DNA of 64,000 nt from Halorubrum sp. CSM-61 (GTDB taxonomy: Archaea; Halobacteriota; Halobacteria; Halobacteriales; Haloferacaceae): NCBI RefSeq assembly GCF_003781945.1, contig NZ_RJJW01000012.1:1-64000 (forward strand), in the 5' to 3' direction. The notes beneath the pieces were generated by a model that saw only the letters and a program-made list of their open reading frames with translations, was not told where the DNA came from and did not search any database. Positions 1 to 64,000 of this stretch are shown piece after piece. Within the stretch, counting starts at the first letter, position 1. Every line of letters begins with the position of its first letter. The position numbers were made by a program, and so were the translations under genes.

Positions 1-2
1 CC

Positions 3-581
3 GCCGAGCGCCACGGCGCGTGGGTGATGGTCGACGAAGCCCACGCGACGGGCGTGTACGACGGCGGCATGGTCGGTCAGCTGGGACTCGAAGATCGGGT
101 TCATGTCCAGTTGGGGACCCTCTCGAAGGCGCTCGGTGCCCAGGGCGGGTTCGTCGCCGGGAATGAGATGCTCATCGAGTACCTGGCGAATGCGGCCCGT
201 TCGTTCGTCTTCTCGACCGGGCTCTCCCCGCCTGCGGCGGGTGCCGCACAGGAGGCGCTACGTATCGCACGGGAGACGGACCGGCCCCAGACGCTCCAGA
301 ATCACGCCGATTACCTCCGGTCGGGGTTTGAGGACCTCGGCTTCGAGGTGCTCGGTGAGACCCACATCCTGCCCGTGCTGGTCGGAGACCGGGAGGATGC
401 GGTCGCGCTCGATGAAGCGCTCCGCGACCGCGGGGTGCTCGCCCCTGCCATCCGCCCGCCGACCGTTCCGGTGGGGATGTCACGGCTGCGCGTCGCTCCC
501 ACAGCCGCACACACGCGCGAGCAACTCAACCGCTGTCTCGACGCGTTCGAGGCCGCCGGCGAGGAGGTGGGGCTGCGATGA
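3..581 (+). CDS. bioF: 8-amino-7-oxononanoate synthase, C-terminal part (cut by window start)
   Basis: PLP-dependent enzyme of biotin synthesis that condenses pimeloyl-ACP/CoA with L-alanine to 8-amino-7-oxononanoate. The visible 192 residues begin inside the protein at the DEAHATG motif (PLP-ring aspartate region). They contain TLSKALGAQGG, where the lysine forms the Schiff base with PLP, then the C-terminal small domain ending in SRLRVAPTAAHT. The 5' part lies before the window. The stop overlaps the start of bioD (ATGA), so the two are translationally coupled in a biotin operon. Family assignment is secure. A related alpha-oxoamine synthase is the only alternative, and the bioD neighbour argues against it. 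Confidence 0.93.
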   Translation, partial: AERHGAWVMVDEAHATGVYDGGMVGQLGLEDRVHVQLGTLSKALGAQGGFVAGNEMLIEYLANAARSFVFSTGLSPPAAGAAQEALRIARETDRPQTLQNHADYLRSGFEDLGFEVLGETHILPVLVGDREDAVALDEALRDRGVLAPAIRPPTVPVGMSRLRVAPTAAHTREQLNRCLDAFEAAGEEVGLR

Positions 582-1237
582 GTTTCTTCGTGCTTGGCAC
601 CGGGACAGGTGTCGGCAAGACTGTCATCACTGCCGGCCTCGTGGGCTGGCTCCGCGACCGCGGCCGCGATGCAGTCGGTATCAAGCCCGCACAGACTGGC
701 TTTCCACCGGACGACGACGCTGGCTTCGTCGCCGAAGCCGCGGGAAGCGAGGACGCCAGTGTCTGCCTGCGCTATCTCGAACCCGCGCTTGCCCCGGCAG
801 TTGCCGCAGATGTAGAAGATGTCGCCCTCTCTTACGACGAGATCCTACAGGGTTGTCGGCGCGAACTAGAGGCTGCTGACCCGGGTATCGTCGAAGGGAT
901 TGGCGGTCTCCGGGTGCCGCTCGCTGAGGGGATGGAGGTCGTCGACCTAGCCGCCGATCTCGGGTTACCGACGCTCGTAGTCGCACGCTCGGGACTCGGC
1001 ACGCTCAATCATAGCGCGCTGACCGTCAAGGCTCTCGAACGGCGCGGTCTTGACGTGTGCGGTGTCGTCCTCAACGATTACGCTGGCGAAACGCTCGCCG
1101 AGCGGACGAACCCCGACGTACTCGAATCGATGGTCGACCTGCCTGTGTACACAGTGCCGGGACTCGACCTAGACACGCCGGGCGAAGCGGTGACAGCGGT
1201 AAAGGAAAACCTTCCGCCGAGTGTATTACCTGAATAG
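578..1237 (+). CDS. bioD: ATP-dependent dethiobiotin synthetase
   Basis: Closes the ureido ring of dethiobiotin from 7,8-diaminononanoate, CO2 and ATP in the cytoplasm. At 219 residues it has the usual length. The P-loop GTGTGVGKT is at residues 7-15, the substrate-lysine motif KPAQTG is near residue 36, and EGIGGLRVPL near residue 107 matches the EGAGG motif of the family. The ATG overlaps the bioF stop by four bases. It is the last gene of the biotin operon visible here; the next 290 bp contain no gene before an insertion sequence in the opposite orientation. Confidence 0.95.
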   Translation: MSFFVLGTGTGVGKTVITAGLVGWLRDRGRDAVGIKPAQTGFPPDDDAGFVAEAAGSEDASVCLRYLEPALAPAVAADVEDVALSYDEILQGCRRELEAADPGIVEGIGGLRVPLAEGMEVVDLAADLGLPTLVVARSGLGTLNHSALTVKALERRGLDVCGVVLNDYAGETLAERTNPDVLESMVDLPVYTVPGLDLDTPGEAVTAVKENLPPSVLPE

Positions 1238-1487
1238 CGCCTACGACGGACCCAGAGGAATTGATAGATTCTGGGATTGATCCGCCTCAAAGCCGTATGC
1301 ATTGAGACAACCAGTCTCAACTTCTGCAGGCCTGTGAGTTCCACAGTTTCGGAGGATAGCCCAGTTTCAGATCGAATTAACATCACTTCGTGGTTCTTCT
1401 CACCGACCAGTCCTGATTTGGATCCTTACCGATCGCATCTACTGGGCGGACGTGCGAAATTGCGTAGATTCTGCCGCTCCTGATTAG

Positions 1488-3358
1488 GGTTGTCACTCCC
1501 AAACGGCGGACTCAGGGGGATCAGCCGGTTAGTCGTGTGGAATCAACGACGAGGCAACGAGCTCAACACACTCACCCGCAGTAATCACAGGTGCGTAGTC
1601 CATCTCACCTCCCACACTCGCTTTCAGCAGGAAGTCGGTGAGCCGCCAGATATTGTACAAGAGGACCGCGAAAACGAAGTAGAACAAACGAATGCGGTAG
1701 TCTTTCGAGGAGGTCTTCGCGAGAAAATCACCTTTGATCGATTTGTACTCACTCTCGATCTGCCACCGGCGGCTGTAGCGCTGACAGAATGTCTCGGCTT
1801 CCTCAGGACCGACTCGTAGATTCGTCGCGAAGACGGCCGTTCCCTCCCCACTCGTCGACGGCACGTACAGGAGCCGCATTGGATGCGATCCAGATTCTAC
1901 ATGGATAGAAGCCGACTCAACAGCCACCTCTTGGTCGTCTCCCTCCATTTGTTCGAGCACATCCCGTTCGGAGCTTGAGACTCGCTTCGGAATGAGGTAG
2001 TTCACATCGAGGTTTGAGAGTGTCTGGAACACTTGTATCGAGTCAAACTCTCGATCACACAGCACCGTCTCGATCGGAACTTGTTCTTTCGCTCGTCGAA
2101 CGAGCCGTCGCACAGTACGATGGATCTGATTCGACGGGTTCTCATCCCACTCGGAACTCTCACGGACCGGCTCAACCGCCAGAACGAGCGGGATGTTCTG
2201 CCCGATGATCGAGAGGGTTGCGAATTTGAATGCTCGACCGTCTCTGTCCTTGGTCCCGCTGACCATCGGCATTCCTTCGACCTCTCCGTAATAGGGAATA
2301 GTCGTGATATCGATTGCAGCGGTGACCGGCCTTCGAAAGGATGCTTCCGAGGCGATCACGGAGAGCAAGCGATCCGTTGTCTCGTTGAATCCGTTCACGA
2401 GTTCTTCGGGATCGAACTGCTTGACGGCGCGGAGGTGGGTATCACCATGGGGGCTGTACTCTTCGCCATGGCGATATTGGAAGCGAGTCGCTCCCTGCGC
2501 AGTTCCACAGTGGACCATCCCCATGAACGTCTGTAGCTCAAAGAATTGTGTGTCCTCGTACGAGGCGTTCGACGCCCGACCAGAGTCGAAGTGACCGAAG
2601 GCGTGATCACGCGCGAGGCGCGTTGTCTGGATGATCTCCTCCTGTGAGAAGGATTTGTCTTCTACTGGATCTGCGGCTTCTTGCTCATCGTCGACGATCT
2701 CTGCCTTAGGCCGCACCTCCGGCGCTGAGATGTCGCGATCGTGGACTTCCTTGATGACGTAGTGGGCGGCTGTGGTGACGAACTCCCGGGTCGCCTCGTC
2801 GAACCGGTTACGCCAGGTCCGCGAGAGCACCGATTCGTCGGGGATTTTCTCCAAGTCGAAGACAACTGCGAGTTCGGGATACTGGGCGAGCGAACGGTAG
2901 CTTTCGCCAGTGAGTTCGCGGTAGAGTAACAAGCGTACCATCCCCTCGAACGAGTGCGGTGCTGGATGCCACTCTGGGTAGCCGTCATTGAGCGAATCGA
3001 ACGGCCCCTCCAGAGTTCGAAGAGCCGTGCAGAGGGACTGATCGGCTTTGAGTGCCTCTGTGAGTGTCAACCCGACAAGGTAGGCGTCGGTCAATCGGTG
3101 CTCCTGAGAAGTCATGTGAGCTATCCCATCAGCCAGTCACACAAGCGGCGCGATCCCATCCTCTTTGCGCAGGAACCGCTGCTGTTGAATCGGTCAGCAC
3201 AAACAAGTACTCTGTAAGTCTCGCAGCTACGCTTCGTTCACTCATAGCTAACACCTTCATTGATGATGACTCAATCATCCTGCTCGACGTTGAGGGTGAG
3301 AAACTGGTCGGGAGATTCTGGAATCAACTATGCTGAGATAACTCGTGTGAGGACAACC
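1488..3358. mobile_element. Insertion sequence, tentative limits
   Basis: The element contains one transposase gene on the minus strand. The limits are tentative: they rest on a 7-bp inverted match, GGTTGTC at 1488-1494 and GACAACC at 3352-3358, and no target-site duplication was found at these positions. The stretch between the transposase start (3115) and 3358 contains no other gene. Some of the 3116-3519 gap may therefore be IS or IS-derived sequence, but I see no further structure in it. Confidence 0.35.
1529..3115 (-). CDS. IS4-superfamily DDE transposase
   Basis: A 528-residue transposase that appears intact. The acidic triad can be read as the D of AIDITTIPYYG (about residue 270), the D of VLCDREFDS (about 350), and the E in the Y-x2-RW-x-IE-x2-YK-x-IK motif near residue 450. 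The last pattern is the YREK box typical of the IS4 superfamily. The N-terminal 130 residues resemble the DNA-binding region of long haloarchaeal transposases. It lies between the biotin operon and a copper ATPase gene and does not visibly interrupt a gene. I cannot name the IS subfamily without a search. Confidence 0.8.
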   Translation of the reverse strand: MTSQEHRLTDAYLVGLTLTEALKADQSLCTALRTLEGPFDSLNDGYPEWHPAPHSFEGMVRLLLYRELTGESYRSLAQYPELAVVFDLEKIPDESVLSRTWRNRFDEATREFVTTAAHYVIKEVHDRDISAPEVRPKAEIVDDEQEAADPVEDKSFSQEEIIQTTRLARDHAFGHFDSGRASNASYEDTQFFELQTFMGMVHCGTAQGATRFQYRHGEEYSPHGDTHLRAVKQFDPEELVNGFNETTDRLLSVIASEASFRRPVTAAIDITTIPYYGEVEGMPMVSGTKDRDGRAFKFATLSIIGQNIPLVLAVEPVRESSEWDENPSNQIHRTVRRLVRRAKEQVPIETVLCDREFDSIQVFQTLSNLDVNYLIPKRVSSSERDVLEQMEGDDQEVAVESASIHVESGSHPMRLLYVPSTSGEGTAVFATNLRVGPEEAETFCQRYSRRWQIESEYKSIKGDFLAKTSSKDYRIRLFYFVFAVLLYNIWRLTDFLLKASVGGEMDYAPVITAGECVELVASSLIPHD

Positions 3359-3519
3359 AGCTTCTCAAGAAGAGGCGCGGCGTGAGTGGGAAAACTGGCA
3401 TCTATAGCCCGTTAAATCGGTTTACAGAGTGCCATCTATCCAAACTGCACCGATTTTCTGATTCCGAATACCAACCGTATGCAATCGAAAAACCCCTCCT
3501 AAAGCGATCAGGCAGAGTT

Positions 3520-5637
3520 TCAGTCTGCAGTTTGGGTGCTAGTGGATGGTGTCACTCCTGGAAGCTCGGGGATGGATAGATCCACCCGGCGGAGCAGTTG
3601 CGCGTTGATGGCGACGATTACTGTACTCAACGACATCAGAAGCGCACCCACAGCGGGAGACAGCAGAATCCCGATCGGTGCCAACACGCCTGCTGCGAGC
3701 GGAATCGCGAACACGTTGTAGCCGGCGGCCCAGACGATGTTCTCCTGCATCTTCCGGTAGCTCGCCTTGCTGAGCTTTACGAGTCGCACCACGTCCATCG
3801 GGTTGTTCTGAACGAGGATGACATCCGCCGACTGGACGGCGACGTCGGTGCCGCTCCCGATGGCGATCCCGACGTCGGCTCGCGTCAGCGCCGGCGCATC
3901 GTTTACACCGTCACCAACCATCCCCACGAGCTTCCCCTGGTCTTGGAGTTCCTGGACTTTCTCGTCTTTGTCTTCGGGGAGGACCTCGGCGAACACCGTG
4001 TCGATGCCCAGTTCGTCAGCGACAGCGTTGGCGACGTCCTGGGAGTCGCCAGTCAGCATCGCCACTTCGATTCCCAGATCGTGGAGGGCGTCGACGACGC
4101 GGAAACTCTCTTCACGGATTACGTCGGCCATCGCGAACGCGGCGATCAACTCACTGTCACGAACGAGATACACCACCGTTTGAGCGTTCTGTCCCGCCTC
4201 GTCAGCGAAGCGCTGGAGATGGGCGGGGATCTCGCTATCGAGCTGGGTCAACAGGTTCGGCCCACCGACGTACACCTCGTTTCCATCGACGTTTGCGCGG
4301 ACGCCCCGGCCTTTGATCGCCTCGAAGGCGGTCGCGTCAGGCGCGGTGAGGTCCTGATCGTTGGCGGCCTCGCGGATAGCTCGAGCGATCATGTGTTCGG
4401 AGTCGCTCTCGACACCCGCCGCCAGCGTGAGTGCGTCGTCCTCGTCGACGCCGTCGACGGTCGCCATATCGACGACGCCGTGTTCGCCTTCGGTGAGCGT
4501 CCCCGTCTTGTCGAAAATGATGGCGTCCAGATTTCGTGCCTCTTCCATCGCAATCCGGTCGCGGACGAGCATTCCGTTGCGAGCCGCGAGTGACGTATTG
4601 ATGGCGACAACCAGCGGGATGGCAAGCCCGAGCGCGTGCGGGCAGGCGATGACGAGTACCGTGACGACACGCTCGATGACAGTCGCGTTGAACGAGACCG
4701 CGATGGTCCACGCGATTGCTGTCACGACTGCTGCCCCGAGGGCAACGTAGAACAGCCAGCCAGCCGCTCTGTCAGCCAGCACCTGCGTTTTGGACTTGCT
4801 CTGTTGGGCTTCCTCGACGAGTCGCATGATACCTGCGAGTGTCGTCTCCTCGCCCGTTGCACCGACACGTATGCGGAGACTGCCGTCGCCGTTGATCGTC
4901 CCGCCGATGACCTCATCCCCGGGTTTCTTAGAAACTGGTTTCGACTCGCCCGTGATCATCGACTCCTCGACGTCCGAATCACCCTCTTCAACGATGCCGT
5001 CAGCAGGAACACTCGCGCCCGGTCGAACGAGTACGAGGTCGCCCTCGGAGAGTTCACTCACCGGGACTTCCTCGGTGTCACCGTCGTCGCTGATCCGCTC
5101 GGCGGTATCGGGCATCAGCTTCGCCAGCTCGTCGACCGCGCTCGAGGCACGTCGTACGGACCGCATTTCGATCCAGTGGCCCAGCAGCATGATGTCGATC
5201 AGCGTCACGAGCTCCCAGAAGAACGCCGACTGTGTCGGGAAGACCACGCTCGCGAGGCTGTAGACAAATGCGACCGTGATCGCCATCGAGATGAGCGTCA
5301 TCATTCCCGGCGACCGGTCTTTCAGCTCCGGGACCGCCATCTGGAGGAACGGCACCCCACCGTACGCGAAGACGATGACCGCGAAGGCGGGGTTAATCCA
5401 CTCGCTACCCGGGAACGCGGGAACGGAGAACCCGAGCCACTCCTGCAGCATTTCGCTGTACAGGAGGACCGGAATCGACAGGAGCGTCGAGACGAAGAAG
5501 CGCCGCCGGAACATTTGCTCGTGGCCTTCGTGCATCCCACCGTGGTCGTCGTGTCCGTCGTGTCCGTCGTGCCCATCATGCTGACTGTGTGGGCCGTGGT
5601 CTGCTTCGTCGGCCTCCCTTTGGGATTTATCGTCCAT
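3520..5637 (-). CDS. copB: CopB-type copper P-type ATPase (CPH motif)
   Basis: Heavy-metal P1B-type ATPase, probably exporting copper across the cytoplasmic membrane. The chosen ATG gives 705 residues beginning MDDKSQ; an in-frame ATG at 5850 would add 71 residues without homology. The N-terminus is a histidine-rich tail with repeated GHD units instead of an HMA domain. TGESKPV (A-domain), CPHALGLA (transmembrane metal site), DKTGTLTEG (phosphorylation) and [10 protein letters not shown] follow in order. CPH and a His-rich tail define the CopB (P1B-3) group, linked to Cu(I)/Cu(II) and sometimes silver. The usual SEHP motif reads SEHM here, with its histidine kept. It stands apart from the CopA cluster 8 kb away. 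Confidence 0.92.
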
Positions 5638-5753
5638 TACCGAGCAATTGAACCGAGGATGCTTCAACGTGGGGGCTACTGTGAGTTGACACGCCCTCTG
5701 AACAGGCTGGCATCTACCGAACATTCGCGAGACTGATGTGGTCGGGGATGATC

Positions 5754-6149
5754 CTACGTCTCCTTGTGGCGGTCTCTGTAAGTTTTTGCCCCCAGAAAAA
5801 CGTATACTGCGCCGATAACTCGTACACCTGTCGTGAATTGCTCGTTCCATTCGATAGCATCTGGGCGCTCATAGAGGACCGTGGAAGCAAACTTGCGATA
5901 CAGGTCGGGAAACATGAGGACAGCTGCACCGAACGCCCCGGTGAGATTCATCATCCACGCATACAATCGGCTACCAAGTAGGGAGATCACGACTATCAGA
6001 ATTCCTTCTGATCGTATAGCTGGGTTTACCCATTTCCTTAGGGTGCCTTCACTGGGATTAGTGATCGCATGTTTCTCAAAGAGCGCAACTATCTTGTCCG
6101 GGAACAATGTAGTAACAGCTCCGAGGACGCCGATAAGTATCCGTATCAT
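5754..6149 (-). CDS. Small membrane protein of unknown function
   Basis: A 131-residue protein with three or four hydrophobic segments: at the N-terminus ([16 protein letters not shown]), near residue 50 ([11 protein letters not shown]), near 70 and near 115 ([11 protein letters not shown]). The spacing suggests a polytopic inner membrane protein. The C-terminus is charged (TYRDRHKET). It lies 116 bp upstream of copB on the same strand, so co-transcription is possible, but nothing in the sequence shows a metal site. No family recognised. Confidence 0.6.
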
Positions 6150-6268
6150 ACGCTACGGTACGACCTATTCGGATTTAATATTCTCCACAAATCTACACGT
6201 CCGAGAACGGAGCCGGAACGCAGTATTCAGAAGTCCAATTATACAGAATAGACGAAGATGCAGAGTTA

Positions 6269-9049
6269 CTACGTGAGTAGCTGTCTAAGGACGTAGTGGA
6301 GGATGCCGCCGTGTTCGATATAGGTCACGGCGGCCGGCGTACCGACCTGTGCCGTGACCGGGAACTCGACAGTCGAACCGTCCTCGCGCTCGGCGATAAC
6401 TGTCAATTCATCTACCACGTCGAGACCGTCATCGAGACCGTGAATTGTGAAGACCTCCGACCCGTCCAGTCCGAGAGATTCCCATGAGTCGCCGTCATCG
6501 AACTGTAAGGGGAGAACACCCATCCCGACGAGGTTGTCGCGGTAGATGCGCTCGTAACTCTCGCCGATGGTTGCGCGGACACCGAGTAGGTCCGTTCCTT
6601 TCGCTGCCCAGTCACGACTCGACCCGGTTCCGAGCTCCTCGCCCGCCATCACGATGAGTGGGGTGCCCTCCTCGCGGTAGCGCTGGCTGGCTTCGAACAC
6701 GGTCGTCTGCTCGTCGGTTGGGTGGTGGATCGTATAGCCACCCTCGATATTGTCGAGCATCTCATTCTCGATGCGGACGTTGGCGAACGTCCCTCGCATC
6801 ATCACCTCGTGGTTGCCCCGGCGCGCGCCGTACGTGTTGAACTCGTGGGGCTCGACGCCGTGATTGAGCAGCCACTGGCCGGCAGGGAGGTCAGATCCGA
6901 ATGGGCCAGCAGGGCTGATGTGGTCGGTCGTAACGGTATCGCCGAGCGTCAGCAGGCAGCGTGCGTCCTCGATATCGGCGACGCCGGGTTTCTTGAGGGG
7001 AAAGTCTTGGAAGAACGGCGGCTCTCGGATGTACGTCGAGTCGTCGTCCCACTCGTAGACGTCACCACTTGGCGCGTCGAGAGCAGCCCACCGCTCGTCA
7101 CCCTCGTACACGGAGGCATACTTCTCCTCGAACATCTCCGGGGAGACGTTCTCGTGGATTGCTGCCTGCACGTCGGCTGCGTCCGGCCAGATGTCCGCCA
7201 GATAGACTGGGTCACCCTCAGCGTCAGTGCCCAGCGGCTCGTTCTCGAGGTCGATGTCCATCCGCCCTGCGAGCCCGTAGGCGACCACAAGCGGTGGGCT
7301 CGCGAGGTAGTTCGCTCGGACTTTCGGGTGAATACGCGCCTCGAAATTGCGGTTCCCCGAGAGGACACTCGTCGTCCAGAGGTCGTGGTCGTCGATCGCC
7401 TGCTCGATGGAGTCCGGAAGTGGTCCGGCGTTACCGATACAGGTGGTACAACCGTAGCCAACGACGGCATACCCGAGCTCTTCGAGATACGGAAGCAGCC
7501 CTGATTCTTCGAGATACTGCGTGACGACGCGGCTGCCCGGTGCGAGGCTCGTCTTGACGTACGGCGGGACGTCCAGGCCTTTTTCGACGGCGTTCTGGGC
7601 GAGCAGACCAGCGGCGATCATCACCGACGGGTTTGAGGTGTTCGTACAGCTCGTGATGGCACTAACCAGGACATCACCGTGACCGATTTCGACCGTTTCA
7701 CCGTCGAGGTCGACCTCAACGCGTTTGGTTAACGGGTGCAGTTCGGACTCGGCCTCGACTTGAGCGCCGCCATCAGTCTCTGCGTCGGCTACACCCCCCT
7801 CACCGAGCCACCGCTGCAAGGCCTCTTCATCGACATCGTTGAGGTCGTGCTTGAACTCCCCGTGGAGAAGTCCTCGGAAGCTCTGTTTTACGTCCCCCAT
7901 CGGGATTCGGTCCTGTGGTCGCTTGTGTCCGGCCAGACTCGGTTCGACAGTTGAGAGATCGAACTCGACGACCTCGGTGTACTCCGGTTCCTGTTTCCCG
8001 AACAGGCCTTGGGATTCGAGGTACTCGCGGACGAGGTCGATGTGTTCAGGGTCGCGCCCGGTGAGTTCGAGATACTCGAGCGTCTGATCGTCGACCGGGA
8101 ACATACTGATCGTCGACCCCTGTTCGGGTGCCATATTAGCGATCGTTGCCCGGTCCGGGACAGTAAGGTTCTGTACACCGGGCCCGAAGAATTCGACGAA
8201 CCGGTCGACGACGCCGACCTCGCGGAGTTGTTCGGTGATGTGAAGCACGAGATCCGTTGCCGTCGCGCCTTCGGGTAACTCGCCTTCGAGACGAACGCCG
8301 ACCACCTCGGGGAGTTTCATCGTAATCGGTTGGCCGAGCATCGCTGCTTCCGCTTCGATACCCCCGACGCCCCAGCCGACGACACCGATACCGCCGATCA
8401 TCGGGGTGTGGCTGTCCGTGCCGACGAGTGTGTCCGGCAGAAGCCAGTTCTCGTCATCTTGTTCGCGGGCGTGAACGACACGGCCGAGATGTTCGAGATT
8501 TACCTGATGAACGATCCCGGTTCCCGGCGGGACGACGTTGAAGTCCTCGAAGGCGTTTTGCGCCCACTTGATCGCGCGATACCGCTCGGCGTTGCGCTCG
8601 TACTCCAGTTCGACGTTCTTCTCGTAGGCGTCCTCGGAGTCGAAGTAGTCGACTTGGACGCTGTGGTCGATCACGAGATCAATAGGGATCTCCGGTTGGA
8701 CCAGAGTGGGGTCGCGGTCTTTGCGATCGACTTCGGAGCGGAGGGCTGCTAGGTCGACCACTGCGGGCACGCCGGTAAGGTCCTGTAGGACCACCCGTGA
8801 CGGAGAGAACGGCACCTCTGCGTCCGGAACGTCCGGCTCCCAGCCAGCAGCATTTCTGACGTCTGACGCGGTGATGGTTTCGCCGTCGACGTTTCGGAGC
8901 ACCGATTCGAGGAGGATACGGATACTCACCGGGAGCGTGTCGAGTTCACAGAGTCCATGTTCTTCGAGTGCTCGAAGGTCAGCCATCTTGTACGTCGTCC
9001 CGTCGACGTCAAGTTCGCGGACGGCATCGAACGGGAGTGTGTCAGTCAT
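6269..9049 (-). CDS. acnA: Aconitate hydratase
   Basis: TCA-cycle enzyme interconverting citrate and isocitrate through a [4Fe-4S] cluster. At 926 residues it has the length of AcnA/IRP-type aconitases. Cluster cysteines are visible in TSCTNTSNP (about residue 470) and GYGCTTCIGNAG (about residue 535). GTDSHTPM lies near residue 208 and GTGSSRDWAAKG near 800 is the substrate-binding swivel-domain motif. The ATG lies about 35 bp from a TTAATAT box on the minus strand. It is a housekeeping gene set among metal genes, transcribed alone. Many overlapping antisense frames here are shadows of its codon bias. Confidence 0.96.
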   Translation of the reverse strand: MTDTLPFDAVRELDVDGTTYKMADLRALEEHGLCELDTLPVSIRILLESVLRNVDGETITASDVRNAAGWEPDVPDAEVPFSPSRVVLQDLTGVPAVVDLAALRSEVDRKDRDPTLVQPEIPIDLVIDHSVQVDYFDSEDAYEKNVELEYERNAERYRAIKWAQNAFEDFNVVPPGTGIVHQVNLEHLGRVVHAREQDDENWLLPDTLVGTDSHTPMIGGIGVVGWGVGGIEAEAAMLGQPITMKLPEVVGVRLEGELPEGATATDLVLHITEQLREVGVVDRFVEFFGPGVQNLTVPDRATIANMAPEQGSTISMFPVDDQTLEYLELTGRDPEHIDLVREYLESQGLFGKQEPEYTEVVEFDLSTVEPSLAGHKRPQDRIPMGDVKQSFRGLLHGEFKHDLNDVDEEALQRWLGEGGVADAETDGGAQVEAESELHPLTKRVEVDLDGETVEIGHGDVLVSAITSCTNTSNPSVMIAAGLLAQNAVEKGLDVPPYVKTSLAPGSRVVTQYLEESGLLPYLEELGYAVVGYGCTTCIGNAGPLPDSIEQAIDDHDLWTTSVLSGNRNFEARIHPKVRANYLASPPLVVAYGLAGRMDIDLENEPLGTDAEGDPVYLADIWPDAADVQAAIHENVSPEMFEEKYASVYEGDERWAALDAPSGDVYEWDDDSTYIREPPFFQDFPLKKPGVADIEDARCLLTLGDTVTTDHISPAGPFGSDLPAGQWLLNHGVEPHEFNTYGARRGNHEVMMRGTFANVRIENEMLDNIEGGYTIHHPTDEQTTVFEASQRYREEGTPLIVMAGEELGTGSSRDWAAKGTDLLGVRATIGESYERIYRDNLVGMGVLPLQFDDGDSWESLGLDGSEVFTIHGLDDGLDVVDELTVIAEREDGSTVEFPVTAQVGTPAAVTYIEHGGILHYVLRQLLT

Positions 9050-9145
9050 AGTATCTGAATATGTGCTCGGGAGCGATATTAATCTCCCTCCGAATTCATT
9101 CCGATGGGAATCGGGATCCTGAATACTGTGACGGCGTTTCAGAAC

Positions 9146-9421
9146 TCACCGAATGAAAGACCAGAGGAGGACGGCAAACCCACACGCCAACGCAGCGGAT
9201 TCGGCAACATGCACCTGCGTGAGCGTTAATGCTGTGAGCTGGTAGAGAAAACCTTCTATGAGGACACCGAGCGTCATGAACCCGAAGCCGATCGTTGCGT
9301 CACGTAGGTATCGAGTCCGTTCCTGACGATACGCGCGAAAGCTGATCGCTGTCGTCGCCATACCCAAGAAGAGGAGAAAGACACGGACTCCAATTAGCGT
9401 GACTTCCCATCCAGTAGTCAC
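9146..9421 (-). CDS. Small three-TM protein (DUF7521-like), second copy
   Basis: A 91-residue polytopic protein with hydrophobic segments at residues 8-27, 43-63 and 68-88. It is a paralogue of its upstream neighbour: both share a YQ/AYR-basic motif after the first helix and an SVIEG/VLIEG-type motif in the second. It starts 3 bp after that neighbour ends. It resembles what databases call the DUF7521 family, a haloarchaeal set of unknown function. Last gene of a regulator plus two membrane-protein operon. Confidence 0.7.
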   Translation of the reverse strand: MTTGWEVTLIGVRVFLLFLGMATTAISFRAYRQERTRYLRDATIGFGFMTLGVLIEGFLYQLTALTLTQVHVAESAALACGFAVLLWSFIR

Positions 9422-9424
9422 GAT

Positions 9425-9718
9425 TCATCGCCCCCCCTGTGTTGGCTGGGACATTTGTCCGTGTAGCGAATAAAGGATAATGAGCATACCTGCCGCGACA
9501 AGTGTAGTCTGGATGGTCCCAGCAACGAAGATGGACAACCCAACCACGTCGAAGAGAATGCCTTCGATTACGGACCCGACGCTGATGAATAGGAATCCGA
9601 TAGCGACGTACAGCATTGGTTCGCTACCGTAGACCCTGTATCCACGATACGCTTGATACGTTATCGACAGCCCTAGTCCGACTGCGATGAGCTTTGCAAT
9701 GACGAGTGCGGTGTGCAT
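9425..9718 (-). CDS. Small three-TM protein (DUF7521-like), first copy
   Basis: A 97-residue membrane protein with three hydrophobic segments and the motif GSVIEGILFDVVG in the second. It starts 2 bp after the stop of the HTH regulator, so the three genes form one transcript. The pair of paralogous small membrane proteins could form a heteromeric membrane unit. Function unknown; the constant pairing with an ArsR-like regulator is the only clue. Confidence 0.7.
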   Translation of the reverse strand: MHTALVIAKLIAVGLGLSITYQAYRGYRVYGSEPMLYVAIGFLFISVGSVIEGILFDVVGLSIFVAGTIQTTLVAAGMLIILYSLHGQMSQPTQGGR

Positions 9719-9720
9719 GG

Positions 9721-10086
9721 TTAGGTGTCTCGGATGTCGCCCCAGATACGCGAGAACCGCTGCGCGGCGTCCTCACGAACGTCCATCTTGATGTCGATCG
9801 TTCCATCTTCGATGTCGACATCGACGTGGTCAACGTTTGCTTCGTACACGCTATGATGGCTCCCGTCAGTCTCAATCTGTGTTTGTTCGACGAGCAGATC
9901 ATTAGCGACCATATCTTCGACCCGGCGGTAAATCGTTGAGAGGGCAACGTCGCATTCCTCGCTCAGTTCCTTCGCTGAGAGGGGGTCCCGGCTCGTCGCG
10001 GCCAGAATCTGACGAACCCGTTCCTCCCCGAGGAGGTCTAATAGCTCGTCAGCGCGATGGTCCGTGGACACAGCTGTTCCTCGCAA
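9721..10086 (-). CDS. ArsR-like winged-helix transcriptional regulator
   Basis: A 121-residue protein with one winged helix in residues 15-70. LLGEERVRQILAATSRDPLSAKELSEEC leads into the recognition helix DVALSTIYRRVEDM, then a beta wing. The C-terminal 50 residues (acidic, VDVDIEDGTIDIKMDVRED) form a short sensor or dimer region. It heads the operon with the two small membrane proteins and is divergent from a halocyanin gene 116 bp away, so it may control both directions. Confidence 0.78.
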   Translation of the reverse strand: MRGTAVSTDHRADELLDLLGEERVRQILAATSRDPLSAKELSEECDVALSTIYRRVEDMVANDLLVEQTQIETDGSHHSVYEANVDHVDVDIEDGTIDIKMDVREDAAQRFSRIWGDIRDT

Positions 10087-10202
10087 TACAAGTTAATGCC
10101 CTGCCGAAACGTATGTAACGACCAGTTTTGCGTCGCACGCAAAACAGCTCACCCGTCTATTTTCCCACCCCTCGTATTCTCACCTGTGAGGTGACCTACG
10201 CT

Positions 10203-10871
10203 ATGACAACCAATTCAGGACTCACCCGGCGGCGAGTGCTCCAGTTAACTGGTGGTACAGCGGTTATTGGACTCGCAGGATGTACTGGATCGGAATCAGA
10301 CGGCAGTGATAGTGGGGCCGAAAGCACTGCGGGATCTACCGAAGACGGAGGCGGGTCGGGGCATGACGAAGGAGAGAACAGTAGCGAAGGAGAATCGGGG
10401 CATGACGACGAGGAAGGTCACGATGAAGCCGTCGAGGAACCGAGCGATACAGCTGAGGTGGCGATGGTCACCGAAGACGGAGGATATCACTTCGAACCGC
10501 ACGTCGTCCGCGTCAATGTCGGTGGGACGGTAACGTGGACTAACGAGAGCGGCAGTCACTCCGCGACGGCCTACCATCCAGACAACGACCAACCCCAGCT
10601 CGTTCCCGATGGTGCTGCAGCATGGGATAGTGGTCTCCGCTCGGAGGAAGGAGCGACGTTCGAGCACACTTTCGAGACCGAGGGCGTCTACCACTACTAC
10701 TGTACGCCCCACGAGACGGTCGGTATGCTCGGGAGCGTCATCGTCGGCGACCCAGATCCACATGAACAGATCGCGCTCGAAGAGCCACCCGAGGAGAAAC
10801 CAGATACTGTCCGAGAGAAGCTCACCGAACTGAACGGAATGGTTTCGAGTGCACTTGGCGATGACCACTAA
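10203..10871 (+). CDS. Halocyanin-like blue copper lipoprotein
   Basis: A 222-residue exported electron carrier or copper-binding protein. The N-terminus has a twin-arginine signal (TRRRVLQLTGG) and a lipobox (GLAGC). An acidic, His-containing linker follows (GHDE and GHDDEEGHDE). The cupredoxin domain (residues 95-185) carries the type I ligands: His in GSHSATAYHP, then Cys, His and Met in YYCTPHETVGM. An upstream in-frame ATG at 10128 would add 25 residues in front of the Tat signal and is less likely. The tail after residue 185 is charged and may be flexible. Confidence 0.9.
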   Translation: MTTNSGLTRRRVLQLTGGTAVIGLAGCTGSESDGSDSGAESTAGSTEDGGGSGHDEGENSSEGESGHDDEEGHDEAVEEPSDTAEVAMVTEDGGYHFEPHVVRVNVGGTVTWTNESGSHSATAYHPDNDQPQLVPDGAAAWDSGLRSEEGATFEHTFETEGVYHYYCTPHETVGMLGSVIVGDPDPHEQIALEEPPEEKPDTVREKLTELNGMVSSALGDDH

Positions 10872-10927
10872 TTGCTGACGAACGCTCCCGGCATCTTTTC
10901 TATCGCTGCCGGACGCGGTTTAAGGAG

Positions 10928-11461
10928 TCATACCAGTAGGTTATACATAGCGTGTGCTATTGCGAGGGTAAGATACCCTCCCAAAAGGAAGAGAAGAGTT
11001 CTTCGAGGCAGTGATGGCAGGCCAATCGTGTCGGATCCGTGAATACGCTCACCGAGGGCATACACGAACCGACCGGCTACCAATGCGAATGGAAGATACA
11101 CGAGTAGTATCGGGACAACCATCGCATCGAATCTGGCGGTGGCTTCAAGCCGGGACAAGTATTCGAGTTTGAAGATTAGTTCCAGCCCCCCAACAGTGAT
11201 CCCGGATGCGGCGGTCGCCAAGATCCCCTCCGTTTTCGAGAGTAGTTGGCTTCGCCAGTAGCTCCAGAAATAGAAGACTACGATCAACGGAAGCAGTCGG
11301 ACGAACGTTTCCTCGATAAAACCGACAAGAAGTATTCCGGTGCGAGAGGTCGTAGCCGGTAGGAGTACAAGCTCAACCTGATACGCGATCCAGACACCGA
11401 CACCTGTCACTACAGCACTGATCGCCACAAGTGCGAAGAGAGAGCGGTACCTGGTGGACAC
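10928..11461 (-). CDS. PrsW-like intramembrane protease
   Basis: A 177-residue protein with about five or six transmembrane segments. GFIEETFVRLLP (about residue 48) matches the EExxK/R signature of PrsW/CPBP-related intramembrane proteases. ELIFKLEYL (about residue 92) gives a further acidic residue. The C-terminal AHAMYNLLV supplies the conserved histidine. In Bacillus PrsW cleaves an anti-sigma factor, but archaea lack that partner, so the substrate here is unknown. Transcribed convergently with the halocyanin gene. Confidence 0.68.
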   Translation of the reverse strand: MSTRYRSLFALVAISAVVTGVGVWIAYQVELVLLPATTSRTGILLVGFIEETFVRLLPLIVVFYFWSYWRSQLLSKTEGILATAASGITVGGLELIFKLEYLSRLEATARFDAMVVPILLVYLPFALVAGRFVYALGERIHGSDTIGLPSLPRRTLLFLLGGYLTLAIAHAMYNLLV

Positions 11462-11617
11462 GGCTGACTAATTGGGGATGCGTCAAGATAGTCGTGTGGA
11501 ATCTAACACGGGAATACTCGTTTTTGCGCCGAATTTCTGACCGACACCATTCTTATATATTCACAATCGTTACCAAGTAACATAGTACCATCACTACCCA
11601 CGAAACACTCCCAGAGT

Positions 11618-12376
11618 ATGCCACCTACCGAACGAGAGACAACGTCCGCATCCACGTCTGACTCAAGTGACGACATCGTCTCTCGCATCGAGCGAGACCT
11701 CCTTTCGCGGAGAGAATTTCTTGCCGGACTGGGTCTCGGATCGATAGGCGGTGCCGGTGGAGCAGTCGCTCTCACGCGGTCAGATACCGATTTCCAGTCA
11801 CTAGCGACACTGGCAGGCGGGGCGGCCTCTCTCCCGGACACACAGTTCCATCTTCCGGCAGTGGATGCAGCTAACTCGGGTCTCATTATCGCGACCAATT
11901 TCGAGTTTTCTGATGGCAACGGTGAGCTGTTTGTCAATCTGAACGGTATCGAGATCCGCCACGACCTCCAGCGTGCACTGGATGAGGCGAGACAAACTGC
12001 TACCCGTCTTACTGGTCGTTCACTTGGAGATACGGCTACGCACGTATCATTCGTCTCACCTGAGACGGGCACTCTTACACTCCGTGGAAAAAGCTGGGAA
12101 GCCGGCCTTACGGTTGCTTTTATTGCCAGTCTTCGCCAGCAGTCGCTGTCGTCTGAAACCCTCATCACTGGAATCGTTGCCGACGATGGCAAGCTGCTCC
12201 CGGTTGGCGGAATCAAAGCAAAGGCCCGGAGTGCCCGGGCGTTCGGAGCGACCGAATTGATTGTTCCCAGCGATACCGATTCAGATGTAACTATCGAGGG
12301 ATTACGCGTGACACCCGTTGAATCGATCTCAGACGCACTTAGCCACTTGGCACAAACTCAACGTTCGGAGCAGTGA
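11618..12376 (+). CDS. Exported or membrane-anchored Lon-like (S16 fold) protein lacking the catalytic serine
   Basis: A 252-residue protein. An acidic, disordered N-terminus is followed by a twin-arginine-like signal (SRREFLAGLGLGS, residues 29-41) and a hydrophobic stretch. Residues 95-240 resemble the proteolytic domain of Lon. LLPVGGIKAKARSARAFGA matches the region around the Lon lysine, and that lysine is kept. The Lon GPSAG serine motif aligns with KSWEAG, so the serine position reads Glu. RadA/Sms Lon-like domains also lack the serine. It may therefore be a binding or scaffold domain outside the membrane rather than a protease. Stands alone between prsW-like and copZ genes. Confidence 0.65.
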   Translation: MPPTERETTSASTSDSSDDIVSRIERDLLSRREFLAGLGLGSIGGAGGAVALTRSDTDFQSLATLAGGAASLPDTQFHLPAVDAANSGLIIATNFEFSDGNGELFVNLNGIEIRHDLQRALDEARQTATRLTGRSLGDTATHVSFVSPETGTLTLRGKSWEAGLTVAFIASLRQQSLSSETLITGIVADDGKLLPVGGIKAKARSARAFGATELIVPSDTDSDVTIEGLRVTPVESISDALSHLAQTQRSEQ

Positions 12377-12430
12377 AGGCGAGATACGCTACGATGGGGC
12401 GTCGCTCGCCTTCTGTCGTGACGTGATAGC

Positions 12431-12628
12431 TTACGTAGAGGCGTCGTACCCGGCGTCTTCGACCACAGTCACGAGGTCATCTGATTCAGCTGTTCCTTCG
12501 ACTGTCGCGGATTCCGAGTCCCGATCCGCAGTCGCCGATGTGACTCCGTCGACTTCTTTGAGTGCTTCCTCTACAGTTTGCTCACAGTGTTCACAGGTCA
12601 TTCCTTCGACCGAGATGGTCTGACTCAT
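12431..12628 (-). CDS. copZ: CopZ-like copper chaperone (HMA domain)
   Basis: A 65-residue single heavy-metal-associated domain. GMTCEHCEQTVEEAL near the N-terminus carries the CxxC metal-binding motif, and the domain ends with the usual VVEDAGYDA. It should carry Cu(I) to CopA in the cytoplasm. I chose MSQTIS as start; an ATG six bases further out (12634) would add two residues. It is divergent from the Lrp-TRASH regulator and close to copA, the arrangement known for haloarchaeal copper loci. Confidence 0.92.
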   Translation of the reverse strand: MSQTISVEGMTCEHCEQTVEEALKEVDGVTSATADRDSESATVEGTAESDDLVTVVEDAGYDAST

Positions 12629-12634
12629 ATCCAT

Positions 12635-12762
12635 ACATGATTAGGGCCCCCTATTCTATGTGCTTTTCTGCTTAGAATCCAAAGTCATTCTGAGTTCAAA
12701 ATCGCACTCTCAAAGGTTTATTTTGAGAAACAATAATGTATCCTGCGGTGCGACGCTATTGT
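12635..12762. promoter_or_regulatory. Divergent copZ / Lrp-TRASH regulator promoter region
   Basis: The 128 bp between the two divergent genes hold an imperfect dyad CTCAAA-N7-TTTGAG at about 12711-12729 that overlaps a TATA-like TTTATTTT before the regulator. They also hold a TCCAAA half-site near 12678. A full TTTGGATTCCAAA palindrome with the same half-site lies before copA. These are plausible binding sites for the copper regulator; this is inference from symmetry and position. Confidence 0.4.
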
Positions 12763-13353
12763 ATGCGCAACCTAGACGAAACAGATCTGGAGATTCTCTC
12801 GTTACTAGCCGAAAACGCCCGTCGTCCATTTAGCGCCATCGGCGAAGAAGTTGATTTGTCCGGGCCAGCTGTTTCCGATCGAGTCCAACGATTACAGGAA
12901 GCAGATATTATCAACAATTTCACGATCGATGTAAACCGGGCGCACCTTCGGGCCGGTGTTCCAGTATTCATTCAAACAGAAATCGAACCGGAATCACTCG
13001 AGGAGGCCCGTACGCGAGTCCGGGAATCGGACGGCATCGAACACGTCTTCACGACCTCAGAAGGCGATCTCTGGTTCTATGCCCGCGTTGAGGCACAGAA
13101 CGTCCGTCAGTGGGTAGACAGTCTGTTTGATGGGCTTGGGATGTCTGGATATTCAGTCACCTTGATCGACGAAGCTGAATGGACGCCTTCGATCGACGGC
13201 GTCGAATTTGCTCTCACCTGCACTGAATGTAACAATACCGTCGACAATGAAGGTGAGACGACGCGCATCGATGGCGAGATCTATCACTTCTGTTGCCCAT
13301 CTTGTCTCGCACGGTTTGAAGACCGCTATCAGCGGCTCGAAGAGGGTGTATAG
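12763..13353 (+). CDS. Lrp/AsnC-type copper regulator with C-terminal TRASH domain
   Basis: A 196-residue regulator. Residues 1-60 are an Lrp winged helix (LDETDLEILSLLAENARRPF, recognition helix SGPAVSDRVQRL). Residues 65-140 are an AsnC-type ligand domain without a clear amino-acid pocket. The C-terminus is a TRASH metal-binding domain (TCTECNNTV and FCCPSC). The same architecture in Halobacterium (VNG1179C) was shown to be needed for copper-induced expression of the P-type ATPase YvgX. Here it sits directly upstream of the matching CopA, so the same role is likely. An in-frame ATG at 12736 would add nine residues. Confidence 0.92.
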   Translation: MRNLDETDLEILSLLAENARRPFSAIGEEVDLSGPAVSDRVQRLQEADIINNFTIDVNRAHLRAGVPVFIQTEIEPESLEEARTRVRESDGIEHVFTTSEGDLWFYARVEAQNVRQWVDSLFDGLGMSGYSVTLIDEAEWTPSIDGVEFALTCTECNNTVDNEGETTRIDGEIYHFCCPSCLARFEDRYQRLEEGV

Positions 13354-13360
13354 TACGCTC

Positions 13361-13373
13361 TTTGGATTCCAAA
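13361..13373. promoter_or_regulatory. Palindrome TTTGGATTCCAAA upstream of copA
   Basis: A perfect 13-bp palindrome with 6-bp arms, about 70 bp before the copA ATG, followed by an A/T-rich CCTAAACATA box near 13417 that could be the TATA element. The half-site TCCAAA recurs in the copZ/regulator intergenic region. Candidate operator for the Lrp-TRASH protein. Confidence 0.4.
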
Positions 13374-13441
13374 TTTTCTTGGTGTCAATAACCACCTTCT
13401 CGAAACAGTAAACCGCCTAAACATAGACCCCGTATAGTAAG

Positions 13442-16054
13442 ATGAGCATGACAAGCCGAACAACCCATCTCGATATTACGGGGATGTCCTGTGCCAACTG
13501 TTCAGGAACGATCCAGGACACCCTTGAATCCCTTGACGGGGTATCGAAGGCGGATGCGAACTTCGCCACCGACGAGGGATCCGTGACCTACGATCCCGAT
13601 GAGGTATCACTCCAGGAAATCTATGAAGCGATCGATGAGGCGGGCTACGGCATAGTCTCGGAGACGGTGTCTATTGCCATCTCCGATATGACGTGTGCCA
13701 ATTGCGCCGAGACCAACAAAACTGCTCTCGAGAATACACCGGGTGTCGTCACCGCCGAAGTCAACTACGCGACTGACGAAGCGCAGGTCACCTACAATCC
13801 GGCAGAGGTGTCTCTCAATACGCTGTATGATGCTATTGAGGACGCTGGCTACTCGCCCGTCCGCGAAGATGGTGATGACGACGAGTCGGGCCAAGACGCA
13901 CGAGATGCCGCACGACAGGCTGAGACCCAAAAGCAACTCAGACTGACCCTCTTTGGGGCAGTGTTGTCGGCTCCGTTGCTCTTCTTCCTCATCGACAAAT
14001 TTCTGCTCGGTGGCGCGATCGTCCCTGATGCCGTCTTCGGCGTTGAAATCGGGTGGCTCGAGTTCCTCCTCGCCACACCGGTGCAGGCGATCCTCGGCTG
14101 GCCGTTCTATAAGAACTCGTACAAGGCGATCGTGAAAAACGGCCGCGCCAATATGGACGTGTTAATCGCAATCGGTTCAACAACCGCCTATCTCTACTCC
14201 GTGGCAGTCCTGTCTGAACTCATTGCAGGTGGGCTCTACTTCGACACGGCAGCGCTCATCCTCGTGTTCATTACGCTCGGTAACTACCTCGAAGCTCGGT
14301 CGAAGGGGCAAGCGGGCGAGGCCCTCCGGAAGCTCCTCGAAATGGAAGCCGAGACGGCGACCATTATCCGCGAGGACGGCAGTGAAGAAGAAGTTCCGCT
14401 CGAAGAAGTCACAACGGGTGACCGGATGAAAATCCGTCCGGGTGAAAAGGTTCCCACAGACGGCGTCGTTGTCGACGGTCAGTCCGCCGTCGACGAGTCG
14501 ATGGTCACTGGTGAATCCGTCCCTGTAGAGAAGGAAGAGGGCGATGAGGTCGTCGGCTCGACGATTAACGAGAACGGCGTCCTTGTCGTGGAGGCGACAA
14601 AGGTCGGAGAAGATACGGCTCTTCAACAGATCGTTCAGACTGTCAAGGAGGCGCAGTCGCGCCAGCCCGACATCCAGAACCTCGCGGACCGTATCTCCGC
14701 GTACTTCGTGCCTGCGGTCATCGCGAACGCTCTCCTCTGGGGCATTGTTTGGTTCCTGTTCCCGGAGGTACTGGCTGGCTTCGTCGACTGGCTCCCGCTG
14801 TGGGGTCAGGTCGCTGGCGGCCCGGCCCCGGTCGGTGGGACCGTTTCCGTCTTCGAGTTCGCGATTATTGTCTTCGCGTCCTCGATCCTCATCGCCTGTC
14901 CCTGTGCGCTGGGGCTGGCGACGCCCGCAGCCACGATGGTCGGGACGACGATTGGTGCCCAGAACGGCGTCCTGTTCAAGGGCGGTGACATCCTCGAACG
15001 CGCAAAAGACGTCGACACGGTCGTCTTCGACAAGACGGGCACCCTCACGGAGGGTGAAATGGAATTGACCGATGTGGTCGTCTTCGATAGCGATGGAAAT
15101 GCAGTGACTGACGGTGGCGAGCCGACGCCAGATGGTGGACAGATCAGCACTCGTGAGCGCCTCTCCGAGGACAACGTGCTGCGGCTGGCGGCGATAGCAG
15201 AAAGCGGAAGCGAACACCCGCTCGCGCGGGCAATCGTCGACGGGGCTGAAGAACGCGGGCTGGACGTGACTGAGCCCGACGACTTCGAGAACGTTCCTGG
15301 TCACGGGATCAAAGCGGTTGTTGGTGACAACGAGGTACTGGTCGGCAACCGCAAGTTGCTGCGAGACAACGACATCGACCCGTCACCCGCCGAGGAGACG
15401 ATGGAACGCCTCGAAAACGAGGGGAAGACGGCGATGCTTGTCGCTTCCGAGGGCAAACTGGTTGGTGTAGTGGCTGACGCCGACACAATCAAAGAGAGCT
15501 CCAAGCAGGCCGTTACAGCCCTCCAAGAGCGGGGCGTCGACGTAATGATGATTACGGGCGACAACGAGCGAACTGCTCGTGCGGTCGCCAAACAGGTGGG
15601 TATCGACCCGGAGAATGTCCGAGCAGGGGTCCTTCCCGAAGACAAGTCTAACGCGGTCGACAGTATTCAAGACGAGGGCCGTCAGGCGATGATGGTCGGA
15701 GACGGCGTCAACGACGCCCCCGCGCTCGCGGTCGCGCACGTGGGGACAGCCATCGGCTCCGGCACGGACGTGGCCATCGAGGCTGCAGACCTTACGCTGA
15801 TGCGCGACGACCCGCTCGACGTGGTGAAGGCGATCCGAATCTCGGACGCGACACTCCAGAAGATCAAGCAGAACCTCGTGTGGGCGCTCGGATACAATAC
15901 CGCGATGATTCCCCTCGCGTCGCTCGGGCTGCTCCAGCCGGTGCTCGCTGCAGCAGCAATGGCGTTCTCGTCGGTGTCGGTGCTGACGAACAGCCTGTTG
16001 TTCCGGCGGTACACCCCCGATCACGACTACAAGCTCTTCGGGTTCCTTCGCTAA
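13442..16054 (+). CDS. copA: Copper-exporting P-type ATPase CopA with two HMA domains
   Basis: An 870-residue P1B-1 ATPase that pumps Cu(I) out of the cytoplasm. Two N-terminal HMA domains carry [10 protein letters not shown] (about residue 14) and [10 protein letters not shown] (about residue 82). A charged linker, eight membrane helices, [21 protein letters not shown] (transmembrane Cu site), [19 protein letters not shown] and [11 protein letters not shown] follow. All catalytic motifs are canonical. It follows the Lrp-TRASH regulator and is close to copZ. It is the counterpart of Halobacterium YvgX. The gene downstream starts 17 bp later and is probably co-transcribed. Confidence 0.96.
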
Positions 16055-16071
16055 CCGTCGCCTCTATCTCA

Positions 16072-16296
16072 ATGTCGAATATTTCCCGCCAAACGGTTCG
16101 GAGGTACCTCGTCGAGACAGCCAGTAGCGAACCGACGTACCTCCGGGCTCACGAGATCGCCGGTGATCTTGACGGCTCTCCGAGGGCTGTCGCGCAATAC
16201 CTCAGCCAACTTCAGGACGACCTCTCACTCGTCTCACTCGAACAGTGGGGGCGCTCTAAGAGCACGACGTGGCGCTTGGAGGTGAACGAGTCGTGA
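16072..16296 (+). CDS. Small winged-helix-like protein (DUF7123-like)
   Basis: A 74-residue protein. RQTVRRYLVETASSEPTYLRAHEIAGDL followed by SPRAVAQYLSQLQDD has the pattern of a helix-turn-helix, and the C-terminus (SKSTTWRLEV) could be a wing strand. It resembles the short haloarchaeal family listed as DUF7123. Its ATG lies 17 bp after copA, and its stop overlaps the next gene's GTG start, so it sits in a copA operon. A role in copper-dependent regulation is possible but unproven. Confidence 0.72.
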   Translation: MSNISRQTVRRYLVETASSEPTYLRAHEIAGDLDGSPRAVAQYLSQLQDDLSLVSLEQWGRSKSTTWRLEVNES

Positions 16297-17294
16297 GTAC
16301 TGTCACGCGACGCGTCGAAACCGCCCTTCCGGAAACAGGCTCACGCGAGTGGTGGGCGCTGTACCTACTTGCTCCGCCCGTCCTCATCGGTGCGGGAATC
16401 CTTGCGTTCCCGGGCCTCGTCTTCGACCAGTTCATTTGGCAGTACCTCTGGGGACCAGTCGTCGCTGACGCTGCCAGTGAGCCAGTCATGCATGAGGGGA
16501 TTCGTGCTGTTCGGGGCTACAACGCGGTGAACACCGTAACCTACCTCGCGGCGGTCGTGTACAGCCTCCCCGGACTACGAGTGTATCTCGATCAACTCGA
16601 CGTCACGTTTGACGCACGACTGGCCTACGGGTTCGCCCCGATCATTATCGCCGGCGGAGCGATGCGCGCCCTCGAGGACATCGGCCTACTCGGGGACTAC
16701 GCGGTGTGGTTCATCACGCCGTCAATCTACTTTGTCGTTACCGCTGTCACCGTCCTCGCGCTCGGCATCGGCGCACTTGCGCGTGATCGGAATACCGGTT
16801 CCATTCCGTCAACGGTCGGGCTTATCGGGTCGGTGTGGGCTGTCGGTGCTGTCGGGTGGGTGCTTTGGTACGGCCTCTCGACGTCGACCCCGCTCCGTCT
16901 GTGGGTTCCTGTCGCAACGACGGGGATTGCTCTCGGGGCGACCGCGCTCTACTACTGGGGAGCGAGTTTCGTCAATGTCACACACCTTCGACACCCGCTG
17001 ATTCTGCTGGCCGTCTTTGGCCAGCTGTGGGACGCTGCACAGAACCTCATCGGTGTGACGTTTCTCGGCTACTCCCCCAAGCTGGTCGTCACGAATCTCG
17101 TATACCAGGCGACTGGATTTGCCGGATCGACGTTCGTGCTGAAACTCGTCGTGACTGTCGGCATCGTGTGGTATCTCGCTGATGCGAAAGAGGAGATGAA
17201 CCACACATGGTGGTGGCTTATGACGTTCTTCATCGGAGCGATCGGGCTCCCGATGGGCGTTCGCGGGTCACTTCGGATGCTACTGGGGGCCTAA
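16293..17294 (+). CDS. DUF63-family polytopic membrane protein
   Basis: A 333-residue membrane protein with about eight to nine helices. YNAVNTVTYLAAVVYSL, GGAMRALEDIGLL and HLRHPLILLAVFGQLWDAAQNLIG are features of the archaeal DUF63 family, whose function is unknown. The GTG start overlaps the previous stop (GTGA), which argues for translational coupling; an in-frame ATG at 16269 inside the previous gene is the alternative. Conserved acidic and histidine residues in the helices (R-A-L-E-D and WDAAQN) could be functional. It may be a passenger on the copA operon. Confidence 0.75.
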   Translation: MSTVTRRVETALPETGSREWWALYLLAPPVLIGAGILAFPGLVFDQFIWQYLWGPVVADAASEPVMHEGIRAVRGYNAVNTVTYLAAVVYSLPGLRVYLDQLDVTFDARLAYGFAPIIIAGGAMRALEDIGLLGDYAVWFITPSIYFVVTAVTVLALGIGALARDRNTGSIPSTVGLIGSVWAVGAVGWVLWYGLSTSTPLRLWVPVATTGIALGATALYYWGASFVNVTHLRHPLILLAVFGQLWDAAQNLIGVTFLGYSPKLVVTNLVYQATGFAGSTFVLKLVVTVGIVWYLADAKEEMNHTWWWLMTFFIGAIGLPMGVRGSLRMLLGA

Positions 17295-17545
17295 CAACGG
17301 CCTCGGCGATGTACCGCGCTTTCTGTTAAGAATCGAAACCGGCCGAACGGTATCTGGGATGGTGGATTGAGGCGTTCACCGCGCGTAGCCTTGCTGGATC
17401 ACTCCCGTTTCGAAAGAAAACAGAGTGGAGTGTGGGACCGGCGTGTCCTAGAATAGACAATCCTACCGAAGGCGACTGTGATCACATTCCGGGTTATTAG
17501 TAACAGGGGTAAAGCGTATGGGAACTACTGTTGTATCGTCTAATA

Positions 17546-18040
17546 ATGCCGCAACCGTGGAATCGTCGTCGGGTGCTTCAACATAGTGGTACAATCGGAA
17601 TACTAGGTCTTACAGGCTGTCTAGGTGGCTCAAGCACGAACTCATGGGATATTGATGACCCAGTAGCAGTGGCATCAGCACAACAATTTAACTCACCAGG
17701 ATGTAGCTGTTGCGAGCAGTATGCATCATATCTTCGTGAGAATATCACTGGTGACCTCTCAGAGACCGTACCGGATGATATCCAAGCAGTAAAGCAGGAA
17801 TATGGGATCCCCGAAGACCTCCAGAGCTGTCACACACTCGTCCTCACAGATTACGTCGTAGAAGGACACGTCCCGGTCGAAGTAATCGCCCGGCTTCTCG
17901 ATGAAAACCCACCGATAGATGGAGTTGCACTCCCTGGTATGCCATCTGGGACACCGGGGATGGGTGGAGAGAAAGATGGCTCGTTAAGCATATACGCTAT
18001 TGACGGCGATAAAGCCGGAGCTGAGTACACTGAGGTATAG
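17546..18040 (+). CDS. DUF411 metal-binding lipoprotein
   Basis: A 164-residue exported protein. The twin-arginine signal (NRRRVLQHSG) is followed by the lipobox LTGC near residue 26. The mature part is a DUF411 domain with a Cys-rich motif PGCSCCEQYASYL and a second cysteine-histidine pair (LQSCHTLV). It ends with VIARLLDENPPIDGVALPGMP, a hallmark of the family, and a short Met/Gly turn (PSGTPGMGGE). DUF411 proteins occur in copper-resistance loci and are believed to bind copper in the envelope. An upstream ATG at 17531 adds five residues. Its base composition is more A/T-rich than that of the neighbours. Confidence 0.88.
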   Translation: MPQPWNRRRVLQHSGTIGILGLTGCLGGSSTNSWDIDDPVAVASAQQFNSPGCSCCEQYASYLRENITGDLSETVPDDIQAVKQEYGIPEDLQSCHTLVLTDYVVEGHVPVEVIARLLDENPPIDGVALPGMPSGTPGMGGEKDGSLSIYAIDGDKAGAEYTEV

Positions 18041-18379
18041 ATTCAGAGATACAGTAGATCTGCAACTGATGTTCAGACGGCTTCTCTATGGGTTCGGATA
18101 CACCTTCGCGCGTCTCATCTTTTTCAACGCGAAACTTCAACAGCTGTCTTGAAGCGGGTTTGTATCGCGTTCTGGCTTGTTGGTGATCCAATTCAGAAGC
18201 TTCCCCGTGTAAACTGTGAAACAGCTTATAGGAGACAGTATTCAGAAAATCAAGAGGTATCTAACACGTTGAGTCCAGCGTCAGCTCTGTATGCAATCTC
18301 TGATTATTCACGGGGTTGCTACTGATAGTTTAGATTTGAAACAGTAATCGCAGTAAATGAGGAGCGTGTGTATTCATCT
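18041..18379. other. Intergenic region without a convincing gene
   Basis: 339 bp with lower G+C than the surroundings. A 27-codon frame starting at 18070 is too short and has no recognisable family. No tRNA-like fold, no terminal repeat and no clear IS end were seen. The last part must contain the promoter of the ABC operon. Confidence 0.4.
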
Positions 18380-19111
18380 ATGGAAGCGCCCACAACCTCC
18401 ACGACAGAGGCTACCACCAGCGAGGTACTCGTCCGTGCTGATGAGATTGAAAAAACGTACGGGTCAAACCTCCCATTTACACGATCGGTTCCCGTCCTCA
18501 CCGGTGCCAATCTGGAAATCCGAGCAGGAGAAATCGTCGGAATCGTCGGGGGGAACGGTTCGGGGAAATCCACGCTTATGAACATCCTCGTCGGCGTCCT
18601 CAAGCAGGATTCCGGAGCAGTTGAACGAACAGGGACGGTTGGCTGGTGTCCACAAGAACCACTGCTTTACGACCGCCTGACGGTCACAGAGACGTTCCGC
18701 CTGTTCGGTTCCGGATACGGAATGACCGCCGAAGAAATCGACGAGGCCAAACGCCGATTCGCATCGAAACTCGATTTCGAGCAGTACCTTGACTATCGAA
18801 TCGACCAACTCAGCGGTGGAAACCGACAAAAAATCAATCTCAGTATCGCCCTAATGCATGATCCGGACGTCCTCATGCTAGACGAGCCCTACACCGGGTT
18901 CGACTGGGAGACATATCTCATCTTCTGGGACCTCGCCGACGAACTTGCTGCCGACGGAACAGCTGTCGTAATGATTTCACACTTGATCGAGGAGCAGAGC
19001 CGTCTCGACCGTATCTACGAGGTTCGTGATGGACACGTCTACGACGTGACTGAGCGGGAAAGTGAGACCGAAGCGACGACCGGTGAACGGAGGAGAAAGG
19101 CCGATGAATAG
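18380..19111 (+). CDS. ABC transporter ATP-binding protein
   Basis: A 243-residue ABC ATPase for an ABC-2-type exporter. The motifs are Walker A GGNGSGKST, signature LSGGNRQK, Walker B VLMLDEPYTGFD and the switch histidine in MISHLIEE. It is followed by two permease genes, each overlapping the previous stop by 4-8 bp. The cargo is unknown. Location next to a DUF411 copper lipoprotein and upstream of copper-protein genes suggests envelope metal stress, but there is no substrate motif. An in-frame ATG at 18368 is an alternative start. Confidence 0.9.
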   Translation: MEAPTTSTTEATTSEVLVRADEIEKTYGSNLPFTRSVPVLTGANLEIRAGEIVGIVGGNGSGKSTLMNILVGVLKQDSGAVERTGTVGWCPQEPLLYDRLTVTETFRLFGSGYGMTAEEIDEAKRRFASKLDFEQYLDYRIDQLSGGNRQKINLSIALMHDPDVLMLDEPYTGFDWETYLIFWDLADELAADGTAVVMISHLIEEQSRLDRIYEVRDGHVYDVTERESETEATTGERRRKADE

Positions 19112-19841
19112 AATTCAAACGGGGATCCGGACGAACGTCTCCACCTTCCTCAGGACCCCCCTGAATGTCGTCTTAGCACTCCTCCTTCCGGTTGTCGTTA
19201 TCGAAGGCTGGGGACAAGCGATGGCGGGGTTGCCAACTATGCCGACAGTTGAGGCGATTCCGATCGATCTGGGTCGCCTCCTCGGAGCGATATTCGGTGT
19301 CGCCATCATCGCCGGCCTGATGGGACTCGCCCAGATGATTAGTGCGCGTGCAGCCGATCGACGACTCGTTCAGACAGGCTATCCACCCCGAACACTGCTT
19401 GCGACTCGATTAGCGACGCTCGGAGGGGTCACGGTCGTCGTGGCTGCCGTGAACTACGGCGTGCTCTGGCTGACGATTTCACCGGAAGCCCCTGTCCTGA
19501 CGTTCGTATTCCTCGTCCTCGCCGGCCTCGTCTATGCGTTTCTTGGCGCGCTCGTCGGTGCACTCCTTCCGCGACTGTTCGAAGGCTCGCTCGTCGTGGT
19601 GTTCCTCGCGATGATGGACGCGTTCCTCAGTGGCGACAGCCCGCTGGCTGCTGACATTCCTGAGTTCGTGGAATACTTCCCGCTCTATCATCCGAAGGAA
19701 CTCCTTCAGGAGGCGATGTTCCAAGGTACATATACGACGGGCGACCTCGGCTTCGTTGCCGGATACCTGCTCGTCTTGCTCGTGCTCGTCACCGTAGTGT
19801 TCGGAGTGACGATGCGCACCAGTGGTGGGTGGTCCGCATGA
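19104..19841 (+). CDS. ABC-2-type transporter permease, first
   Basis: A 245-residue membrane protein with about six helices. The order is an N-terminal helix (VVLALLLPVVVIEGWG), a conserved loop with ADRRLVQTGYPPRTLLATRLA (typical of ABC-2 permeases near the second helix), then four helices ending VLLVLVTVVFGVTM. The start ATG lies inside the end of the ATPase gene. It is homologous in plan to the next gene, so the exporter is probably a heterodimer. Confidence 0.85.
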   Translation: MNRIQTGIRTNVSTFLRTPLNVVLALLLPVVVIEGWGQAMAGLPTMPTVEAIPIDLGRLLGAIFGVAIIAGLMGLAQMISARAADRRLVQTGYPPRTLLATRLATLGGVTVVVAAVNYGVLWLTISPEAPVLTFVFLVLAGLVYAFLGALVGALLPRLFEGSLVVVFLAMMDAFLSGDSPLAADIPEFVEYFPLYHPKELLQEAMFQGTYTTGDLGFVAGYLLVLLVLVTVVFGVTMRTSGGWSA

Positions 19842-20590
19842 ACCGTACGACAACGGCGTTCTCGATCGGCATCAAAGAACAGGCGCGTAACTACGTCCTC
19901 GTCGCTCTACTGGTCGTCCTACCGGTCTCGTTCATCACGTTGGCGTTCGCAGTCACCCAGGACGTCGAGATGCCGGTTCGGACGCTCGTCGACGGTGAGA
20001 CGGCGACGGTCATGCGGGGGATGCCTGAGGTCCACGGCGTGATCATGACGCCGATTACGAGTGCTCTCATCGCCGGACTCGCCGGGTTGTTCCTGATGCG
20101 AGAAGCCAAAGACACGGACGGTCGTCTGGCAGTCGCTGGCTATCGTGCATGGCAGGTAATCGCTGCCCGGTTTGGGGTTCTCGCAGCAATTACTCTCATC
20201 GTCACCGGCGTCTCAGTTGGTGTGATGCTCATCGATTTCCAGCCTGAGCAGCTCTGGTGGTTCATCACAGCGATGCTCGTCGTCTCGGTCACGTATGGTC
20301 TCATCGGGATGCTCGTGGGGGCCGTCCTCGACCGCCTAGCCGGGATGTGGCTAATGCTGATTCTCCCGATGCTTGATATCGGACTCTTCCAGGACCCGTT
20401 GTTCATCCAATCCGAACCTGATTGGTGGATGAAACTATTCCCCGGCTATTGGCCCGTCCGTGTGATGGTCGATACTGGACTCACAACGGACGTAGATACG
20501 GCTCTCTCGTTGGTGTGGGCTACTGGATATCTTCTCCTCGTAGCCGTGCTCGCAATTGGTATATACTACAGAGCCACGCAGGCGAGTTGA
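19838..20590 (+). CDS. ABC-2-type transporter permease, second
   Basis: A 250-residue permease with six predicted helices. The loop DTDGRLAVAGYRAWQVIAAR corresponds to the similar loop of its partner. The ATG overlaps the previous stop by four bases. The long outer loop after the first helix contains VDGETATVMRGMPEVHG. Last gene of the three-gene exporter operon. Confidence 0.85.
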   Translation: MNRTTTAFSIGIKEQARNYVLVALLVVLPVSFITLAFAVTQDVEMPVRTLVDGETATVMRGMPEVHGVIMTPITSALIAGLAGLFLMREAKDTDGRLAVAGYRAWQVIAARFGVLAAITLIVTGVSVGVMLIDFQPEQLWWFITAMLVVSVTYGLIGMLVGAVLDRLAGMWLMLILPMLDIGLFQDPLFIQSEPDWWMKLFPGYWPVRVMVDTGLTTDVDTALSLVWATGYLLLVAVLAIGIYYRATQAS

Positions 20591-21329
20591 TCACAAGAAA
20601 AATTAGTCATAAATGGAACAAAACAGGTCACGGGATCGTTCTGAAATCAAAGGTATCGGTGAGGACGGTATTCTCTAATCCCCGAATCACTTGACCCCGA
20701 TCAGTTCACCCTCTCACGGTGGCAATCAGTTGGAGAAGTCCTCATCAGTAGCATCTAATCGCTCACGGCGGCGTCTATACTCCTCCTCGTCAATTTCGCC
20801 CCTGGCATAGCGGTTCTGGAGCGTTTTTCTGGCTGAGTCGTCGGTAGCCGATCGAGGAGAATTTTGGTTTCCAAGCCAGTAGAGCCCCCCACCGAGAACG
20901 CCCAGCATTCCGAGTACACCACCAACAGCTGGTAGCCCTCCAACTCCTCCGTTGCGGCCACTCATCATTCCAGAACCACCTCGTCCCATCATTCCACCAC
21001 CAGTATTCCCGCTTCTATCGCTGCTTGAGCCGTAGGCGACTGTACCCTGGTCAACAATCGCCTCACTCGATGGGACCTCACCATCCGGGATTGGACCCTC
21101 CTCTGCCGGTCCGCTAGGACTGCCAACCACTATCCGTCCGACCATCCCAATCGACTTGTGCGGGATACAGTAGTAATCATACGTCCCTGGCGTTTCGAAC
21201 GTATATTCGAAGCTCCCGTCTGAGATCGTCCCACTATCGAATGTGGAAGCGCCCTCCGGAATACGATCAGAGTACGCCGTAGCGGAATGTGCCCCCGCTG
21301 CGAGTTCAACTGAAGCGGTAGCGCGGAGT

Positions 21330-21372
21330 CCCCTTCCTCAAGGAGCGACCGAAGGGAGCGAGTAGGGAGGGG
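21330..21372. repeat. Left-end subterminal hairpin of the IS1341-type element
   Basis: Imperfect palindrome bounded by CCCC and GGGG arms (CCCCTTCCTC on the left, GTAGGGAGGGG on the right). It is similar in sequence to the right-end hairpin. Such hairpins are the TnpA recognition structures in IS200/IS605 elements. Confidence 0.65.
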
Positions 21373-21436
21373 AGGAGCGCGTTCGTATCTGTCACAAACA
21401 CCAGCTTATAAATAGCCACTCATACACATTGAAACT

Positions 21437-22693
21437 GTGGCAGACGACTACGTGCGTCGGACGGCAATCACTCGTCTCTCGGTAGACGCTGAGCAACGCG
21501 AGTTGCTTGAGGAAACCATCTCCGAGTGGAAGCGTGGGTGCCAACTCGCCACGGACATGGCGTGGGGGAAGTGTAACGCCAAGAGCGACGTACAACCCCT
21601 CGCCTACGACGACGTGCGCGAGGAAACCGACCTCGGTAGTCAGCACGCGATTCTCGCCACCCACCAAGCCGCCCAAGCCATCACTGGCTGTCTCGAACGC
21701 CGCTCGAACGGCAAGCAGGTCAGCAAGCCCACGTTCACCGCACCCACGGTAACGTACGACACTCGAACGATGACGCTGTTCGATGACGATACAGTGTCAC
21801 TCTCCACGACGGAGAGTCGCGTCCGATGTGAACTTGCCCTCCCTGAAGCCGAGGATGGCTACCAACGGCAGTACCTCGACGCCGACCACTGGAGCGTCAC
21901 GGAAAGCACACTCACCGCTCGTGACGGCGACTACTTTTTGCACATCGGCTTCCGCCGACCCAAGACCGACACTGAGCGAGACACCGCCGAGGACGGAACG
22001 GTTCTCGGGGTCGACCTCGGTATTGAAAACCTCGCCGTCACCAGCACAGCACGATTCATCAATGGGCGCGAACTCTCACACAACCTCCGCGAGTTCGAGA
22101 AAGTCCGTGCGGGACTCCAACAGACAGGCACGCGAAGCGCCCACAGAACGCTCGAACAATCAAGTGGACGCGAACTACGATACGTTCGTGACGTGGTTCA
22201 CCAAGCGTCGAACGCGATTGTGGATGAAGCACTTCGATACGAGTGCGACGTGATCGCGTTCGAGGACTTGACCGACATCCGCGACCGAACGGATGCGTCG
22301 TGGGGGCACAAGTGGGCGTTCCGAACGCTGTACGAGCAAGTGGAGTACAAAGCCGAAGCAGTCGGCATCTCTGTGAAGCAAGTGGGGTCGGCGTACACGT
22401 CGCAACGGTGCGCCGAGTGTGGATTCACGGCAGACGAGAATCGCCAAACTCGCACGGACTTCCGGTGTGTGAAGTGCGAATCGGAAGCGAATGCGGATTA
22501 CAATGCGGCGAAGAACATCGGGATGCGGTATGTCCGTCGAGGCCAACAGTCGCCTCGGCGGACGGGCGACAGTCAACTCGCCCTAAAGTCTGGAACGGTG
22601 ACGCCAAGTGGCGGATTCACCGCCCACCCGGACGGGTTTGAGGCTGAGTTCACGGACAAGCCCCTCCCTCAACGAGCGAACCCGTCAGGGTGA
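21437..22693 (+). CDS. tnpB: TnpB RNA-guided nuclease
   Basis: A 418-residue TnpB starting at GTG. The RuvC residues are all present: D in GVDLGIENLAV (about residue 192), E in AFEDLTDIRDR (about residue 275), and D in NADYNAAKNIG (about residue 355). The zinc ribbon CAECGF and CVKCES is intact. N-terminal residues 1-110 match the helical domain of archaeal TnpB. Members of this family are RNA-guided DNA endonucleases that cut next to a short transposon-associated motif. The stop overlaps the right-end hairpin. All catalytic residues present suggests an active protein. Confidence 0.93.
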   Translation: MADDYVRRTAITRLSVDAEQRELLEETISEWKRGCQLATDMAWGKCNAKSDVQPLAYDDVREETDLGSQHAILATHQAAQAITGCLERRSNGKQVSKPTFTAPTVTYDTRTMTLFDDDTVSLSTTESRVRCELALPEAEDGYQRQYLDADHWSVTESTLTARDGDYFLHIGFRRPKTDTERDTAEDGTVLGVDLGIENLAVTSTARFINGRELSHNLREFEKVRAGLQQTGTRSAHRTLEQSSGRELRYVRDVVHQASNAIVDEALRYECDVIAFEDLTDIRDRTDASWGHKWAFRTLYEQVEYKAEAVGISVKQVGSAYTSQRCAECGFTADENRQTRTDFRCVKCESEANADYNAAKNIGMRYVRRGQQSPRRTGDSQLALKSGTVTPSGGFTAHPDGFEAEFTDKPLPQRANPSG

Positions 22694-22740
22694 GCGAAGT
22701 AGGGTGGGGTTGTTGACATTGAACGGTTGTCCCGGGATCA
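22600..22740 (+). ncRNA. Putative omega/reRNA at the tnpB 3' end
   Basis: By analogy with characterised TnpB loci, and with sense-overlapping transcripts of IS1341-type genes reported in Halobacterium, a guide RNA scaffold is expected to span the tnpB 3' end and right-end hairpin. The guide itself would begin at 22718 in the flanking halocyanin sequence. Limits are estimated; only the hairpin is seen directly. Confidence 0.45.
22661..22709. repeat. Right-end subterminal hairpin of the IS1341-type element
   Basis: Imperfect palindrome from CCCCTCCCTC to GTAGGGTGGGG, closely related to the left-end hairpin. It overlaps the tnpB stop codon and ends 8 bp before the element's right end. Confidence 0.65.
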
Positions 22741-23113
22741 ACACGTAGACCGATTGGGTCGAAATAATTGTTTCCCATCTCCACGATGGGCGTCTCCTGT
22801 GCGTTCGCTGACTGAGCAAAGCCGGTGCCGGCGACCGCGCTGGCACCGACAATGCCTAAGAATTGACGTCGGCTGTGATGTGTCATGTGGTCTGTATCAT
22901 TCGTCAGGGGGTAGCTACGCGCGATACTGGTACGAAGACTTCGGACGTGACTCACTCCGAACTTGTCGCTTGTTCCCATTACTACTCATAACCATATGCT
23001 GAATCGAGCACATCATTTCGATGTAACGGAACGATGCTACCGAACGGTTGGTTTCGATACCCTCGAGTCGATCCGCAGGTGTTCAAACGGGTGAAACGCG
23101 GTTTGGGTAGTGG

Positions 23114-23467
23114 TCACTCTGATTGTTCGAGCTTTTCTCGTCGGGCTTCGAACTCTTCGTCCGTGAGATCGCCACGAGCGTACGCCAGACGGAGCTCTTC
23201 CATCGCGGGATTATGAGACGTCTGTGTCTCGCTCATCTGCCGAAAGATAAGATATCCACCGCCCAGAAGCGCAAGGAGGAAGATGAGCGGGACGAGCATA
23301 CCGATGAAGGGCCACCAACCACCTGTGGTACCGTACTGGCCCATCATTCCTCCGTATCCCATCATCCCTCCGAACCCCATACCCATTGTGAGCAAGGGAA
23401 GGAGGATGAACGCTCCGAGGACGATGAGCAGTATCGTCGTCGTATCCAGTTGATCCGATGATGCCAT
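23114..23467 (-). CDS. SHOCT-domain membrane protein
   Basis: A 117-residue protein with two membrane helices (residues 10-32 and 50-72). They are joined by a Gly/Met-rich loop (GMGFGGMMGYGGMMG) and followed by a C-terminal SHOCT motif, LRLAYARGDLTDEEFEARREKL. SHOCT domains are short C-terminal oligomerisation helices. The Met-rich loop could bind Cu(I). It begins 6 bp after the DUF302 gene on the same strand and belongs to the run of small envelope proteins between 20.7 and 26.3 kb. Confidence 0.8.
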   Translation of the reverse strand: MASSDQLDTTTILLIVLGAFILLPLLTMGMGFGGMMGYGGMMGQYGTTGGWWPFIGMLVPLIFLLALLGGGYLIFRQMSETQTSHNPAMEELRLAYARGDLTDEEFEARREKLEQSE

Positions 23468-23473
23468 CAGAGA

Positions 23474-23890
23474 TCAGGCCTCCGATGCGGATCCGAACTC
23501 GTCAGTTACGGCTGCCAGTACGCGGTCGAATCGTTCGCTGACCTCGGTCGCGACGGAGTCAAGCGCGTCGTTATCAGCGATCCCGACTAACTGTTCCGGG
23601 TCGACCGCACTCACCACGATGACGCCGTCATCGTTCTCGTAGACGATGACGTTACAGGGCAAGAGCGCACCGAGTTCAGTTTCTACACTCAACCCTTCGT
23701 ATGCCAGCGGAGGATTGCACGCACCGAGGATGCGATACTGGCGGAACTCCTCACCGAGTTTCTCCTTGAGCGTCGCCTGAATGTCGATGTCACAGAGAAC
23801 ACCGAATCCCTCGTCTTTGAGCGCGGCATTCGTTGCGTCGACGACATCGTCGAACTCTCCATCAATCTTGGTTTGTATTGTGTAACTCAT
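23474..23890 (-). CDS. DUF302 domain protein
   Basis: A 138-residue soluble protein covering a complete DUF302 fold: KEKLGEEFRQYRILGACNPPLAYEGL followed by GALLPCNVIVYENDDGVIVVSAVDP. The two conserved cysteines (GACNPP and LLPCNVIV) are present. The family is common next to copper and sulfur genes and is suspected of binding a metal or small molecule, but its activity is unknown. Starting at MSYTIQ removes 17 residues of an upstream in-frame extension. Confidence 0.87.
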   Translation of the reverse strand: MSYTIQTKIDGEFDDVVDATNAALKDEGFGVLCDIDIQATLKEKLGEEFRQYRILGACNPPLAYEGLSVETELGALLPCNVIVYENDDGVIVVSAVDPEQLVGIADNDALDSVATEVSERFDRVLAAVTDEFGSASEA

Positions 23891-23995
23891 GTAATACTGT
23901 ATCCTGTTTACGCACTTAAGCGTTCGGTCCCGTCGCCCCAACTGGCAGACGAGAATTTTTTCTCGACGATGCTCCTTCTATTTCGGTCATGGGCA

Positions 23996-24343
23996 CTACT
24001 CGAGTTGCTTTCGTCGACGTTCGAACTCTTCATCGGAGAGTTCACCGCGAGCGTAACGCTCACGAAGAACCGAAAGCGGCCGACTATCACTCCTCTCAGA
24101 ATCTCTGTTGAGGAGTGAGTAGACGAGATAGAGCGGGACGACGATTAGGAGCCCCATCCAAAGGAAGCTCCAGAGGCCCATTCCACCGCTGAAGACCCCC
24201 CAACCGCCGCTACCCATCATACCGCCGCCGTAGCCTCCACCACCGTGAGCCGCTGCGGTGCCCGTTGCTACAATCAACAGCGGAACCGCTAGTATTGCGA
24301 TTCGACGAGTCGTCCGCCCGAGAGTGTTGGTGTAGTGTGTCAT
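23996..24343 (-). CDS. Exported SHOCT-domain membrane protein
   Basis: A 115-residue protein. An N-terminal signal-like helix ends in TAAAHGGGGYGGGMMGSGG, a Gly/Met/His-rich stretch. A second helix (LWMGLLIVVPLYLVYSLL) and a C-terminal SHOCT motif (LRERYARGELSDEEFERRRKQL) follow. It is the third SHOCT protein in the cluster and is very similar in plan to the one at 23114-23467. A role in binding copper near the membrane surface is inferred from the Met/His content. Confidence 0.78.
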   Translation of the reverse strand: MTHYTNTLGRTTRRIAILAVPLLIVATGTAAAHGGGGYGGGMMGSGGWGVFSGGMGLWSFLWMGLLIVVPLYLVYSLLNRDSERSDSRPLSVLRERYARGELSDEEFERRRKQLE

Positions 24344-24406
24344 TGTGATCGTTGAGTCAGTAAGTCGAATATCTATCGTGTCAGACGAGGATCCGAACAG
24401 GGATCG

Positions 24407-24724
24407 TTAGCAGCCGTACCCCTGTCCGTTCATCCCCGTCGCGGTGTGATTGTCGTCCGCCATATCTTGGGCCATCTCGTCGACGGTCACGCCCATGTGC
24501 GCTTCCATCTCGTCAACGGCATTCGGGCCCATGTAGTCGGTCATGTGACCTTCCATCCAGGCCGCCCAGTCTGCTGCACTACCATCGGCTGGCGTCCCTT
24601 CAGCTGCCGTCTCGTTCCCCTGGATCGGTTCGTCACCGTGTGCGCTAACTACCGGGGCGGCAAACGCGAGTCCGACAATCGCGAGCACCACGAGCAGCCA
24701 TCGTCCGAGGTTTCGGTTGGTCAT
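24407..24724 (-). CDS. Exported Met/His-rich small protein
   Basis: A 105-residue protein with a clear signal peptide (LGRWLLVVLAIVGLAFAAPVVSAHG). The mature part is acidic with many Met and His residues (WMEGHMTDYM, EAHMGVTVDEMAQDMADD, GMNGQGYGC). The pattern fits an envelope copper-binding protein, though no named family is recognised. I start at MTNRNLG; a longer frame to 24802 would add residues unlike a signal peptide. Confidence 0.72.
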   Translation of the reverse strand: MTNRNLGRWLLVVLAIVGLAFAAPVVSAHGDEPIQGNETAAEGTPADGSAADWAAWMEGHMTDYMGPNAVDEMEAHMGVTVDEMAQDMADDNHTATGMNGQGYGC

Positions 24725-24996
24725 TGTTTTTCGCCTCAAGTAGTCATACGGTGGGTTCGGAGTTATCTTCGTGGGAGTGAACTCAAACAGGAGAGCGTTC
24801 AAGAACGTCTATAACGCCATCTAAACGTTTTCTACTGACGGGATCGTTCATACCTGCCGAATTCGAAAGGATCAGAGGAATGGTGAGAGCAAAGGGGATC
24901 CGTCGAGACTGTTCACCTCATTGCGGCGATCCAGACAATAACCACGGTTCAGGCGGCGAGGGAGGCTCGGGTATTGCTGACCACGAACGAGATGGA

Positions 24997-25701
24997 TCAG
25001 TTCCCTCGGAACTGGTGATACTGCCTCGTGAGTGCCTGACGATGGTAGAGGATTCCAATTGTCATGAGGAACAGAACGGTCGCAATTTCGTAGCCATACG
25101 CACCAAGCAATAACATCGTTGAAGAACCACTCAGTCCGCCTGCAAGTAGTACGGCAAACAACGGGCTAACGCAGGCAGGGCACGCCACAATCCCGACTAT
25201 TCCTCCGACTGCCGACTGCGAGAAATCAAGCAATGCATCATAGACGAGATACGCCAGCGCGAACAGGCCAACCGCTTGGTAAGGAATGAGCGAGACCGTG
25301 ATCAGGTCACCTGTATAGACGAAGACCGGACTCCATCCCAAAGATCGACCCCACGTTATTCCGAAGCCGCTTGGTCCAGTGAGCTGCCCGAAATGAGAGG
25401 TGCTCGGTCCAAGTAATCCTGAAAAATAAAACATCACGATGAGATATAGAGCAACGACAAGTGCGGCACCAATACGATACACTCGACGTTTCGTTACAGG
25501 TCGAGTGTGCCAGATCACCCAGACTGAGGCGGTGAACCAAATAAATGGAAGGACGAAATGGGTCCACCGGCTCCCCATATCTCCTGTGAAATATGCGTAC
25601 ACCAACCCGGCGATCAACTGTGCGGCGAGGAGGAGATTGAGCCACGTGCTTGACTTGAGAACCCGGCTAATGCGATCAGTTTCGAGTGTTGCTTGTGACA
25701 T
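24997..25701 (-). CDS. Polytopic membrane protein with CPAC motif
   Basis: A 234-residue protein with about seven hydrophobic segments. In the fifth or sixth helix it carries GIVACPACVSPLFAVLLAGGLSG, a CPxC motif embedded in the membrane, followed by a Gly-rich turn. That recalls thiol-redox or metal-conducting helices (CcdA/DsbD-like or P1B-type), although the overall protein is not one of these. It may be the haloarchaeal family listed as DUF7546. It lies 33 bp after the membrane-anchored regulator, in the same transcript. Confidence 0.65.
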   Translation of the reverse strand: MSQATLETDRISRVLKSSTWLNLLLAAQLIAGLVYAYFTGDMGSRWTHFVLPFIWFTASVWVIWHTRPVTKRRVYRIGAALVVALYLIVMFYFSGLLGPSTSHFGQLTGPSGFGITWGRSLGWSPVFVYTGDLITVSLIPYQAVGLFALAYLVYDALLDFSQSAVGGIVGIVACPACVSPLFAVLLAGGLSGSSTMLLLGAYGYEIATVLFLMTIGILYHRQALTRQYHQFRGN

Positions 25702-25734
25702 GATGGGTAGTGTTAGTATGAATTTCTACGTCTG

Positions 25735-26316
25735 TTAGTTCTGCAGGTCATCACTCGGATACACGCGGTAGGTTCGACCCTGTCGTTCCCGATACAGCAG
25801 CCCGCGCTCCTCGAGTGAACTCACGGTCTGGCTCACTTTACTCTTTGAGAACTCAGATCGATCCCGAAGTTCGATCTGCGTGATTCCAGGCGAGTTCAGG
25901 ACGGGTTCAAGGACGCGTCGTTCATCATCCGGTAAGAGATCGAGAACGCGCGCTTGCGGATCCGATTCAGGATTGATAGGCGTCGCCGGCGAGGCGTCAT
26001 CGTCTATCGATGTAGGCGTTGCCTCCGATACCTGATCGGGGTCGATGTGATCCGCTGAGTCGGTTGTCGAATCGATGAGATTCCCTCGAACCACGTAATA
26101 GATGCCACCGATACTGCCTGCGACCAGAAGGGTTCCAACCACGTACCAGAGAGGATCTGGACCGTGAATCGCCCCCATAGACGAGTCCATCATCGGCCCC
26201 ATCGACTGCTCGATAGCGCGACGCTGTTGATAGGCCCGCCAACTGAGTAGTCCGCCAGCCAAGAGGACGAACCCAAGGAGCACACCAACGACGGTATCCG
26301 CTGGACGTTGGTTCAT
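25735..26316 (-). CDS. Membrane-anchored winged-helix regulator
   Basis: A 193-residue protein. Two N-terminal helices (residues 9-25 and 56-75) are separated by a Met-rich loop with SMGPMMDSSMGAIHG. A disordered acidic linker follows, then a C-terminal winged helix: LLPDDERRVLEPVLNSPGITQIELRDRSEFSKSKVSQTVSSLEERGLLYRERQGRTYRVY, MarR/TrmB-like. The DNA-binding part faces the cytoplasm and the Met-rich loop probably faces outside, an arrangement suited to direct sensing of envelope copper. It heads the run of small metal-related genes downstream. Confidence 0.82.
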   Translation of the reverse strand: MNQRPADTVVGVLLGFVLLAGGLLSWRAYQQRRAIEQSMGPMMDSSMGAIHGPDPLWYVVGTLLVAGSIGGIYYVVRGNLIDSTTDSADHIDPDQVSEATPTSIDDDASPATPINPESDPQARVLDLLPDDERRVLEPVLNSPGITQIELRDRSEFSKSKVSQTVSSLEERGLLYRERQGRTYRVYPSDDLQN

Positions 26317-26441
26317 ATGACATCCCCTTGTTTCGATATCTGACTGCTCATACAATCAATTTTGGCGCGACAGGTGTGACAATTGCGGATTGAAGGTGCG
26401 ATGATGAAGTGCTTCACAGCGGATGAACCACAGTACATCTA

Positions 26442-27830
26442 TCAGTGATCGTGATCGTGGTTTGTTATCTGCGGGCTTTGATCAGCAAATTCCGTGGGCT
26501 CTTCCTCGAATGCCCGCTTACAGGTCTTCGAGCAAAAATAGTACGTCATCCCATCATTGGACGCACTCGGCCCCTCATCGTCGGTCCGCATGCCACACAC
26601 CGGATCACGATACTGACCTGGTGCGCCGATTCCACGTCGGTAGACATACAGGAGGAACCCGGAGAGCGCGAAGGCGATAATATTGAGGTAGAACGTGTAG
26701 TTGAGCTCGAAGTACGTCTGTTCGGTCGCCGTCTCGCCACCGGCCAGATCTGGTACGATGCCGAGGGCGTCGAACAGCAACTCCATGAGGAAGCCAGTGA
26801 ACGCCATCGTCACGAAGAAGACGCCAAGGATGTACAGCATGATCTTCCAGCCGTAGTACTTCCGGTAGACGTTCAGCACGGGCACGGTGATGAGGTCGGC
26901 GTAGACGAACGCGATGATCCCGGCGAAGCTGACGCCACCGCCCCACAGCGCGACGGCGAACGGGACGTTGCCCATACTGCCGACGAAACTGAGGACGGCG
27001 ATGATGACGCCCATGACGGCGTTCTCGGCAGTCACGAGCAGGCCGTCGCCCTGAATGAACAGCGTGTTCCACACCCACTGCGGGACGAAGACGATGACGA
27101 ACCCAGAAATAAGGAAGCCGGCGACGATGTCTTTCCAGATCATCGACCACTCCTTGCGGTACTGATTCCCGACCTTGTACCAGCCACCCCACGACAGCAA
27201 CTCGTCACGCCACCCGCCGCTACTCGACGTCTCCTGGCGATAGGTCTCCATACAGCCCTCCGAGCAGAATTTGAGCGTCTCACCGCCGTCGGTCGTGAGC
27301 GTGTACTCGTCTTTCCCCTCCATCCCGCAGGTGGGATCTTCCGTGACGCCCGCCTGGCGGTCGCGCTCGTTGAGCTTCTCGCGGACTTCGTTAAACAGGT
27401 TTTCGGGAAGCGTAAGGTGGACGATGGCGGCCATGACGGCGATGAGAATCAGGCCGCCGAGCAGTTCCGCGACGAGGAACTCCCAGCCAAGCAGGATGAG
27501 AATCATCAGCCCTAGTTCGACGATGAGGTTCGTCGACGCGAACATGAACGCGAGGAAGTTCACCGCGTGCGCCCCCTTCTTGAACAGGCCCTTCCCGATG
27601 GCGACGGCGCCGAAACTACAGCCACTGCTTGCTGCTCCGAACACAGTCGCCTTGGTAAGTCCAGTTAGATCGCCCTCACCCAGCACCTGTGCCATCCGCT
27701 CCTTCGAGACGTAGACCTGGACCAGACTCGTAATCGTGAGGCCCATGATGATCGCCCACGCCGCCGTCCAGAGAAATCCGACACCGATACGAAGGGATTC
27801 AAGAACTCCGTCGATTATCGTCGCCTGCAT
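26442..27830 (-). CDS. Permease (DUF318/ArsP type) with two YHS metal-binding domains
   Basis: A 462-residue protein. Two membrane blocks, each with the family signature (AASSGCSFGAVAIGKGLF near residue 70 and SFVGSMGNVPFAVALWGGG near residue 290), are separated by a cytoplasmic YHS/TRASH domain (DPTCGMEGKDEYTL...FCSEGCMETY). A second YHS domain is at the C-terminus (DPVCGMRTDD...FCSKTCKRAF), ending in HDHDH. DUF318 permeases include ArsP exporters of organoarsenicals. The YHS domains suggest a soft-metal cargo such as copper or mercury. Two YHS domains in one permease is unusual. Confidence 0.85.
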   Translation of the reverse strand: MQATIIDGVLESLRIGVGFLWTAAWAIIMGLTITSLVQVYVSKERMAQVLGEGDLTGLTKATVFGAASSGCSFGAVAIGKGLFKKGAHAVNFLAFMFASTNLIVELGLMILILLGWEFLVAELLGGLILIAVMAAIVHLTLPENLFNEVREKLNERDRQAGVTEDPTCGMEGKDEYTLTTDGGETLKFCSEGCMETYRQETSSSGGWRDELLSWGGWYKVGNQYRKEWSMIWKDIVAGFLISGFVIVFVPQWVWNTLFIQGDGLLVTAENAVMGVIIAVLSFVGSMGNVPFAVALWGGGVSFAGIIAFVYADLITVPVLNVYRKYYGWKIMLYILGVFFVTMAFTGFLMELLFDALGIVPDLAGGETATEQTYFELNYTFYLNIIAFALSGFLLYVYRRGIGAPGQYRDPVCGMRTDDEGPSASNDGMTYYFCSKTCKRAFEEEPTEFADQSPQITNHDHDH

Positions 27831-28158
27831 AGGTGTATCATTGTAGGGATCATCTATTGCGGTTTTGATTAGAATATACTGCCTATGAGGGTATCAGTAC
27901 TATGGCATCGTAACCGTCGGCCATAGATGATCTATCGTGAAGAGGGGAAAACATTGCAAACCTCCACAAGCTCCACGGAATCCGACTTCAGATTCAAAAG
28001 GGGAATCTGATTAAATCACGCCGACGTATTAGAGGCTAATGGGACCAGTAGAGACCGATGATATCCCAAATGAGGGGAACACCACCTGGAAGAACAGCCT
28101 TCGCCGGCCTGCTCGGTTGTCCAGTACGGTAACTGTCACATCCACTTCCTAATTTACG
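27831..28158. other. Divergent intergenic region, no gene seen
   Basis: 328 bp between the YHS permease and the amidohydrolase, transcribed outward on both sides. It contains A/T-rich stretches suitable for promoters and a loosely repeated GATCATCTAT/GATGATCTAT word (about 27848 and 27924). No open frame, RNA gene or IS end was recognised. Confidence 0.4.
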
Positions 28159-29625
28159 ATGGCTGTCGATCTGGCAATCCATGATGCACTCGTTCTCACA
28201 GCCGACGAGCGGAACCGCCTGTACGAGCGCGGCACAGTATGCATCACCGATGGCTGTATCGAAGAAGTCCGACCATCACGTGCAGGAGACGGAGAATTAG
28301 AAGCGTCCACCGTTATCGACGGGAACGGGAAACTGGTGATGCCGGGGTTGGTGAACGCCCACACGCACTTGGAGATGACACCGCTCATCGGTGCGTTTAG
28401 CGAACTCGAGCTGACGGAGATGCTTGGGAGTGGGACGGCCTTGTTTAACAGATTAGGGAACGGCGAATTCGAGTACCTCGTCGAGGCAGGCGTCGAGCTC
28501 GCAGCGCTCAATTTCCTCTTGGGCGGTGTCACGACCGTGAACTCGATGGACGCACGGCCTGCCGCAGGTGCAGAGGCGTTCGGGGAAGCAGGGCTCCGCG
28601 GATTTTTCGGCCCGGCGATCTCGGACCTCTTCTGGGACCAACCAGTCGATCAGCAGTTCTCCCGTGCTCGCGAGTTCGTCGAAACGTACCACGACACGTA
28701 CGAGGGCCGAATCAGGGCGACGATCTGCCCGCACGACGACTGGTCGTGTACCAGGCAGCTGTGGGAACGGACCGCGTCCCTCGCCGCAGAGTACCCGGAC
28801 CTGCTCGTCCACACGCACTTGCTCGAACTCGAGGAGAGTAACACGATGGCACGAGCGAACGGTGGCGAGGACTCGGTGGGATTGCTCGACGACGTTGGAC
28901 TCCTGGACGACCGACTGGTCGCTGCTCACTTCCGCCTCGCCGACGAAGAGGACATCCAGCGAACCGCCGAGGCGGACGCGGCTGTTGCGCACTGCCCGTC
29001 CGTCTTCTGTTACTGGAATCCGGACGGGGAGACGCAGTGGACGCCCGTTCCCGAGCTTCGAGCCGCCGGCGTCGACGTCGGAGTAGGGATTGACGACCAC
29101 TACTGGCACGACTCGTACAGCATGTTCGGTGAAGCGCGGCAAGCTCGGCTGGCGGCAAATCTCAAGCGTTCAGCCGGGCAGTTCGACTCGATGGAACTGA
29201 TACGAATGCTCACTATTGAAGGCGCACGCGCGCTGGGGATGGGCGACGAGATCGGCAGTATTGAAGCGGGAAAGCGCGCGGATATTATCCTCCTCGACGT
29301 CGACAAACCGAAGTTCACGCCACGGACCAATATTCCTGCACAGGTCGTGAACAACGCGGTGCCGGCCGACGTCGAGACAGTGATCGTTGACGGCGACGTC
29401 GTCCTCCGGAATGGTGTGCCCGAGACAATGGACTCGGACGACGTGCGACAGCGAGTAAATCAGGCTGTCGAACGCTTCATGGACGAGACAGGCTGGGAGT
29501 TAGACATTGGTGGTAGTGAACCGCCGACCAGCATCGAGACTGTACGGGACCTCCCAAAGCGTGGCCCTGCGCGACTCCTGACTCGCCTCGCGATGCAATC
29601 CGCGCGTGATCGGTTCTCCTTCTAA
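28159..29625 (+). CDS. Amidohydrolase-family protein (deaminase or chlorohydrolase type)
   Basis: A 488-residue metal-dependent hydrolase of the TrzN/AtzA-SsnA-cytosine deaminase group. PGLVNAHTHLEM (about residue 63) carries the HxH metal site. VHTHLLELEESN (about residue 220) and AAHFRLADEED (about residue 257) give the next histidines, and GVGIDDHYWHDS (about residue 315) the metal aspartate. The C-terminal beta-sandwich begins GSIEAGKRADIILLD. The substrate cannot be deduced: deamination or dechlorination of an N-heterocycle is typical. Convergent with an ArsR-type regulator 30 bp away. Confidence 0.88.
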   Translation: MAVDLAIHDALVLTADERNRLYERGTVCITDGCIEEVRPSRAGDGELEASTVIDGNGKLVMPGLVNAHTHLEMTPLIGAFSELELTEMLGSGTALFNRLGNGEFEYLVEAGVELAALNFLLGGVTTVNSMDARPAAGAEAFGEAGLRGFFGPAISDLFWDQPVDQQFSRAREFVETYHDTYEGRIRATICPHDDWSCTRQLWERTASLAAEYPDLLVHTHLLELEESNTMARANGGEDSVGLLDDVGLLDDRLVAAHFRLADEEDIQRTAEADAAVAHCPSVFCYWNPDGETQWTPVPELRAAGVDVGVGIDDHYWHDSYSMFGEARQARLAANLKRSAGQFDSMELIRMLTIEGARALGMGDEIGSIEAGKRADIILLDVDKPKFTPRTNIPAQVVNNAVPADVETVIVDGDVVLRNGVPETMDSDDVRQRVNQAVERFMDETGWELDIGGSEPPTSIETVRDLPKRGPARLLTRLAMQSARDRFSF

Positions 29626-29654
29626 GACCCTGCCAGCGTAGGGGTGGTTCCCCC

Positions 29655-30179
29655 TCAGGAATTTCTGTGGGCGCGAACGAACGCACGTCGCAGGACGGTC
29701 AGAAGAACGTACGTCTCGTACTTCTGGGTCTGGCAGTGCTCGCAGGGCTGCATATCCTCGACGATCTCCTCAATAGCGTCGTCGTACTCGTCGGTGAGCG
29801 TAGTGAGCGCGTCCGTGATCTGGGGCTGGGCAGCGTCGATCATCTCCTCGACGGCGGCGTCGGCCGAATCTGGTAGTGAGTACGAGAGGACGATCGTGTT
29901 CGCGTGGTAGTACTTCGTCGTCCCACCACGCCCCTCCTCGAAGCGAACGACGTCGACGAGGCCCGCATCCCGGAGCTCGTTGATGTGATGGCGGACCGTG
30001 TTCTCCGTCCGGTCGATGCCGCGATCGTCGAGGCGTTCGTGGACCTCGGTCGCAGTTAGGGCTTCCTCGGACAGAATGTCGAGGACCATCGCCCGCATCG
30101 GCTCGTCGATGGCGTCCGAAATCCGAGTGTCTCGCACCGCGATGTCGTCGAGACGGTGGTCGGTATCGGAATCACTCAT
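29655..30179 (-). CDS. ArsR-type winged-helix regulator with Cys-pair tail
   Basis: A 174-residue regulator. Residues 15-90 form an ArsR-like winged helix: MRAMVLDILSEEALTATEVHERL, ENTVRHHINELRDAGLVDVV, then a wing with KYYHA. A helical dimer segment rich in Glu/Asp follows, then DMQPCEHCQTQKYETYV, a CxHC-type motif that could bind a soft metal. The ATG at 30179 is preferred over an upstream in-frame extension without homology. It is divergent from the HMA/CPG-ATPase operon with about 200 bp between, so it is the probable metal sensor for it. Confidence 0.85.
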   Translation of the reverse strand: MSDSDTDHRLDDIAVRDTRISDAIDEPMRAMVLDILSEEALTATEVHERLDDRGIDRTENTVRHHINELRDAGLVDVVRFEEGRGGTTKYYHANTIVLSYSLPDSADAAVEEMIDAAQPQITDALTTLTDEYDDAIEEIVEDMQPCEHCQTQKYETYVLLTVLRRAFVRAHRNS

Positions 30180-30380
30180 ACGAGAACTGAGCGCGAGCAC
30201 GCGGGAAAAGGTAGCGGGGCAGGAGTCGGGTAGGTGTCTGTCGAGGTATCCAGTACAGGATGGACCCGCGATAGCGAAAGCCCTAGACGACCCGTTTGAC
30301 TGTTCCAACGACCCGTATCCGAATTCAAACATATCATCTAAAAAATACTTATTGAGGTACGGGCACTATCTCAAACTGTA

Positions 30381-30596
30381 ATGAGCGACACAACCCAATT
30401 CCGCGTCCTCGACTTCGACTGCCCGACCTGCGCGAGTACCGTCGAACGCGCCCTGTCGAACGTCGACGGCGTCCAGCACGTCGAAGTCCACTACGCGACC
30501 GGCCGCGTCGAGATCGAGTACGACGACAGCGTCACTGACCCCGACGCCTTCGCAGAGACCATCGAAAACCAGGGGTACACTCCCCAGCCCGCCTAA
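30381..30596 (+). CDS. HMA-domain metal-binding protein
   Basis: A 71-residue stand-alone HMA domain. The metal motif FDCPTCASTVERAL differs from the usual GMTCxxC by a leading Asp, as seen in zinc/cadmium-linked HMA domains. Its C-terminus ends ENQGYTPQPA. It stops 4 bp before the ATPase start and therefore acts as a separate N-domain or chaperone for that pump, which has none of its own. A TATA-like AAATACTTATT lies near 30347. Confidence 0.9.
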   Translation: MSDTTQFRVLDFDCPTCASTVERALSNVDGVQHVEVHYATGRVEIEYDDSVTDPDAFAETIENQGYTPQPA

Positions 30597-30600
30597 CACT

Positions 30601-32520
30601 ATGAACAAACAATCGATCACGCAGTACTACCGGAACCACCGGAAGGCCATCGTCACGGCGACGAGCGGCCTGCTGTACGGCGGTGGCTGGAGTCTCGGCT
30701 ACCTCACGAGTTTCGAGATGGCAAGCGCCGCCATCCTCGTCCTCGCGACGGTCGTGGGTGGCTACGACATCGCCAAGACCGCTTACCACGAGGTCACCAA
30801 CCGGACGCTCGGCATCAAGACGCTGGTGACGCTGGCCGCCATCGGTGCTATCGTCATCGGGGAGTACTGGGAAGCCGCCGCCGTCGTCTTCCTGTTCAGC
30901 CTTGGCAGCTACCTCGAAGGCCGGACGATGCGGAAGACCCGGACGGCACTTCAGGAGCTACTGGAGATGACGCCCGACACGGCGACCGTCCGTCGCGACG
31001 GGACACTCCAAGAGGTCTCCGCCCGCGATGTCGAAGAGGGCGAAGTCGTCGTCGTAAAGCCGGGCGGGAAGATCCCGGTCGACGGAACCGTCGTCGACGG
31101 CGAGAGCGCAGTCAACCAGGCGCCGGTCACCGGCGAGAGCGCGCCCGTCCACAAGGCCGACAGCGACGAGGTGTACGCCGGGACGGTCAACCAGGAGGGC
31201 GCGCTAGAAATCCGGACGACGGGAGCGGGATCGGATACGACTCTCGAACGGATCATCCGTCGCGTCGAGGAGGCCCAGGAGGCTCAGTCGCCCACGGAGA
31301 GTCTCATCGACCGGTTCGCGAAGTACTACACGCCGGCCGTCATTGCCCTGGCTATCGGCGCGTACGCGGTCACGCAGAACGCGATCCTGTCGCTGACGCT
31401 GCTGGTCATCGGCTGTCCGGGCGCGCTGGTCATCGGGCCACCGGTCAGCATCGTCTCGGCCATCGGTAACGCCGCCCGGTCGGGCGTGCTGATGAAGGGC
31501 GGCGAACACCTCGAACGCGCCGGCAAGATCGATCTCGTCGCCTTCGACAAGACGGGGACGCTCACGAAGGGCGAGACCACCGTCTCCGACATCGAGGGGT
31601 TCGGCGTCGCCGCCGCCGACGTCCTCTCGCTCGCAGCGACCGCCGAGAAGAAGAGCGAACACCACCTCGCGGACGCCATCGTCGACATGGCCCGCGAACG
31701 CCAGACGGCTGCGACGGACGGTGGAGCGACGGTCGCCCAAGCGGACGATACGGACGTGGGGCGCAGGTCGGTCCCCGATCCCGACGACTTCGACGTGGTC
31801 GCCGGCAAGGGCGTCATCGCCCATGCCGATGGCCAGGAAGTCGTCGTCGGCAACCGCGCGCTGCTGGACGACCGCGACGTCGATGTCCCCGATCGGGTCG
31901 CCGACTACGTCCGCGAGCGTGAGGGGCGCGGCGAGACAGTCGTCCACGTCGTTCGGGACGGGGACATCATCGGCGCGATTGCGATGCGGGACGAGCTCCG
32001 GGAGGCCGCTCCTGGGGTCGTCGCGGCGCTCCAAGACGCTGGCATCGAGACGGTGATGCTCACCGGCGACAACGATCGGACGGCCGCTGCCGTTGCCGAG
32101 GAGGTCGGTATCGACGAGTACCGTGCCGAACTCCTCCCCGAGGACAAGCAGTCCGTCATCGAGGGCTACCAGGCCGACGGCCACGTCGTCGCGATGGTCG
32201 GCGACGGCATCAACGACGCGCCATCGCTGGCCACTGCCGATGTCGGCATCGCGATGGGTGCTGCGGGAACGGACACCGCTATCGAAACGGCTGACATGGC
32301 GTTGATGGCCGACGACCTCGAACGCATCCCGTACGCGGTCAAACTCAGCAAGGCGACGCGCTGGAACGTCCTCGAGAACGTCGGGATCGCGGTGCTGACC
32401 GTGACCGTCCTCCTCGCGGGCGTGCTCACCAGCTACGTCACCCTCGCGTCGGGAATGCTGGTCCACGAGGCCAGCGTCCTCCTCGTCATCCTCAACGGGA
32501 TGCGACTGCTCCGCTACTGA
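30601..32520 (+). CDS. Heavy-metal P-type ATPase with unusual CPG motif
   Basis: A 639-residue P1B-type ATPase without an N-terminal HMA domain. Visible motifs are VTGESAPV (A-domain), VIGCPGALVIGPP (transmembrane metal site), DKTGTLTKGE, SEHHLADAI and GDGINDAPSLA. Two key motifs deviate from ZntA/CadA-type pumps: CPG in place of CPC, and SEHH in place of SEHP. The phosphorylation site and hinge are normal, so it should be active. It most likely exports Zn/Cd/Pb or another soft cation; the altered site makes the metal uncertain. It sits in an operon with an HMA protein and an FmdE-like protein, opposite an ArsR-type regulator. Confidence 0.88.
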   Translation: MNKQSITQYYRNHRKAIVTATSGLLYGGGWSLGYLTSFEMASAAILVLATVVGGYDIAKTAYHEVTNRTLGIKTLVTLAAIGAIVIGEYWEAAAVVFLFSLGSYLEGRTMRKTRTALQELLEMTPDTATVRRDGTLQEVSARDVEEGEVVVVKPGGKIPVDGTVVDGESAVNQAPVTGESAPVHKADSDEVYAGTVNQEGALEIRTTGAGSDTTLERIIRRVEEAQEAQSPTESLIDRFAKYYTPAVIALAIGAYAVTQNAILSLTLLVIGCPGALVIGPPVSIVSAIGNAARSGVLMKGGEHLERAGKIDLVAFDKTGTLTKGETTVSDIEGFGVAAADVLSLAATAEKKSEHHLADAIVDMARERQTAATDGGATVAQADDTDVGRRSVPDPDDFDVVAGKGVIAHADGQEVVVGNRALLDDRDVDVPDRVADYVREREGRGETVVHVVRDGDIIGAIAMRDELREAAPGVVAALQDAGIETVMLTGDNDRTAAAVAEEVGIDEYRAELLPEDKQSVIEGYQADGHVVAMVGDGINDAPSLATADVGIAMGAAGTDTAIETADMALMADDLERIPYAVKLSKATRWNVLENVGIAVLTVTVLLAGVLTSYVTLASGMLVHEASVLLVILNGMRLLRY

Positions 32521-32548
32521 CCACGAGACACGATCACAACCACAACTC

Positions 32549-33202
32549 ATGACATCGAATTCGACTGCGACTGACACGACCCAGACGAGAACCAATTGGC
32601 AGGTCGACTACGACGTCGAGCCGATCGAAATCCGCGACCCCGTCGCGGAGGCCCTCGACGTCCTCGAACCGGGCGAGCCGTTCGTCATCGCTTATAGAGA
32701 CGCGGTGAAAGAGGCAGGACACTCCTGTCCGACTGCCTCGGGCGCCTACCGGATCGTCCAGCTCGGGCTCGACGCCCTGTATCCCGACGACTATCCAGTC
32801 CGGAGCGAAATCGAGGTCCAGACGGCCGGCCCGCAGGAGGATGCTGCGTACGGCGTGATGAGCCGTATCATCTCGTACGTGACTGGCGCGACCGGCGATG
32901 ACGGATTCAGCGGGCTCGCCGGCGGCTATGGCGGCCGCCGCGACCTCCTGTGCTTCGACGGGTTCGACCCGGACACGGCGGACCCGACGTTCCGGTTCCG
33001 GCGAACCGACACGGACGAGACCGTCGAAGTGGCCTACCACGTCAGCGACGTTCCTAGCGGTGGACCCGCAATCGGGAACCTCCAGAGGATTCTCGACGGA
33101 TCGGCAAGCGACCAGCAACGGGAGGCCTTCGCTGACGCTTGGCACCGCCGCGTGCAGGCTGTTCTCAGAGACGCCACCCTATTCTCCGTCGAAGGGGTAT
33201 GA
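32549..33202 (+). CDS. FmdE-like putative metal-binding protein
   Basis: A 217-residue cytoplasmic protein. EAGHSCPTASGAYRIVQLGLDALYPDD (about residues 53-79) resembles the GH-x-CP motif that opens the FmdE/Tungsten-formylmethanofuran dehydrogenase subunit E domain. The rest (VMSRIISYVTGATGDDGF, YGGRRDLLCFDGFD) fits the same fold loosely. FmdE domains bind metal through His and Cys. It begins 28 bp after the CPG ATPase, so it is probably the third gene of that operon, perhaps as metal sink or sensor. The family assignment is by motif only. Confidence 0.6.
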   Translation: MTSNSTATDTTQTRTNWQVDYDVEPIEIRDPVAEALDVLEPGEPFVIAYRDAVKEAGHSCPTASGAYRIVQLGLDALYPDDYPVRSEIEVQTAGPQEDAAYGVMSRIISYVTGATGDDGFSGLAGGYGGRRDLLCFDGFDPDTADPTFRFRRTDTDETVEVAYHVSDVPSGGPAIGNLQRILDGSASDQQREAFADAWHRRVQAVLRDATLFSVEGV

Positions 33203-33535
33203 ACGCGGCGGTGTACCCCTCACACTCGTAATGAGAGTTACCGCGATATACTGTTGGGCTCCTTGGGTACCTTGGTAGCGCCATCACCTAACTCGCCGAC
33301 ATCGATATGAGAGTACCCCACGCAAACCATCCCCTCAGAGTTGTCCAAGTATCGAGCTACAACCGCCAACCCAAATACTCAAACAAGAATCTCGCCCATC
33401 CCGCGTCAACTGCCATATGGAGCAAGGTAATCGTGTTTCCAATGGTCGATATCGATCTCCACAGCCTCTGAAGTCGTTGGAGAACCGACCGTGACCCATC
33501 AGTCATAATCTGCGGCAACGTCTACGGACACATCT
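33203..33535. other. Intergenic region, no gene seen
   Basis: 333 bp downstream of the FmdE-like gene, of lower G+C. Frames present are short and unlike known proteins. No RNA fold or IS terminus was recognised. Confidence 0.4.
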
Positions 33536-33805
33536 ATGCCGTTGTATGAGTCGTCGGAGCGCCCTGTCGGTGCCGTCGATATTGACGGGGTACAAGAGGT
33601 CAACTATGATTTATTTCCAGTTCATTTCGAACTGATTCGAAGGCACGCATCAAATCTATCCTCCGAGGTTGTGAGTTCCCCAGAGTTTCGGAGTTTGGGA
33701 GCCGATGCGTTCCTTATTTTCACGCTGTCTGCGAATGGACAGGCTTTCGTCTGGCGATTAGGATGCGGTCGCGGAGTATATATCTCAGAAAAGGTTTCTG
33801 AGTGA
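33536..33805 (+). CDS. Possible small haloarchaeal protein of unknown function
   Basis: An 89-residue frame beginning MPLYESSERPVGAVDIDGVQEVNYDLFPVHF. The acidic composition and the regular hydrophobic pattern of the C-terminal half (DAFLIFTLSANGQAFVWRLG) make it plausible as a gene. However, no family is recognised and part of it is duplicated as a 35-bp direct repeat 221 bp downstream. It could be a remnant of a larger protein. Confidence 0.35.
   Translation: MPLYESSERPVGAVDIDGVQEVNYDLFPVHFELIRRHASNLSSEVVSSPEFRSLGADAFLIFTLSANGQAFVWRLGCGRGVYISEKVSE
33639..33673. repeat. 35-bp direct repeat, copy 1
   Basis: Starts GAAGGCACGCATCAA and ends CCTCCGAGGTTGTG. It matches 33 of 35 positions in the copy at 33860-33894 and lies inside the small frame at 33536-33805. 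Confidence 0.75.
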
Positions 33806-33859
33806 TAGAAACGTGTAACCACAAGACTGCTCCTGTTTCACAGTTTCTTCACAAGAACA

Positions 33860-33894
33860 GAAGGCACGCATCAATTCCATCCTCCGAGGTTGTG
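33860..33894. repeat. 35-bp direct repeat, copy 2, with hairpin
   Basis: Second copy of the repeat. Here it overlaps an 8-bp inverted repeat, CAATTCCA at 33872-33879 and TGGAATTG at 33893-33900, that copy 1 lacks. It lies between the small frame and the universal stress gene, outside any gene. Confidence 0.75.
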
Positions 33895-33999
33895 GAATTG
33901 CGATTGTCGCTCAAAAAATATCGTGATTTGAATTGAATACTGCCCGGTTTTGATGTAATGATCCGGTTCTTTTACGACTAATCCCGGTTGTGAATACTC

Positions 34000-34449
34000 A
34001 TGGCCCTTGAGACGATACTACTCGCACTAGGTCCAAACGATAATGACCGCGCCGACGCGCTCGTGGATTTCGTTTCCGACATCGCTGGCCCCGCTAACGC
34101 CACCGTCGCTCTGGCGCACGTCTACACCGAAGACGAGTTTCGAGAGGCGGCAACACGGCTTGAATTCGCCGATCACCAAGACGCGACCGCCATAGAAGTG
34201 GCGAAGAGACTTTCGGTCATACGTGATATCGGTGACGAGTTGGATGACGCAGGTATCGACTTCCACGTTACGTCCCAAATTGGAGAACACGGTGAGAGCA
34301 TCGTGGACCTTTCGACTGTCGAAGACGCCGATCTCGTCGTGGTCGGCGGGCGTAAACGGTCTCCTACAGGGAAGGCGATTTTTGGTTCTACCGCTCAGCA
34401 AGTCATGCTCGAATCGACGACTCCAGTTACGTTCGTCAGGGGGGATTAA
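34000..34449 (+). CDS. Universal stress protein (UspA family)
   Basis: A 149-residue single-domain Usp. It begins MALETILLALGPND (first strand with the ATP-site Asp replaced by a GPND turn). It ends with VVVGGRKRSPTGKAIFGSTAQQVMLESTTPVTFVR, which contains the GxxG-9-G-S/T nucleotide-binding motif of the ATP-binding Usp subclass. A TCTTTTAC box about 27 bp before the ATG suggests a leaderless transcript. It is a single gene between an unexplained repeat region and a dead IS630. Confidence 0.9.
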   Translation: MALETILLALGPNDNDRADALVDFVSDIAGPANATVALAHVYTEDEFREAATRLEFADHQDATAIEVAKRLSVIRDIGDELDDAGIDFHVTSQIGEHGESIVDLSTVEDADLVVVGGRKRSPTGKAIFGSTAQQVMLESTTPVTFVRGD

Positions 34450-34518
34450 TACATAAAAGGCGATTTATTATCAGATAATATTGTATCGTACAGTATAAGC
34501 AGGCCCGACAGCATCTCA

Positions 34519-35455
34519 ATGGACGAACTTCAGAAACTTCTCCAAGAAATAGAGGGTGAAGTGCCGAGAGAACGCGTCTTAGCGGCTAGCGACCATAAAC
34601 AGGGCGACACGTTCAAGATCTTGCCGAATGCCATGGTGTCGTCGAGAAAACAATTCGATACTGGCTCGATCGGTTCGACGAACACGCTCTCGAGGAGACA
34701 CCGTACGAAGAAACTCGACCCGGCCGACTGTCAAAATTGACGGATGAAGAACGTGGGAAACTGTTCGATGATATTCAAGAGTCGCCGGAGGAGACTGGGT
34801 ATAACCGACAGGCGTGGACGCCAGCGCTCGTACAGGAATATCTTGAAGAAACGTACGGCATCGAGTATTCACTCTCGAGTTGTCGGCGGTTGTTGAAAGA
34901 GCCGGGATTGAGTTATCAGAAACCACGTCGATCAGCCGCTGAATCCGACAAATACGACAAAGAAGCGTTTCACGACGAGATCAAAAAGAGGCGAGAGATA
35001 GACTCCACAGTAGTCTGTATCGATCAAACCAAGAAATCTGTCCAAGTCGAACCGCCTGCCGCGTGGTTTTCGCACGGCACGCGGCCTTCTGTTGAATTAT
35101 TCGGTCAACGGGACTAGACGTGCTTGTTAGGCGCGATCACCGAGTACATTACCGCCGATCACATAAAATATTTCATTTTAGCATCATATGGAGAATTTGA
35201 AGCGGATCAGATCGTCGTTCTCGATGGAGCACCGTATTTTCAGGATCGGCCGTCGCGAACCTCGCGGTCCGTGACGACCTTGTGTTTGTGACGCTCCCGA
35301 CCTATTCACCCGAGTTGAACCCAGTCGAGGAATGCTGGAGGCAGCTCCAAGCAGCTCTCAGCAACCACTTCTTCGACTCACTCGACGAACTTACAACAGC
35401 GATCGACACCGCTCTTAATCAATTCTCCATCACAAAAGTGAGTAATTATTTCTAA
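34519..35455 (+). pseudogene. Decayed IS630-family transposase
   Basis: Fragments in different frames reconstruct an IS630 transposase. An N-terminal helix-turn-helix region lies at 34519-34740. The middle (34737-35117) includes NRQAWTPALVQEYLEETYGIEYSLSSCRRLLKEPGLSYQKPRR. The DDE end reads SPELNPVEECWRQLQAAL near 35330. Frameshifts and an internal deletion around 34640-34740 and 35100-35250 destroy the gene. It is related in type to the intact IS630 at 59.8-60.8 kb but is not a copy of it. Confidence 0.8.
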
Positions 35456-35575
35456 CGTCTACTATAAACACTACCAGATCGGCTGGTGTGATAGCGAAAC
35501 TACGCGCAGCCACGCTACAAAGTGCTCAGACCAGCTATACCGAGTGACGACGCTGGAGTGGAACCTAGAGTCGTG

Positions 35576-36403
35576 TTACTGGAGGTTGCCACCGCCGCTA
35601 ACGCGTAGAATCGTACCAGTGATATACTCGGCCCGGTCACTCGCCAGATACAGGACGCCATCCGCCACGTCGGACGGGCGTCCGAGCCGCCCCATCGGTC
35701 GTTCGCTCCCCCAGTCGTCGAGGACGTCCTCCGCGGTGCGTTCCGGGTTGCCTTCGGCGGTCCGTTCGGCTTGGTAGCGGACCTGCGAAGTCCGCGTCAC
35801 GTCTGTCGAGACAGCGTTCATACGGATACCTTCGCCGGCGAGTTCATGAGCCATCCGCCAAGTAAGTCCGTTGACGGCGCTATTGGACACGGAGTACAGT
35901 CGTCCCCTGCCGCTCCGTCTGTCGCCGGTCTGGCTCGTGATGTTCACGATGGCCCCTTCGATACCGGCATCCCGCATGTGGCTGGCGACGAGCTTCGAGG
36001 CGTGGTACTGAGAGCGGACGTTGACGTTCATCGTGTAGTCCCAATCGTCAAGCGACGCATCAACCATGGAGTCCTCTTCCGGCCAGACAGCGGCGTTATT
36101 AACGAGGACATCTATTGTACCGAACTCGTCGATTGCCGTTTCTATTGCCGCTTCGAGTTCCGTAGGATCGGCCACGTCGGCCGGCGCGCCGACGACGGTG
36201 CCATCCGTGTCGACGTGGTCCGCCGTTTCCAGTGCTTCTATCTCTTCGACAGCAGTTTTGAGGGCGTCCTCGGACCGTGAGTTGATAAGGACATCCGCAC
36301 CGGCTATATAAAACGCCTCGGCGATTCCACGCCCGATACCGCGCGTCGAGCCCGTGACGATAACGGACTCATCGCTGAAGTCGTAGATAGCGCTACCTGC
36401 CAT
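35576..36403 (-). CDS. Short-chain dehydrogenase/reductase with altered catalytic lysine
   Basis: A 275-residue classical SDR. TGSTRGIGRGIAEAF (residues 14-28) is the NAD(P) motif. NNAAVWP and NITSQTG give the Asn and Ser of the active site. The YxxxK motif reads YSVSN, with Asn in place of Lys. The C-terminus YLASDRAEYITGTILRVSGG is typical. Loss of the lysine would normally cripple hydride transfer, so the reaction may be altered or lost. It follows the 2-hydroxyacid dehydrogenase on the same strand, 72 bp away, at the edge of the catabolic cluster. Confidence 0.85.
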   Translation of the reverse strand: MAGSAIYDFSDESVIVTGSTRGIGRGIAEAFYIAGADVLINSRSEDALKTAVEEIEALETADHVDTDGTVVGAPADVADPTELEAAIETAIDEFGTIDVLVNNAAVWPEEDSMVDASLDDWDYTMNVNVRSQYHASKLVASHMRDAGIEGAIVNITSQTGDRRSGRGRLYSVSNSAVNGLTWRMAHELAGEGIRMNAVSTDVTRTSQVRYQAERTAEGNPERTAEDVLDDWGSERPMGRLGRPSDVADGVLYLASDRAEYITGTILRVSGGGNLQ

Positions 36404-36475
36404 ACATGATGTGGATAGCAATGAGGCAAAAAGGTTTCGAGAGACTCAGGGCATCCGAATGTCCGCGCCGGGCCG

Positions 36476-37423
36476 TCAGTACGCCAAGTTCTCGAGTTCC
36501 CGACCGTCGACGAGGCGCTCGACGTTCTCGACGAGGATGTCGGCCCGCCTCTCCCAGTACTTCGGCGTGTGACCGGCGTTGTGGGGCGTTATCAGGACGT
36601 TATCGAGGTTCCACAGCGGGTGACCGTCGGGAAGGGGCTCCGGAGCGGTGACATCAAGGGCCGCACCCCTGAGTCCGTTGGTCTTGAGGGACGCAACGAG
36701 CGCGTCGGTGTCGACGACCGGACCACGGGCGATGTTGACGAGGACGGCGTCCGGCGGGAGCAACTCCAACGCCGTTTCGTCAACCAGTCCACGGGTCGTC
36801 TCAGTTAGCGGGCACGCAAGGACAAGATAGTCCGTCTCCGGCAGCGTCTCGTCGAAATCGTCGAACCCGCGCACCGACGCCGCCGGTCCTCCCTTCGATG
36901 GCGTGTGTCTGATGCCGATCCGTTCCACGCCGAACGGTGACAGCCTGTCGAGAATCGCCGTGCCGATAGCGCCCATGCCTACCACCGTGACCGTCGACCC
37001 CTGTAGCTCGCTGGCCCAGTAGTGACTCCAACTACCTTTCCGAGACATATGCCACCCTTCGTCGAGATGCCGGGTGAACGACAGCACGACGGCCAGTACT
37101 TGCTCGGCGGCGTTCGGCGCGTGGACGCCCGAGGCGTTTGTCACCTTGACACCGTTCTCCTTGAACGCCGCGAGTGGGAGGTGGTCTGTCCCAGCGTAGG
37201 TACAGGCGAACAGCTCCAGTTCGTTGGCCTCAGCCACCGTTTCGGCAGCGATTTCGTATCCCGTCATGACGGTCGCCTGCTCGCTGTGGGCAGCGATCTC
37301 TGAGGGGGTCGCGGCGAGTTCGATTCGCCGGTTCGGGAGTCGGTCTTCAAGGAGACGCCGGTACTCCGCGGGAGACATACCGTGAATCGGCTGGTCGAGG
37401 ACTAACACGTCTGTTGGTTCCAT
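36476..37423 (-). CDS. D-isomer-specific 2-hydroxyacid dehydrogenase
   Basis: A 315-residue NAD(P)-dependent dehydrogenase of the glyoxylate/hydroxypyruvate reductase group. The Rossmann motif is VVGMGAIGTAIL (about residue 146). The catalytic Arg lies in VNIARGPVVD (about residue 230), Glu in DVTAPEPLP (about 257) and His in ITPHNAGHTP (about 278). Next to two glycerate kinases it most likely interconverts hydroxypyruvate and D-glycerate. Its 5' end faces the AEC transporter gene across a very short divergent region. Confidence 0.9.
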   Translation of the reverse strand: MEPTDVLVLDQPIHGMSPAEYRRLLEDRLPNRRIELAATPSEIAAHSEQATVMTGYEIAAETVAEANELELFACTYAGTDHLPLAAFKENGVKVTNASGVHAPNAAEQVLAVVLSFTRHLDEGWHMSRKGSWSHYWASELQGSTVTVVGMGAIGTAILDRLSPFGVERIGIRHTPSKGGPAASVRGFDDFDETLPETDYLVLACPLTETTRGLVDETALELLPPDAVLVNIARGPVVDTDALVASLKTNGLRGAALDVTAPEPLPDGHPLWNLDNVLITPHNAGHTPKYWERRADILVENVERLVDGRELENLAY

Positions 37424-37510
37424 ACCCTATTGTACGATCTTCGGCTCAAAAAAATATCCATTCGAGGCGGTACCGACACCGCAGTACCGAAAGATATCTG
37501 TCTCCAGGCT

Positions 37511-38476
37511 GTGAGCCGTCTAGTAGTGACCGGAGTAACAGATATCATCTTGACAGCCGTGTTCCCCGTCCTCTCGCTGGCAGTTGTCGGGGCTGTCCTC
37601 GGATGGGCGACAGATGTCGATGTCGACGGACTCAACACGCTCGTCCTCTACGTCCTGTTTCCGGCACTCATCTTCGACAGCACTGCGACGGCGTCGGTTT
37701 CCGGCGGCGCGATTACGAAAATATTCGTCGGAATCGTGGCTTTCACCGTCGTGATGTTCGCCCTTTCCGACGGGCTGGCGAGGATACTCACGGACAGGGC
37801 CGGCGTACAAAACGCGATAGCCCTGACCGGAGTCTTCTCGAACGCGGGCACCTTCGGTATCCCGGTGTCGGCGTTCGCGTTCGGTTCGGCCGGACGCAGC
37901 GCTGCCGTCATCTACGTCACGTTCCAAAGTGCGTTGATGTACACCGTTGGTGTGACAATAGCGTCGCGCGGGTCAACTGTCTCCGGAAGCGCGCTGTCGG
38001 AGGTACTGCGGCTCCCGATACTGTACGCTGCCGGACTCGGTGGCTCACTCGCGTACCTCGGGGCGGTCCCGTCGACCGACGGGCCGTTCATGTCCGTTAT
38101 CAAACTTACCGGCGACGCGGCGATCCCGGTCATGCTCATCATGCTCGGCGTCCAACTGGTCCGTACCGACCTACGTGGAGCCGTCAGGCCGGCGGTCCCA
38201 GCGGTCACGCTCCGCCTGCTCGTCGCACCGGTGGCCGCACTGGTCATCGCGCTCGCACTCGGGTTCAGGGATTCGACTGTCGCGAAGGTGTTCGTACTCC
38301 AGTGTGCGGTACCCGCCTCTATCGCGACCCTAATCCTCACGTTGGAGTACACTGATACGACGGCCCAGACGACCACCGCGGGCCAGTTCGTCGGGACGGT
38401 CATCTTCCTGACGACGGTGCTCGGCGCGCTGACCGTCTCGGTTCTCATCGTGGCGCTCCAGTTGCTCCCCCTGTGA
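37511..38476 (+). CDS. AEC-family transporter
   Basis: A membrane protein of about 321 residues with ten helices, of the auxin efflux carrier family. In bacteria that family includes malonate and other carboxylate carriers. FPALIFDST and GVFSNAGTFGIPVSAFAFG match the conserved N-terminal half, and LQCAVPASIATLILTLEY the C-terminal crossover region. An ATG at 37430 would leave only 6 bp to the divergent dehydrogenase start, so GTG at 37511 (or 37526) is preferred, placing the promoter in between. It may carry a hydroxy acid for the neighbouring enzymes. Confidence 0.82.
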   Translation: MSRLVVTGVTDIILTAVFPVLSLAVVGAVLGWATDVDVDGLNTLVLYVLFPALIFDSTATASVSGGAITKIFVGIVAFTVVMFALSDGLARILTDRAGVQNAIALTGVFSNAGTFGIPVSAFAFGSAGRSAAVIYVTFQSALMYTVGVTIASRGSTVSGSALSEVLRLPILYAAGLGGSLAYLGAVPSTDGPFMSVIKLTGDAAIPVMLIMLGVQLVRTDLRGAVRPAVPAVTLRLLVAPVAALVIALALGFRDSTVAKVFVLQCAVPASIATLILTLEYTDTTAQTTTAGQFVGTVIFLTTVLGALTVSVLIVALQLLPL

Positions 38477-38529
38477 GCGTCGACGCTATCACACTGGGAT
38501 TTTTATCTTTACGCGCTGGAGTTGAACGT

Positions 38530-39864
38530 ATGATACGGAATAGAGACTCGCTCGCGCACAGTCCTGGCCGCGAAGTAGCGCTCGATTGTATCGAGGCAGC
38601 TATTGAGGGGGCGGACCCCGAAACGGCGACCCGAGATGCCGTCTCGCTGACGGGAGACACTCTCGACATCGGGGGGGCGACCTACGACCTCACCAAGTAC
38701 GAGGATATCGTCGTGGTCGGTGCCGGGAAGGCGACCGGTGGTGCGACGCGTGCGCTTGAATCGACGCTCGGGGAACGGATCACCGACGGCGTTGTCGTCA
38801 CCAAGATGCCGACCGACACCGCGTACGTCCGAGCGATCACCGGTGATCACCCGGTTCCGTCGGAACAGAACGTCGAAGCCACGGCGGAGATACTGGATCT
38901 GGTCGACGCGGCCGGCGAAGAGACGTTGGTCGTGGTCGTACTGACCGGCGGAGCGAGCGCGCTGTTGTCCGCACCGGCTTCTGACCTCTCACTGAGTCAC
39001 TTACAGGAGACGACCGACAGACTGCTCAAGAACGGCGTTCCGATAGACGAGATAAACGCCGTCCGCAAGCACCTCTCGGCGGTCAAGGGCGGGCAACTGG
39101 CACGTCGTGGTGACCCGGCGAGGGTCGTCGGCGTCATGCTCAGTGACGTCGTCGGCGACGACCTCGGCACAATCGGTAGCGGACCGACCGCCCCCGACAA
39201 GACGACCTACGCCGACGCCGTGGCAGTGCTTGACCGCTACGATGTCGACGTGCCGTCGGCGGTCCGCACCCATCTATACGGGGGAGTCGAAGGAGGTCGC
39301 TCAGAGACGCCGGGACCCGGAGAGACGGCGGTCGACCGTGCGGACAATCATGTCGTCGTAAACAACGCGACCGCACTCGAATCAGCGGAGACGGCCGCGC
39401 GGGACGCCGGTTACGAGTCCCTCAGGCTGTCGTCTCGCATACGGGGGGAGGCCCGTGAGGTGGTGAAGCCGCTGGTCGCCGTCAGTGAGGAGATTGCAGC
39501 AACTGGAGCCCCGGTCGAGCCCCCGGCGGTCGTCCTTGCAGGCGGAGAGAGCACGGTCACCATCACGGGCGAGGGCGGCAGCGGCGGGCCGAACCAGGAG
39601 GCCGTCCTCTCGGGCGCGCTCGAACTCGCTGAGGACACGGTGCTTGCGGCCGTCGACACTGACGGCGAAGACGGAAGCTCCAACGCAGCGGGGGCAATAG
39701 CCGACGCGGAGACCGTGACTGACGAGGCGCGGGCCCGACGGGCCCTCGACGGGAACGACGCCGGAGCCTACTTACAGGAGATCAACGCAGTAATCGAGAC
39801 AGGGCCGACAGGTACGAACGTCAACGACGTCGTCGCGCTTGTCGTCTCGGACCGCAACGAGTGA
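38530..39864 (+). CDS. gckA: Glycerate 2-kinase, MOFRL family (copy 1)
   Basis: A 444-residue kinase of the DUF4147-MOFRL type that converts D-glycerate to 2-phosphoglycerate. Motifs are VVGAGKATGGATRAL (about residue 60), VVLTGGASALLSAP (about residue 140), DVVGDDLGTIGSGPT (about residue 215) and the MOFRL signature GPTGTNVNDVVALV at the C-terminus. The start at MIRNRDS was chosen because the paralogue starts MILNRNR at the same alignment point and has the same length. It follows the AEC transporter on the same strand and is convergent with copy 2. Confidence 0.92.
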   Translation: MIRNRDSLAHSPGREVALDCIEAAIEGADPETATRDAVSLTGDTLDIGGATYDLTKYEDIVVVGAGKATGGATRALESTLGERITDGVVVTKMPTDTAYVRAITGDHPVPSEQNVEATAEILDLVDAAGEETLVVVVLTGGASALLSAPASDLSLSHLQETTDRLLKNGVPIDEINAVRKHLSAVKGGQLARRGDPARVVGVMLSDVVGDDLGTIGSGPTAPDKTTYADAVAVLDRYDVDVPSAVRTHLYGGVEGGRSETPGPGETAVDRADNHVVVNNATALESAETAARDAGYESLRLSSRIRGEAREVVKPLVAVSEEIAATGAPVEPPAVVLAGGESTVTITGEGGSGGPNQEAVLSGALELAEDTVLAAVDTDGEDGSSNAAGAIADAETVTDEARARRALDGNDAGAYLQEINAVIETGPTGTNVNDVVALVVSDRNE

Positions 39865-39897
39865 TAGAGTGAGAATAGCCGATGGCGGCCTATGCGC

Positions 39898-41232
39898 TCA
39901 TTCGTCGACGACCAGTACGTGGATGTCGTTGACGTTCGTCCCCGTAGAGGAGATGTCGACGCAGTCTCCCCGATCGTGGAGAAACGCCGGCGCGCCGTGC
40001 TCGTTGAGGGCGTCCCACGCGTCGGCGACCGGATACCCGGTCGTGGTGTCGACGACCGCGCCCGCTGTGTCGGCGAACCCGTCGAAGCCGTCGGTGCCGA
40101 CGCTGGCCAGCGCGGCGTCCGATGTGAGCGACCGGTGGAACTCGACGGCGGCGCTGAGCGCGAACTCCTGGTTGGGCCCGGTGTCGTCGTCTTCGGCCGT
40201 CATCGCGGTCGTCTGACCAGTTGCAAGGACGACCGCCGGGGGCTCGACCGGCTCCCCCGTGGCCGTTATCTCCTCGCCGACGGCGACCAGCGCCTTCGCC
40301 GCTTCCCGGGCGGCACCGCGCAGCCGGGAAGTGAGGATCACGGGCTCGAACCCCTGCTCGCGGGCGGCTTTACGCGCGCCGGCTAGGGCGGTCGTACCGT
40401 CCGCGATAGTGTGACACGAGATGCGTTCGAACACCGAGGCGCCGGTCGTCGGCGTCTCCGGGATGGCACCGCTTCGACCGCGCTCAAGGTGATTGACGAC
40501 CCGTTGGGGCGGGTCGATGTCGTACCGTTCGAGGATATCGAGGGCGTCGGCGTACGTCGACTCGTCGGGGAGGGTCGGGCCGCTGGCGACGGCAGCCGCG
40601 TCGTTTTCGACGACATCGCTGAACACCATCGTCACGACCTGGGCCGGCATCGCCGCGCGGGCGAGTTTCCCGCCTTTTACCTCCGAGAGGTGTTTCCGGA
40701 CGACGTTGATGTCCATGTCGCTGCCGCCGCTCGCGAACAACCGTTCGGTCAGCACCTGGAGGTCCGAAAGCGAAATGTCGGCAACCGGGGCCGAGAGGAG
40801 GGGGCTCCCACCGCCGGAGAGCACAGTCACGAGCAGGTCCGTCTCCGTGGCGGTCGACGCCAGATCCAGCACACGTCTGGTGCCGGCCATACACCGCTCA
40901 CTCGGGACCGGGTAGTCACCTTCGACGATGTCGACGGTATCGGTCGAGACCGGGTCGTCGGTGACGACCACCCCGTCCGTGATTCGGCTGCCGAGTTTGG
41001 CCTCCAGGGCCGCCGCGACGTGGCCGGCGACGTTCCCGCCACCCACGACGTAGACGTCGTCGAACGCATCGAGGTCGTACTTGGTGTCGTCGATACGGAG
41101 GCGGTTGTCCGAGACGGCGACCGTCTCCTCGATGACCGCGTCGGGATGAGCCGCGTCGATGGCGCTCTCGACGCACCTGATAGCGACCTCGCGCAGGTCG
41201 GTTCGCGCGACCCGGTTGCGATTGAGTATCAT
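39898..41232 (-). CDS. gckA: Glycerate 2-kinase, MOFRL family (copy 2)
   Basis: A 444-residue paralogue of copy 1. The corresponding motifs read VVGGGNVAGHVAAAL, VLSGGGSPLLSAPVAD, DVVENDAAAVASGPT and STGTNVNDIHVLV. Some motif residues differ from copy 1 (GKATGG versus GNVAGH; GDDLGTI versus ENDAAAV), so the two may have different substrates or one may be impaired. It lies 49 bp downstream of the ABC permease genes and is the last gene of that operon. It is therefore induced together with the importer. Confidence 0.9.
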   Translation of the reverse strand: MILNRNRVARTDLREVAIRCVESAIDAAHPDAVIEETVAVSDNRLRIDDTKYDLDAFDDVYVVGGGNVAGHVAAALEAKLGSRITDGVVVTDDPVSTDTVDIVEGDYPVPSERCMAGTRRVLDLASTATETDLLVTVLSGGGSPLLSAPVADISLSDLQVLTERLFASGGSDMDINVVRKHLSEVKGGKLARAAMPAQVVTMVFSDVVENDAAAVASGPTLPDESTYADALDILERYDIDPPQRVVNHLERGRSGAIPETPTTGASVFERISCHTIADGTTALAGARKAAREQGFEPVILTSRLRGAAREAAKALVAVGEEITATGEPVEPPAVVLATGQTTAMTAEDDDTGPNQEFALSAAVEFHRSLTSDAALASVGTDGFDGFADTAGAVVDTTTGYPVADAWDALNEHGAPAFLHDRGDCVDISSTGTNVNDIHVLVVDE

Positions 41233-41281
41233 ACGCTCCTGTCGGCCGTCGCCGAACAAGAAGATACCGGTGGGTGCGGCC

Positions 41282-42160
41282 TCAGGAGGCGACGCGGAAC
41301 CCACGCAGGAGATAGCGCTGCAGGAAGTAGACGAGCAACAGCGGCGGAACCGCGATGAGGGCGCTGGCCGAGAGAATCGCGCCCCAGTCGACGGCGTTGG
41401 ACTCCGTGAAGAACAGGACCCCAACTGGCAGCGTCCGCATCGAGGGCTCCTGCATCAGGATGTTCGCCATCGTGAAGTCGTTCCATGATACCGCGAAGGC
41501 GAAGATAGCAACCGCGATAAGCCCCGGTTTCGCCATCGGCAAGGCAATACCGAAGAAGCTCCGTAACCTGCTCGCGCCGTACATCCACGCCGACTCTTCG
41601 AGGCTGATAGGGACCGTCTGGAAGAACTGCCACATCAGCCAAATGCTGAAGGGGACGGTCAGCGCCGACTGTGCGAGTATCAGCCCGACGTAGGTATTGG
41701 TCATACCGACGGCGTACCACAGCAGGAACATCGGCATGACGAGGAGAATCGGCGGGTACATGTACGAGAAGATGGTCGTCTGGGCGATGCGTTTCTTCCC
41801 GGGGAGCTCCACGCGCGTCAGCGCGTACCCCGCGAGCGTCGACGTGACGATGGTGACGGCCACGACACCCAGAGCGACGATGATGCTGTTGGCGTAGAAA
41901 GTTAGGAACTGGGAGTCGACGAGGAGCGCCCGGAAGTTTTCGAACGTTATCTCCTGGGGCAGATAGTACACCGTCTGGTCGTACAGTTCGTTCCGTGGCT
42001 GTAGCGCCGCCTTCGCCATCCAGAATATCGGGAAGAAGTACATGATGCTCATCGATATCAGGATGACGTAGTTCGCCGCACGCTTGGCGCTGCGACGCCG
42101 GTTCCACTTCGTGGCTTCGTCGTCCGGGTTCAGGCCGGGGATGTAGTCGACGAGGCTCAT
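41282..42160 (-). CDS. Carbohydrate ABC transporter permease (MalG type)
   Basis: A 292-residue permease with six helices. The EAA-loop consensus appears as LEESAWMYGASRLRSFFGIALPMAKPGL (about residues 190-217), which contacts the ATPase. It ends with LPVGVLFFTESNAVDWG and an LVYFLQRYLLRGFRVAS tail, usual in CUT1 importers. Its ATG overlaps the stop of the partner permease by four bases. Substrate unknown. Confidence 0.92.
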   Translation of the reverse strand: MSLVDYIPGLNPDDEATKWNRRRSAKRAANYVILISMSIMYFFPIFWMAKAALQPRNELYDQTVYYLPQEITFENFRALLVDSQFLTFYANSIIVALGVVAVTIVTSTLAGYALTRVELPGKKRIAQTTIFSYMYPPILLVMPMFLLWYAVGMTNTYVGLILAQSALTVPFSIWLMWQFFQTVPISLEESAWMYGASRLRSFFGIALPMAKPGLIAVAIFAFAVSWNDFTMANILMQEPSMRTLPVGVLFFTESNAVDWGAILSASALIAVPPLLLVYFLQRYLLRGFRVAS

Positions 42161-43092
42161 GTTTCCACCTCAGATGCCGGGTCGAAGGCACGCAGGTAAA
42201 GGACGCCCGCGACCACGAGAAGCAGGAACAGGAGCGTCGACGCAGCGAGCGCGGTCCCCATACGGTACTGGGTGAACGCTATCTCGTAGATGTACACCGG
42301 GAGCGTCGTCGTCGCGTTGGCCGGGCCACCGCGCGTGAGAATCCAGATGATGTCGAACTTGTTGAACATCCAGATGCCACGGAGCAGCAACACCAGCAAG
42401 ACGACGTTCCGGATGTTAGGGAGCGTCACGTCCCGGAACTGCCGCCAGGCGCTCGCACCGCACATCTGCGCGGCCTCGTAGTGAGACTCCGGAATCGACT
42501 GCAGGCGCGCCAGCACCATCATCACGATGAACGCAGTGAACTTCCAGGAGTTGGCGACGATGAGCGCGGGCATCGCCCACCGTTCGCTCCCGAAGAAGTA
42601 CATCGGGCCGTCGGTGAGACCGATGTCCTCCAGTCCGTTACTCACGACGCCCAGTTCCGGGTGGCCCATCCACGTGAACATCATGCCGACCACGATGGTC
42701 GGGATGAGATACGGGAGCAGTGCTATCGCACGCGCGACGGCAATACCGCGTAACTCCTTGTTCAGCAGCACCGCCGTAGGGACGGCGACGGCGAGTTGCA
42801 GCAGCGTCGACCCGACGGCGAAGTAGAACGCCTTCCACAGCGAACTCCAGAACATGGGGTCGGCACCCAGGAGATCCACGTAGTTCCCGAGCGCGACGAA
42901 GTTCCGTTCCGGATTGAGCGTACCGATGTCGAACAGGGAGTTGTAGACCGCCCAGACGACCGGCAGGAAGACGACGAACGAGACGAGCAAGACGACCGGG
43001 AGGAGAAACAGCGTCCCGATGATGCGGTCGTCGCTCTCTACGCGGTCGTGGACGGACTGGGGAATGTAGTCGATGAAACGGGCAATCGACAT
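42157..43092 (-). CDS. Carbohydrate ABC transporter permease (MalF type)
   Basis: A 311-residue permease with six to seven helices. The EAA loop reads SIPESHYEAAQMCGASAWRQFRDVTLPNIRN (about residues 205-235). The N-terminal helix and large first periplasmic loop (TLNPERNFVALGNYVDLLG) are typical of MalF-type subunits. The ATG overlaps the binding-protein stop by one base. It forms the heterodimeric channel with the next gene. Confidence 0.92.
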   Translation of the reverse strand: MSIARFIDYIPQSVHDRVESDDRIIGTLFLLPVVLLVSFVVFLPVVWAVYNSLFDIGTLNPERNFVALGNYVDLLGADPMFWSSLWKAFYFAVGSTLLQLAVAVPTAVLLNKELRGIAVARAIALLPYLIPTIVVGMMFTWMGHPELGVVSNGLEDIGLTDGPMYFFGSERWAMPALIVANSWKFTAFIVMMVLARLQSIPESHYEAAQMCGASAWRQFRDVTLPNIRNVVLLVLLLRGIWMFNKFDIIWILTRGGPANATTTLPVYIYEIAFTQYRMGTALAASTLLFLLLVVAGVLYLRAFDPASEVET

Positions 43093-44510
43093 TATTCCTG
43101 GAGGTTAGAGAGGACGTCGCGGAGACGGCCCGCGGTGTCCGAGACCGCCTGTTCGGGGTCCTTGCCGCTGATGTTGACGTTGTACAGTAGTGTGCCGAGT
43201 TCCTGACTGGTGAACAGTGACGGCCCGTACTGGTTGTACGGCTCGGTCTCGCCGCCCCAGCTGATGCCTTTCTCGAAGGACTCCTGGACGATTTCCAGGT
43301 CCCGCTCTCGGAAGTTCTCGCTGATGAACTCGCTGTTCCGGTACTCGTCCATCTCGGCGATTTCGGCGATAGTCGGGAAGTTGTGGACCGGAGCGACAGA
43401 CGTGAGGAAATCGACGAGACGGTTCTGCCGGACCGTGAACTCAATGAACTGCCGGGCCTCGTCCTTGTACTCGGCGCCGTCCAGCAGCACCCAGCCGCCG
43501 CCGTTGTTGATGAACTGCTCGGTGCCATTGTGGACCGGGAAGTGCGGGCGGACCTCTCCCTTCCGCTCGGGCGTGTTGTTGATGACCTGTAGCTTCGCGC
43601 GCGGCCCGTAGATACTGTGGGCGGAGTTTCGGGAGACGAACGACTGGAGGATGTCCCCCCACTCGAAGTCGCTCGCGCGCGGCGAGTACTCGTGGAGTTC
43701 GTTTAGGTACTCCACCGTCTCGACGGCCCGGGCCTTGTTGTCGCCCTGGTCGAGTGCTATCTGGACATCGCCGTCGGAGCGACTGGCGACGGACCCGCCG
43801 TTGCTCGTTAGGAAGTTCCAGAAGGTAAACGATGACAGCGACGACGTCGCGCTCGGGACAACTGTCCCGTACATGTCGTCGGAGTTGATTTCGGCGGCAA
43901 TCTCCTGGTACTCCTCCCAGGTGAGTGCCGCTGAGGACTCCAGCCCGTACTCCTCGTAGACGTCGCTCCAGTACCACACCTGCGTGGGGTTCGTCCAGAG
44001 GGGGACTGTGTAGTCGGTGCCGTCCATCTGGAGTCGGACGTTGTCGGGGACGTCGCCGCCGTACTCGTCTTCGAACGTCCCTACGAGTTCCGAGACGCCG
44101 GCCAGCTGGTCACGGAAGGCCAGCTGTGCGGCCTGCCCGGTGTCCAGCGTCGCGAGCTCCGGCGTGTTTCCCGTCTGAATCAACGTCGAGATGCGTTCTG
44201 TCGGGGAGAGGCTCGAGTAGTCCATGGTGACGGCGATGCCCGTCTCCTGCATGAACTGGTTGGCCATCCGGTCGAACCACTGCTTTGCCGCCTGGTTCGT
44301 CTCGCCGGTGACGACGTGTATCTCCGCCTCGTCGCCGCCACCGTTCGACCCGCTACCGTTTGACCCGTTGCCGTCACCGTTGCTGGAACACCCGGCGAGC
44401 CCGATCCCTGCGACGGTCGCGACGCTCCCTTTCAGAAACGTGCGTCGGTTCTTGAACTCACTGGTCGCTCCTGATTTTCGGGGAGACCCACCCGTGTGTG
44501 AACTTCGCAT
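43092..44510 (-). CDS. Extracellular carbohydrate-binding lipoprotein of the ABC importer
   Basis: A 472-residue substrate-binding protein. Twin-arginine signal (KNRRTFLKGSVATVAGIG), lipobox (LAGCSS), then a Ser/Gly/Asn linker typical of secreted haloarchaeal lipoproteins. The mature part is an SBP_bac_1 (MalE/UgpB-like) fold, with MANQFMQETGIAVTMDYSSLSP and VPLWTNPTQVWYWSDVYEEYG. It heads the operon SBP, permease, permease, glycerate kinase and is divergent from the ATPase gene. A TATA-like TTAAATAC lies upstream. The ligand is unknown. Confidence 0.9.
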   Translation of the reverse strand: MRSSHTGGSPRKSGATSEFKNRRTFLKGSVATVAGIGLAGCSSNGDGNGSNGSGSNGGGDEAEIHVVTGETNQAAKQWFDRMANQFMQETGIAVTMDYSSLSPTERISTLIQTGNTPELATLDTGQAAQLAFRDQLAGVSELVGTFEDEYGGDVPDNVRLQMDGTDYTVPLWTNPTQVWYWSDVYEEYGLESSAALTWEEYQEIAAEINSDDMYGTVVPSATSSLSSFTFWNFLTSNGGSVASRSDGDVQIALDQGDNKARAVETVEYLNELHEYSPRASDFEWGDILQSFVSRNSAHSIYGPRAKLQVINNTPERKGEVRPHFPVHNGTEQFINNGGGWVLLDGAEYKDEARQFIEFTVRQNRLVDFLTSVAPVHNFPTIAEIAEMDEYRNSEFISENFRERDLEIVQESFEKGISWGGETEPYNQYGPSLFTSQELGTLLYNVNISGKDPEQAVSDTAGRLRDVLSNLQE

Positions 44511-44674
44511 AGCGGGTTGAGAACATTACCCCTTGTATTTAACATTAACGTAAGTAAAGATACATATGAGTGTATATCGGGGCGATGACCCCGCGGACAT
44601 TTCTCTCTACCGATAGCTTTATAAGTAATTCTCATTGTAGTTTGGAAATAGTTCACAACCTGAACGAGAGAACC

Positions 44675-45820
44675 ATGGCTGCAATAGATGTTGACAATCT
44701 ACGAAAGGTGTACGACGTTGCCGGAAACGACGAGGTCGCTGTCGACGGTATCGACCTGACCATCGAGGACGGGGAGTTCGTCACTATCGTGGGTCCAAGC
44801 GGCTGCGGGAAGACGACCACGCTCCGGTGTATCGCCGGACTGGAAGAACCCACAGAAGGGACCATCACGATAGAAGGCGAGGAGATAACCCACAAACCGC
44901 CCCAAAAACGGAACCTCTCGATGGTGTTCCAGGACATAGCGCTGTACCCGCACATGAGTACGCGTGAAAACATCGCCTATCCGATGGACATAGAGAACGT
45001 CCCCGAGGAGGCACAAAAGAGGAAGATTCAGGAGGCGACCGAGACGCTCCAGATAAACGAGCTCCTGGACAAAAAACCCGGCGAGCTATCTGGCGGACAG
45101 GCACAGCGCGTCTCGCTGGCCCGGGCTATTGTCCGCGACCCGGCAGCGTTCCTGCTCGACGAGCCGATGAGCGACCTCGACGCCAAGCTGAAGATGGAGA
45201 TGCGCAAGGAGATGGGGAAGATTCACCGGGAACTGGACGCGACCATGGTGTACGTGACCCACGATCAGGAGGAGGCAATGACGCTTTCGGACAAGATCGC
45301 CGTCCTGAACCACGGGATCGTCGAGCAGTTCGGCAGCCCCGAACATGTCTACCAGAACCCGGCGAACACCTTCGTCGCACAATTCATCGGGAGCCCGAGC
45401 GTCAACCTGCTCGACGTCGAACGGAAGTCGTTAACGGACGACGAAATCTCGGTCGAGCTCCCCTCCGGCGAGGAGGTCTCGTTCCAGTATGACCCCGACC
45501 TGAGTGTCGAGCCGTCGTCGGTGCCCGAGGAACTCGTCCTTGGTTTCCGCCCCCGACACACCGAAGTAGTCGAGTTCACCGACGGTGAAGCAATCCGTGC
45601 CGAGACGGTGCTGAACGAACCGATAGGCGACGACGTGATTCAGTATCTCGACGGACCTCAGGGGGAAATTCGGGCGGTCATTCCCCGCCAAGACGTGCTG
45701 CCAGAGGAGACGACAGTCGAGGTCCGGGCCCAGACCTCCGGGACCTTCATCTTCGACCGCGACAGCGGGAAGCGCCTCCTCCGCGGAAAGGAGCGAAAGC
45801 GAACCGTCTCGGTCGCGTAG
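44675..45820 (+). CDS. Carbohydrate ABC transporter ATPase (MalK/UgpC type)
   Basis: A 381-residue ATPase. Motifs are Walker A GPSGCGKTT (about residue 40), Q-loop, signature LSGGQAQRV (about residue 135), Walker B AFLLDEPMSDLD and H-loop VTHDQEEAMTL. Residues 240-381 form the OB/TOBE regulatory domain (VLGFRPRHTEVVEF). Start at MAAIDVDN; a longer frame from 44570 has no homology. CTTTATAAGTA at 44617-44627 is a good TATA box. It energises the importer encoded on the opposite strand. Confidence 0.93.
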   Translation: MAAIDVDNLRKVYDVAGNDEVAVDGIDLTIEDGEFVTIVGPSGCGKTTTLRCIAGLEEPTEGTITIEGEEITHKPPQKRNLSMVFQDIALYPHMSTRENIAYPMDIENVPEEAQKRKIQEATETLQINELLDKKPGELSGGQAQRVSLARAIVRDPAAFLLDEPMSDLDAKLKMEMRKEMGKIHRELDATMVYVTHDQEEAMTLSDKIAVLNHGIVEQFGSPEHVYQNPANTFVAQFIGSPSVNLLDVERKSLTDDEISVELPSGEEVSFQYDPDLSVEPSSVPEELVLGFRPRHTEVVEFTDGEAIRAETVLNEPIGDDVIQYLDGPQGEIRAVIPRQDVLPEETTVEVRAQTSGTFIFDRDSGKRLLRGKERKRTVSVA

Positions 45821-45878
45821 TGGCGGCCCGGCCGACCTCGTTTTTACCCTGTACTACCCGATCAGCGTTGCGACCCAA

Positions 45879-46931
45879 TTACGGGAGTTCGACGCCGTAC
45901 CGCTCACCGAGATCTCCGAGAGTGTCGTACACACCGCTTCCGATAGGGATGCCTTCGGCTGATCGCTTCTCACGAGTCTCTGCCTCGATTTCGCCCGGGA
46001 GTTTGACTTCCTCGATTCCGTCGCTGGTCCGGATCTCTTTGAGCCCCTCTATCATCTGGTCGATGTCAGATTTGAACGCCGGGACATCACGGAATGCCGA
46101 GATATCTATCGCGCCGACAAAGTGACCGACGCGCTGGGGACTGGTATAATCGTCGTACAGCGAATCGACCTCGGGGCTAGTCCCCATCCCCGAAAGGAGT
46201 CCCGAACACACGTCGACAAGCAATCCAAGTCCGTACCCCTTCGGTCCACCGACTGGGCGCAACGCTTCGACATCTTCGGGTTCGGTGGCTGGCTGACCCG
46301 ACTCATCAATGGCCCAGTCGTCGGGGATAGAGTCGCCTTCCTCCTCGGCGACATGTATCTTCCCTTTCGCGACGACGCTCGTCGCCATGTCAAGCGTTAT
46401 CGGGAATGATCGCTGGGTGGGAATCGAGAATCCGAGCGGATTCGTACCGAAGAACGGGTCCAGTCCGCCGAACGGGACAACATTTGGCCCCACGTTAGTC
46501 ATGGCGAATCCGATACAGTCTGCTCTAGCCGCTTTCTGCGTGTAATAGGCTGCCGTCCCGAAGTGGTTGCTGTTCCGGATGGAGGCGAACGCAGCGCCGG
46601 TCTCGGCAGCAGCCTCGACTGTCGCTTCCATGGCGGCGTCCGTCGCAACCTGGCCGAGCCCGTCGTCGGCGTCGACGTGGAGCGACGACGGCCCCGAACG
46701 GTCGATAGTGATGTCGGGGTCAGGGTTGAACCCACCGCCCTCAATGTTCTCGATGTAGGGTTCCAACCGAACGACGCCGTGTGAGTCGACACCGCGAAGG
46801 TTAGCGGTTACGAGTGCGTTACTGGCGATACGAGCGTGGTCGTCTGGCAGCCCCCCTTCCGAGAACACCTCGAATACGAACTGTTCGAGGTCCTCGGCAG
46901 GTAACTGCACTTCTTCGTGCTGTTTAGACAT
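45879..46931 (-). CDS. Ldh2/YlbC-type NAD(P)-dependent malate/L-lactate dehydrogenase family protein
   Basis: A 350-residue oxidoreductase of the Ldh family (malate, ureidoglycolate, 2,3-diketogulonate and sulfolactate dehydrogenases). GVDSHGVVRLEPY (about residue 42), SIRNSNHFGTAAYY with the catalytic His (about 113), GTNPLGFSIPT (about 164) and KGYGLGLLVDVCSGLLSG (about 240) are all diagnostic. The start MSKQHEE is preferred; an upstream extension of 48 residues has no homology. It likely oxidises or reduces a 2-hydroxy acid in the pathway. Convergent with the ATPase gene, divergent from the metallohydrolase gene. Confidence 0.9.
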   Translation of the reverse strand: MSKQHEEVQLPAEDLEQFVFEVFSEGGLPDDHARIASNALVTANLRGVDSHGVVRLEPYIENIEGGGFNPDPDITIDRSGPSSLHVDADDGLGQVATDAAMEATVEAAAETGAAFASIRNSNHFGTAAYYTQKAARADCIGFAMTNVGPNVVPFGGLDPFFGTNPLGFSIPTQRSFPITLDMATSVVAKGKIHVAEEEGDSIPDDWAIDESGQPATEPEDVEALRPVGGPKGYGLGLLVDVCSGLLSGMGTSPEVDSLYDDYTSPQRVGHFVGAIDISAFRDVPAFKSDIDQMIEGLKEIRTSDGIEEVKLPGEIEAETREKRSAEGIPIGSGVYDTLGDLGERYGVELP

Positions 46932-47058
46932 GACGTACGTCGTGCGTTTACAGCGAGTGAACGCGTGGTATATAAAGCCAGTGGTGAGGGTGATCGAGAC
47001 AGCAATCGGCCGATTCGCCCAAACTTTGATAACTACCGGTGGTTCACGTACGCCCATC

Positions 47059-47769
47059 ATGTCCAATGTGACCATCGATTACCACGGGTTGTCGGCGTTC
47101 AGCGTCGACGCGACTCAAACGGTCCTCGTCGACCCGTGGCTAGAACCGAACTGGATCGCCGCCGAACCCACCAACTTCGAGGGAACGGACTACATACTCG
47201 TGACACACGGTGCGCATGACCATCTCGGGTCGACGGCCGAAATCGCTATTGGGACCGACGCGACGGTCATTACTGAACCGGCAGTTGCCGACCATCTCAG
47301 TGACCACGGCGTTCCGCAGGACCAGCTACAAACGATGGTCTGGGGGAACGCCTTCGCGGACGGGGAAATGATAATCCGAGCCTTGGAGACGCGCCACATA
47401 TCGTATTTCGAAGGGACGGACGGCCCAGTTTCGGGCACACCCTTGAGCTTCCTCCTCGAGTTCGGTGAGCAGTCGCTGTACTATCTCGGGGACACAGCTA
47501 TCTTCCGTGACCTAGAGCTGTTTGGTGAGCTCTACAGCCCCAATACCGCGCTGGTACCGGTCGGGAGCGCCCCCGGTGCGCTGGCTCCCCTCCCGCCCGA
47601 GGAAGCCGCACTCGCTACCGAATGGCTCGGTGTCAAGAAAGTCGTTCCGGTCCATTACGTCCCCGGGAGTGACGCACCCGAGCGATTCAGTGATGCAGTA
47701 GCCGAGCGTGGGTTGGCCGTAACCGTCGAGACGCTCAAGCCTGGCGACCAACTCACACTTGACGGCTAA
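47059..47769 (+). CDS. UlaG-like metallo-beta-lactamase-fold hydrolase
   Basis: A 236-residue metal-dependent hydrolase. THGAHDHLGSTAE (about residue 52) carries the HxxHDH metal site, YYLGDTAIF (about residue 141) the bridging Asp and VHYVP (about 200) the last His. The closest described group is UlaG/YcfH-like lactonases, which open sugar-acid lactones; UPF0173 hydrolases are an alternative. In this cluster lactone opening after a dehydrogenase step would make sense. The zinc alcohol dehydrogenase follows on the same strand after 103 bp. Confidence 0.87.
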   Translation: MSNVTIDYHGLSAFSVDATQTVLVDPWLEPNWIAAEPTNFEGTDYILVTHGAHDHLGSTAEIAIGTDATVITEPAVADHLSDHGVPQDQLQTMVWGNAFADGEMIIRALETRHISYFEGTDGPVSGTPLSFLLEFGEQSLYYLGDTAIFRDLELFGELYSPNTALVPVGSAPGALAPLPPEEAALATEWLGVKKVVPVHYVPGSDAPERFSDAVAERGLAVTVETLKPGDQLTLDG

Positions 47770-47872
47770 GCGACGACGCGCGTAGCGCCGTCACCGACAG
47801 ACGAGAGACTCCGCACAGCGCGGGCGCGATATCCAAGACTTTTTTATGTTGGATAATGACGGTTATCTTGTT

Positions 47873-48970
47873 ATGGTACCACAAGCAAAGGCAGCGGTTC
47901 TACAAGAGATATCCGAACCGTCAACGAATCCCATCGAAGTGACCGAGTTCGACGTTCCAGCTGTCGGTAGCAACGACGTTCTGTTACGCACGAAAATGGC
48001 TGGAGTCTGTGGAACAGACGTCCACATTCTCCACGACAAGGTGCCCGGCGTCGTCACACCGTCAATACTCGGTCACGAGAATGTCGGAAAAGTAGAGGAA
48101 CTGGGCGAGGACGTCACGACGGACGCACAGGGCGACCCCCTGTCGGAGGGGGACCGCGTCGTCGTCCTGCCCGAGTCATGTCGGGATTGTTACAACTGCG
48201 TCGTACTCGGCGACGAGGCGAAATGCGAGGACAGGACGAGTGTCGGCGGATGGCTCCGGGCCGACGAACACCCCCACTTCGTCGGTGGATTCGGCGAGTA
48301 CATCTTCCTTGAAGGCGGCGGCGAACTGATAAAGATCCCCGACGACATCAGCGACGAAGCCGTCATCATGGGCGATGCCATCCGAATCGCCGTCCACGGG
48401 TTCGAGAGGATGGGCGGAATCGAATACGGCAGCGATGTTCTCGTACAGGGGCCGGGTCCCGTCGGGCTCGCGGCAGTCGCGATGGCCGACGACAGCGGCG
48501 CGGGCAGGATTATCGTCACCGGAGCACCGGACGAACGGTTGGAACTCGCAGAGCGGTTCGGTGCCGACCACACCATCAACATCACCGATGTCGACGAGTC
48601 GGACCGCATCGAGCGAGTCCGGTCGATAACTGACGGGCGTGGCGTCGACGCCACGTTCGAGGCGACCGGCTTCCCGCCCGCGGTCAGAGAGGGCCTAGAG
48701 ATGACCGGAACCAATGGCTCGTACATGATCATGGGTCACTACGGGGACGCGGGCTCCGTCGAACTCAACCCCCATGACATCAATCGCAAGCAGATCACGG
48801 TTGACGGCGCGTGGTCGGCGGCTACCCGACACTTCGTTCAAGCTCTCCCACTCTTGCGGCGATACCCGTGGACGGAGACCGTGACCGACTACTACGAACT
48901 CGAGGAGGTCAACGAAGCAATTCGCGCGATGGAGGGACAGGAGACTGTCAAAGCCGTCATCGAGCCCTGA
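47873..48970 (+). CDS. Zinc-dependent alcohol/polyol dehydrogenase
   Basis: A 365-residue medium-chain dehydrogenase. GVCGTDVHILHDK (about residue 39) and GHENVGKVEELG (about 66) provide the catalytic zinc site. The structural zinc cysteines are C-x2-C-x2-C-x7-C in ESCRDCYNCVVLGDEAKC. The Rossmann motif is VQGPGPVGLAAVAMA (about residue 190). TTTTTTAT at 47839-47846 is a TATA box about 27 bp before the ATG at 47873, so a leaderless start here is preferred to the ATG at 47846. Probably oxidises a sugar or polyol hydroxyl. Confidence 0.9.
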   Translation: MVPQAKAAVLQEISEPSTNPIEVTEFDVPAVGSNDVLLRTKMAGVCGTDVHILHDKVPGVVTPSILGHENVGKVEELGEDVTTDAQGDPLSEGDRVVVLPESCRDCYNCVVLGDEAKCEDRTSVGGWLRADEHPHFVGGFGEYIFLEGGGELIKIPDDISDEAVIMGDAIRIAVHGFERMGGIEYGSDVLVQGPGPVGLAAVAMADDSGAGRIIVTGAPDERLELAERFGADHTINITDVDESDRIERVRSITDGRGVDATFEATGFPPAVREGLEMTGTNGSYMIMGHYGDAGSVELNPHDINRKQITVDGAWSAATRHFVQALPLLRRYPWTETVTDYYELEEVNEAIRAMEGQETVKAVIEP

Positions 48971-49061
48971 AGCTACGCCACCAGTTTCCCGTTCTGGGTG
49001 TCTCTTTTCTCGGTCGCGCAGGAAGTTCGTGATCAAAAAAAACTGAGCGACTAGCTGTGTG

Positions 49062-49736
49062 TCAGGTTTCCTCGATGTCGAGTTTTCGGTACGTCTCTTC
49101 GAGATTCAGCATGTCGTAGATGTACTCTCCGTCCTCGATGTGCTCCTTGGCGTCGGACTCGTCCTGTAGTTTCGCGCGTGCGTCCTCAAGAACCTGCTCG
49201 GCACGGTCAGCATCTATCACTACGACACCTTCGTCGTCGCCGACAACGATGTCACCGGGCTCAACAGAGGCCCCACCACACGAGATAGGGACATTGATAG
49301 AGCCGGGATGGGCTTTGTACGATCCCTTCGGACTGACGCCGCGTGCGTACACCGGGTAGTCCAGCTCCTCTATCTCCTCTATATCGCGGGCGGCACCGTC
49401 GATTACGGTTCCGTGGAGCCCGTGCTCCTGACACGATGTCGAGACGAGTTCGCCCCAAAGCCCGGCCTCCAAGTACTGGTTCGCATCAATGACGAGAACG
49501 TCACCGGGTTCCGCAAGGGTGACTGCCTTGTGTGCCATCAGGTTGTCTCCAGGATACGTCTTGACAGTGACCGCCGTTCCGGCGGTTGACGCACCGTCGT
49601 ATACCGGTTTGATTTCGTGGCTCATCGTGTTTTCGTACTTCGAAGTGACATCGGAGAGGACCGCCGTCGGAATCCCCTGGAATTCTGCGACAAGGTCCGC
49701 CGGTGGTCGCTCGATCTCGGTTTTAACTTCGTGCAT
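49062..49736 (-). CDS. RraA/HMG-aldolase-family protein
   Basis: A 224-residue protein of the RraA-like fold. GLWGELVSTSCQEHGLHGTVIDGAARD (about residues 92-118) contains the G-E and the DG-x2-RD motif that binds metal and the carboxylate. In this family those residues mark 4-hydroxy-4-methyl-2-oxoglutarate/4-carboxy-4-hydroxy-2-oxoadipate aldolases and oxaloacetate decarboxylases. In the absence of any RNase E partner an aldolase or decarboxylase role is more likely than RNase regulation. It is divergent from the IclR regulator and shares its operator region. Confidence 0.88.
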   Translation of the reverse strand: MHEVKTEIERPPADLVAEFQGIPTAVLSDVTSKYENTMSHEIKPVYDGASTAGTAVTVKTYPGDNLMAHKAVTLAEPGDVLVIDANQYLEAGLWGELVSTSCQEHGLHGTVIDGAARDIEEIEELDYPVYARGVSPKGSYKAHPGSINVPISCGGASVEPGDIVVGDDEGVVVIDADRAEQVLEDARAKLQDESDAKEHIEDGEYIYDMLNLEETYRKLDIEET

Positions 49737-49798
49737 TCGTCCAAGTGACGAAACTGGTGCGCGTGACTTAATTCATGTGGTATACATTCACACAGTCC

Positions 49799-49815
49799 GT
49801 TTCGCCTGATGAAAC
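49799..49815. promoter_or_regulatory. IclR-type operator candidate, rraA side
   Basis: Dyad GTTTC-GCCTGAT-GAAAC. It shares arms and most of the spacer with the dyad at 49921-49939. It lies about 30 bp upstream of a GAATTAAG box that could be the rraA TATA element. Confidence 0.6.
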
Positions 49816-49920
49816 ACAATCAACTTAATAGTTCACAGATATTACAGATCGAGAAATATACACCAATATTAAGTGGTAAATTACCGTGTTTTGTTTGATG
49901 TCGCGAGTACGGCAGATTTC

Positions 49921-49939
49921 TGTTTCGCCACATGAAACA
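49921..49939. promoter_or_regulatory. IclR-type operator candidate, iclR side
   Basis: Dyad TGTTTC-GCCACAT-GAAACA, immediately followed by TTTTATTAC, which is about 27 bp before the iclR ATG. A protein bound here would block access of TBP/TFB, so autorepression is likely. Confidence 0.65.
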
Positions 49940-49970
49940 GTTTTATTACAAACGAACGTGATAGACGGAT

Positions 49971-50711
49971 ATGGTCAAAGCAATCGAAAAGACGCTCACC
50001 ATTCTAAACACGCTCAGCGCGATAGGTCCTAGCGGCACTTCCGAACTGGCCGACAAACTAGAAATGCCCCGAAGCACAATTCACCACCACCTCCAAGTGC
50101 TCGAATCGCATCAATTCGTCGTGAACGACAGCGGGACGTATCGACTGACGTTTCGGTTCCTCGAGATAGGCCAAGAGCTTCGACATCAGAACGAGTTGTT
50201 CGTCGTCGGTCAATCCGAGATCAGCGAATTGACCGATAACATCGGGTATCCGGCAGGGATGTACGTCAAGGAACATGGCAGTGCGGTATTGGTGTTCCGG
50301 GCCGGACTAGACCCGACAGTTCCCGTTACGCTATATCCAGGTCGTCATCTCCCTCTCCATGCGACTGCCGCCGGGAAAGCCCTCCTAGCATCGACAGTAG
50401 AAAAACCCCGTGTAGAACGACTCGCAGAACTGCCGCTCGATGGGTACACCGACAAGACAATCACGTCCCCCGACAAGTTGGCCGAGGACATCCGGACCGT
50501 GAGTGACAATGGATATGCTACTGCGACAGAAGAGCGATGGGAGAGCAGGTGTAGCGTCGCCGTCCCAGTCCACGACGGACGGACACGATCAGCGGTACTG
50601 GAGGCCGCTGTGCCGGCCGCAGAGTTCAGCGAATCGACACTGGAAACGCTGACCACGGAACTCCAACAGACCGTCAACGTCATACAGATAAAATCCGAGT
50701 ACTCGGAATGA
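49971..50711 (+). CDS. IclR-family transcriptional regulator
   Basis: A 246-residue regulator. Winged helix in residues 1-60 (AIEKTLTILNTLSAIGPSGTSELADKL, recognition helix PRSTIHHHLQVLESHQFV). Residues 80-240 are the IclR effector domain, with LPLHATAAGKALLAS (about residue 125) and ERWESRCSVAVPVHDGRT (about residue 183). It closes the catabolic cluster and presumably responds to its substrate or an intermediate. Two near-identical dyads lie in its divergent promoter with rraA. Confidence 0.92.
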   Translation: MVKAIEKTLTILNTLSAIGPSGTSELADKLEMPRSTIHHHLQVLESHQFVVNDSGTYRLTFRFLEIGQELRHQNELFVVGQSEISELTDNIGYPAGMYVKEHGSAVLVFRAGLDPTVPVTLYPGRHLPLHATAAGKALLASTVEKPRVERLAELPLDGYTDKTITSPDKLAEDIRTVSDNGYATATEERWESRCSVAVPVHDGRTRSAVLEAAVPAAEFSESTLETLTTELQQTVNVIQIKSEYSE

Positions 50712-50737
50712 ACCGGATTCTTGAAACGACGACTTCC

Positions 50738-50819
50738 GGAACGTCGTGGAACCTACAGAGAGTGGCATTACATTCATACGACTGTAAAGCATCGGATCGT
50801 GTCTTGTTATCTAAATGGT
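50738..50819. repeat. 82-bp tandem repeat, unit 1
   Basis: Begins GGAACGTCGTGGAACCTAC and ends CTAAATGGT, 26 bp after the iclR stop. It differs from unit 2 at five of 82 positions. It contains no open frame of interest. Confidence 0.9.
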
Positions 50820-50901
50820 GGAACGTCGTAGAACCTACAGAGAGTGGCATTACACTCATACGACTGTAAAGCATCAAATCGTGTATTGTTATCTAAATGG
50901 T
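50820..50901. repeat. 82-bp tandem repeat, unit 2
   Basis: Directly adjacent second copy, followed at 50903-50910 by eight T residues. The rest of the 50712-51207 gap shows no gene. Confidence 0.9.
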
Positions 50902-50902
50902 G

Positions 50903-50910
50903 TTTTTTTT
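50903..50910 (+). terminator. Oligo-T transcription terminator candidate for iclR
   Basis: A run of eight T residues on the coding strand, about 190 bp after the iclR stop. T-runs of this kind act as intrinsic terminators in archaea. Confidence 0.45.
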
Positions 50911-51207
50911 ATCGTACCTCGGCGAGCAAATAGATGACCACATCGGCACCCGACGAAGTTGTCGGGGAATTAGGCACCGACCCGGGGTAGTTTTCGATAG
51001 ACATTTACAGTAGTACTTTTGGGCTCTGTAGTTTCGCTAGACGTGAAGCCGACGGCTCCGTTATCTAGGTAGAAAGTAAAGAGGCTGATCGGTGGGATAT
51101 CAAAAATCCGTCTCCTCACGCGTGTTACGGTGGCTAAGGCTAAATCAGCTGTCGCTAATCCGGGCGAACCCGCCGACCCTGAAGGGAGTGGCGGGTTCGA
51201 TGATAGT

Positions 51208-52030
51208 TCATTCTGAGTCGTCGCTAACGCGGATGACCCCTTTCAAGCTTTCCAGTTCTATCGCCCGATCGAACGCGGCCTCTGTCTTCGAGAATGACTG
51301 CTCAAAACTCACGATACAGTCGACATCGAACTGACCCGTCCTGATACCCTCGATAGCCGTGGATATGTGCCACTGAACCGGAATGAGCCTTTCAGATCGT
51401 ATTCCCCGTCGATGATCCCGACGACGTCCGTTGGGAGGCCCGCACCGGAGCTCTCGATGACGACATCGACGCCCTCACTATCCACGTGCTCGTGGATCAC
51501 GCCGATCGGGTTCGCCGAAGTGACGTTAACCGTATAATCCACCCCGCGACGCTCGGCCAGCTCTAGCTTCCTCGGGATGACGTCTTTCAACAAAACCGTC
51601 GCGCCCCGTACAAGTGAAACTTCCGAGACGAGTTGTCCGATGGCCCCCGCCGGTCACCAGCACACAATCTCCTTCGGCGACGAACGCCTGTTCACAGGCA
51701 TGTATAGCAACACTGAGTGGTTCAGCGAGTGTGCCTTCACGTAGAGAAACATCCGCCGAAAGCGGGTAGACAAACTCTGCGGGCCACGCGTCGTACTCGG
51801 TCAGTGCGCTGTCAACCGGCGGCAAGGATATATACTCCATCCGCTTACAGAGGTAGTATTCCCTTCCGTGGTACAGTACTGATACTCCCTACAGGGTATT
51901 CCCGGCTCGATGGCGACCCGGTCCGACGAGGCAATATCCGTCACATTCTGGCCGACTTCAACGACGGTTCCTGCTGATTCGTGTCCAACCACGTACGGAA
52001 AGACGACAGTGTTGCTGCTGTTTTCTTCGC
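51208..52030 (-). pseudogene. Decayed zinc alcohol/polyol dehydrogenase
   Basis: Fragments in several frames on the minus strand match a medium-chain dehydrogenase in order. They are YVVGHESAGTVVEVG (N-terminal, truncated at 52030 by an IS6 end), EPGIPCREYQYC, AEPLSVAIHACEQAFVAEGDCVLVTGGG, ELAERRGVDYTVNVTSANPIGVIHEH and a C-terminal ESLKGVIRVSDDSE. Frameshifts and small losses separate them. It looks like a sorbitol/threonine dehydrogenase relative and was probably once part of the catabolic cluster. Confidence 0.82.
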
Positions 52031-52031
52031 G

Positions 52032-52745
52032 GTGTTAAGTTAAGGAATGGGAGGTCGATAGTTCGAATGTTCCATGTCCGAATCCAACCGCTTCAGCGAG
52101 TCTACCGATTGGATCGACTTGGAATTTGTGTAGCGAGAGCGGTCACCTCGTGAGATTATTGAAAAGGTCATTCGCCACCATCTTGCTGTGTTATCACTTT
52201 CGAATACAGTTATTCTTCTTGAGTATTTAGGTGTCAATCGAAGTCATGTTGCTGTTCACAATTGGGTACAGAAACCCAATCTACAGCCAACTGACGGTGA
52301 GATCTCAGATCGCTTTTCGGTCGACAGAAAGCGATCCGGCTTAACGATAAGCAGTACTGTCTATACGCTGCCGTCGATCCGCAGACGAACAGAATCGTTC
52401 ATTCGGGGCTGTTCTCGACGTGTACGATTCCGATCGCACGAGAATTTCTTACTGAATTAGCTGAGAAACACGATGTAGAAGACGCTCGATTTCTCGTCGA
52501 TGACGCAAACGATCTGATCGGTGGTCTCCGCCGTGAAAACTACAGCTACCGCGTTCAACAACACGGGCTCAGAAATTCTGACAGATATATCTTTTGAATG
52601 ATGGAAAAGTGAATATCTTTGTCCTCAAACTATTTTAGCCACGTCGATCCACCAACCGCAGAAACGTGGTTACAAGTCCACACCGTCTGGTGGAATCATG
52701 CTAAACGTAACGTGACCACTATGGGATCGTGTAAAGTTAGAGGAT
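52032..52745 (+). pseudogene. Decayed IS6-family element (transposase remnant)
   Basis: Begins with the terminal-repeat sequence GTGTTAAGTTAAG (52032-52044). The transposase starts at 52074 with STDWIDLEFV and shows a stop, a frameshift and a missing segment. Recognisable parts are LEYLGVNRSHVAVHNWVQK, YCLYAAVDPQTNRIVHSGLF, IAREFLTELAEKHDVEDARFLVDDA and VDPPTAETWLQ near the end. The DDE residues are only partly retained. It truncates the alcohol dehydrogenase pseudogene. Confidence 0.8.
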
Positions 52746-52870
52746 GAAACACTTGACTTCAGAGTATCTATGACAGAAATCGAACGTCTCAGCGAACGTA
52801 TCGCGTGGATCGACTTGTCGCTTGTAGATAAAGATCGAACACCGCGCTAGGCGATTGAAATGGGGATATA
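52746..52870 (+). pseudogene. Second IS6-family fragment
   Basis: A short N-terminal fragment (IERLSERIAWIDLSLVDKDRTPR then a stop) resembling the start of the previous remnant. It is preceded by a TTAG-type variant of the same terminal motif. Only the first 30 or so codons survive. Confidence 0.6.
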
Positions 52871-52959
52871 CAGTCACTTATATGAAACATTTCTACATTA
52901 GGTAAGTGAATTTCTCGATAAATACATGATCAGTCGGAGTCCCGTCGCTGTTGCGTTAA

Positions 52960-53592
52960 TTATTCCCAATCATTGTCGGATGATTTGGATTTTGTCGTAC
53001 AGCCACAGTTGCCCCGCCGGATCAGCTCTCCAACCGGCGCGTCGGCGCCGCAGTTCGGGCAGACGGCGCGCACGTCGACGAGCACATCGTAGTCGCCCCG
53101 GTCCAGCTCGTCCGCGTTCGCGAGCGATGAGATGGCCGACTCAGCAACAGCGGACACACGCCCCTGAAGCTTCTCGATGGTTTCGACCTTCCGATCGGCC
53201 ATGTCGTCGTCCGCTACCGGAAAGCTCGCCCCACGCTCCTGCGTGAGGTACGTGTGGATCGCCTGATGAGTGACGAAGTCCCCGGTGAGCGAGTCGACAT
53301 CGATCCCCTCGCGTTCGAGGCGGCGGCGAGCTCGCGTCGACGACGACCCCGACTCGCCGCGGAGCGCCTCGTACGTACTCGGCACGTCGACGTTGAGCGA
53401 CAAGAGGCTGGTCTCGCGGAGGGTCGCCTCCAGCACCGCCTCGTTGAACTCGTCGGCAAGGTCCCGCAGGCTCGTCCGCTCGCCCGCCTCGCCGGTCCAC
53501 GCGGCCTCCAAGTTCGCCCCCATGCCTTCGAGATCGTACTCCCGAATCACCCGCGCGACCTTCGTGTTCGCGCTATTCGCTTCGGTGGTCAT
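52960..53592 (-). CDS. rdfA: RdfA-like rod-determining factor
   Basis: A 210-residue protein. The middle (LADEFNEAVLEATLRETSLLSLNVDVPSTYEAL) and the C-terminal zinc ribbon (CPNCGADAPVGELIRRGNCGC) match the RdfA family. In Haloferax volcanii RdfA is required for rod-shaped cells, and its neighbour encodes an SMC-like (Sph3) protein. The arrangement is the same here: rdfA lies 118 bp downstream of an ASRP gene on the same strand. Plasmids and mobile regions of haloarchaea carry additional copies of this pair. The gene appears intact although its partner is disrupted. Confidence 0.87.
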   Translation of the reverse strand: MTTEANSANTKVARVIREYDLEGMGANLEAAWTGEAGERTSLRDLADEFNEAVLEATLRETSLLSLNVDVPSTYEALRGESGSSSTRARRRLEREGIDVDSLTGDFVTHQAIHTYLTQERGASFPVADDDMADRKVETIEKLQGRVSAVAESAISSLANADELDRGDYDVLVDVRAVCPNCGADAPVGELIRRGNCGCTTKSKSSDNDWE

Positions 53593-55100
53593 ACCCGGAG
53601 TTCGACTCGGAGAGTGACAAAATTATCGGTACATCAATCCATTGTCCCGTCTAGTGGACGTTTCGCCTGAACTGTCTTTACTCTCTGTTAATTCTACAGT
53701 CGATGGTTGATCAGTCAATTCTCTCGATGTAGGCGTAATCGTCGGGGAGGGCGGCGGCATCCTCGGGGAGGAGGGCGGCGACAAGGTAGTCAGCGTGCGT
53801 CCGGAAGTAGTCAACGACGCGCGCGATCCGATCCGAGTCGATCGCTTCGAGCGAGTCGAGCAGGACGAACGGGATCGTCTCGTGGACATCGTGAACGAGA
53901 TACCCTGCGAGAGCGAACACGAGCCCCGTCACCTCGCGCTCGCTCTCCGAGAGGTGATCCACCGTGTCCTCGTAGGCCGTTCCGTCCGAAGAGGAGCGGA
54001 CGATATGCAGGTCGAACCGGGTCCGTGTAACCTTGCGGCGGCCCTCGCGGACCTCGGCTTCCCGGCGCTCGATCCAGATCCGGTCGAGATTCTCGTACGC
54101 CAAGATGTCGAGGACGGTCGCCATGTGCTCGTTGAACTCCTCGACGGCGTTCTCCTCGATGCGGTCGACGCGCGTCCGCAGCTCCGTCAGCCGATCGGCG
54201 AGCTCCCCGCGTTCGTCCTTCAGGTCCTCGCGCCGCTCGATCGCGGCCTCCCGCTCCTCGATATCCTCGTCGATATCGTCGATTTCGTCTTCGAGCCGCT
54301 CGATCCGGAGCTCGATCCCGTTCGCCTCGCGATGGAGCTCTAACGCCTCGTCGTACCCGTCGACGTCGATTGATTCGGCCTCGTCCTCCAGCTCCTCGAT
54401 CTCGTCTCGTTTCGACTCGATCCGCTCCTCTAGGTTCGCGATCCGCGACTCGGTGGACTCGATCTTCGTCTCGACCGTATCGAGCCGCTCCTCGGCGCGC
54501 TCGATCTCGCGCTGGGCCTCGCGAATCGACGACTGCTGATCGGTGAGTTCCTGGATCTCTGAGCGGATCTCGTTGCGCTCGTCGAGCTTGTCGGAGCGGA
54601 GCTCCCGCAGCCTGTCAAGGGTCGCCTCGATCTGATCGGCCTCGACTTCGGATCCGCAGGTCCAACAGACCGGCCGGTCGTCCGCGGTCAGCGCGGCGGT
54701 CGGGTCGTCGCCGGGCGTTCCCTCGTCGATGTCAACGTCGATCCCCGAGCCGTCCACCATGTCCTCGTTGAACCCGATAACGCTCCCGAGCTCGTTGATG
54801 TCTTCGTCGAGGGAGCGCTTCCGGCGGCGCAGCTCGTCGATGCGCCCGGCGAGACGGTCCGCGTTCTCGTCAGGCTCTTCGGCCTCCTCGACCGTCTCTC
54901 GAAGCTCCTCACGCTCCGCTTTCAGTTCCGAGAGCGTTGAGCGCTCAGTTTCGAGGTCGAATTCCAGGTCGTCGAGGTCGGAGCGAGCGTCTCGGACGCG
55001 CTGGAACGCCTCCTCCATCTCCTCTTTGCGCGTCCGACTTTCCTCGACGCCGGTGTCGAGCTCGGCGAGTTCCTCGCGGACCGCTTCGAGCTCCGCTTGG

Positions 55101-55111
55101 GCCTCTTCCAG
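55101..55111. repeat. 11-bp target-site duplication, left copy
   Basis: GCCTCTTCCAG, repeated exactly at 56514-56524. It belongs to the ASRP coding sequence. Confidence 0.92.
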
Positions 55112-56513
55112 CATCCGTCTTTAGTTAAGCGAGAAACCGCGTGATAGCGGCGGCTTATCGAGGCATCTTTCGGAAGGAATGAGGAAGTCCAGTCTGTGTA
55201 CGACAAGGACTCCTCATCTCGGATTATGCGTCGGCTCACTACACTGTTTCCCTCTGAGTTCCTCGAAGAGCACGCCGAGGAACTCGGCGTGGTCGAACGA
55301 GACCGCAAGCTCCAGATCCCTGCCTTCGTTTGGGCGTTCGTGTTCGGCTTCGCCGCAGGCGAAAGCCGAACACTCGCCGGGTTTAGACGCTGTTACAACT
55401 CTACTGCCGATGAGACGATTTCGCCGGGTGGATTCTATCAGCGGTTGACACCGACGCTTGCGGAGTACCTCCGCGACCTCGTCGAGCGCGGCCTCGACGA
55501 GGTCGCTGTTCCTAACGCTGTTGACGCTGATATCGACCGATTTAGAGACGTGATGATCGCTGATGGAACGGTGTTGCGGTTACACGAATTTCTCTCAGAT
55601 CAGTTCGAAGCCCGCCACGAGGAGCAGGCTGGAGCGAAGCTCCACCTGCTCCACAATGCCACAGAGCAGACGATTGAACAGCTCGATACTGCTAACGAGA
55701 AAACGCACGACAGCACCTTGTTCAAAACAGGGCCGTGGCTTGAGAATCGCCTCATGCTGTTCGATCTCGCCTACTTCAAGTACCGCCGGTTTGCGCTGAT
55801 CGACGAAAACAACGGCTACTTCGTGAGTCGGCTGAAGCAGAACGCGAATCCGCTGATTACCGGGGAGCTACGGGAATGGCGCGGCCGCGCCATTCCCTTA
55901 GAGGGCAAGCAGCTCCGAGCTGTTCTCGATGATCTTGACCGGAAATACATCGATGTGGAGGTCGAAGTTGAATTCAAACGGGGGCCGTACAATGGGACAC
56001 AGTCGCTGGATACGAAGCGGTTTCGCGTCGTCGGCGTCCGCGACGAGGACGCCGACGACTACCACCTGTACATGACGAATTTAGCTAGGGAGGAGTTCTT
56101 TCCGGCTGATTTAGCGGAGATCTACCGCTGTCGGTGGGAAGTTGAGTTGCTGTTCCGGGAGCTGAAGACGCAGTACGAATTGGACGAGTTCGACACGAGT
56201 GACGAACACGTGGTGAGGATCTTATTGTACGCAGCGTTGCTGTCGCTGCTTGTAAGCCGTGATCTGTTGGATCTAGTCACTGAGCAGGCGGATGATGAGC
56301 TTGTGTTTCCGACAGAGCGCTGGGCGGCGACCTTCCGGTCGCACGCCCAGCTCATTCTCCACGAACTCGGTGAGTTCCTCGGCTACTCACCACCGCCGCT
56401 GCTCGGCCGGCTGATCGAAGACGCTCAAAAGATCCACAAGCAACGACCAATCTTACAAGAGACACTCGCTACCGCTACACAACCGAGGTGTGAGGCTTAA
56501 CTAAAGACGGATG
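55112..56513 (+). mobile_element. ISH8-like insertion sequence (IS4 family)
   Basis: 1402 bp with 19-bp terminal inverted repeats, CATCCGTCTTTAGTTAAGC at 55112-55130 and its complement at 56495-56513, flanked by an 11-bp direct repeat. The transposase is intact, and the lack of decay at both ends indicates a recent insertion. Length and repeats agree with the ISH8 group as I remember it. Confidence 0.93.
55196..56500 (+). CDS. ISH8-type IS4-family transposase
   Basis: A 434-residue DDE transposase starting at GTG, or possibly at the ATG at 55226 (MRRLTTLF), which would give 424 residues. VMIADGTVLRLHEFL holds the first Asp, RRFALIDENNGYFVSRLKQN the second region, and YRCRWEVELLFRELKTQYELDEF the YREK box with the catalytic Glu. 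The stop lies within the right terminal repeat, as is usual for this compact element. No frameshift; probably functional. Confidence 0.9.
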   Translation: MYDKDSSSRIMRRLTTLFPSEFLEEHAEELGVVERDRKLQIPAFVWAFVFGFAAGESRTLAGFRRCYNSTADETISPGGFYQRLTPTLAEYLRDLVERGLDEVAVPNAVDADIDRFRDVMIADGTVLRLHEFLSDQFEARHEEQAGAKLHLLHNATEQTIEQLDTANEKTHDSTLFKTGPWLENRLMLFDLAYFKYRRFALIDENNGYFVSRLKQNANPLITGELREWRGRAIPLEGKQLRAVLDDLDRKYIDVEVEVEFKRGPYNGTQSLDTKRFRVVGVRDEDADDYHLYMTNLAREEFFPADLAEIYRCRWEVELLFRELKTQYELDEFDTSDEHVVRILLYAALLSLLVSRDLLDLVTEQADDELVFPTERWAATFRSHAQLILHELGEFLGYSPPPLLGRLIEDAQKIHKQRPILQETLATATQPRCEA

Positions 56514-56524
56514 GCCTCTTCCAG
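56514..56524. repeat. 11-bp target-site duplication, right copy
   Basis: GCCTCTTCCAG, the second copy of the duplicated ASRP target. Confidence 0.92.
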
Positions 56525-57114
56525 TTCCTCGACCTTCTCGCGACGGTCCGCTTCGAGGTCGGGGAGGTCGCGTTCGAGGCTGTCGAGCCTCTCGATCTCG
56601 GACTCCAACTCGTCGCGCTCACGCTTGCACTCGCGGATCTCCGCGTCGATCGAGTCGGTGTCGATCGGACGCATGATGATCTCGCGGAGGTCATCGCCGC
56701 GCGCCACCGCCCGGCGCGCCTCGTTGTTCTCTAAAAGGAACGCGAATAGGTCGGCCAGTTCGGGGTCGTTAAGGTAGGGATCGCCGCCGAAGGTGACGGA
56801 GTCACCGCGGCGCTGGAGCGTCCGCGTGTACGTTTCGTCGCCGAGTTCAAGCGTCACTTCACCCTTCTCGGCGTCGCCTTTCAATGAACTCTTCCGGCTG
56901 CCGAGTCCGGCCATCAGTGCCTGTAGGAAGGAGGTCCGGTTGGTCGCATTTCGCCCGGTCAAAATCGAGACGCCGTCGGGAAGCGTCACCGACGCCTCGT
57001 CGATGCCACCGATGTTCCGGACATCGACGCGGACGGCTGATTTCGAGATTTGATCCATTAATATTGATAAAAAACGGCACTAGAAGTGTTAAATCTACCC
57101 TTTGCGGATCGGGG

Positions 57115-57720
57115 CAATGTTAAGTTAAGAACCGGGTGGTCGGGGTGATATTAAGTTAAGAATGAGACGGTGGTGGCTTCGAATACTCCATTCCGAAAGC
57201 AACCGCCTCAACGGCTGTACAGACTGGATAGACTTGGAGTTTGTGAAGGGCGAGAACGGACACCCCACGAACACATTGAAACCGATATTCAACCCATCTT
57301 GCTGAACTATAACTTTTAAATACAAAACAATATTTTGATGGTTTGGATGTCGATCGGGTCGAACAGCAATTCACAACTGGATTCAAAAGTCCGATCTACA
57401 GCCAGCTAACGGTGCGAGCCCGAATCGTGTCGAGGTCGTTGAGAACGCAAATCAAATCGACTCAGACAGATTCTAGCAATATGCTGCTGTGGATCCTCCC
57501 ATAAATGAATTTCCTCACGTTAACGTTTCCCGGTCAAAAATAAACAATATAGTTTGGTGTTTCTCCGTGATTTCAGAGAGAAACACCACGTTGACAATGT
57601 GCTGTTTCTCGTTGGCGCTGTCAGACATCTCACAGCTGCGCTCTCACGAACCTCGCTCCGATTTCAAATCACTCGTCATGAAATCGGAATGCCATTGAAC
57701 ATATCATTAGAAAAGTAAAA
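57115..57720 (+). pseudogene. Decayed IS6-family element, third remnant
   Basis: Two copies of the GTTAAGTTAAG-type terminal motif occur near 57119 and 57148. They are followed by a broken transposase: GCTDWIDLEFVKGERTPHEHIE, then frameshifted pieces including QYAAVDPPINEF and REKHHVDNVLFLVGAVRHLTAALSRTSLRFQ near 57570-57660. An apparent frame at 57489-57698 is part of this remnant in the wrong phase and is not a gene. Confidence 0.75.
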
Positions 57721-57779
57721 CAAAGGATCTCTCTGTTATCAAATATATTTCGAAATGTGGAGCCGACGGCGGCAGAACC

Positions 57780-58001
57780 ATGGCTCCGAGCCTTCGCTGT
57801 CTGATGGAACCGATGCTTAAGTTAACATGCCCACTGGTCGCCGGCGATGCGTTTGCTGGGGCTGTCCTTGCCGCTCGATACGACGGTGTCACTGATCTTC
57901 ACGAGTTGGCCATAATCGGCAATACAGCGGGAGCGGCTGCTGTCACCACTGACAGTCCATACGAACCAGATAGTGTAGCGAGAATAGATCAATTGTTCTG
58001 A
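57780..58001 (+). pseudogene. PfkB-family sugar kinase, C-terminal fragment
   Basis: About 73 codons. AGDAFAGAVLAARYDGVTDLHELAIIGNTAGAAAVTTDSPYEP matches the conserved C-terminal end of PfkB/ribokinase-type kinases, including the anion-hole GD motif with the catalytic Asp. The upstream nine tenths are missing and IS6-type sequence lies next to the break. Possibly a lost kinase of the nearby catabolic cluster. Confidence 0.7.
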
Positions 58002-58084
58002 AAAAGGGGATAGGAAGGATTTTTGAGCCAAGCTTGTGTCTCATTTCCAGTATTATTATCAGGGCTCAATAAATAACAAACCCC

Positions 58085-58366
58085 ATGTACGACTTAACAG
58101 GTTTCCAGCGAGATCTGCTAGTTGTGATTGCTGGCCTCAACGAACCTCACGGGCTCGCAATTAAAGACGAGCTTGAGGAGTACTACCAGAAAGAGATCCA
58201 CCATGGACGGCTGTATCCGAATCTCGATACCCTTGTTGAGAAGGGCCTTGTTGAAAAAAGTCAGAAGGATCGTCGGACGAACGCGTACGAACTGGCTCGC
58301 CGTGGGGAGCGTGAGATAGAGGCCCGGATTGAGTGGGAATCCGATCACATTGAGCACGGGGTGTAA
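58085..58366 (+). CDS. PadR-family transcriptional regulator
   Basis: A 93-residue regulator consisting of the PadR winged helix: FQRDLLVVIAGLNEPHGLAIKDELEEYY, HHGRLYPNLDTLVEKGLVEKS, then YELARRGEREIEAR. Such short PadR proteins are common next to haloarchaeal plasmid genes. It precedes orc1/cdc6 with 105 bp between, in which two TTTCCGGAAA palindromes lie; self-regulation and control of cdc6 are plausible. AATAAATAAC upstream is a suitable TATA element. Confidence 0.9.
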   Translation: MYDLTGFQRDLLVVIAGLNEPHGLAIKDELEEYYQKEIHHGRLYPNLDTLVEKGLVEKSQKDRRTNAYELARRGEREIEARIEWESDHIEHGV

Positions 58367-58379
58367 GGAACTCTCGAAA

Positions 58380-58426
58380 TTTCCGGAAAATCGTATAACG
58401 GGAGCACCTTCAATGTTTCCGGAAAC
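58380..58426. promoter_or_regulatory. Two TTTCCGGAAA palindromes between padR and cdc6
   Basis: Perfect 10-bp palindromes at 58380-58389 and 58416-58425 (the second extends to 12 bp, GTTTCCGGAAAC), 36 bp apart. They sit in the cdc6 promoter. They may be operators for PadR or short origin-recognition boxes for Cdc6. Confidence 0.55.
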
Positions 58427-58471
58427 GACCCGAGTACAGTTTTGTATCCCGAGCGAGAAGCCGATGGCACC

Positions 58472-59497
58472 ATGATCCGCGATGCTCGCGTACTCCGTGC
58501 CGGGTTCGTTCCCCAAGAGGTTGAGCATCGCGACGCCGAAGTCAATCACCTCTCTAGTGTTCTCGAACCTATTACAAACGGAGAGCCGGCAGACACAGCG
58601 ATATTGACTGGTCCAAGTGGGACAGGAAAGACGTGTATTTCGCGGTTCGTCACGGAACGACTGCGCGAAGAAGTTCTCGATGTCGAGACCACCTACGTCA
58701 ACTGCTGGCGCAACTACACCCGATTCCGTACCCTCTACCAGATTCTCGATGACATCGGGAAGACAATCGACATCCATCGCCAGTCAACGCCCCATGATGA
58801 GCTGATCGACCGGCTCCAACAGTACGATGGCTCTCGAACAGTGGTCATCCTCGACGAGGCAGATCAGCTTGAGGATCCAAGCGTCATCTATGATCTCCAC
58901 AGCCTGCCGCAGTTCGCGATCATCTGTATTGCGAACAAAGAAGAGGAGCTGTTCAGCCAAGTTGACGATCGGCTCGTGAGTCGGTTGCGTTCGAGTGAAC
59001 ACGTCCGGATGGACAAATACCACAACGAACAGCTGTTCGACATTCTGAGCGCTCGATCGAAGTGGGGACTTGAGAACGGTGTTATCACGGACGACCAGCT
59101 GTATCAGATCGCGGATGCCGCCGCCGGCGATGCTCGACTGGCGATCGGGATGCTCCGGAGTGCGGCCAGCACGGCTGCGCGGGAGAATCACGATCGCATT
59201 ACGACTGAGATTCTCACCGAGGCGGCTGAAGACGCTAAGGCGCAAATTAAACAGAAGAGCCTCGACTCGCTCACGCCACACCAGCGGGTCGTGTACGATA
59301 TCGTCCGCGATCACGGCCCGCTCGCCCCAGGCGAAATTCACAGCCGCTACACTGCGGAAGTCGATGACCCACGGACGAAACGCACTGTTCGAACGTATCT
59401 CTCGAAGATGGCCCAGTACAATCTGCTTGAGGCAGAAGGGACGAGTCGGGACCGGGAGTACTCGCTCGTCGATTCAGCGGCTGCGTCGCCTATGTAG
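58472..59497 (+). CDS. orc1/cdc6: Orc1/Cdc6-type replication initiator
   Basis: A 341-residue AAA+ protein. Walker A GPSGTGKTC (about residue 47), Walker B VVILDEADQLED (about residue 125), sensor-1 region IICIANKEEEL and sensor-2 region GDARLAIGMLRSA are all present. The C-terminal winged helix (LDSLTPHQRVVYDIVRDHGPL...YTAEVDDPRTKRTVRTYLSKMAQYNLL) recognises origin DNA. It is one of the shorter haloarchaeal variants found on plasmids and secondary origins. ATG at 58472 is preferred; an in-frame ATG at 58442 would add ten residues. It probably defines a replicon or an integrated one. Confidence 0.92.
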   Translation: MIRDARVLRAGFVPQEVEHRDAEVNHLSSVLEPITNGEPADTAILTGPSGTGKTCISRFVTERLREEVLDVETTYVNCWRNYTRFRTLYQILDDIGKTIDIHRQSTPHDELIDRLQQYDGSRTVVILDEADQLEDPSVIYDLHSLPQFAIICIANKEEELFSQVDDRLVSRLRSSEHVRMDKYHNEQLFDILSARSKWGLENGVITDDQLYQIADAAAGDARLAIGMLRSAASTAARENHDRITTEILTEAAEDAKAQIKQKSLDSLTPHQRVVYDIVRDHGPLAPGEIHSRYTAEVDDPRTKRTVRTYLSKMAQYNLLEAEGTSRDREYSLVDSAAASPM

Positions 59498-59593
59498 TGA
59501 CTCTGAGGCCGTGGAGTAGGTGTCTCGTGGCTTTATACAAGTCTTCTTCAGACATATTCTCCTCCGAAATGGATGATCGTTGAGGGCTGCGTA

Positions 59594-59634
59594 TTAACCA
59601 ACAATTTGCCCAGTCATACCGAAATGTTGGTTAA
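59594..59634. repeat. Inverted repeat TTAACCAACA-N21-TGTTGGTTAA, copy A
   Basis: Perfect 10-bp arms (59594-59603 and 59625-59634) in the 300-bp gap after cdc6. The same arms with a 22-bp spacer occur at 63504-63545. The rest of the 59498-59776 gap shows no gene. Confidence 0.85.
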
Positions 59635-59776
59635 CTCGACAATCAAGGGCGACAGCCACCTCGGAAAGAATCTTGGAAACAGTCTACTACTCCTCAATAT
59701 CCGGCGACAGAGTTCGGATTGAACTCTGGTACAGTCCTTTCTGGAAGTCCGGAAGCGCCGCGCCGTCGCTTATTGA

Positions 59777-60840
59777 GAGAGTGACTAGTTATTGATACTC
59801 ACGGACATAAATACGCAAACACATCTGGGATTTCGACCCGGTTGAGTACAGAGAGAGCAGCCTCACGGAGATCGTCGAGTGTGTCAAACAGGCGGTTCCC
59901 AAGTTCTTGATCAAGTTGTCTCCAACACTCTTCCGCGGGGTTCAGCTCCGGTGAACCCCGCGGTAGGTAACAGAGTTCTATCGGTGTATCTTCAGCAAAC
60001 TCTTGGACCTTGTTCGCCGTGAAATACGAGGCGTTGTCCAAAACGACGCAAATCTTCTCGCCGAATTCAGTCTGAAGTGCGTCGAGAAGTCGAATCGTCG
60101 TGTCGCTGTTAAAATTCCCTGCACACGGCAGGAAGAACGTATCACCGCCATCGCTGACTGCACCAAGCAACTTGATACTATCCCACGCGCCCGTCACCGG
60201 CAGTGACGGGCGCTCTCCTTCCGGAAACCACGCATAAATCAACGTCGAGAGAACCTGTCTCGTCTGATCGATGGTCAGGATCGTGTATTCGTCGTCCAGG
60301 TCGTTGCGCTTTTTTTGAAGCCTCCTTTCCAGGCTTCTTGGGCTCTTTCGTCGGATTTGTAGAACTCCGGCCGGGCTGTCTTCCAGGACAGCCCGGCCTC
60401 AGACATCAATCTCCGGACGTGCCGCTCACAGTACTCAACGTCAAACTCTTCGACGAGATAGTGACGAGCTAGTGGAACAGACCACGCGGGCGCGTCTAAT
60501 CCTACTTCCTCAGGCGATTCGTGAAGTACCTTGACGAACCGCTTGTGCTGTTCATCAGAGAGTTCGGTTGGTCTGCCTTCGCGCGGATCGTCGTAGGCGA
60601 CTTGCTCGACCGGCTCATCAGCGAGCCGGTCGAGCCGGCCAACCCACCGAGACAACCATGGACCGGTGTAGCCGTATCGTTCAGCAACCTCCGCCATCGT
60701 TGCATCGTCTTCTTCAAGATAGTTGATCACCGCCATTAGCCGCTGTGTCGGCTTTTTATCTTCGACCTCCGCGAGAGCGTCGCGGAGGTCGTCAAGAGTG
60801 GCGGCGTCAAGCGTGGACATACTTGCTAATCACACTCTAA
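59777..60840 (-). mobile_element. IS630-family insertion sequence
   Basis: About 1.06 kb around a complete frameshifted transposase. The ends are placed by a short inverted match, AGAGTG near 59778 and CACTCT near 60838, with further weaker similarity inside. Exact ends and the TA target duplication expected for IS630 could not be fixed by eye. Confidence 0.65.
59799..60820 (-). CDS. IS630-family transposase with -1 programmed frameshift
   Basis: Two overlapping phases. The first (60820-60275) encodes two helix-turn-helix units (ATMAEVAERYGYTGPWLSRWVGRL). The second, ending at 59799, encodes the DDE domain: LTIDQTRQ, VVLDNASYF and SPELNPAEECWRQL. The join is a run of seven A residues on the coding strand (60316-60310) followed by G. 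A -1 shift there gives GFKKKRNDLDDEYTILTIDQ, a continuous sequence. A7G slippery sites are a known feature of frameshifting IS630 elements. Confidence 0.82.
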
Positions 60841-60864
60841 CCTAAAGAATATTTAGCTGACAGT

Positions 60865-61815
60865 ATGAGTATGGAAGACCACCCACCATCGAACCGGATG
60901 GCAGCCGACAAGCCGACCCGGGGAGCTGACCGCAATCTGGGCTTGGCAGATCAGGGCGATCCGGCCACAGAAGAGATGCTCCTACCGTCACTCGACGACG
61001 GGATCACACTGCTCGACGTTGACGGCGGCCGTGGCGTTCCAATCCTCCAGTCGCTCGTGCTTGATCACCTCCTGTTACACGATGGGCCCGCCTTCTGGGT
61101 CGACGCAAACGGCCACGCAACGACGACCACGCTGTCTCAGATCGCACCCAGCCAACGGTTACTCAACCGAATCCACGTCGCACGCGGATTCACCGCGTAC
61201 CAGCACTACGGCACCGTCTGCGATCTCCCTACAGCGGCGAACAAATCGATCCAGACATCCACCGCCGATATCGGGGCGACCAGTCGAGTGGCTCCAGATC
61301 GTAACGAGGACACCTCGCCCCATACACCCGCCCTCATCGTCGCGCCGGCAGTCGACGCCCAGTACCGTACTGACGATACTCTCGGCGAGGCCCACGCGAA
61401 AACGCTTCAGGCTCGAACTCTCGCCCGGTTGGCGACCTACGCTAATGGGTACGACATCCCGGTGCTCGTTACGCGAACCGAACAGAACGAATTCACCGAG
61501 CCGGTCGCGACGGTCGCCGACAACCACCTCAAGTGCGAGCAGACTCGGATGGGACCACGGCTCGTCGGCGAGGACTTTGAGACGCTTGTTTATCCCGTCG
61601 ACGACGGCGCGTACTACCAGACGACGTTCGCGTACTGGCGGCAGCTGCTCGCGGCACGCGCCACGCAGGTCGGCGTGGAACCAACGACGCCGGCGCCGTC
61701 GACGTCGACCCCGGAGGGTGTCGGGACGGGCGTCACAGCTGATGGTGAAACGGTGGCGACCACCGCGGATCCCTTGCTTGATGCGTGGACCGCAAGCGGG
61801 ACAGGAGGCCGATAG
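60865..61815 (+). CDS. RecA/RadA-like protein lacking a Walker A lysine
   Basis: A 316-residue protein. DDGITLLDVDGGRGVPILQSLVLDHLLL corresponds to the P-loop strand and helix of RecA-superfamily ATPases, but the loop reads DGGRGVP with no GK[S/T]. FWVDANGHATTTTLSQIAPSQRLLNRIHVARGFTAYQHY resembles the second strand-helix unit. The C-terminal 60 residues are low-complexity (TTPAPSTSTPEG). I infer a RecA-fold accessory protein without ATPase activity. It starts the four-gene run leading to the DNA polymerase, just after the IS630, which may have separated it from its promoter. Confidence 0.6.
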   Translation: MSMEDHPPSNRMAADKPTRGADRNLGLADQGDPATEEMLLPSLDDGITLLDVDGGRGVPILQSLVLDHLLLHDGPAFWVDANGHATTTTLSQIAPSQRLLNRIHVARGFTAYQHYGTVCDLPTAANKSIQTSTADIGATSRVAPDRNEDTSPHTPALIVAPAVDAQYRTDDTLGEAHAKTLQARTLARLATYANGYDIPVLVTRTEQNEFTEPVATVADNHLKCEQTRMGPRLVGEDFETLVYPVDDGAYYQTTFAYWRQLLAARATQVGVEPTTPAPSTSTPEGVGTGVTADGETVATTADPLLDAWTASGTGGR

Positions 61816-61817
61816 GG

Positions 61818-62138
61818 ATGGGGCGCACGAATCCGACGTACCGTGATGCGCTCCGGGCCATCAAAGAGCGGTGGTCTGATTTCAGACGGGCACTGCGGCG
61901 TCGCGACCAGCCGCGATTCGACCGGCTGTTCGAGTACGCTCGCGAACACGCCGACGCAAGCGGGCTGTTGAACCACCAGAATCCGCTGCTGCCGGCGCTT
62001 CTCAGTATCGATCTCGAACAGGAGGCGCACCTTGAGGACCACGAGAAACGTATTGAAGACCTCGAGCGGCAGCTTTCAGAGGTGAGTGATACCAGTACAG
62101 ACTCATCCGTCGAGGATGACACTCGAGGGCCAGAATGA
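61818..62138 (+). CDS. Small Arg/Glu-rich coiled-coil protein
   Basis: A 106-residue protein: basic N-terminal half (RDALRAIKERWSDFRRALRRRDQPRFDRLFEYAREHAD) and an acidic coiled-coil tail (LEDHEKRIEDLERQLSEV). It starts 2 bp after the RecA-like gene stop and overlaps the exonuclease start by four bases, so the three are translated together. No family name is recognised; a scaffold or DNA-binding role with its neighbours is inferred from context. Confidence 0.7.
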   Translation: MGRTNPTYRDALRAIKERWSDFRRALRRRDQPRFDRLFEYAREHADASGLLNHQNPLLPALLSIDLEQEAHLEDHEKRIEDLERQLSEVSDTSTDSSVEDDTRGPE

Positions 62139-62782
62139 CCGAGTTGACAACGATCGCCTTCGACATCGAGACGACGGGATTCGAGACGACAGACGAACTC
62201 ACAGTCGTTGGGTTCGATTCGGCTGTCGCATCTCGTGTGTTTCTCAATACGGGTAGCATGACACCCCCAAAAGCCCTGGGAGAACAGCTAAACGATACCA
62301 TACAGACACCGGTCAAGCTCTCACTCCACGACAGCGAACAGGAACTTCTGAATGAACTGGCGACGTTCGTCACGTCGACACTCAGCCAACGCGACGCGAA
62401 ACTCGTCGCGTACAACGGTGAGCGATGGAATGGCGGCTTTGATCTGCCGTTTCTACGGACACGACACAGCGCACATGGATTTGAGTGGCCGTTTGGCACG
62501 CTTCCGTACGTCGACGTGATGGACGTCTTCGAGACGCGCTTCAACACTAGCAACGACAAGCTGGGTGGCGTCTACAAGGAGCTGGTCGGTGAGGGGTTGA
62601 ACGAGCTGGATCCGTTCACCGACAGTCAAGAGGCTGTCACAGCGTGGGAGGAGGGACGATTCGAACCACTCATCACCCACAACGTCGCTGATATCAGGCG
62701 CACCCGCGCGCTGATGGCACTGGCAGAACGTTACTGTTCGAAGTCAGATTTCTCGATGAAATCGCTTGAGCCGATCGTCTGA
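62135..62782 (+). CDS. DEDD-type 3'-5' exonuclease-like protein
   Basis: A 215-residue RNase H-fold nuclease. AFDIETTGFET (residues 8-18) is ExoI with the DxE pair, AYNGERWNGGFDLPFL (about residue 89) is ExoII with the YNG-x-FD pattern, and THNVADIRRT (about residue 185) contains the last Asp of ExoIII. The layout resembles predicted PolB-associated exonucleases. It lies upstream of a polymerase whose N-terminal region is visible at the window end, and it could act as a proofreading partner or in repair. All four acidic residues are present. Confidence 0.82.
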   Translation: MTELTTIAFDIETTGFETTDELTVVGFDSAVASRVFLNTGSMTPPKALGEQLNDTIQTPVKLSLHDSEQELLNELATFVTSTLSQRDAKLVAYNGERWNGGFDLPFLRTRHSAHGFEWPFGTLPYVDVMDVFETRFNTSNDKLGGVYKELVGEGLNELDPFTDSQEAVTAWEEGRFEPLITHNVADIRRTRALMALAERYCSKSDFSMKSLEPIV

Positions 62783-62799
62783 GAATCTCTTGTCGTCGA

Positions 62800-63411
62800 T
62801 CATTCGACGACGGAGGTGCTACTGTCACCATCATCCTCAGTACCCGTGCTTGTCAAGTGACCAGTCCGGATTGCTTCGCCGATTGCGAGGGTTGCTTCTG
62901 CGAGCGCGAGGTTGCGTCGCGTCGTTTGCCATTCTGTGAGGAAGGCACCGTTGTCGCTGTCGGCATCGTCGATATCTAGTTCACGGGCGAACTCCTCGGG
63001 TGAATCAACATCATATTCCTCGCGCCACGCCTGTATCTGTGCCTTCATGTCAGCGATTCCAGATGCGATCTCTTCGGGCGTCCATTCGGCGAGGAGTGAC
63101 TTGGAATATTCGGTGACGATGGCTGTTTCCGAACGGCGGTAGTGCGTCGTCTGTCCATCCTGTGATGTCGTCACTTGGCCAGCACCTTCGAGCGTCCGAA
63201 GGTGCTTTCGTGCTGTGGTCGGCGAGACACGTGCGCGATCGGCGATCTGTCCCGCAGACGTCGGATCGTACACACGAGAGATGACTTCGTACACTCGTTC
63301 AAAGGTTGTCGTCTCCTTGATCCATTCCTCTTCGACGGCGTCGTTCACATCACGGTGTTCGGTGCCGCCATCCGAGCTTATTCGGTGGAGCGGGAACGGC
63401 TCCTCGGACAT
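62800..63411 (-). CDS. Winged-helix regulator (DUF7342-like)
   Basis: A 203-residue protein. Winged helix at residues 30-95 (FERVYEVISRVYDPTSAGQIADRARVSPTTARKHLRTLEGAGQVTTSQDGQTTHYRRSE). The helical C-terminal part includes WTPEEIASGIADMKAQIQAWREEYDVDSPEEFARELD. It resembles haloarchaeal plasmid regulators listed as DUF7342. It is divergent from the DNA polymerase gene, with inverted repeat copy B between them. ATG at 63411 is preferred to the in-frame extension upstream. Confidence 0.8.
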   Translation of the reverse strand: MSEEPFPLHRISSDGGTEHRDVNDAVEEEWIKETTTFERVYEVISRVYDPTSAGQIADRARVSPTTARKHLRTLEGAGQVTTSQDGQTTHYRRSETAIVTEYSKSLLAEWTPEEIASGIADMKAQIQAWREEYDVDSPEEFARELDIDDADSDNGAFLTEWQTTRRNLALAEATLAIGEAIRTGHLTSTGTEDDGDSSTSVVE

Positions 63412-63503
63412 TATGTGCCAACTAACGAGAGAACCGTATAATAACCTGTGAGGTGGTCTATTGTTCACCAAATCCAAGAGATAGGGAACCGTCCAGAGTA
63501 TCC

Positions 63504-63545
63504 TTAACCAACATCCATCTGTGAGACGGTCGTTTTGTTGGTTAA
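63504..63545. repeat. Inverted repeat TTAACCAACA-N22-TGTTGGTTAA, copy B
   Basis: Perfect 10-bp arms (63504-63513 and 63536-63545) between the divergent winged-helix regulator and the DNA polymerase gene. Same arms as copy A, 3.9 kb away. Confidence 0.85.
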
Positions 63546-63728
63546 CACGCTTTCGGGGGTTCAGATAACAAGCTCGGAAACGATTCTGGAAACGGGGGTA
63601 CCGAAGCGAATACGCAAGAATACGTTGTTTCTGTCAAGCCGATCTCCATTTCCCGAAATCCGGAACAGACACGCCGGCGATTATGCGAGACTCCGGTGTG
63701 GAGACTGGTAGGTGGATGACTACCACAA

Positions 63729-64000
63729 ATGGTGTTCACAATCGATTTCCTTGGCGATGGTCGGGTCCTTGAATGGGAAGCGACCAACGACGGCGCGACT
63801 GCGACCGAACACGACGACTACACACCTCGCTTCTATGTCACAGCACGTGACCCTAACACCGACATTGATCTCACGCCACTTCGCTCACAATACGAGCGAC
63901 ACCCAGATGTCGTCGCGACAGAGATCGTATCCCGGCGCCCCGGATTTCGTCGTGACGACGAGCCCGCTCTCGCTGTCGACGTCGACCACGTCGACCGCGT
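63729..64000 (+). CDS. polB: Family B DNA polymerase, N-terminal part (runs past window end)
   Basis: An open frame of 90 codons with no stop, beginning MVFTIDFLGDGRVLEWE and continuing DDYTPRFYVTARDPNTDI...DVVATEIVSRRPGFRRDDEPALAVDV. This matches the N-terminal domain of the second haloarchaeal PolB (PolB2-like), which often lies on plasmids and mobile regions. Palm and finger motifs are outside the window, so completeness and activity cannot be judged. Confidence 0.75.
   Translation, partial: MVFTIDFLGDGRVLEWEATNDGATATEHDDYTPRFYVTARDPNTDIDLTPLRSQYERHPDVVATEIVSRRPGFRRDDEPALAVDVDHVDR

Follow-up and report, generated by a model that had tools for sequence, protein, structure and literature searches.

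Near the end of a 64,000-nt stretch of Halorubrum sp. CSM-61 DNA (hereafter the window), three adjoining genes are followed by the start of a polymerase gene, which raises the question of which replication or repair system they belong to and what a separate exonuclease would do in it. We give about an even chance to the locus being a haloarchaeal PolB2 mutasome operon with an added stand-alone DEDD exonuclease that acts in trans under shared control. The linkage of the exonuclease to PolB2 operons and the shared inverted repeat look new here; in its accessible parts, the PolB2 mutasome literature does not mention such an exonuclease as a mutasome component.

Organization of the locus

Three consecutive, tightly packed genes lie on the plus strand at positions 60865–61815 (iRadA), 61818–62138 (PPB2), and 62135–62782 (the exonuclease, EXO). 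The gap between the iRadA stop and the PPB2 ATG is 2 bases, and the PPB2 stop overlaps the exonuclease ATG (ATGA), confirming the translational linkage proposed in the first-pass annotation. Upstream, a PadR-type regulator homologous to hsRosR (58085–58366, plus strand; PF03551, E 8e-16; hsRosR PDB chains, E 1.7e-24) sits beside the gene of an Orc1/Cdc6-family ATPase (58442–59497, plus strand; TIGR02928, 187.3 bits against a cut-off of 181.3). The latter is a conserved operon neighbor, found likewise at the second mutasome copy of the same genome (C11), which lacks the exonuclease, and in many relatives. A minus-strand insertion with two transposase reading frames, which we take to be of the IS630 type (59799–60820; frames 60275–60820 and 59799–60242; HTH_33, E 1.3e-17; DDE_3, E 1.7e-31), is situated between an upstream inverted repeat and iRadA.

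The PolB2 gene begins at 63729 on the plus strand, with the first 90 codons (63729–64000) inside the window and the whole gene, of 719 aa, occupying contig positions 63729–65888. The polymerase start annotated behind the trio is thus real, but it is not directly downstream, because a reverse-strand DUF7342 winged-helix gene (62800–63477; PF24033, E 2.6e-32) and a non-coding stretch containing a second inverted repeat separate it from the exonuclease. PolB2 is on the strand of PPB2 and keeps its place in the operon order, lying 1593 bp beyond PPB2 in this locus and immediately behind it in the C11 copy. In many relatives, the DUF7342 gene is paired with a 160-aa, weakly TumE-like protein; this partner is absent from the window.

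iRadA, PPB2, and PolB2

The iRadA protein gives only a sub-threshold match to Pfam Rad51 (E 0.25), and its model (mean pLDDT 66) matches the RadA/Rad51/DMC1 cores (Foldseek, best E 4.7e-11). The Walker A motif GxxxxGK[ST] occurs in none of the 22 aligned homologues, in line with the P-loop-defective RecA-like protein originally described. PPB2, a small helical partner of the arCOG07300 type, starts with MGRTNPTYRD, the motif given in PMC11791011; MGRT is invariant in the 11 sequences compared and places the true start at ATG 61818, rather than at an upstream GTG.

The first 90 residues of the window PolB2 match, at E 3.3e-39, the NCBIfam model 'type B DNA-directed DNA polymerase', and PF00136 assigns the polymerase to family B. 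Its motif C reads HGIVDS in all seven PolB2 sequences versus YGDTDS in the PolB3 of the genome, so that the first Asp of DxD is replaced. The replicative PolB3 is a separate gene (C23) with intact exonuclease motifs and YGDTDS; the window polymerase was therefore rejected as the main replicative PolB, an identity on which the translesion reading would have foundered. PolB2 itself, judging by its sequence, seems no longer to carry a proofreading domain: an exonuclease-domain match is found in none of the three PolB2 scanned, and the D[IVLF]E pattern is not found in the N-terminal part of the window copy. Halohasta PolB2 retains LDIE at residue 132, so ExoI loss by this pattern stands at 6/7. 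Since the PolB3–PolB2 alignment is poor in the N-terminal part, the loss is based on the domain scan, the pattern check, and PMC7544198.

These three proteins are members of the PolB2 mutasome operon, with PPB2 as arCOG07300, as described in the available parts of Makarova 2014 and Timinskas 2025. The likeness to a translesion cassette is thereby borne out, and the suggestion of an undescribed system fails because iRadA–PPB2–PolB2 is a described operon.

The stand-alone exonuclease

The third product is an RNase_H_2/DEDD protein (PF13482, E 5.7e-9), as had been annotated, and a predicted 3'–5' exonuclease. Its catalytic residues D10, E12, D103, H182, and D186 are invariant in 26 aligned relatives, an alignment that omits two linked exonucleases with in-frame stops. 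The sequence search against the PDB gave chance matches only; the model search succeeded, and its 50 best-listed matches are all chains of B-family polymerases, at the proofreading domain. The exonuclease is thus intact, with a modeled fold of the B-family proofreading domain. Some copies elsewhere are broken, with one in-frame stop each in G049 C33 and G036 C2, and fragments occur in G017 and G023.

No relatives were found in phage records, and none of 358 pattern matches in viral contigs was confirmed; a viral origin of the exonuclease was accordingly rejected. Relatives are present in 32 plasmid records and PPB2 in 101, all typed as non-mobilizable. The proposal of a mobile system is consequently supported by frequent carriage on plasmids, but not by mobilizability or by residence in phage or viral DNA.

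Linkage in relatives

The exonuclease lies within PolB2 operons of at least 12 haloarchaeal genera. Among 56 PPB2 matches in 52 genus genomes, 23 have the exonuclease no more than 200 bp downstream and 25 have PolB2 within 50 bp without it; some genomes are shared between this set and the named genome set. At least two of iRadA, PPB2, and PolB2 lie near 40 of the 89 exonuclease matches (88 loci), and 33 of the 89 belong to HRAMP-like operons, a locus being labeled as mutasome or HRAMP-like by at least two marker genes within 3.5 kb. The contig scan took in 80 of 107 relatives (79 loci), so the counts lean toward close relatives.

Gene order is kept in relatives, as the first-pass annotation had asked to be checked. 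The exonuclease start overlaps or closely trails PPB2, and the exonuclease and PolB2 are parted at the majority of linked loci by a regulator or toxin-like pair, with the gene calls between known genes made by crude ORF filters. Haloarcula halophila (L163) possesses a tight operon, Cdc6–iRadA–PPB2–EXO–PolB2, and there, as in L120 and L146, the exonuclease and PolB2 are contiguous without a regulator pair. In a tree of 86 of the 89 matches (the short L108, L110, and L134 were left out), the mutasome-linked exonucleases mostly form their own group, keep their position inside the operon, and occupy three tree places; three gene orders are found among the linked loci. Within the close group, PolB2 of exonuclease-free operons resembles the window copy about as much (82–91%) as PolB2 of linked ones does (81–93%). 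Six loci contain remnants of PPB2 and the exonuclease, which indicates recombination.

The shared inverted repeat

A perfect inverted repeat of 41–42 bp, TTAACCAACA-N~21-TGTTGGTTAA, occurs twice in the window and 12 times in the genome, compared with 0 in a reversed control. Owing to the IS630-type insertion, the upstream site (TTAACCAACA-N21-TGTTGGTTAA, 59594–59634) stands about 1.2 kb ahead of iRadA, and the second (63504–63545) lies 184 bp before PolB2. In relatives, the element is typically located about 158 bp before iRadA and about 180 bp before a detached PolB2, and the distances to the start codons are near-fixed (139–165 and 140–185 bp). It precedes iRadA in 27/42 cases, detached PolB2 in 15/27, and SRAP, which shares the operon neighborhood and part of the element sites, in 4/8; it is missing from 15/42 iRadA and 12/27 detached PolB2 genes. 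Sites are frequent on small contigs, and one site lies between convergent genes. Inverted-repeat sites also occur on C20 and C8.

Candidate owners of the repeat were rejected. The published RosR motif, TCGnCGACGAGnTCGnCGAC, differs from TTAACCAACA-N-TGTTGGTTAA, as does the published CsmR motif. A two-winged-helix protein, whose gene follows the repeat at 84–85 bp in 8 of 10 cases, was set aside as sole regulator: in G008, G011, G023, and G037, which carry 7 or 8 sites, it has no match at E 1e-20. Among the literature matches listed, seen as titles and abstract beginnings, none with either 10-mer arm concerns haloarchaea, and neither TTGGTTAA nor a comparable haloarchaeal DNA-damage operator was found among the matches listed.

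Possible function of the added exonuclease

In a PolB2 mutasome operon with an added exonuclease, DNA damage would act through the shared inverted repeat to control the operon, and iRadA, PPB2, and PolB2 would form an extender polymerase complex, a heteropentamer by the description of the PolB2 mutasome. The exonuclease would act in trans on 3' ends handled by PolB2, either proofreading or trimming damaged or mispaired termini, and might thereby temper or enable mutagenic extension. The extra exonuclease matters because PolB2, regarded as an error-prone extender that does not proofread, seems to be without its own domain and may borrow a separate one. Against this explanation, the exonuclease is optional for PolB2 operons, and there are broken copies, HRAMP-like copies, intervening regulator or toxin-like pairs, and loci free of the element.

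Several of these same observations would suit other roles. An unlikely one is defence: as in HRAMP-like systems, the nuclease would degrade foreign nucleic acid, plasmids having packed it together with a damage-response operon. The 33 HRAMP-like matches, the toxin-like pairs adjoining the exonuclease, and a PADLOC Cas-associated DEDDh model that matches both the mutasome-linked and the HRAMP-like kinds (E 2.1e-5 and 1.7e-4) are consistent with it, whereas the separate tree group of most linked copies, their constant operon place, and the close junction with PPB2 argue against it; in addition, none of four HRAMP-type genes, Cas5/Cas7-like ones among them, was found near the window copy (L035). 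Passenger DNA, dropped with the DUF7342 pair into the PolB2 operon by plasmid recombination and lacking joint function, is quite improbable: three gene orders, three tree places, catalytic residues invariant in 26 relatives, and the pair-free contiguous loci L163, L120, and L146 all count against a passenger, although an optional, sometimes broken gene that usually adjoins a regulator or toxin-like pair, together with the six remnant loci, is what recombination would leave.

The whole set might instead serve plasmid replication or its Orc1/Cdc6 control rather than lesion bypass, with the repeat as a replication or recombination site, which we consider very improbable. Against it, Sulfolobus PolB2 is, in the parts of its literature available, a damage-induced extender polymerase, and polB2 is dispensable in Halobacterium. 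Furthermore, SRAP stands in the neighborhood with part of the sites, and the sites keep near-fixed distances to start codons. Orc1/Cdc6 genes flanking both sides, the site between convergent genes, and the abundance of sites on small contigs favor replication, a role also raised in the accessible part of Makarova 2014.

A wider form of the mutasome explanation is offered tentatively: haloarchaea might run an SOS-like regulon, carried in large part by plasmids and small contigs and marked by the 41–42 bp repeat as operator. In it, the error-prone PolB2 mutasome might own a trans-acting exonuclease devoted to its proofreading, recruited on at least three occasions from the family to which the exonucleases of the CRISPR-derived HRAMP systems also belong. 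The repeat gives a direct handle on this possible DNA-damage regulon.

Comparison with known systems

The window shares with the PolB2 mutasome and the Sulfolobus Dpo2 operon the three core proteins with their hallmarks (a missing Walker A in iRadA, MGRT in PPB2, and a changed motif C in PolB2), the gene order, and nearby Cdc6 and SRAP genes. Compared with that operon, it has a further gene between PPB2 and PolB2, the stand-alone DEDD exonuclease, and the exonuclease variant usually has a regulator pair that detaches PolB2. HRAMP, a haloarchaeal CRISPR derivative according to the available part of PMC8730458, carries a cousin about 50% identical to the window exonuclease.

Like ImuA–ImuB–DnaE2, to which the first-pass annotation had compared it, the cassette combines a RecA-like protein, a partner, and an error-prone polymerase; the protein families differ, with neither a Y-family ImuB nor a C-family polymerase. 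Descent from that cassette was rejected, as no Y-family or C-family polymerase match was found among the proteins scanned.

In bacterial Pol III, proofreading resides in a separate subunit, DnaQ, which PMC12926913 also names. The window likewise has a separate DEDD exonuclease with an intact active site beside a polymerase without active proofreading, the association here being one of gene linkage. Unlike DnaQ, the exonuclease is a PF13482 protein resembling the B-family domain, and its partner is an error-prone polymerase. If PolB2 regains 3'–5' exonuclease activity from a separate gene, a detachable subunit would let archaea tune their damage-induced mutation, in the manner of DnaQ.

PolB2 mutasome core in the window

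The genes at the end of the window match those features of the PolB2 mutasome that were checked. The published operon (Makarova 2014, PMC4104785; Timinskas 2025, PMC11791011) comprises PolB2, iRadA, which is an inactivated RadA, and a small helical protein, arCOG07300, now named PPB2, with orc1/cdc6 and SRAP genes nearby. The first-pass annotation correctly spotted this core gene set; its suggestion of an undescribed system falls away, the core being that published operon.

In the window (G000:C15:1-64000 of an 83,218-base contig), iRadA (60865-61815, forward strand) stops 2 bases before the ATG of PPB2 (61818-62138), whose 3' end overlaps the ATG of a separate exonuclease gene (EXO, 62135-62782). 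Two points of the earlier coordinates and descriptions need correcting, and the rest stands. The small gene is present with its true start at 61818, its protein beginning MGRTNPTYRD, an N terminus that is invariant in the alignment (n = 11) and carries the MGRT motif. PolB2 (63729 to contig position 65888, 719 aa) does not lie directly behind the three genes; an opposite-strand winged-helix DUF7342 gene (62800-63477; PF24033, E 2.6e-32) and a non-coding stretch intervene.

The Walker A motif is found in none of 22 aligned iRadA proteins, including that of the window, and the predicted iRadA structure, of modest quality (mean pLDDT 66), matches the RadA, Rad51 and DMC1 cores. At the C terminus of iRadA (61780-61812), a conserved tail reads LLDAW in 16 of 22 rows and LLDTW in one, the remaining rows being truncated; this tail might be a clamp-binding motif. 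PolB2 retains SLYP in motif A, and all seven PolB2 compared have HGIVDS at the position of YGDTDS in the replicative PolB3. The latter is a separate gene on contig C23 (1372-aa frame) retaining DIEV and YSIRDV; the window polymerase is not the main replicative PolB. No Pfam exonuclease domain was matched in the three PolB2 scanned, and the ExoI string D[IVLF]E is missing from the N-terminal part of six of the seven compared, the exception being Halohasta with LDIE at residue 132.

A free-standing exonuclease

EXO is a DEDD protein (PF13482, E 5.7e-9) with D10, E12, D103, H182 and D186 invariant across 26 aligned relatives. In the EXO tree, its nearest relative is from Halorubrum yunnanense. 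Its predicted structure is good (pLDDT 89.5, pTM 0.89), and the best 50 of 135 PDB matches (E <= 0.001) are B-family DNA polymerase chains, archaeal and Pol epsilon. By these matches, EXO is a proofreading-type domain encoded as a gene of its own, beside a polymerase that seems to have lost this domain. The main texts of PMC4104785 and PMC11791011 mention no separate exonuclease gene of the operon, and "exonuclease" there denotes domains of polymerases or DP1. EXO is thus a new part with respect to those texts.

Linkage of the exonuclease to the mutasome

Among 52 genomes of the genus, as defined by the search tool, matches occur to EXO in 33, PolB2 in 40 (E <= 1e-20), iRadA in 37 and PPB2 in 36. 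EXO follows within 200 bp on the same strand at 23 of 56 PPB2 matches (one of the 56 a fragment), in 21 genomes; PolB2 lies within 12 kb downstream of 18 of these 23 and is not matched in that range at the other five. PolB2 follows within 50 bp without EXO at 25 PPB2 matches, lies further off at five, and three have neither. The 23 include fragments (G023, G017) and EXO genes interrupted by a single in-frame stop (L054 on G049 C33; L042 on G036 C2), and some copies are therefore decaying.

Beyond the genus, 79 loci came from the best 80 of 107 relatives in named genomes; adding the window locus and eight plasmid loci gives 88 loci with 89 long EXO matches. Among these, 40 sit beside two or more of iRadA, PPB2 and PolB2, 33 in HRAMP-like operons, four with Cdc6 only, ten elsewhere, and two are uncertain. 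The 40 linked matches come from Halorubrum, Halobellus, Halovenus, Halopenitus, Salinibaculum, Natronomonas, Halobacterium, Halorussus, Halorientalis, Halonotius, Haloglomus and Halohasta (12 named genera of haloarchaea), one further Haloferacaceae, three plasmids, the window genome and a Clostridia-labelled MAG. The contig of this MAG (L107) holds a haloarchaeal iRadA-PPB2-EXO set, and its label is probably a binning error. The clearest example is found on a plasmid of Haloarcula halophila (L163), with Cdc6 and then iRadA-PPB2-EXO-PolB2, separated by 2 bases or overlapping.

Three gene orders exist in the surveyed loci: iRadA-PPB2-EXO-PolB2 in the main group, and, in single named loci, iRadA-EXO-PPB2-PolB2 (Halohasta salina, L120) and iRadA-PPB2-PolB2-EXO (Salinibaculum KK48, L146, EXO directly after PolB2). 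In the EXO tree (86 rows), one group takes in 37 of the 39 mutasome-linked rows, together with two rows linked to Cdc6 and one that is uncertain. Outside it lie L120 and L146, L120 on a long branch whose placement is not strongly supported (95/79). The linkage label needs five changes on the tree, four forced by well-supported branches. EXO thus appears to have joined the operon more than once, and a gene that joins repeatedly, at different places, is unlikely to be just a passenger. The genome carries another copy of the operon, on contig C11, which contains Cdc6, SRAP, a TnpB gene separating iRadA from SRAP and its repeat site, iRadA, PPB2 and PolB2, with EXO absent. Its PolB2 is 89% identical to that of the window, a value that many EXO-linked PolB2 also show, and EXO is optional for this reason.

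Between EXO and PolB2, a DUF7342 regulator with a 160-aa weakly TumE-like protein, or an HVO_A0114-type regulator with a clear TumE (E 7.8e-11), recurs (L041 5734-6890, L039 6791-8035, L049 6674-7441). An extra partial PPB2, in some cases also EXO, lies between DUF7342 and PolB2 in L079, L082, L083, L084, L085 and L087; these partial copies suggest that cassettes have been exchanged through recombination at PPB2.

A shared inverted repeat

The 64-kb window contains two sites of an inverted repeat, TTAACCAACA-N~21-TGTTGGTTAA, at 59594-59634 and at 63504-63545, versus none in 100 shuffles (9-base arms). Further sites lie along the contig at 65890-65933 and 68919-68959. Twelve sites with exact 9-base arms exist in the whole genome, and 393 with exact 10-base arms in 44 of the 52 genomes of the genus, the reversed control giving 0 in both. 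Among 110 different sites of the surveyed loci (exact 9-base arms), 87 are 41 or 42 bases long; A occupies the tenth arm position in 96%. The spacer lacks strong conservation (for the 12 sites of this genome, mean identity is 0.33 vs 0.30 shuffled). Among the papers listed in a literature search by titles and abstracts, no description of this repeat was found.

With at most one mismatch per arm and within 450 bp upstream, across the loci from named genomes, those on plasmids and the two own copies, a site precedes iRadA in 27 of 42 cases (139-165 bp), PolB2 starting its own unit in 15 of 27 (140-185 bp), SRAP in 4 of 8 (55-69 bp), and the gene for a two-winged-helix regulator in 8 of 10 (84-85 bp); none precedes internal PolB2 (0/5), EXO (0/90) or PPB2 (0/47). 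The 41 PPB2-bearing loci (580 kb) hold 83 sites, in 36 loci, and the 48 other loci (707 kb) four, in three. In one complete 91.8 kb plasmid, the single site lies 163 bp before PolB2. Where PolB2 is split from the operon by an insertion, it tends to carry a site of its own, a pattern in favour of shared control. The site at contig position 65890, just behind PolB2 between convergent genes, and the many sites that belong to other genes speak against a simple operator. Most sites lie near module and regulator genes.

The two-winged-helix protein (HVO_2833_C domain) has the repeat 84 bp upstream in both own copies (L035 14043-14969, L036 4905-5825). A RosR-like PadR regulator adjoins the Cdc6 gene (window 58085-58366; L168 5097-5465), and a relative on contig C20 has a site 37 bp before the reading frame.

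In the window, an IS630-type insertion (59799-60820) separates iRadA from the repeat at 59594, and so iRadA starts about 45 bases beyond the start of the transposase. Judged from this layout, the insertion may have severed the operon from its promoter, leaving the window copy impaired.

Proposed mechanism and comparison with known systems

DNA damage would act through the shared element on iRadA-PPB2-EXO and on PolB2. The extender polymerase would consist of iRadA, a PPB2 trimer and PolB2, a complex predicted by Timinskas 2025 (PMC11791011), and EXO, as an optional part of the mutasome, would give back the lost 3'-5' activity in trans or prepare 3' ends. Overall, the locus combines a known core, a recurrent exonuclease partner unreported in the main texts of the two operon papers, and a conserved element for which no report was found.

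EXO relatives of about 50% identity mostly occur in a conserved gene series in which three genes precede the exonuclease and an HNH gene follows it (around position 8001 in L113, L121, L122, L125, L126, L129, L137 and L140), and one of the three upstream genes has Cmr3-type similarity (E 1.2e-4). These operons fit the description of HRAMP (PMC8730458), a system of haloarchaea that derives from CRISPR and includes homologues of Cas5 and Cas7 along with nucleases; the name is assigned here by likeness to that description. HRAMP-like operons place a cousin of the window EXO between three RAMP-like genes and HNH. The PolB2 mutasome operon has iRadA, PPB2 and PolB2 in common with the window, which adds the separate EXO.
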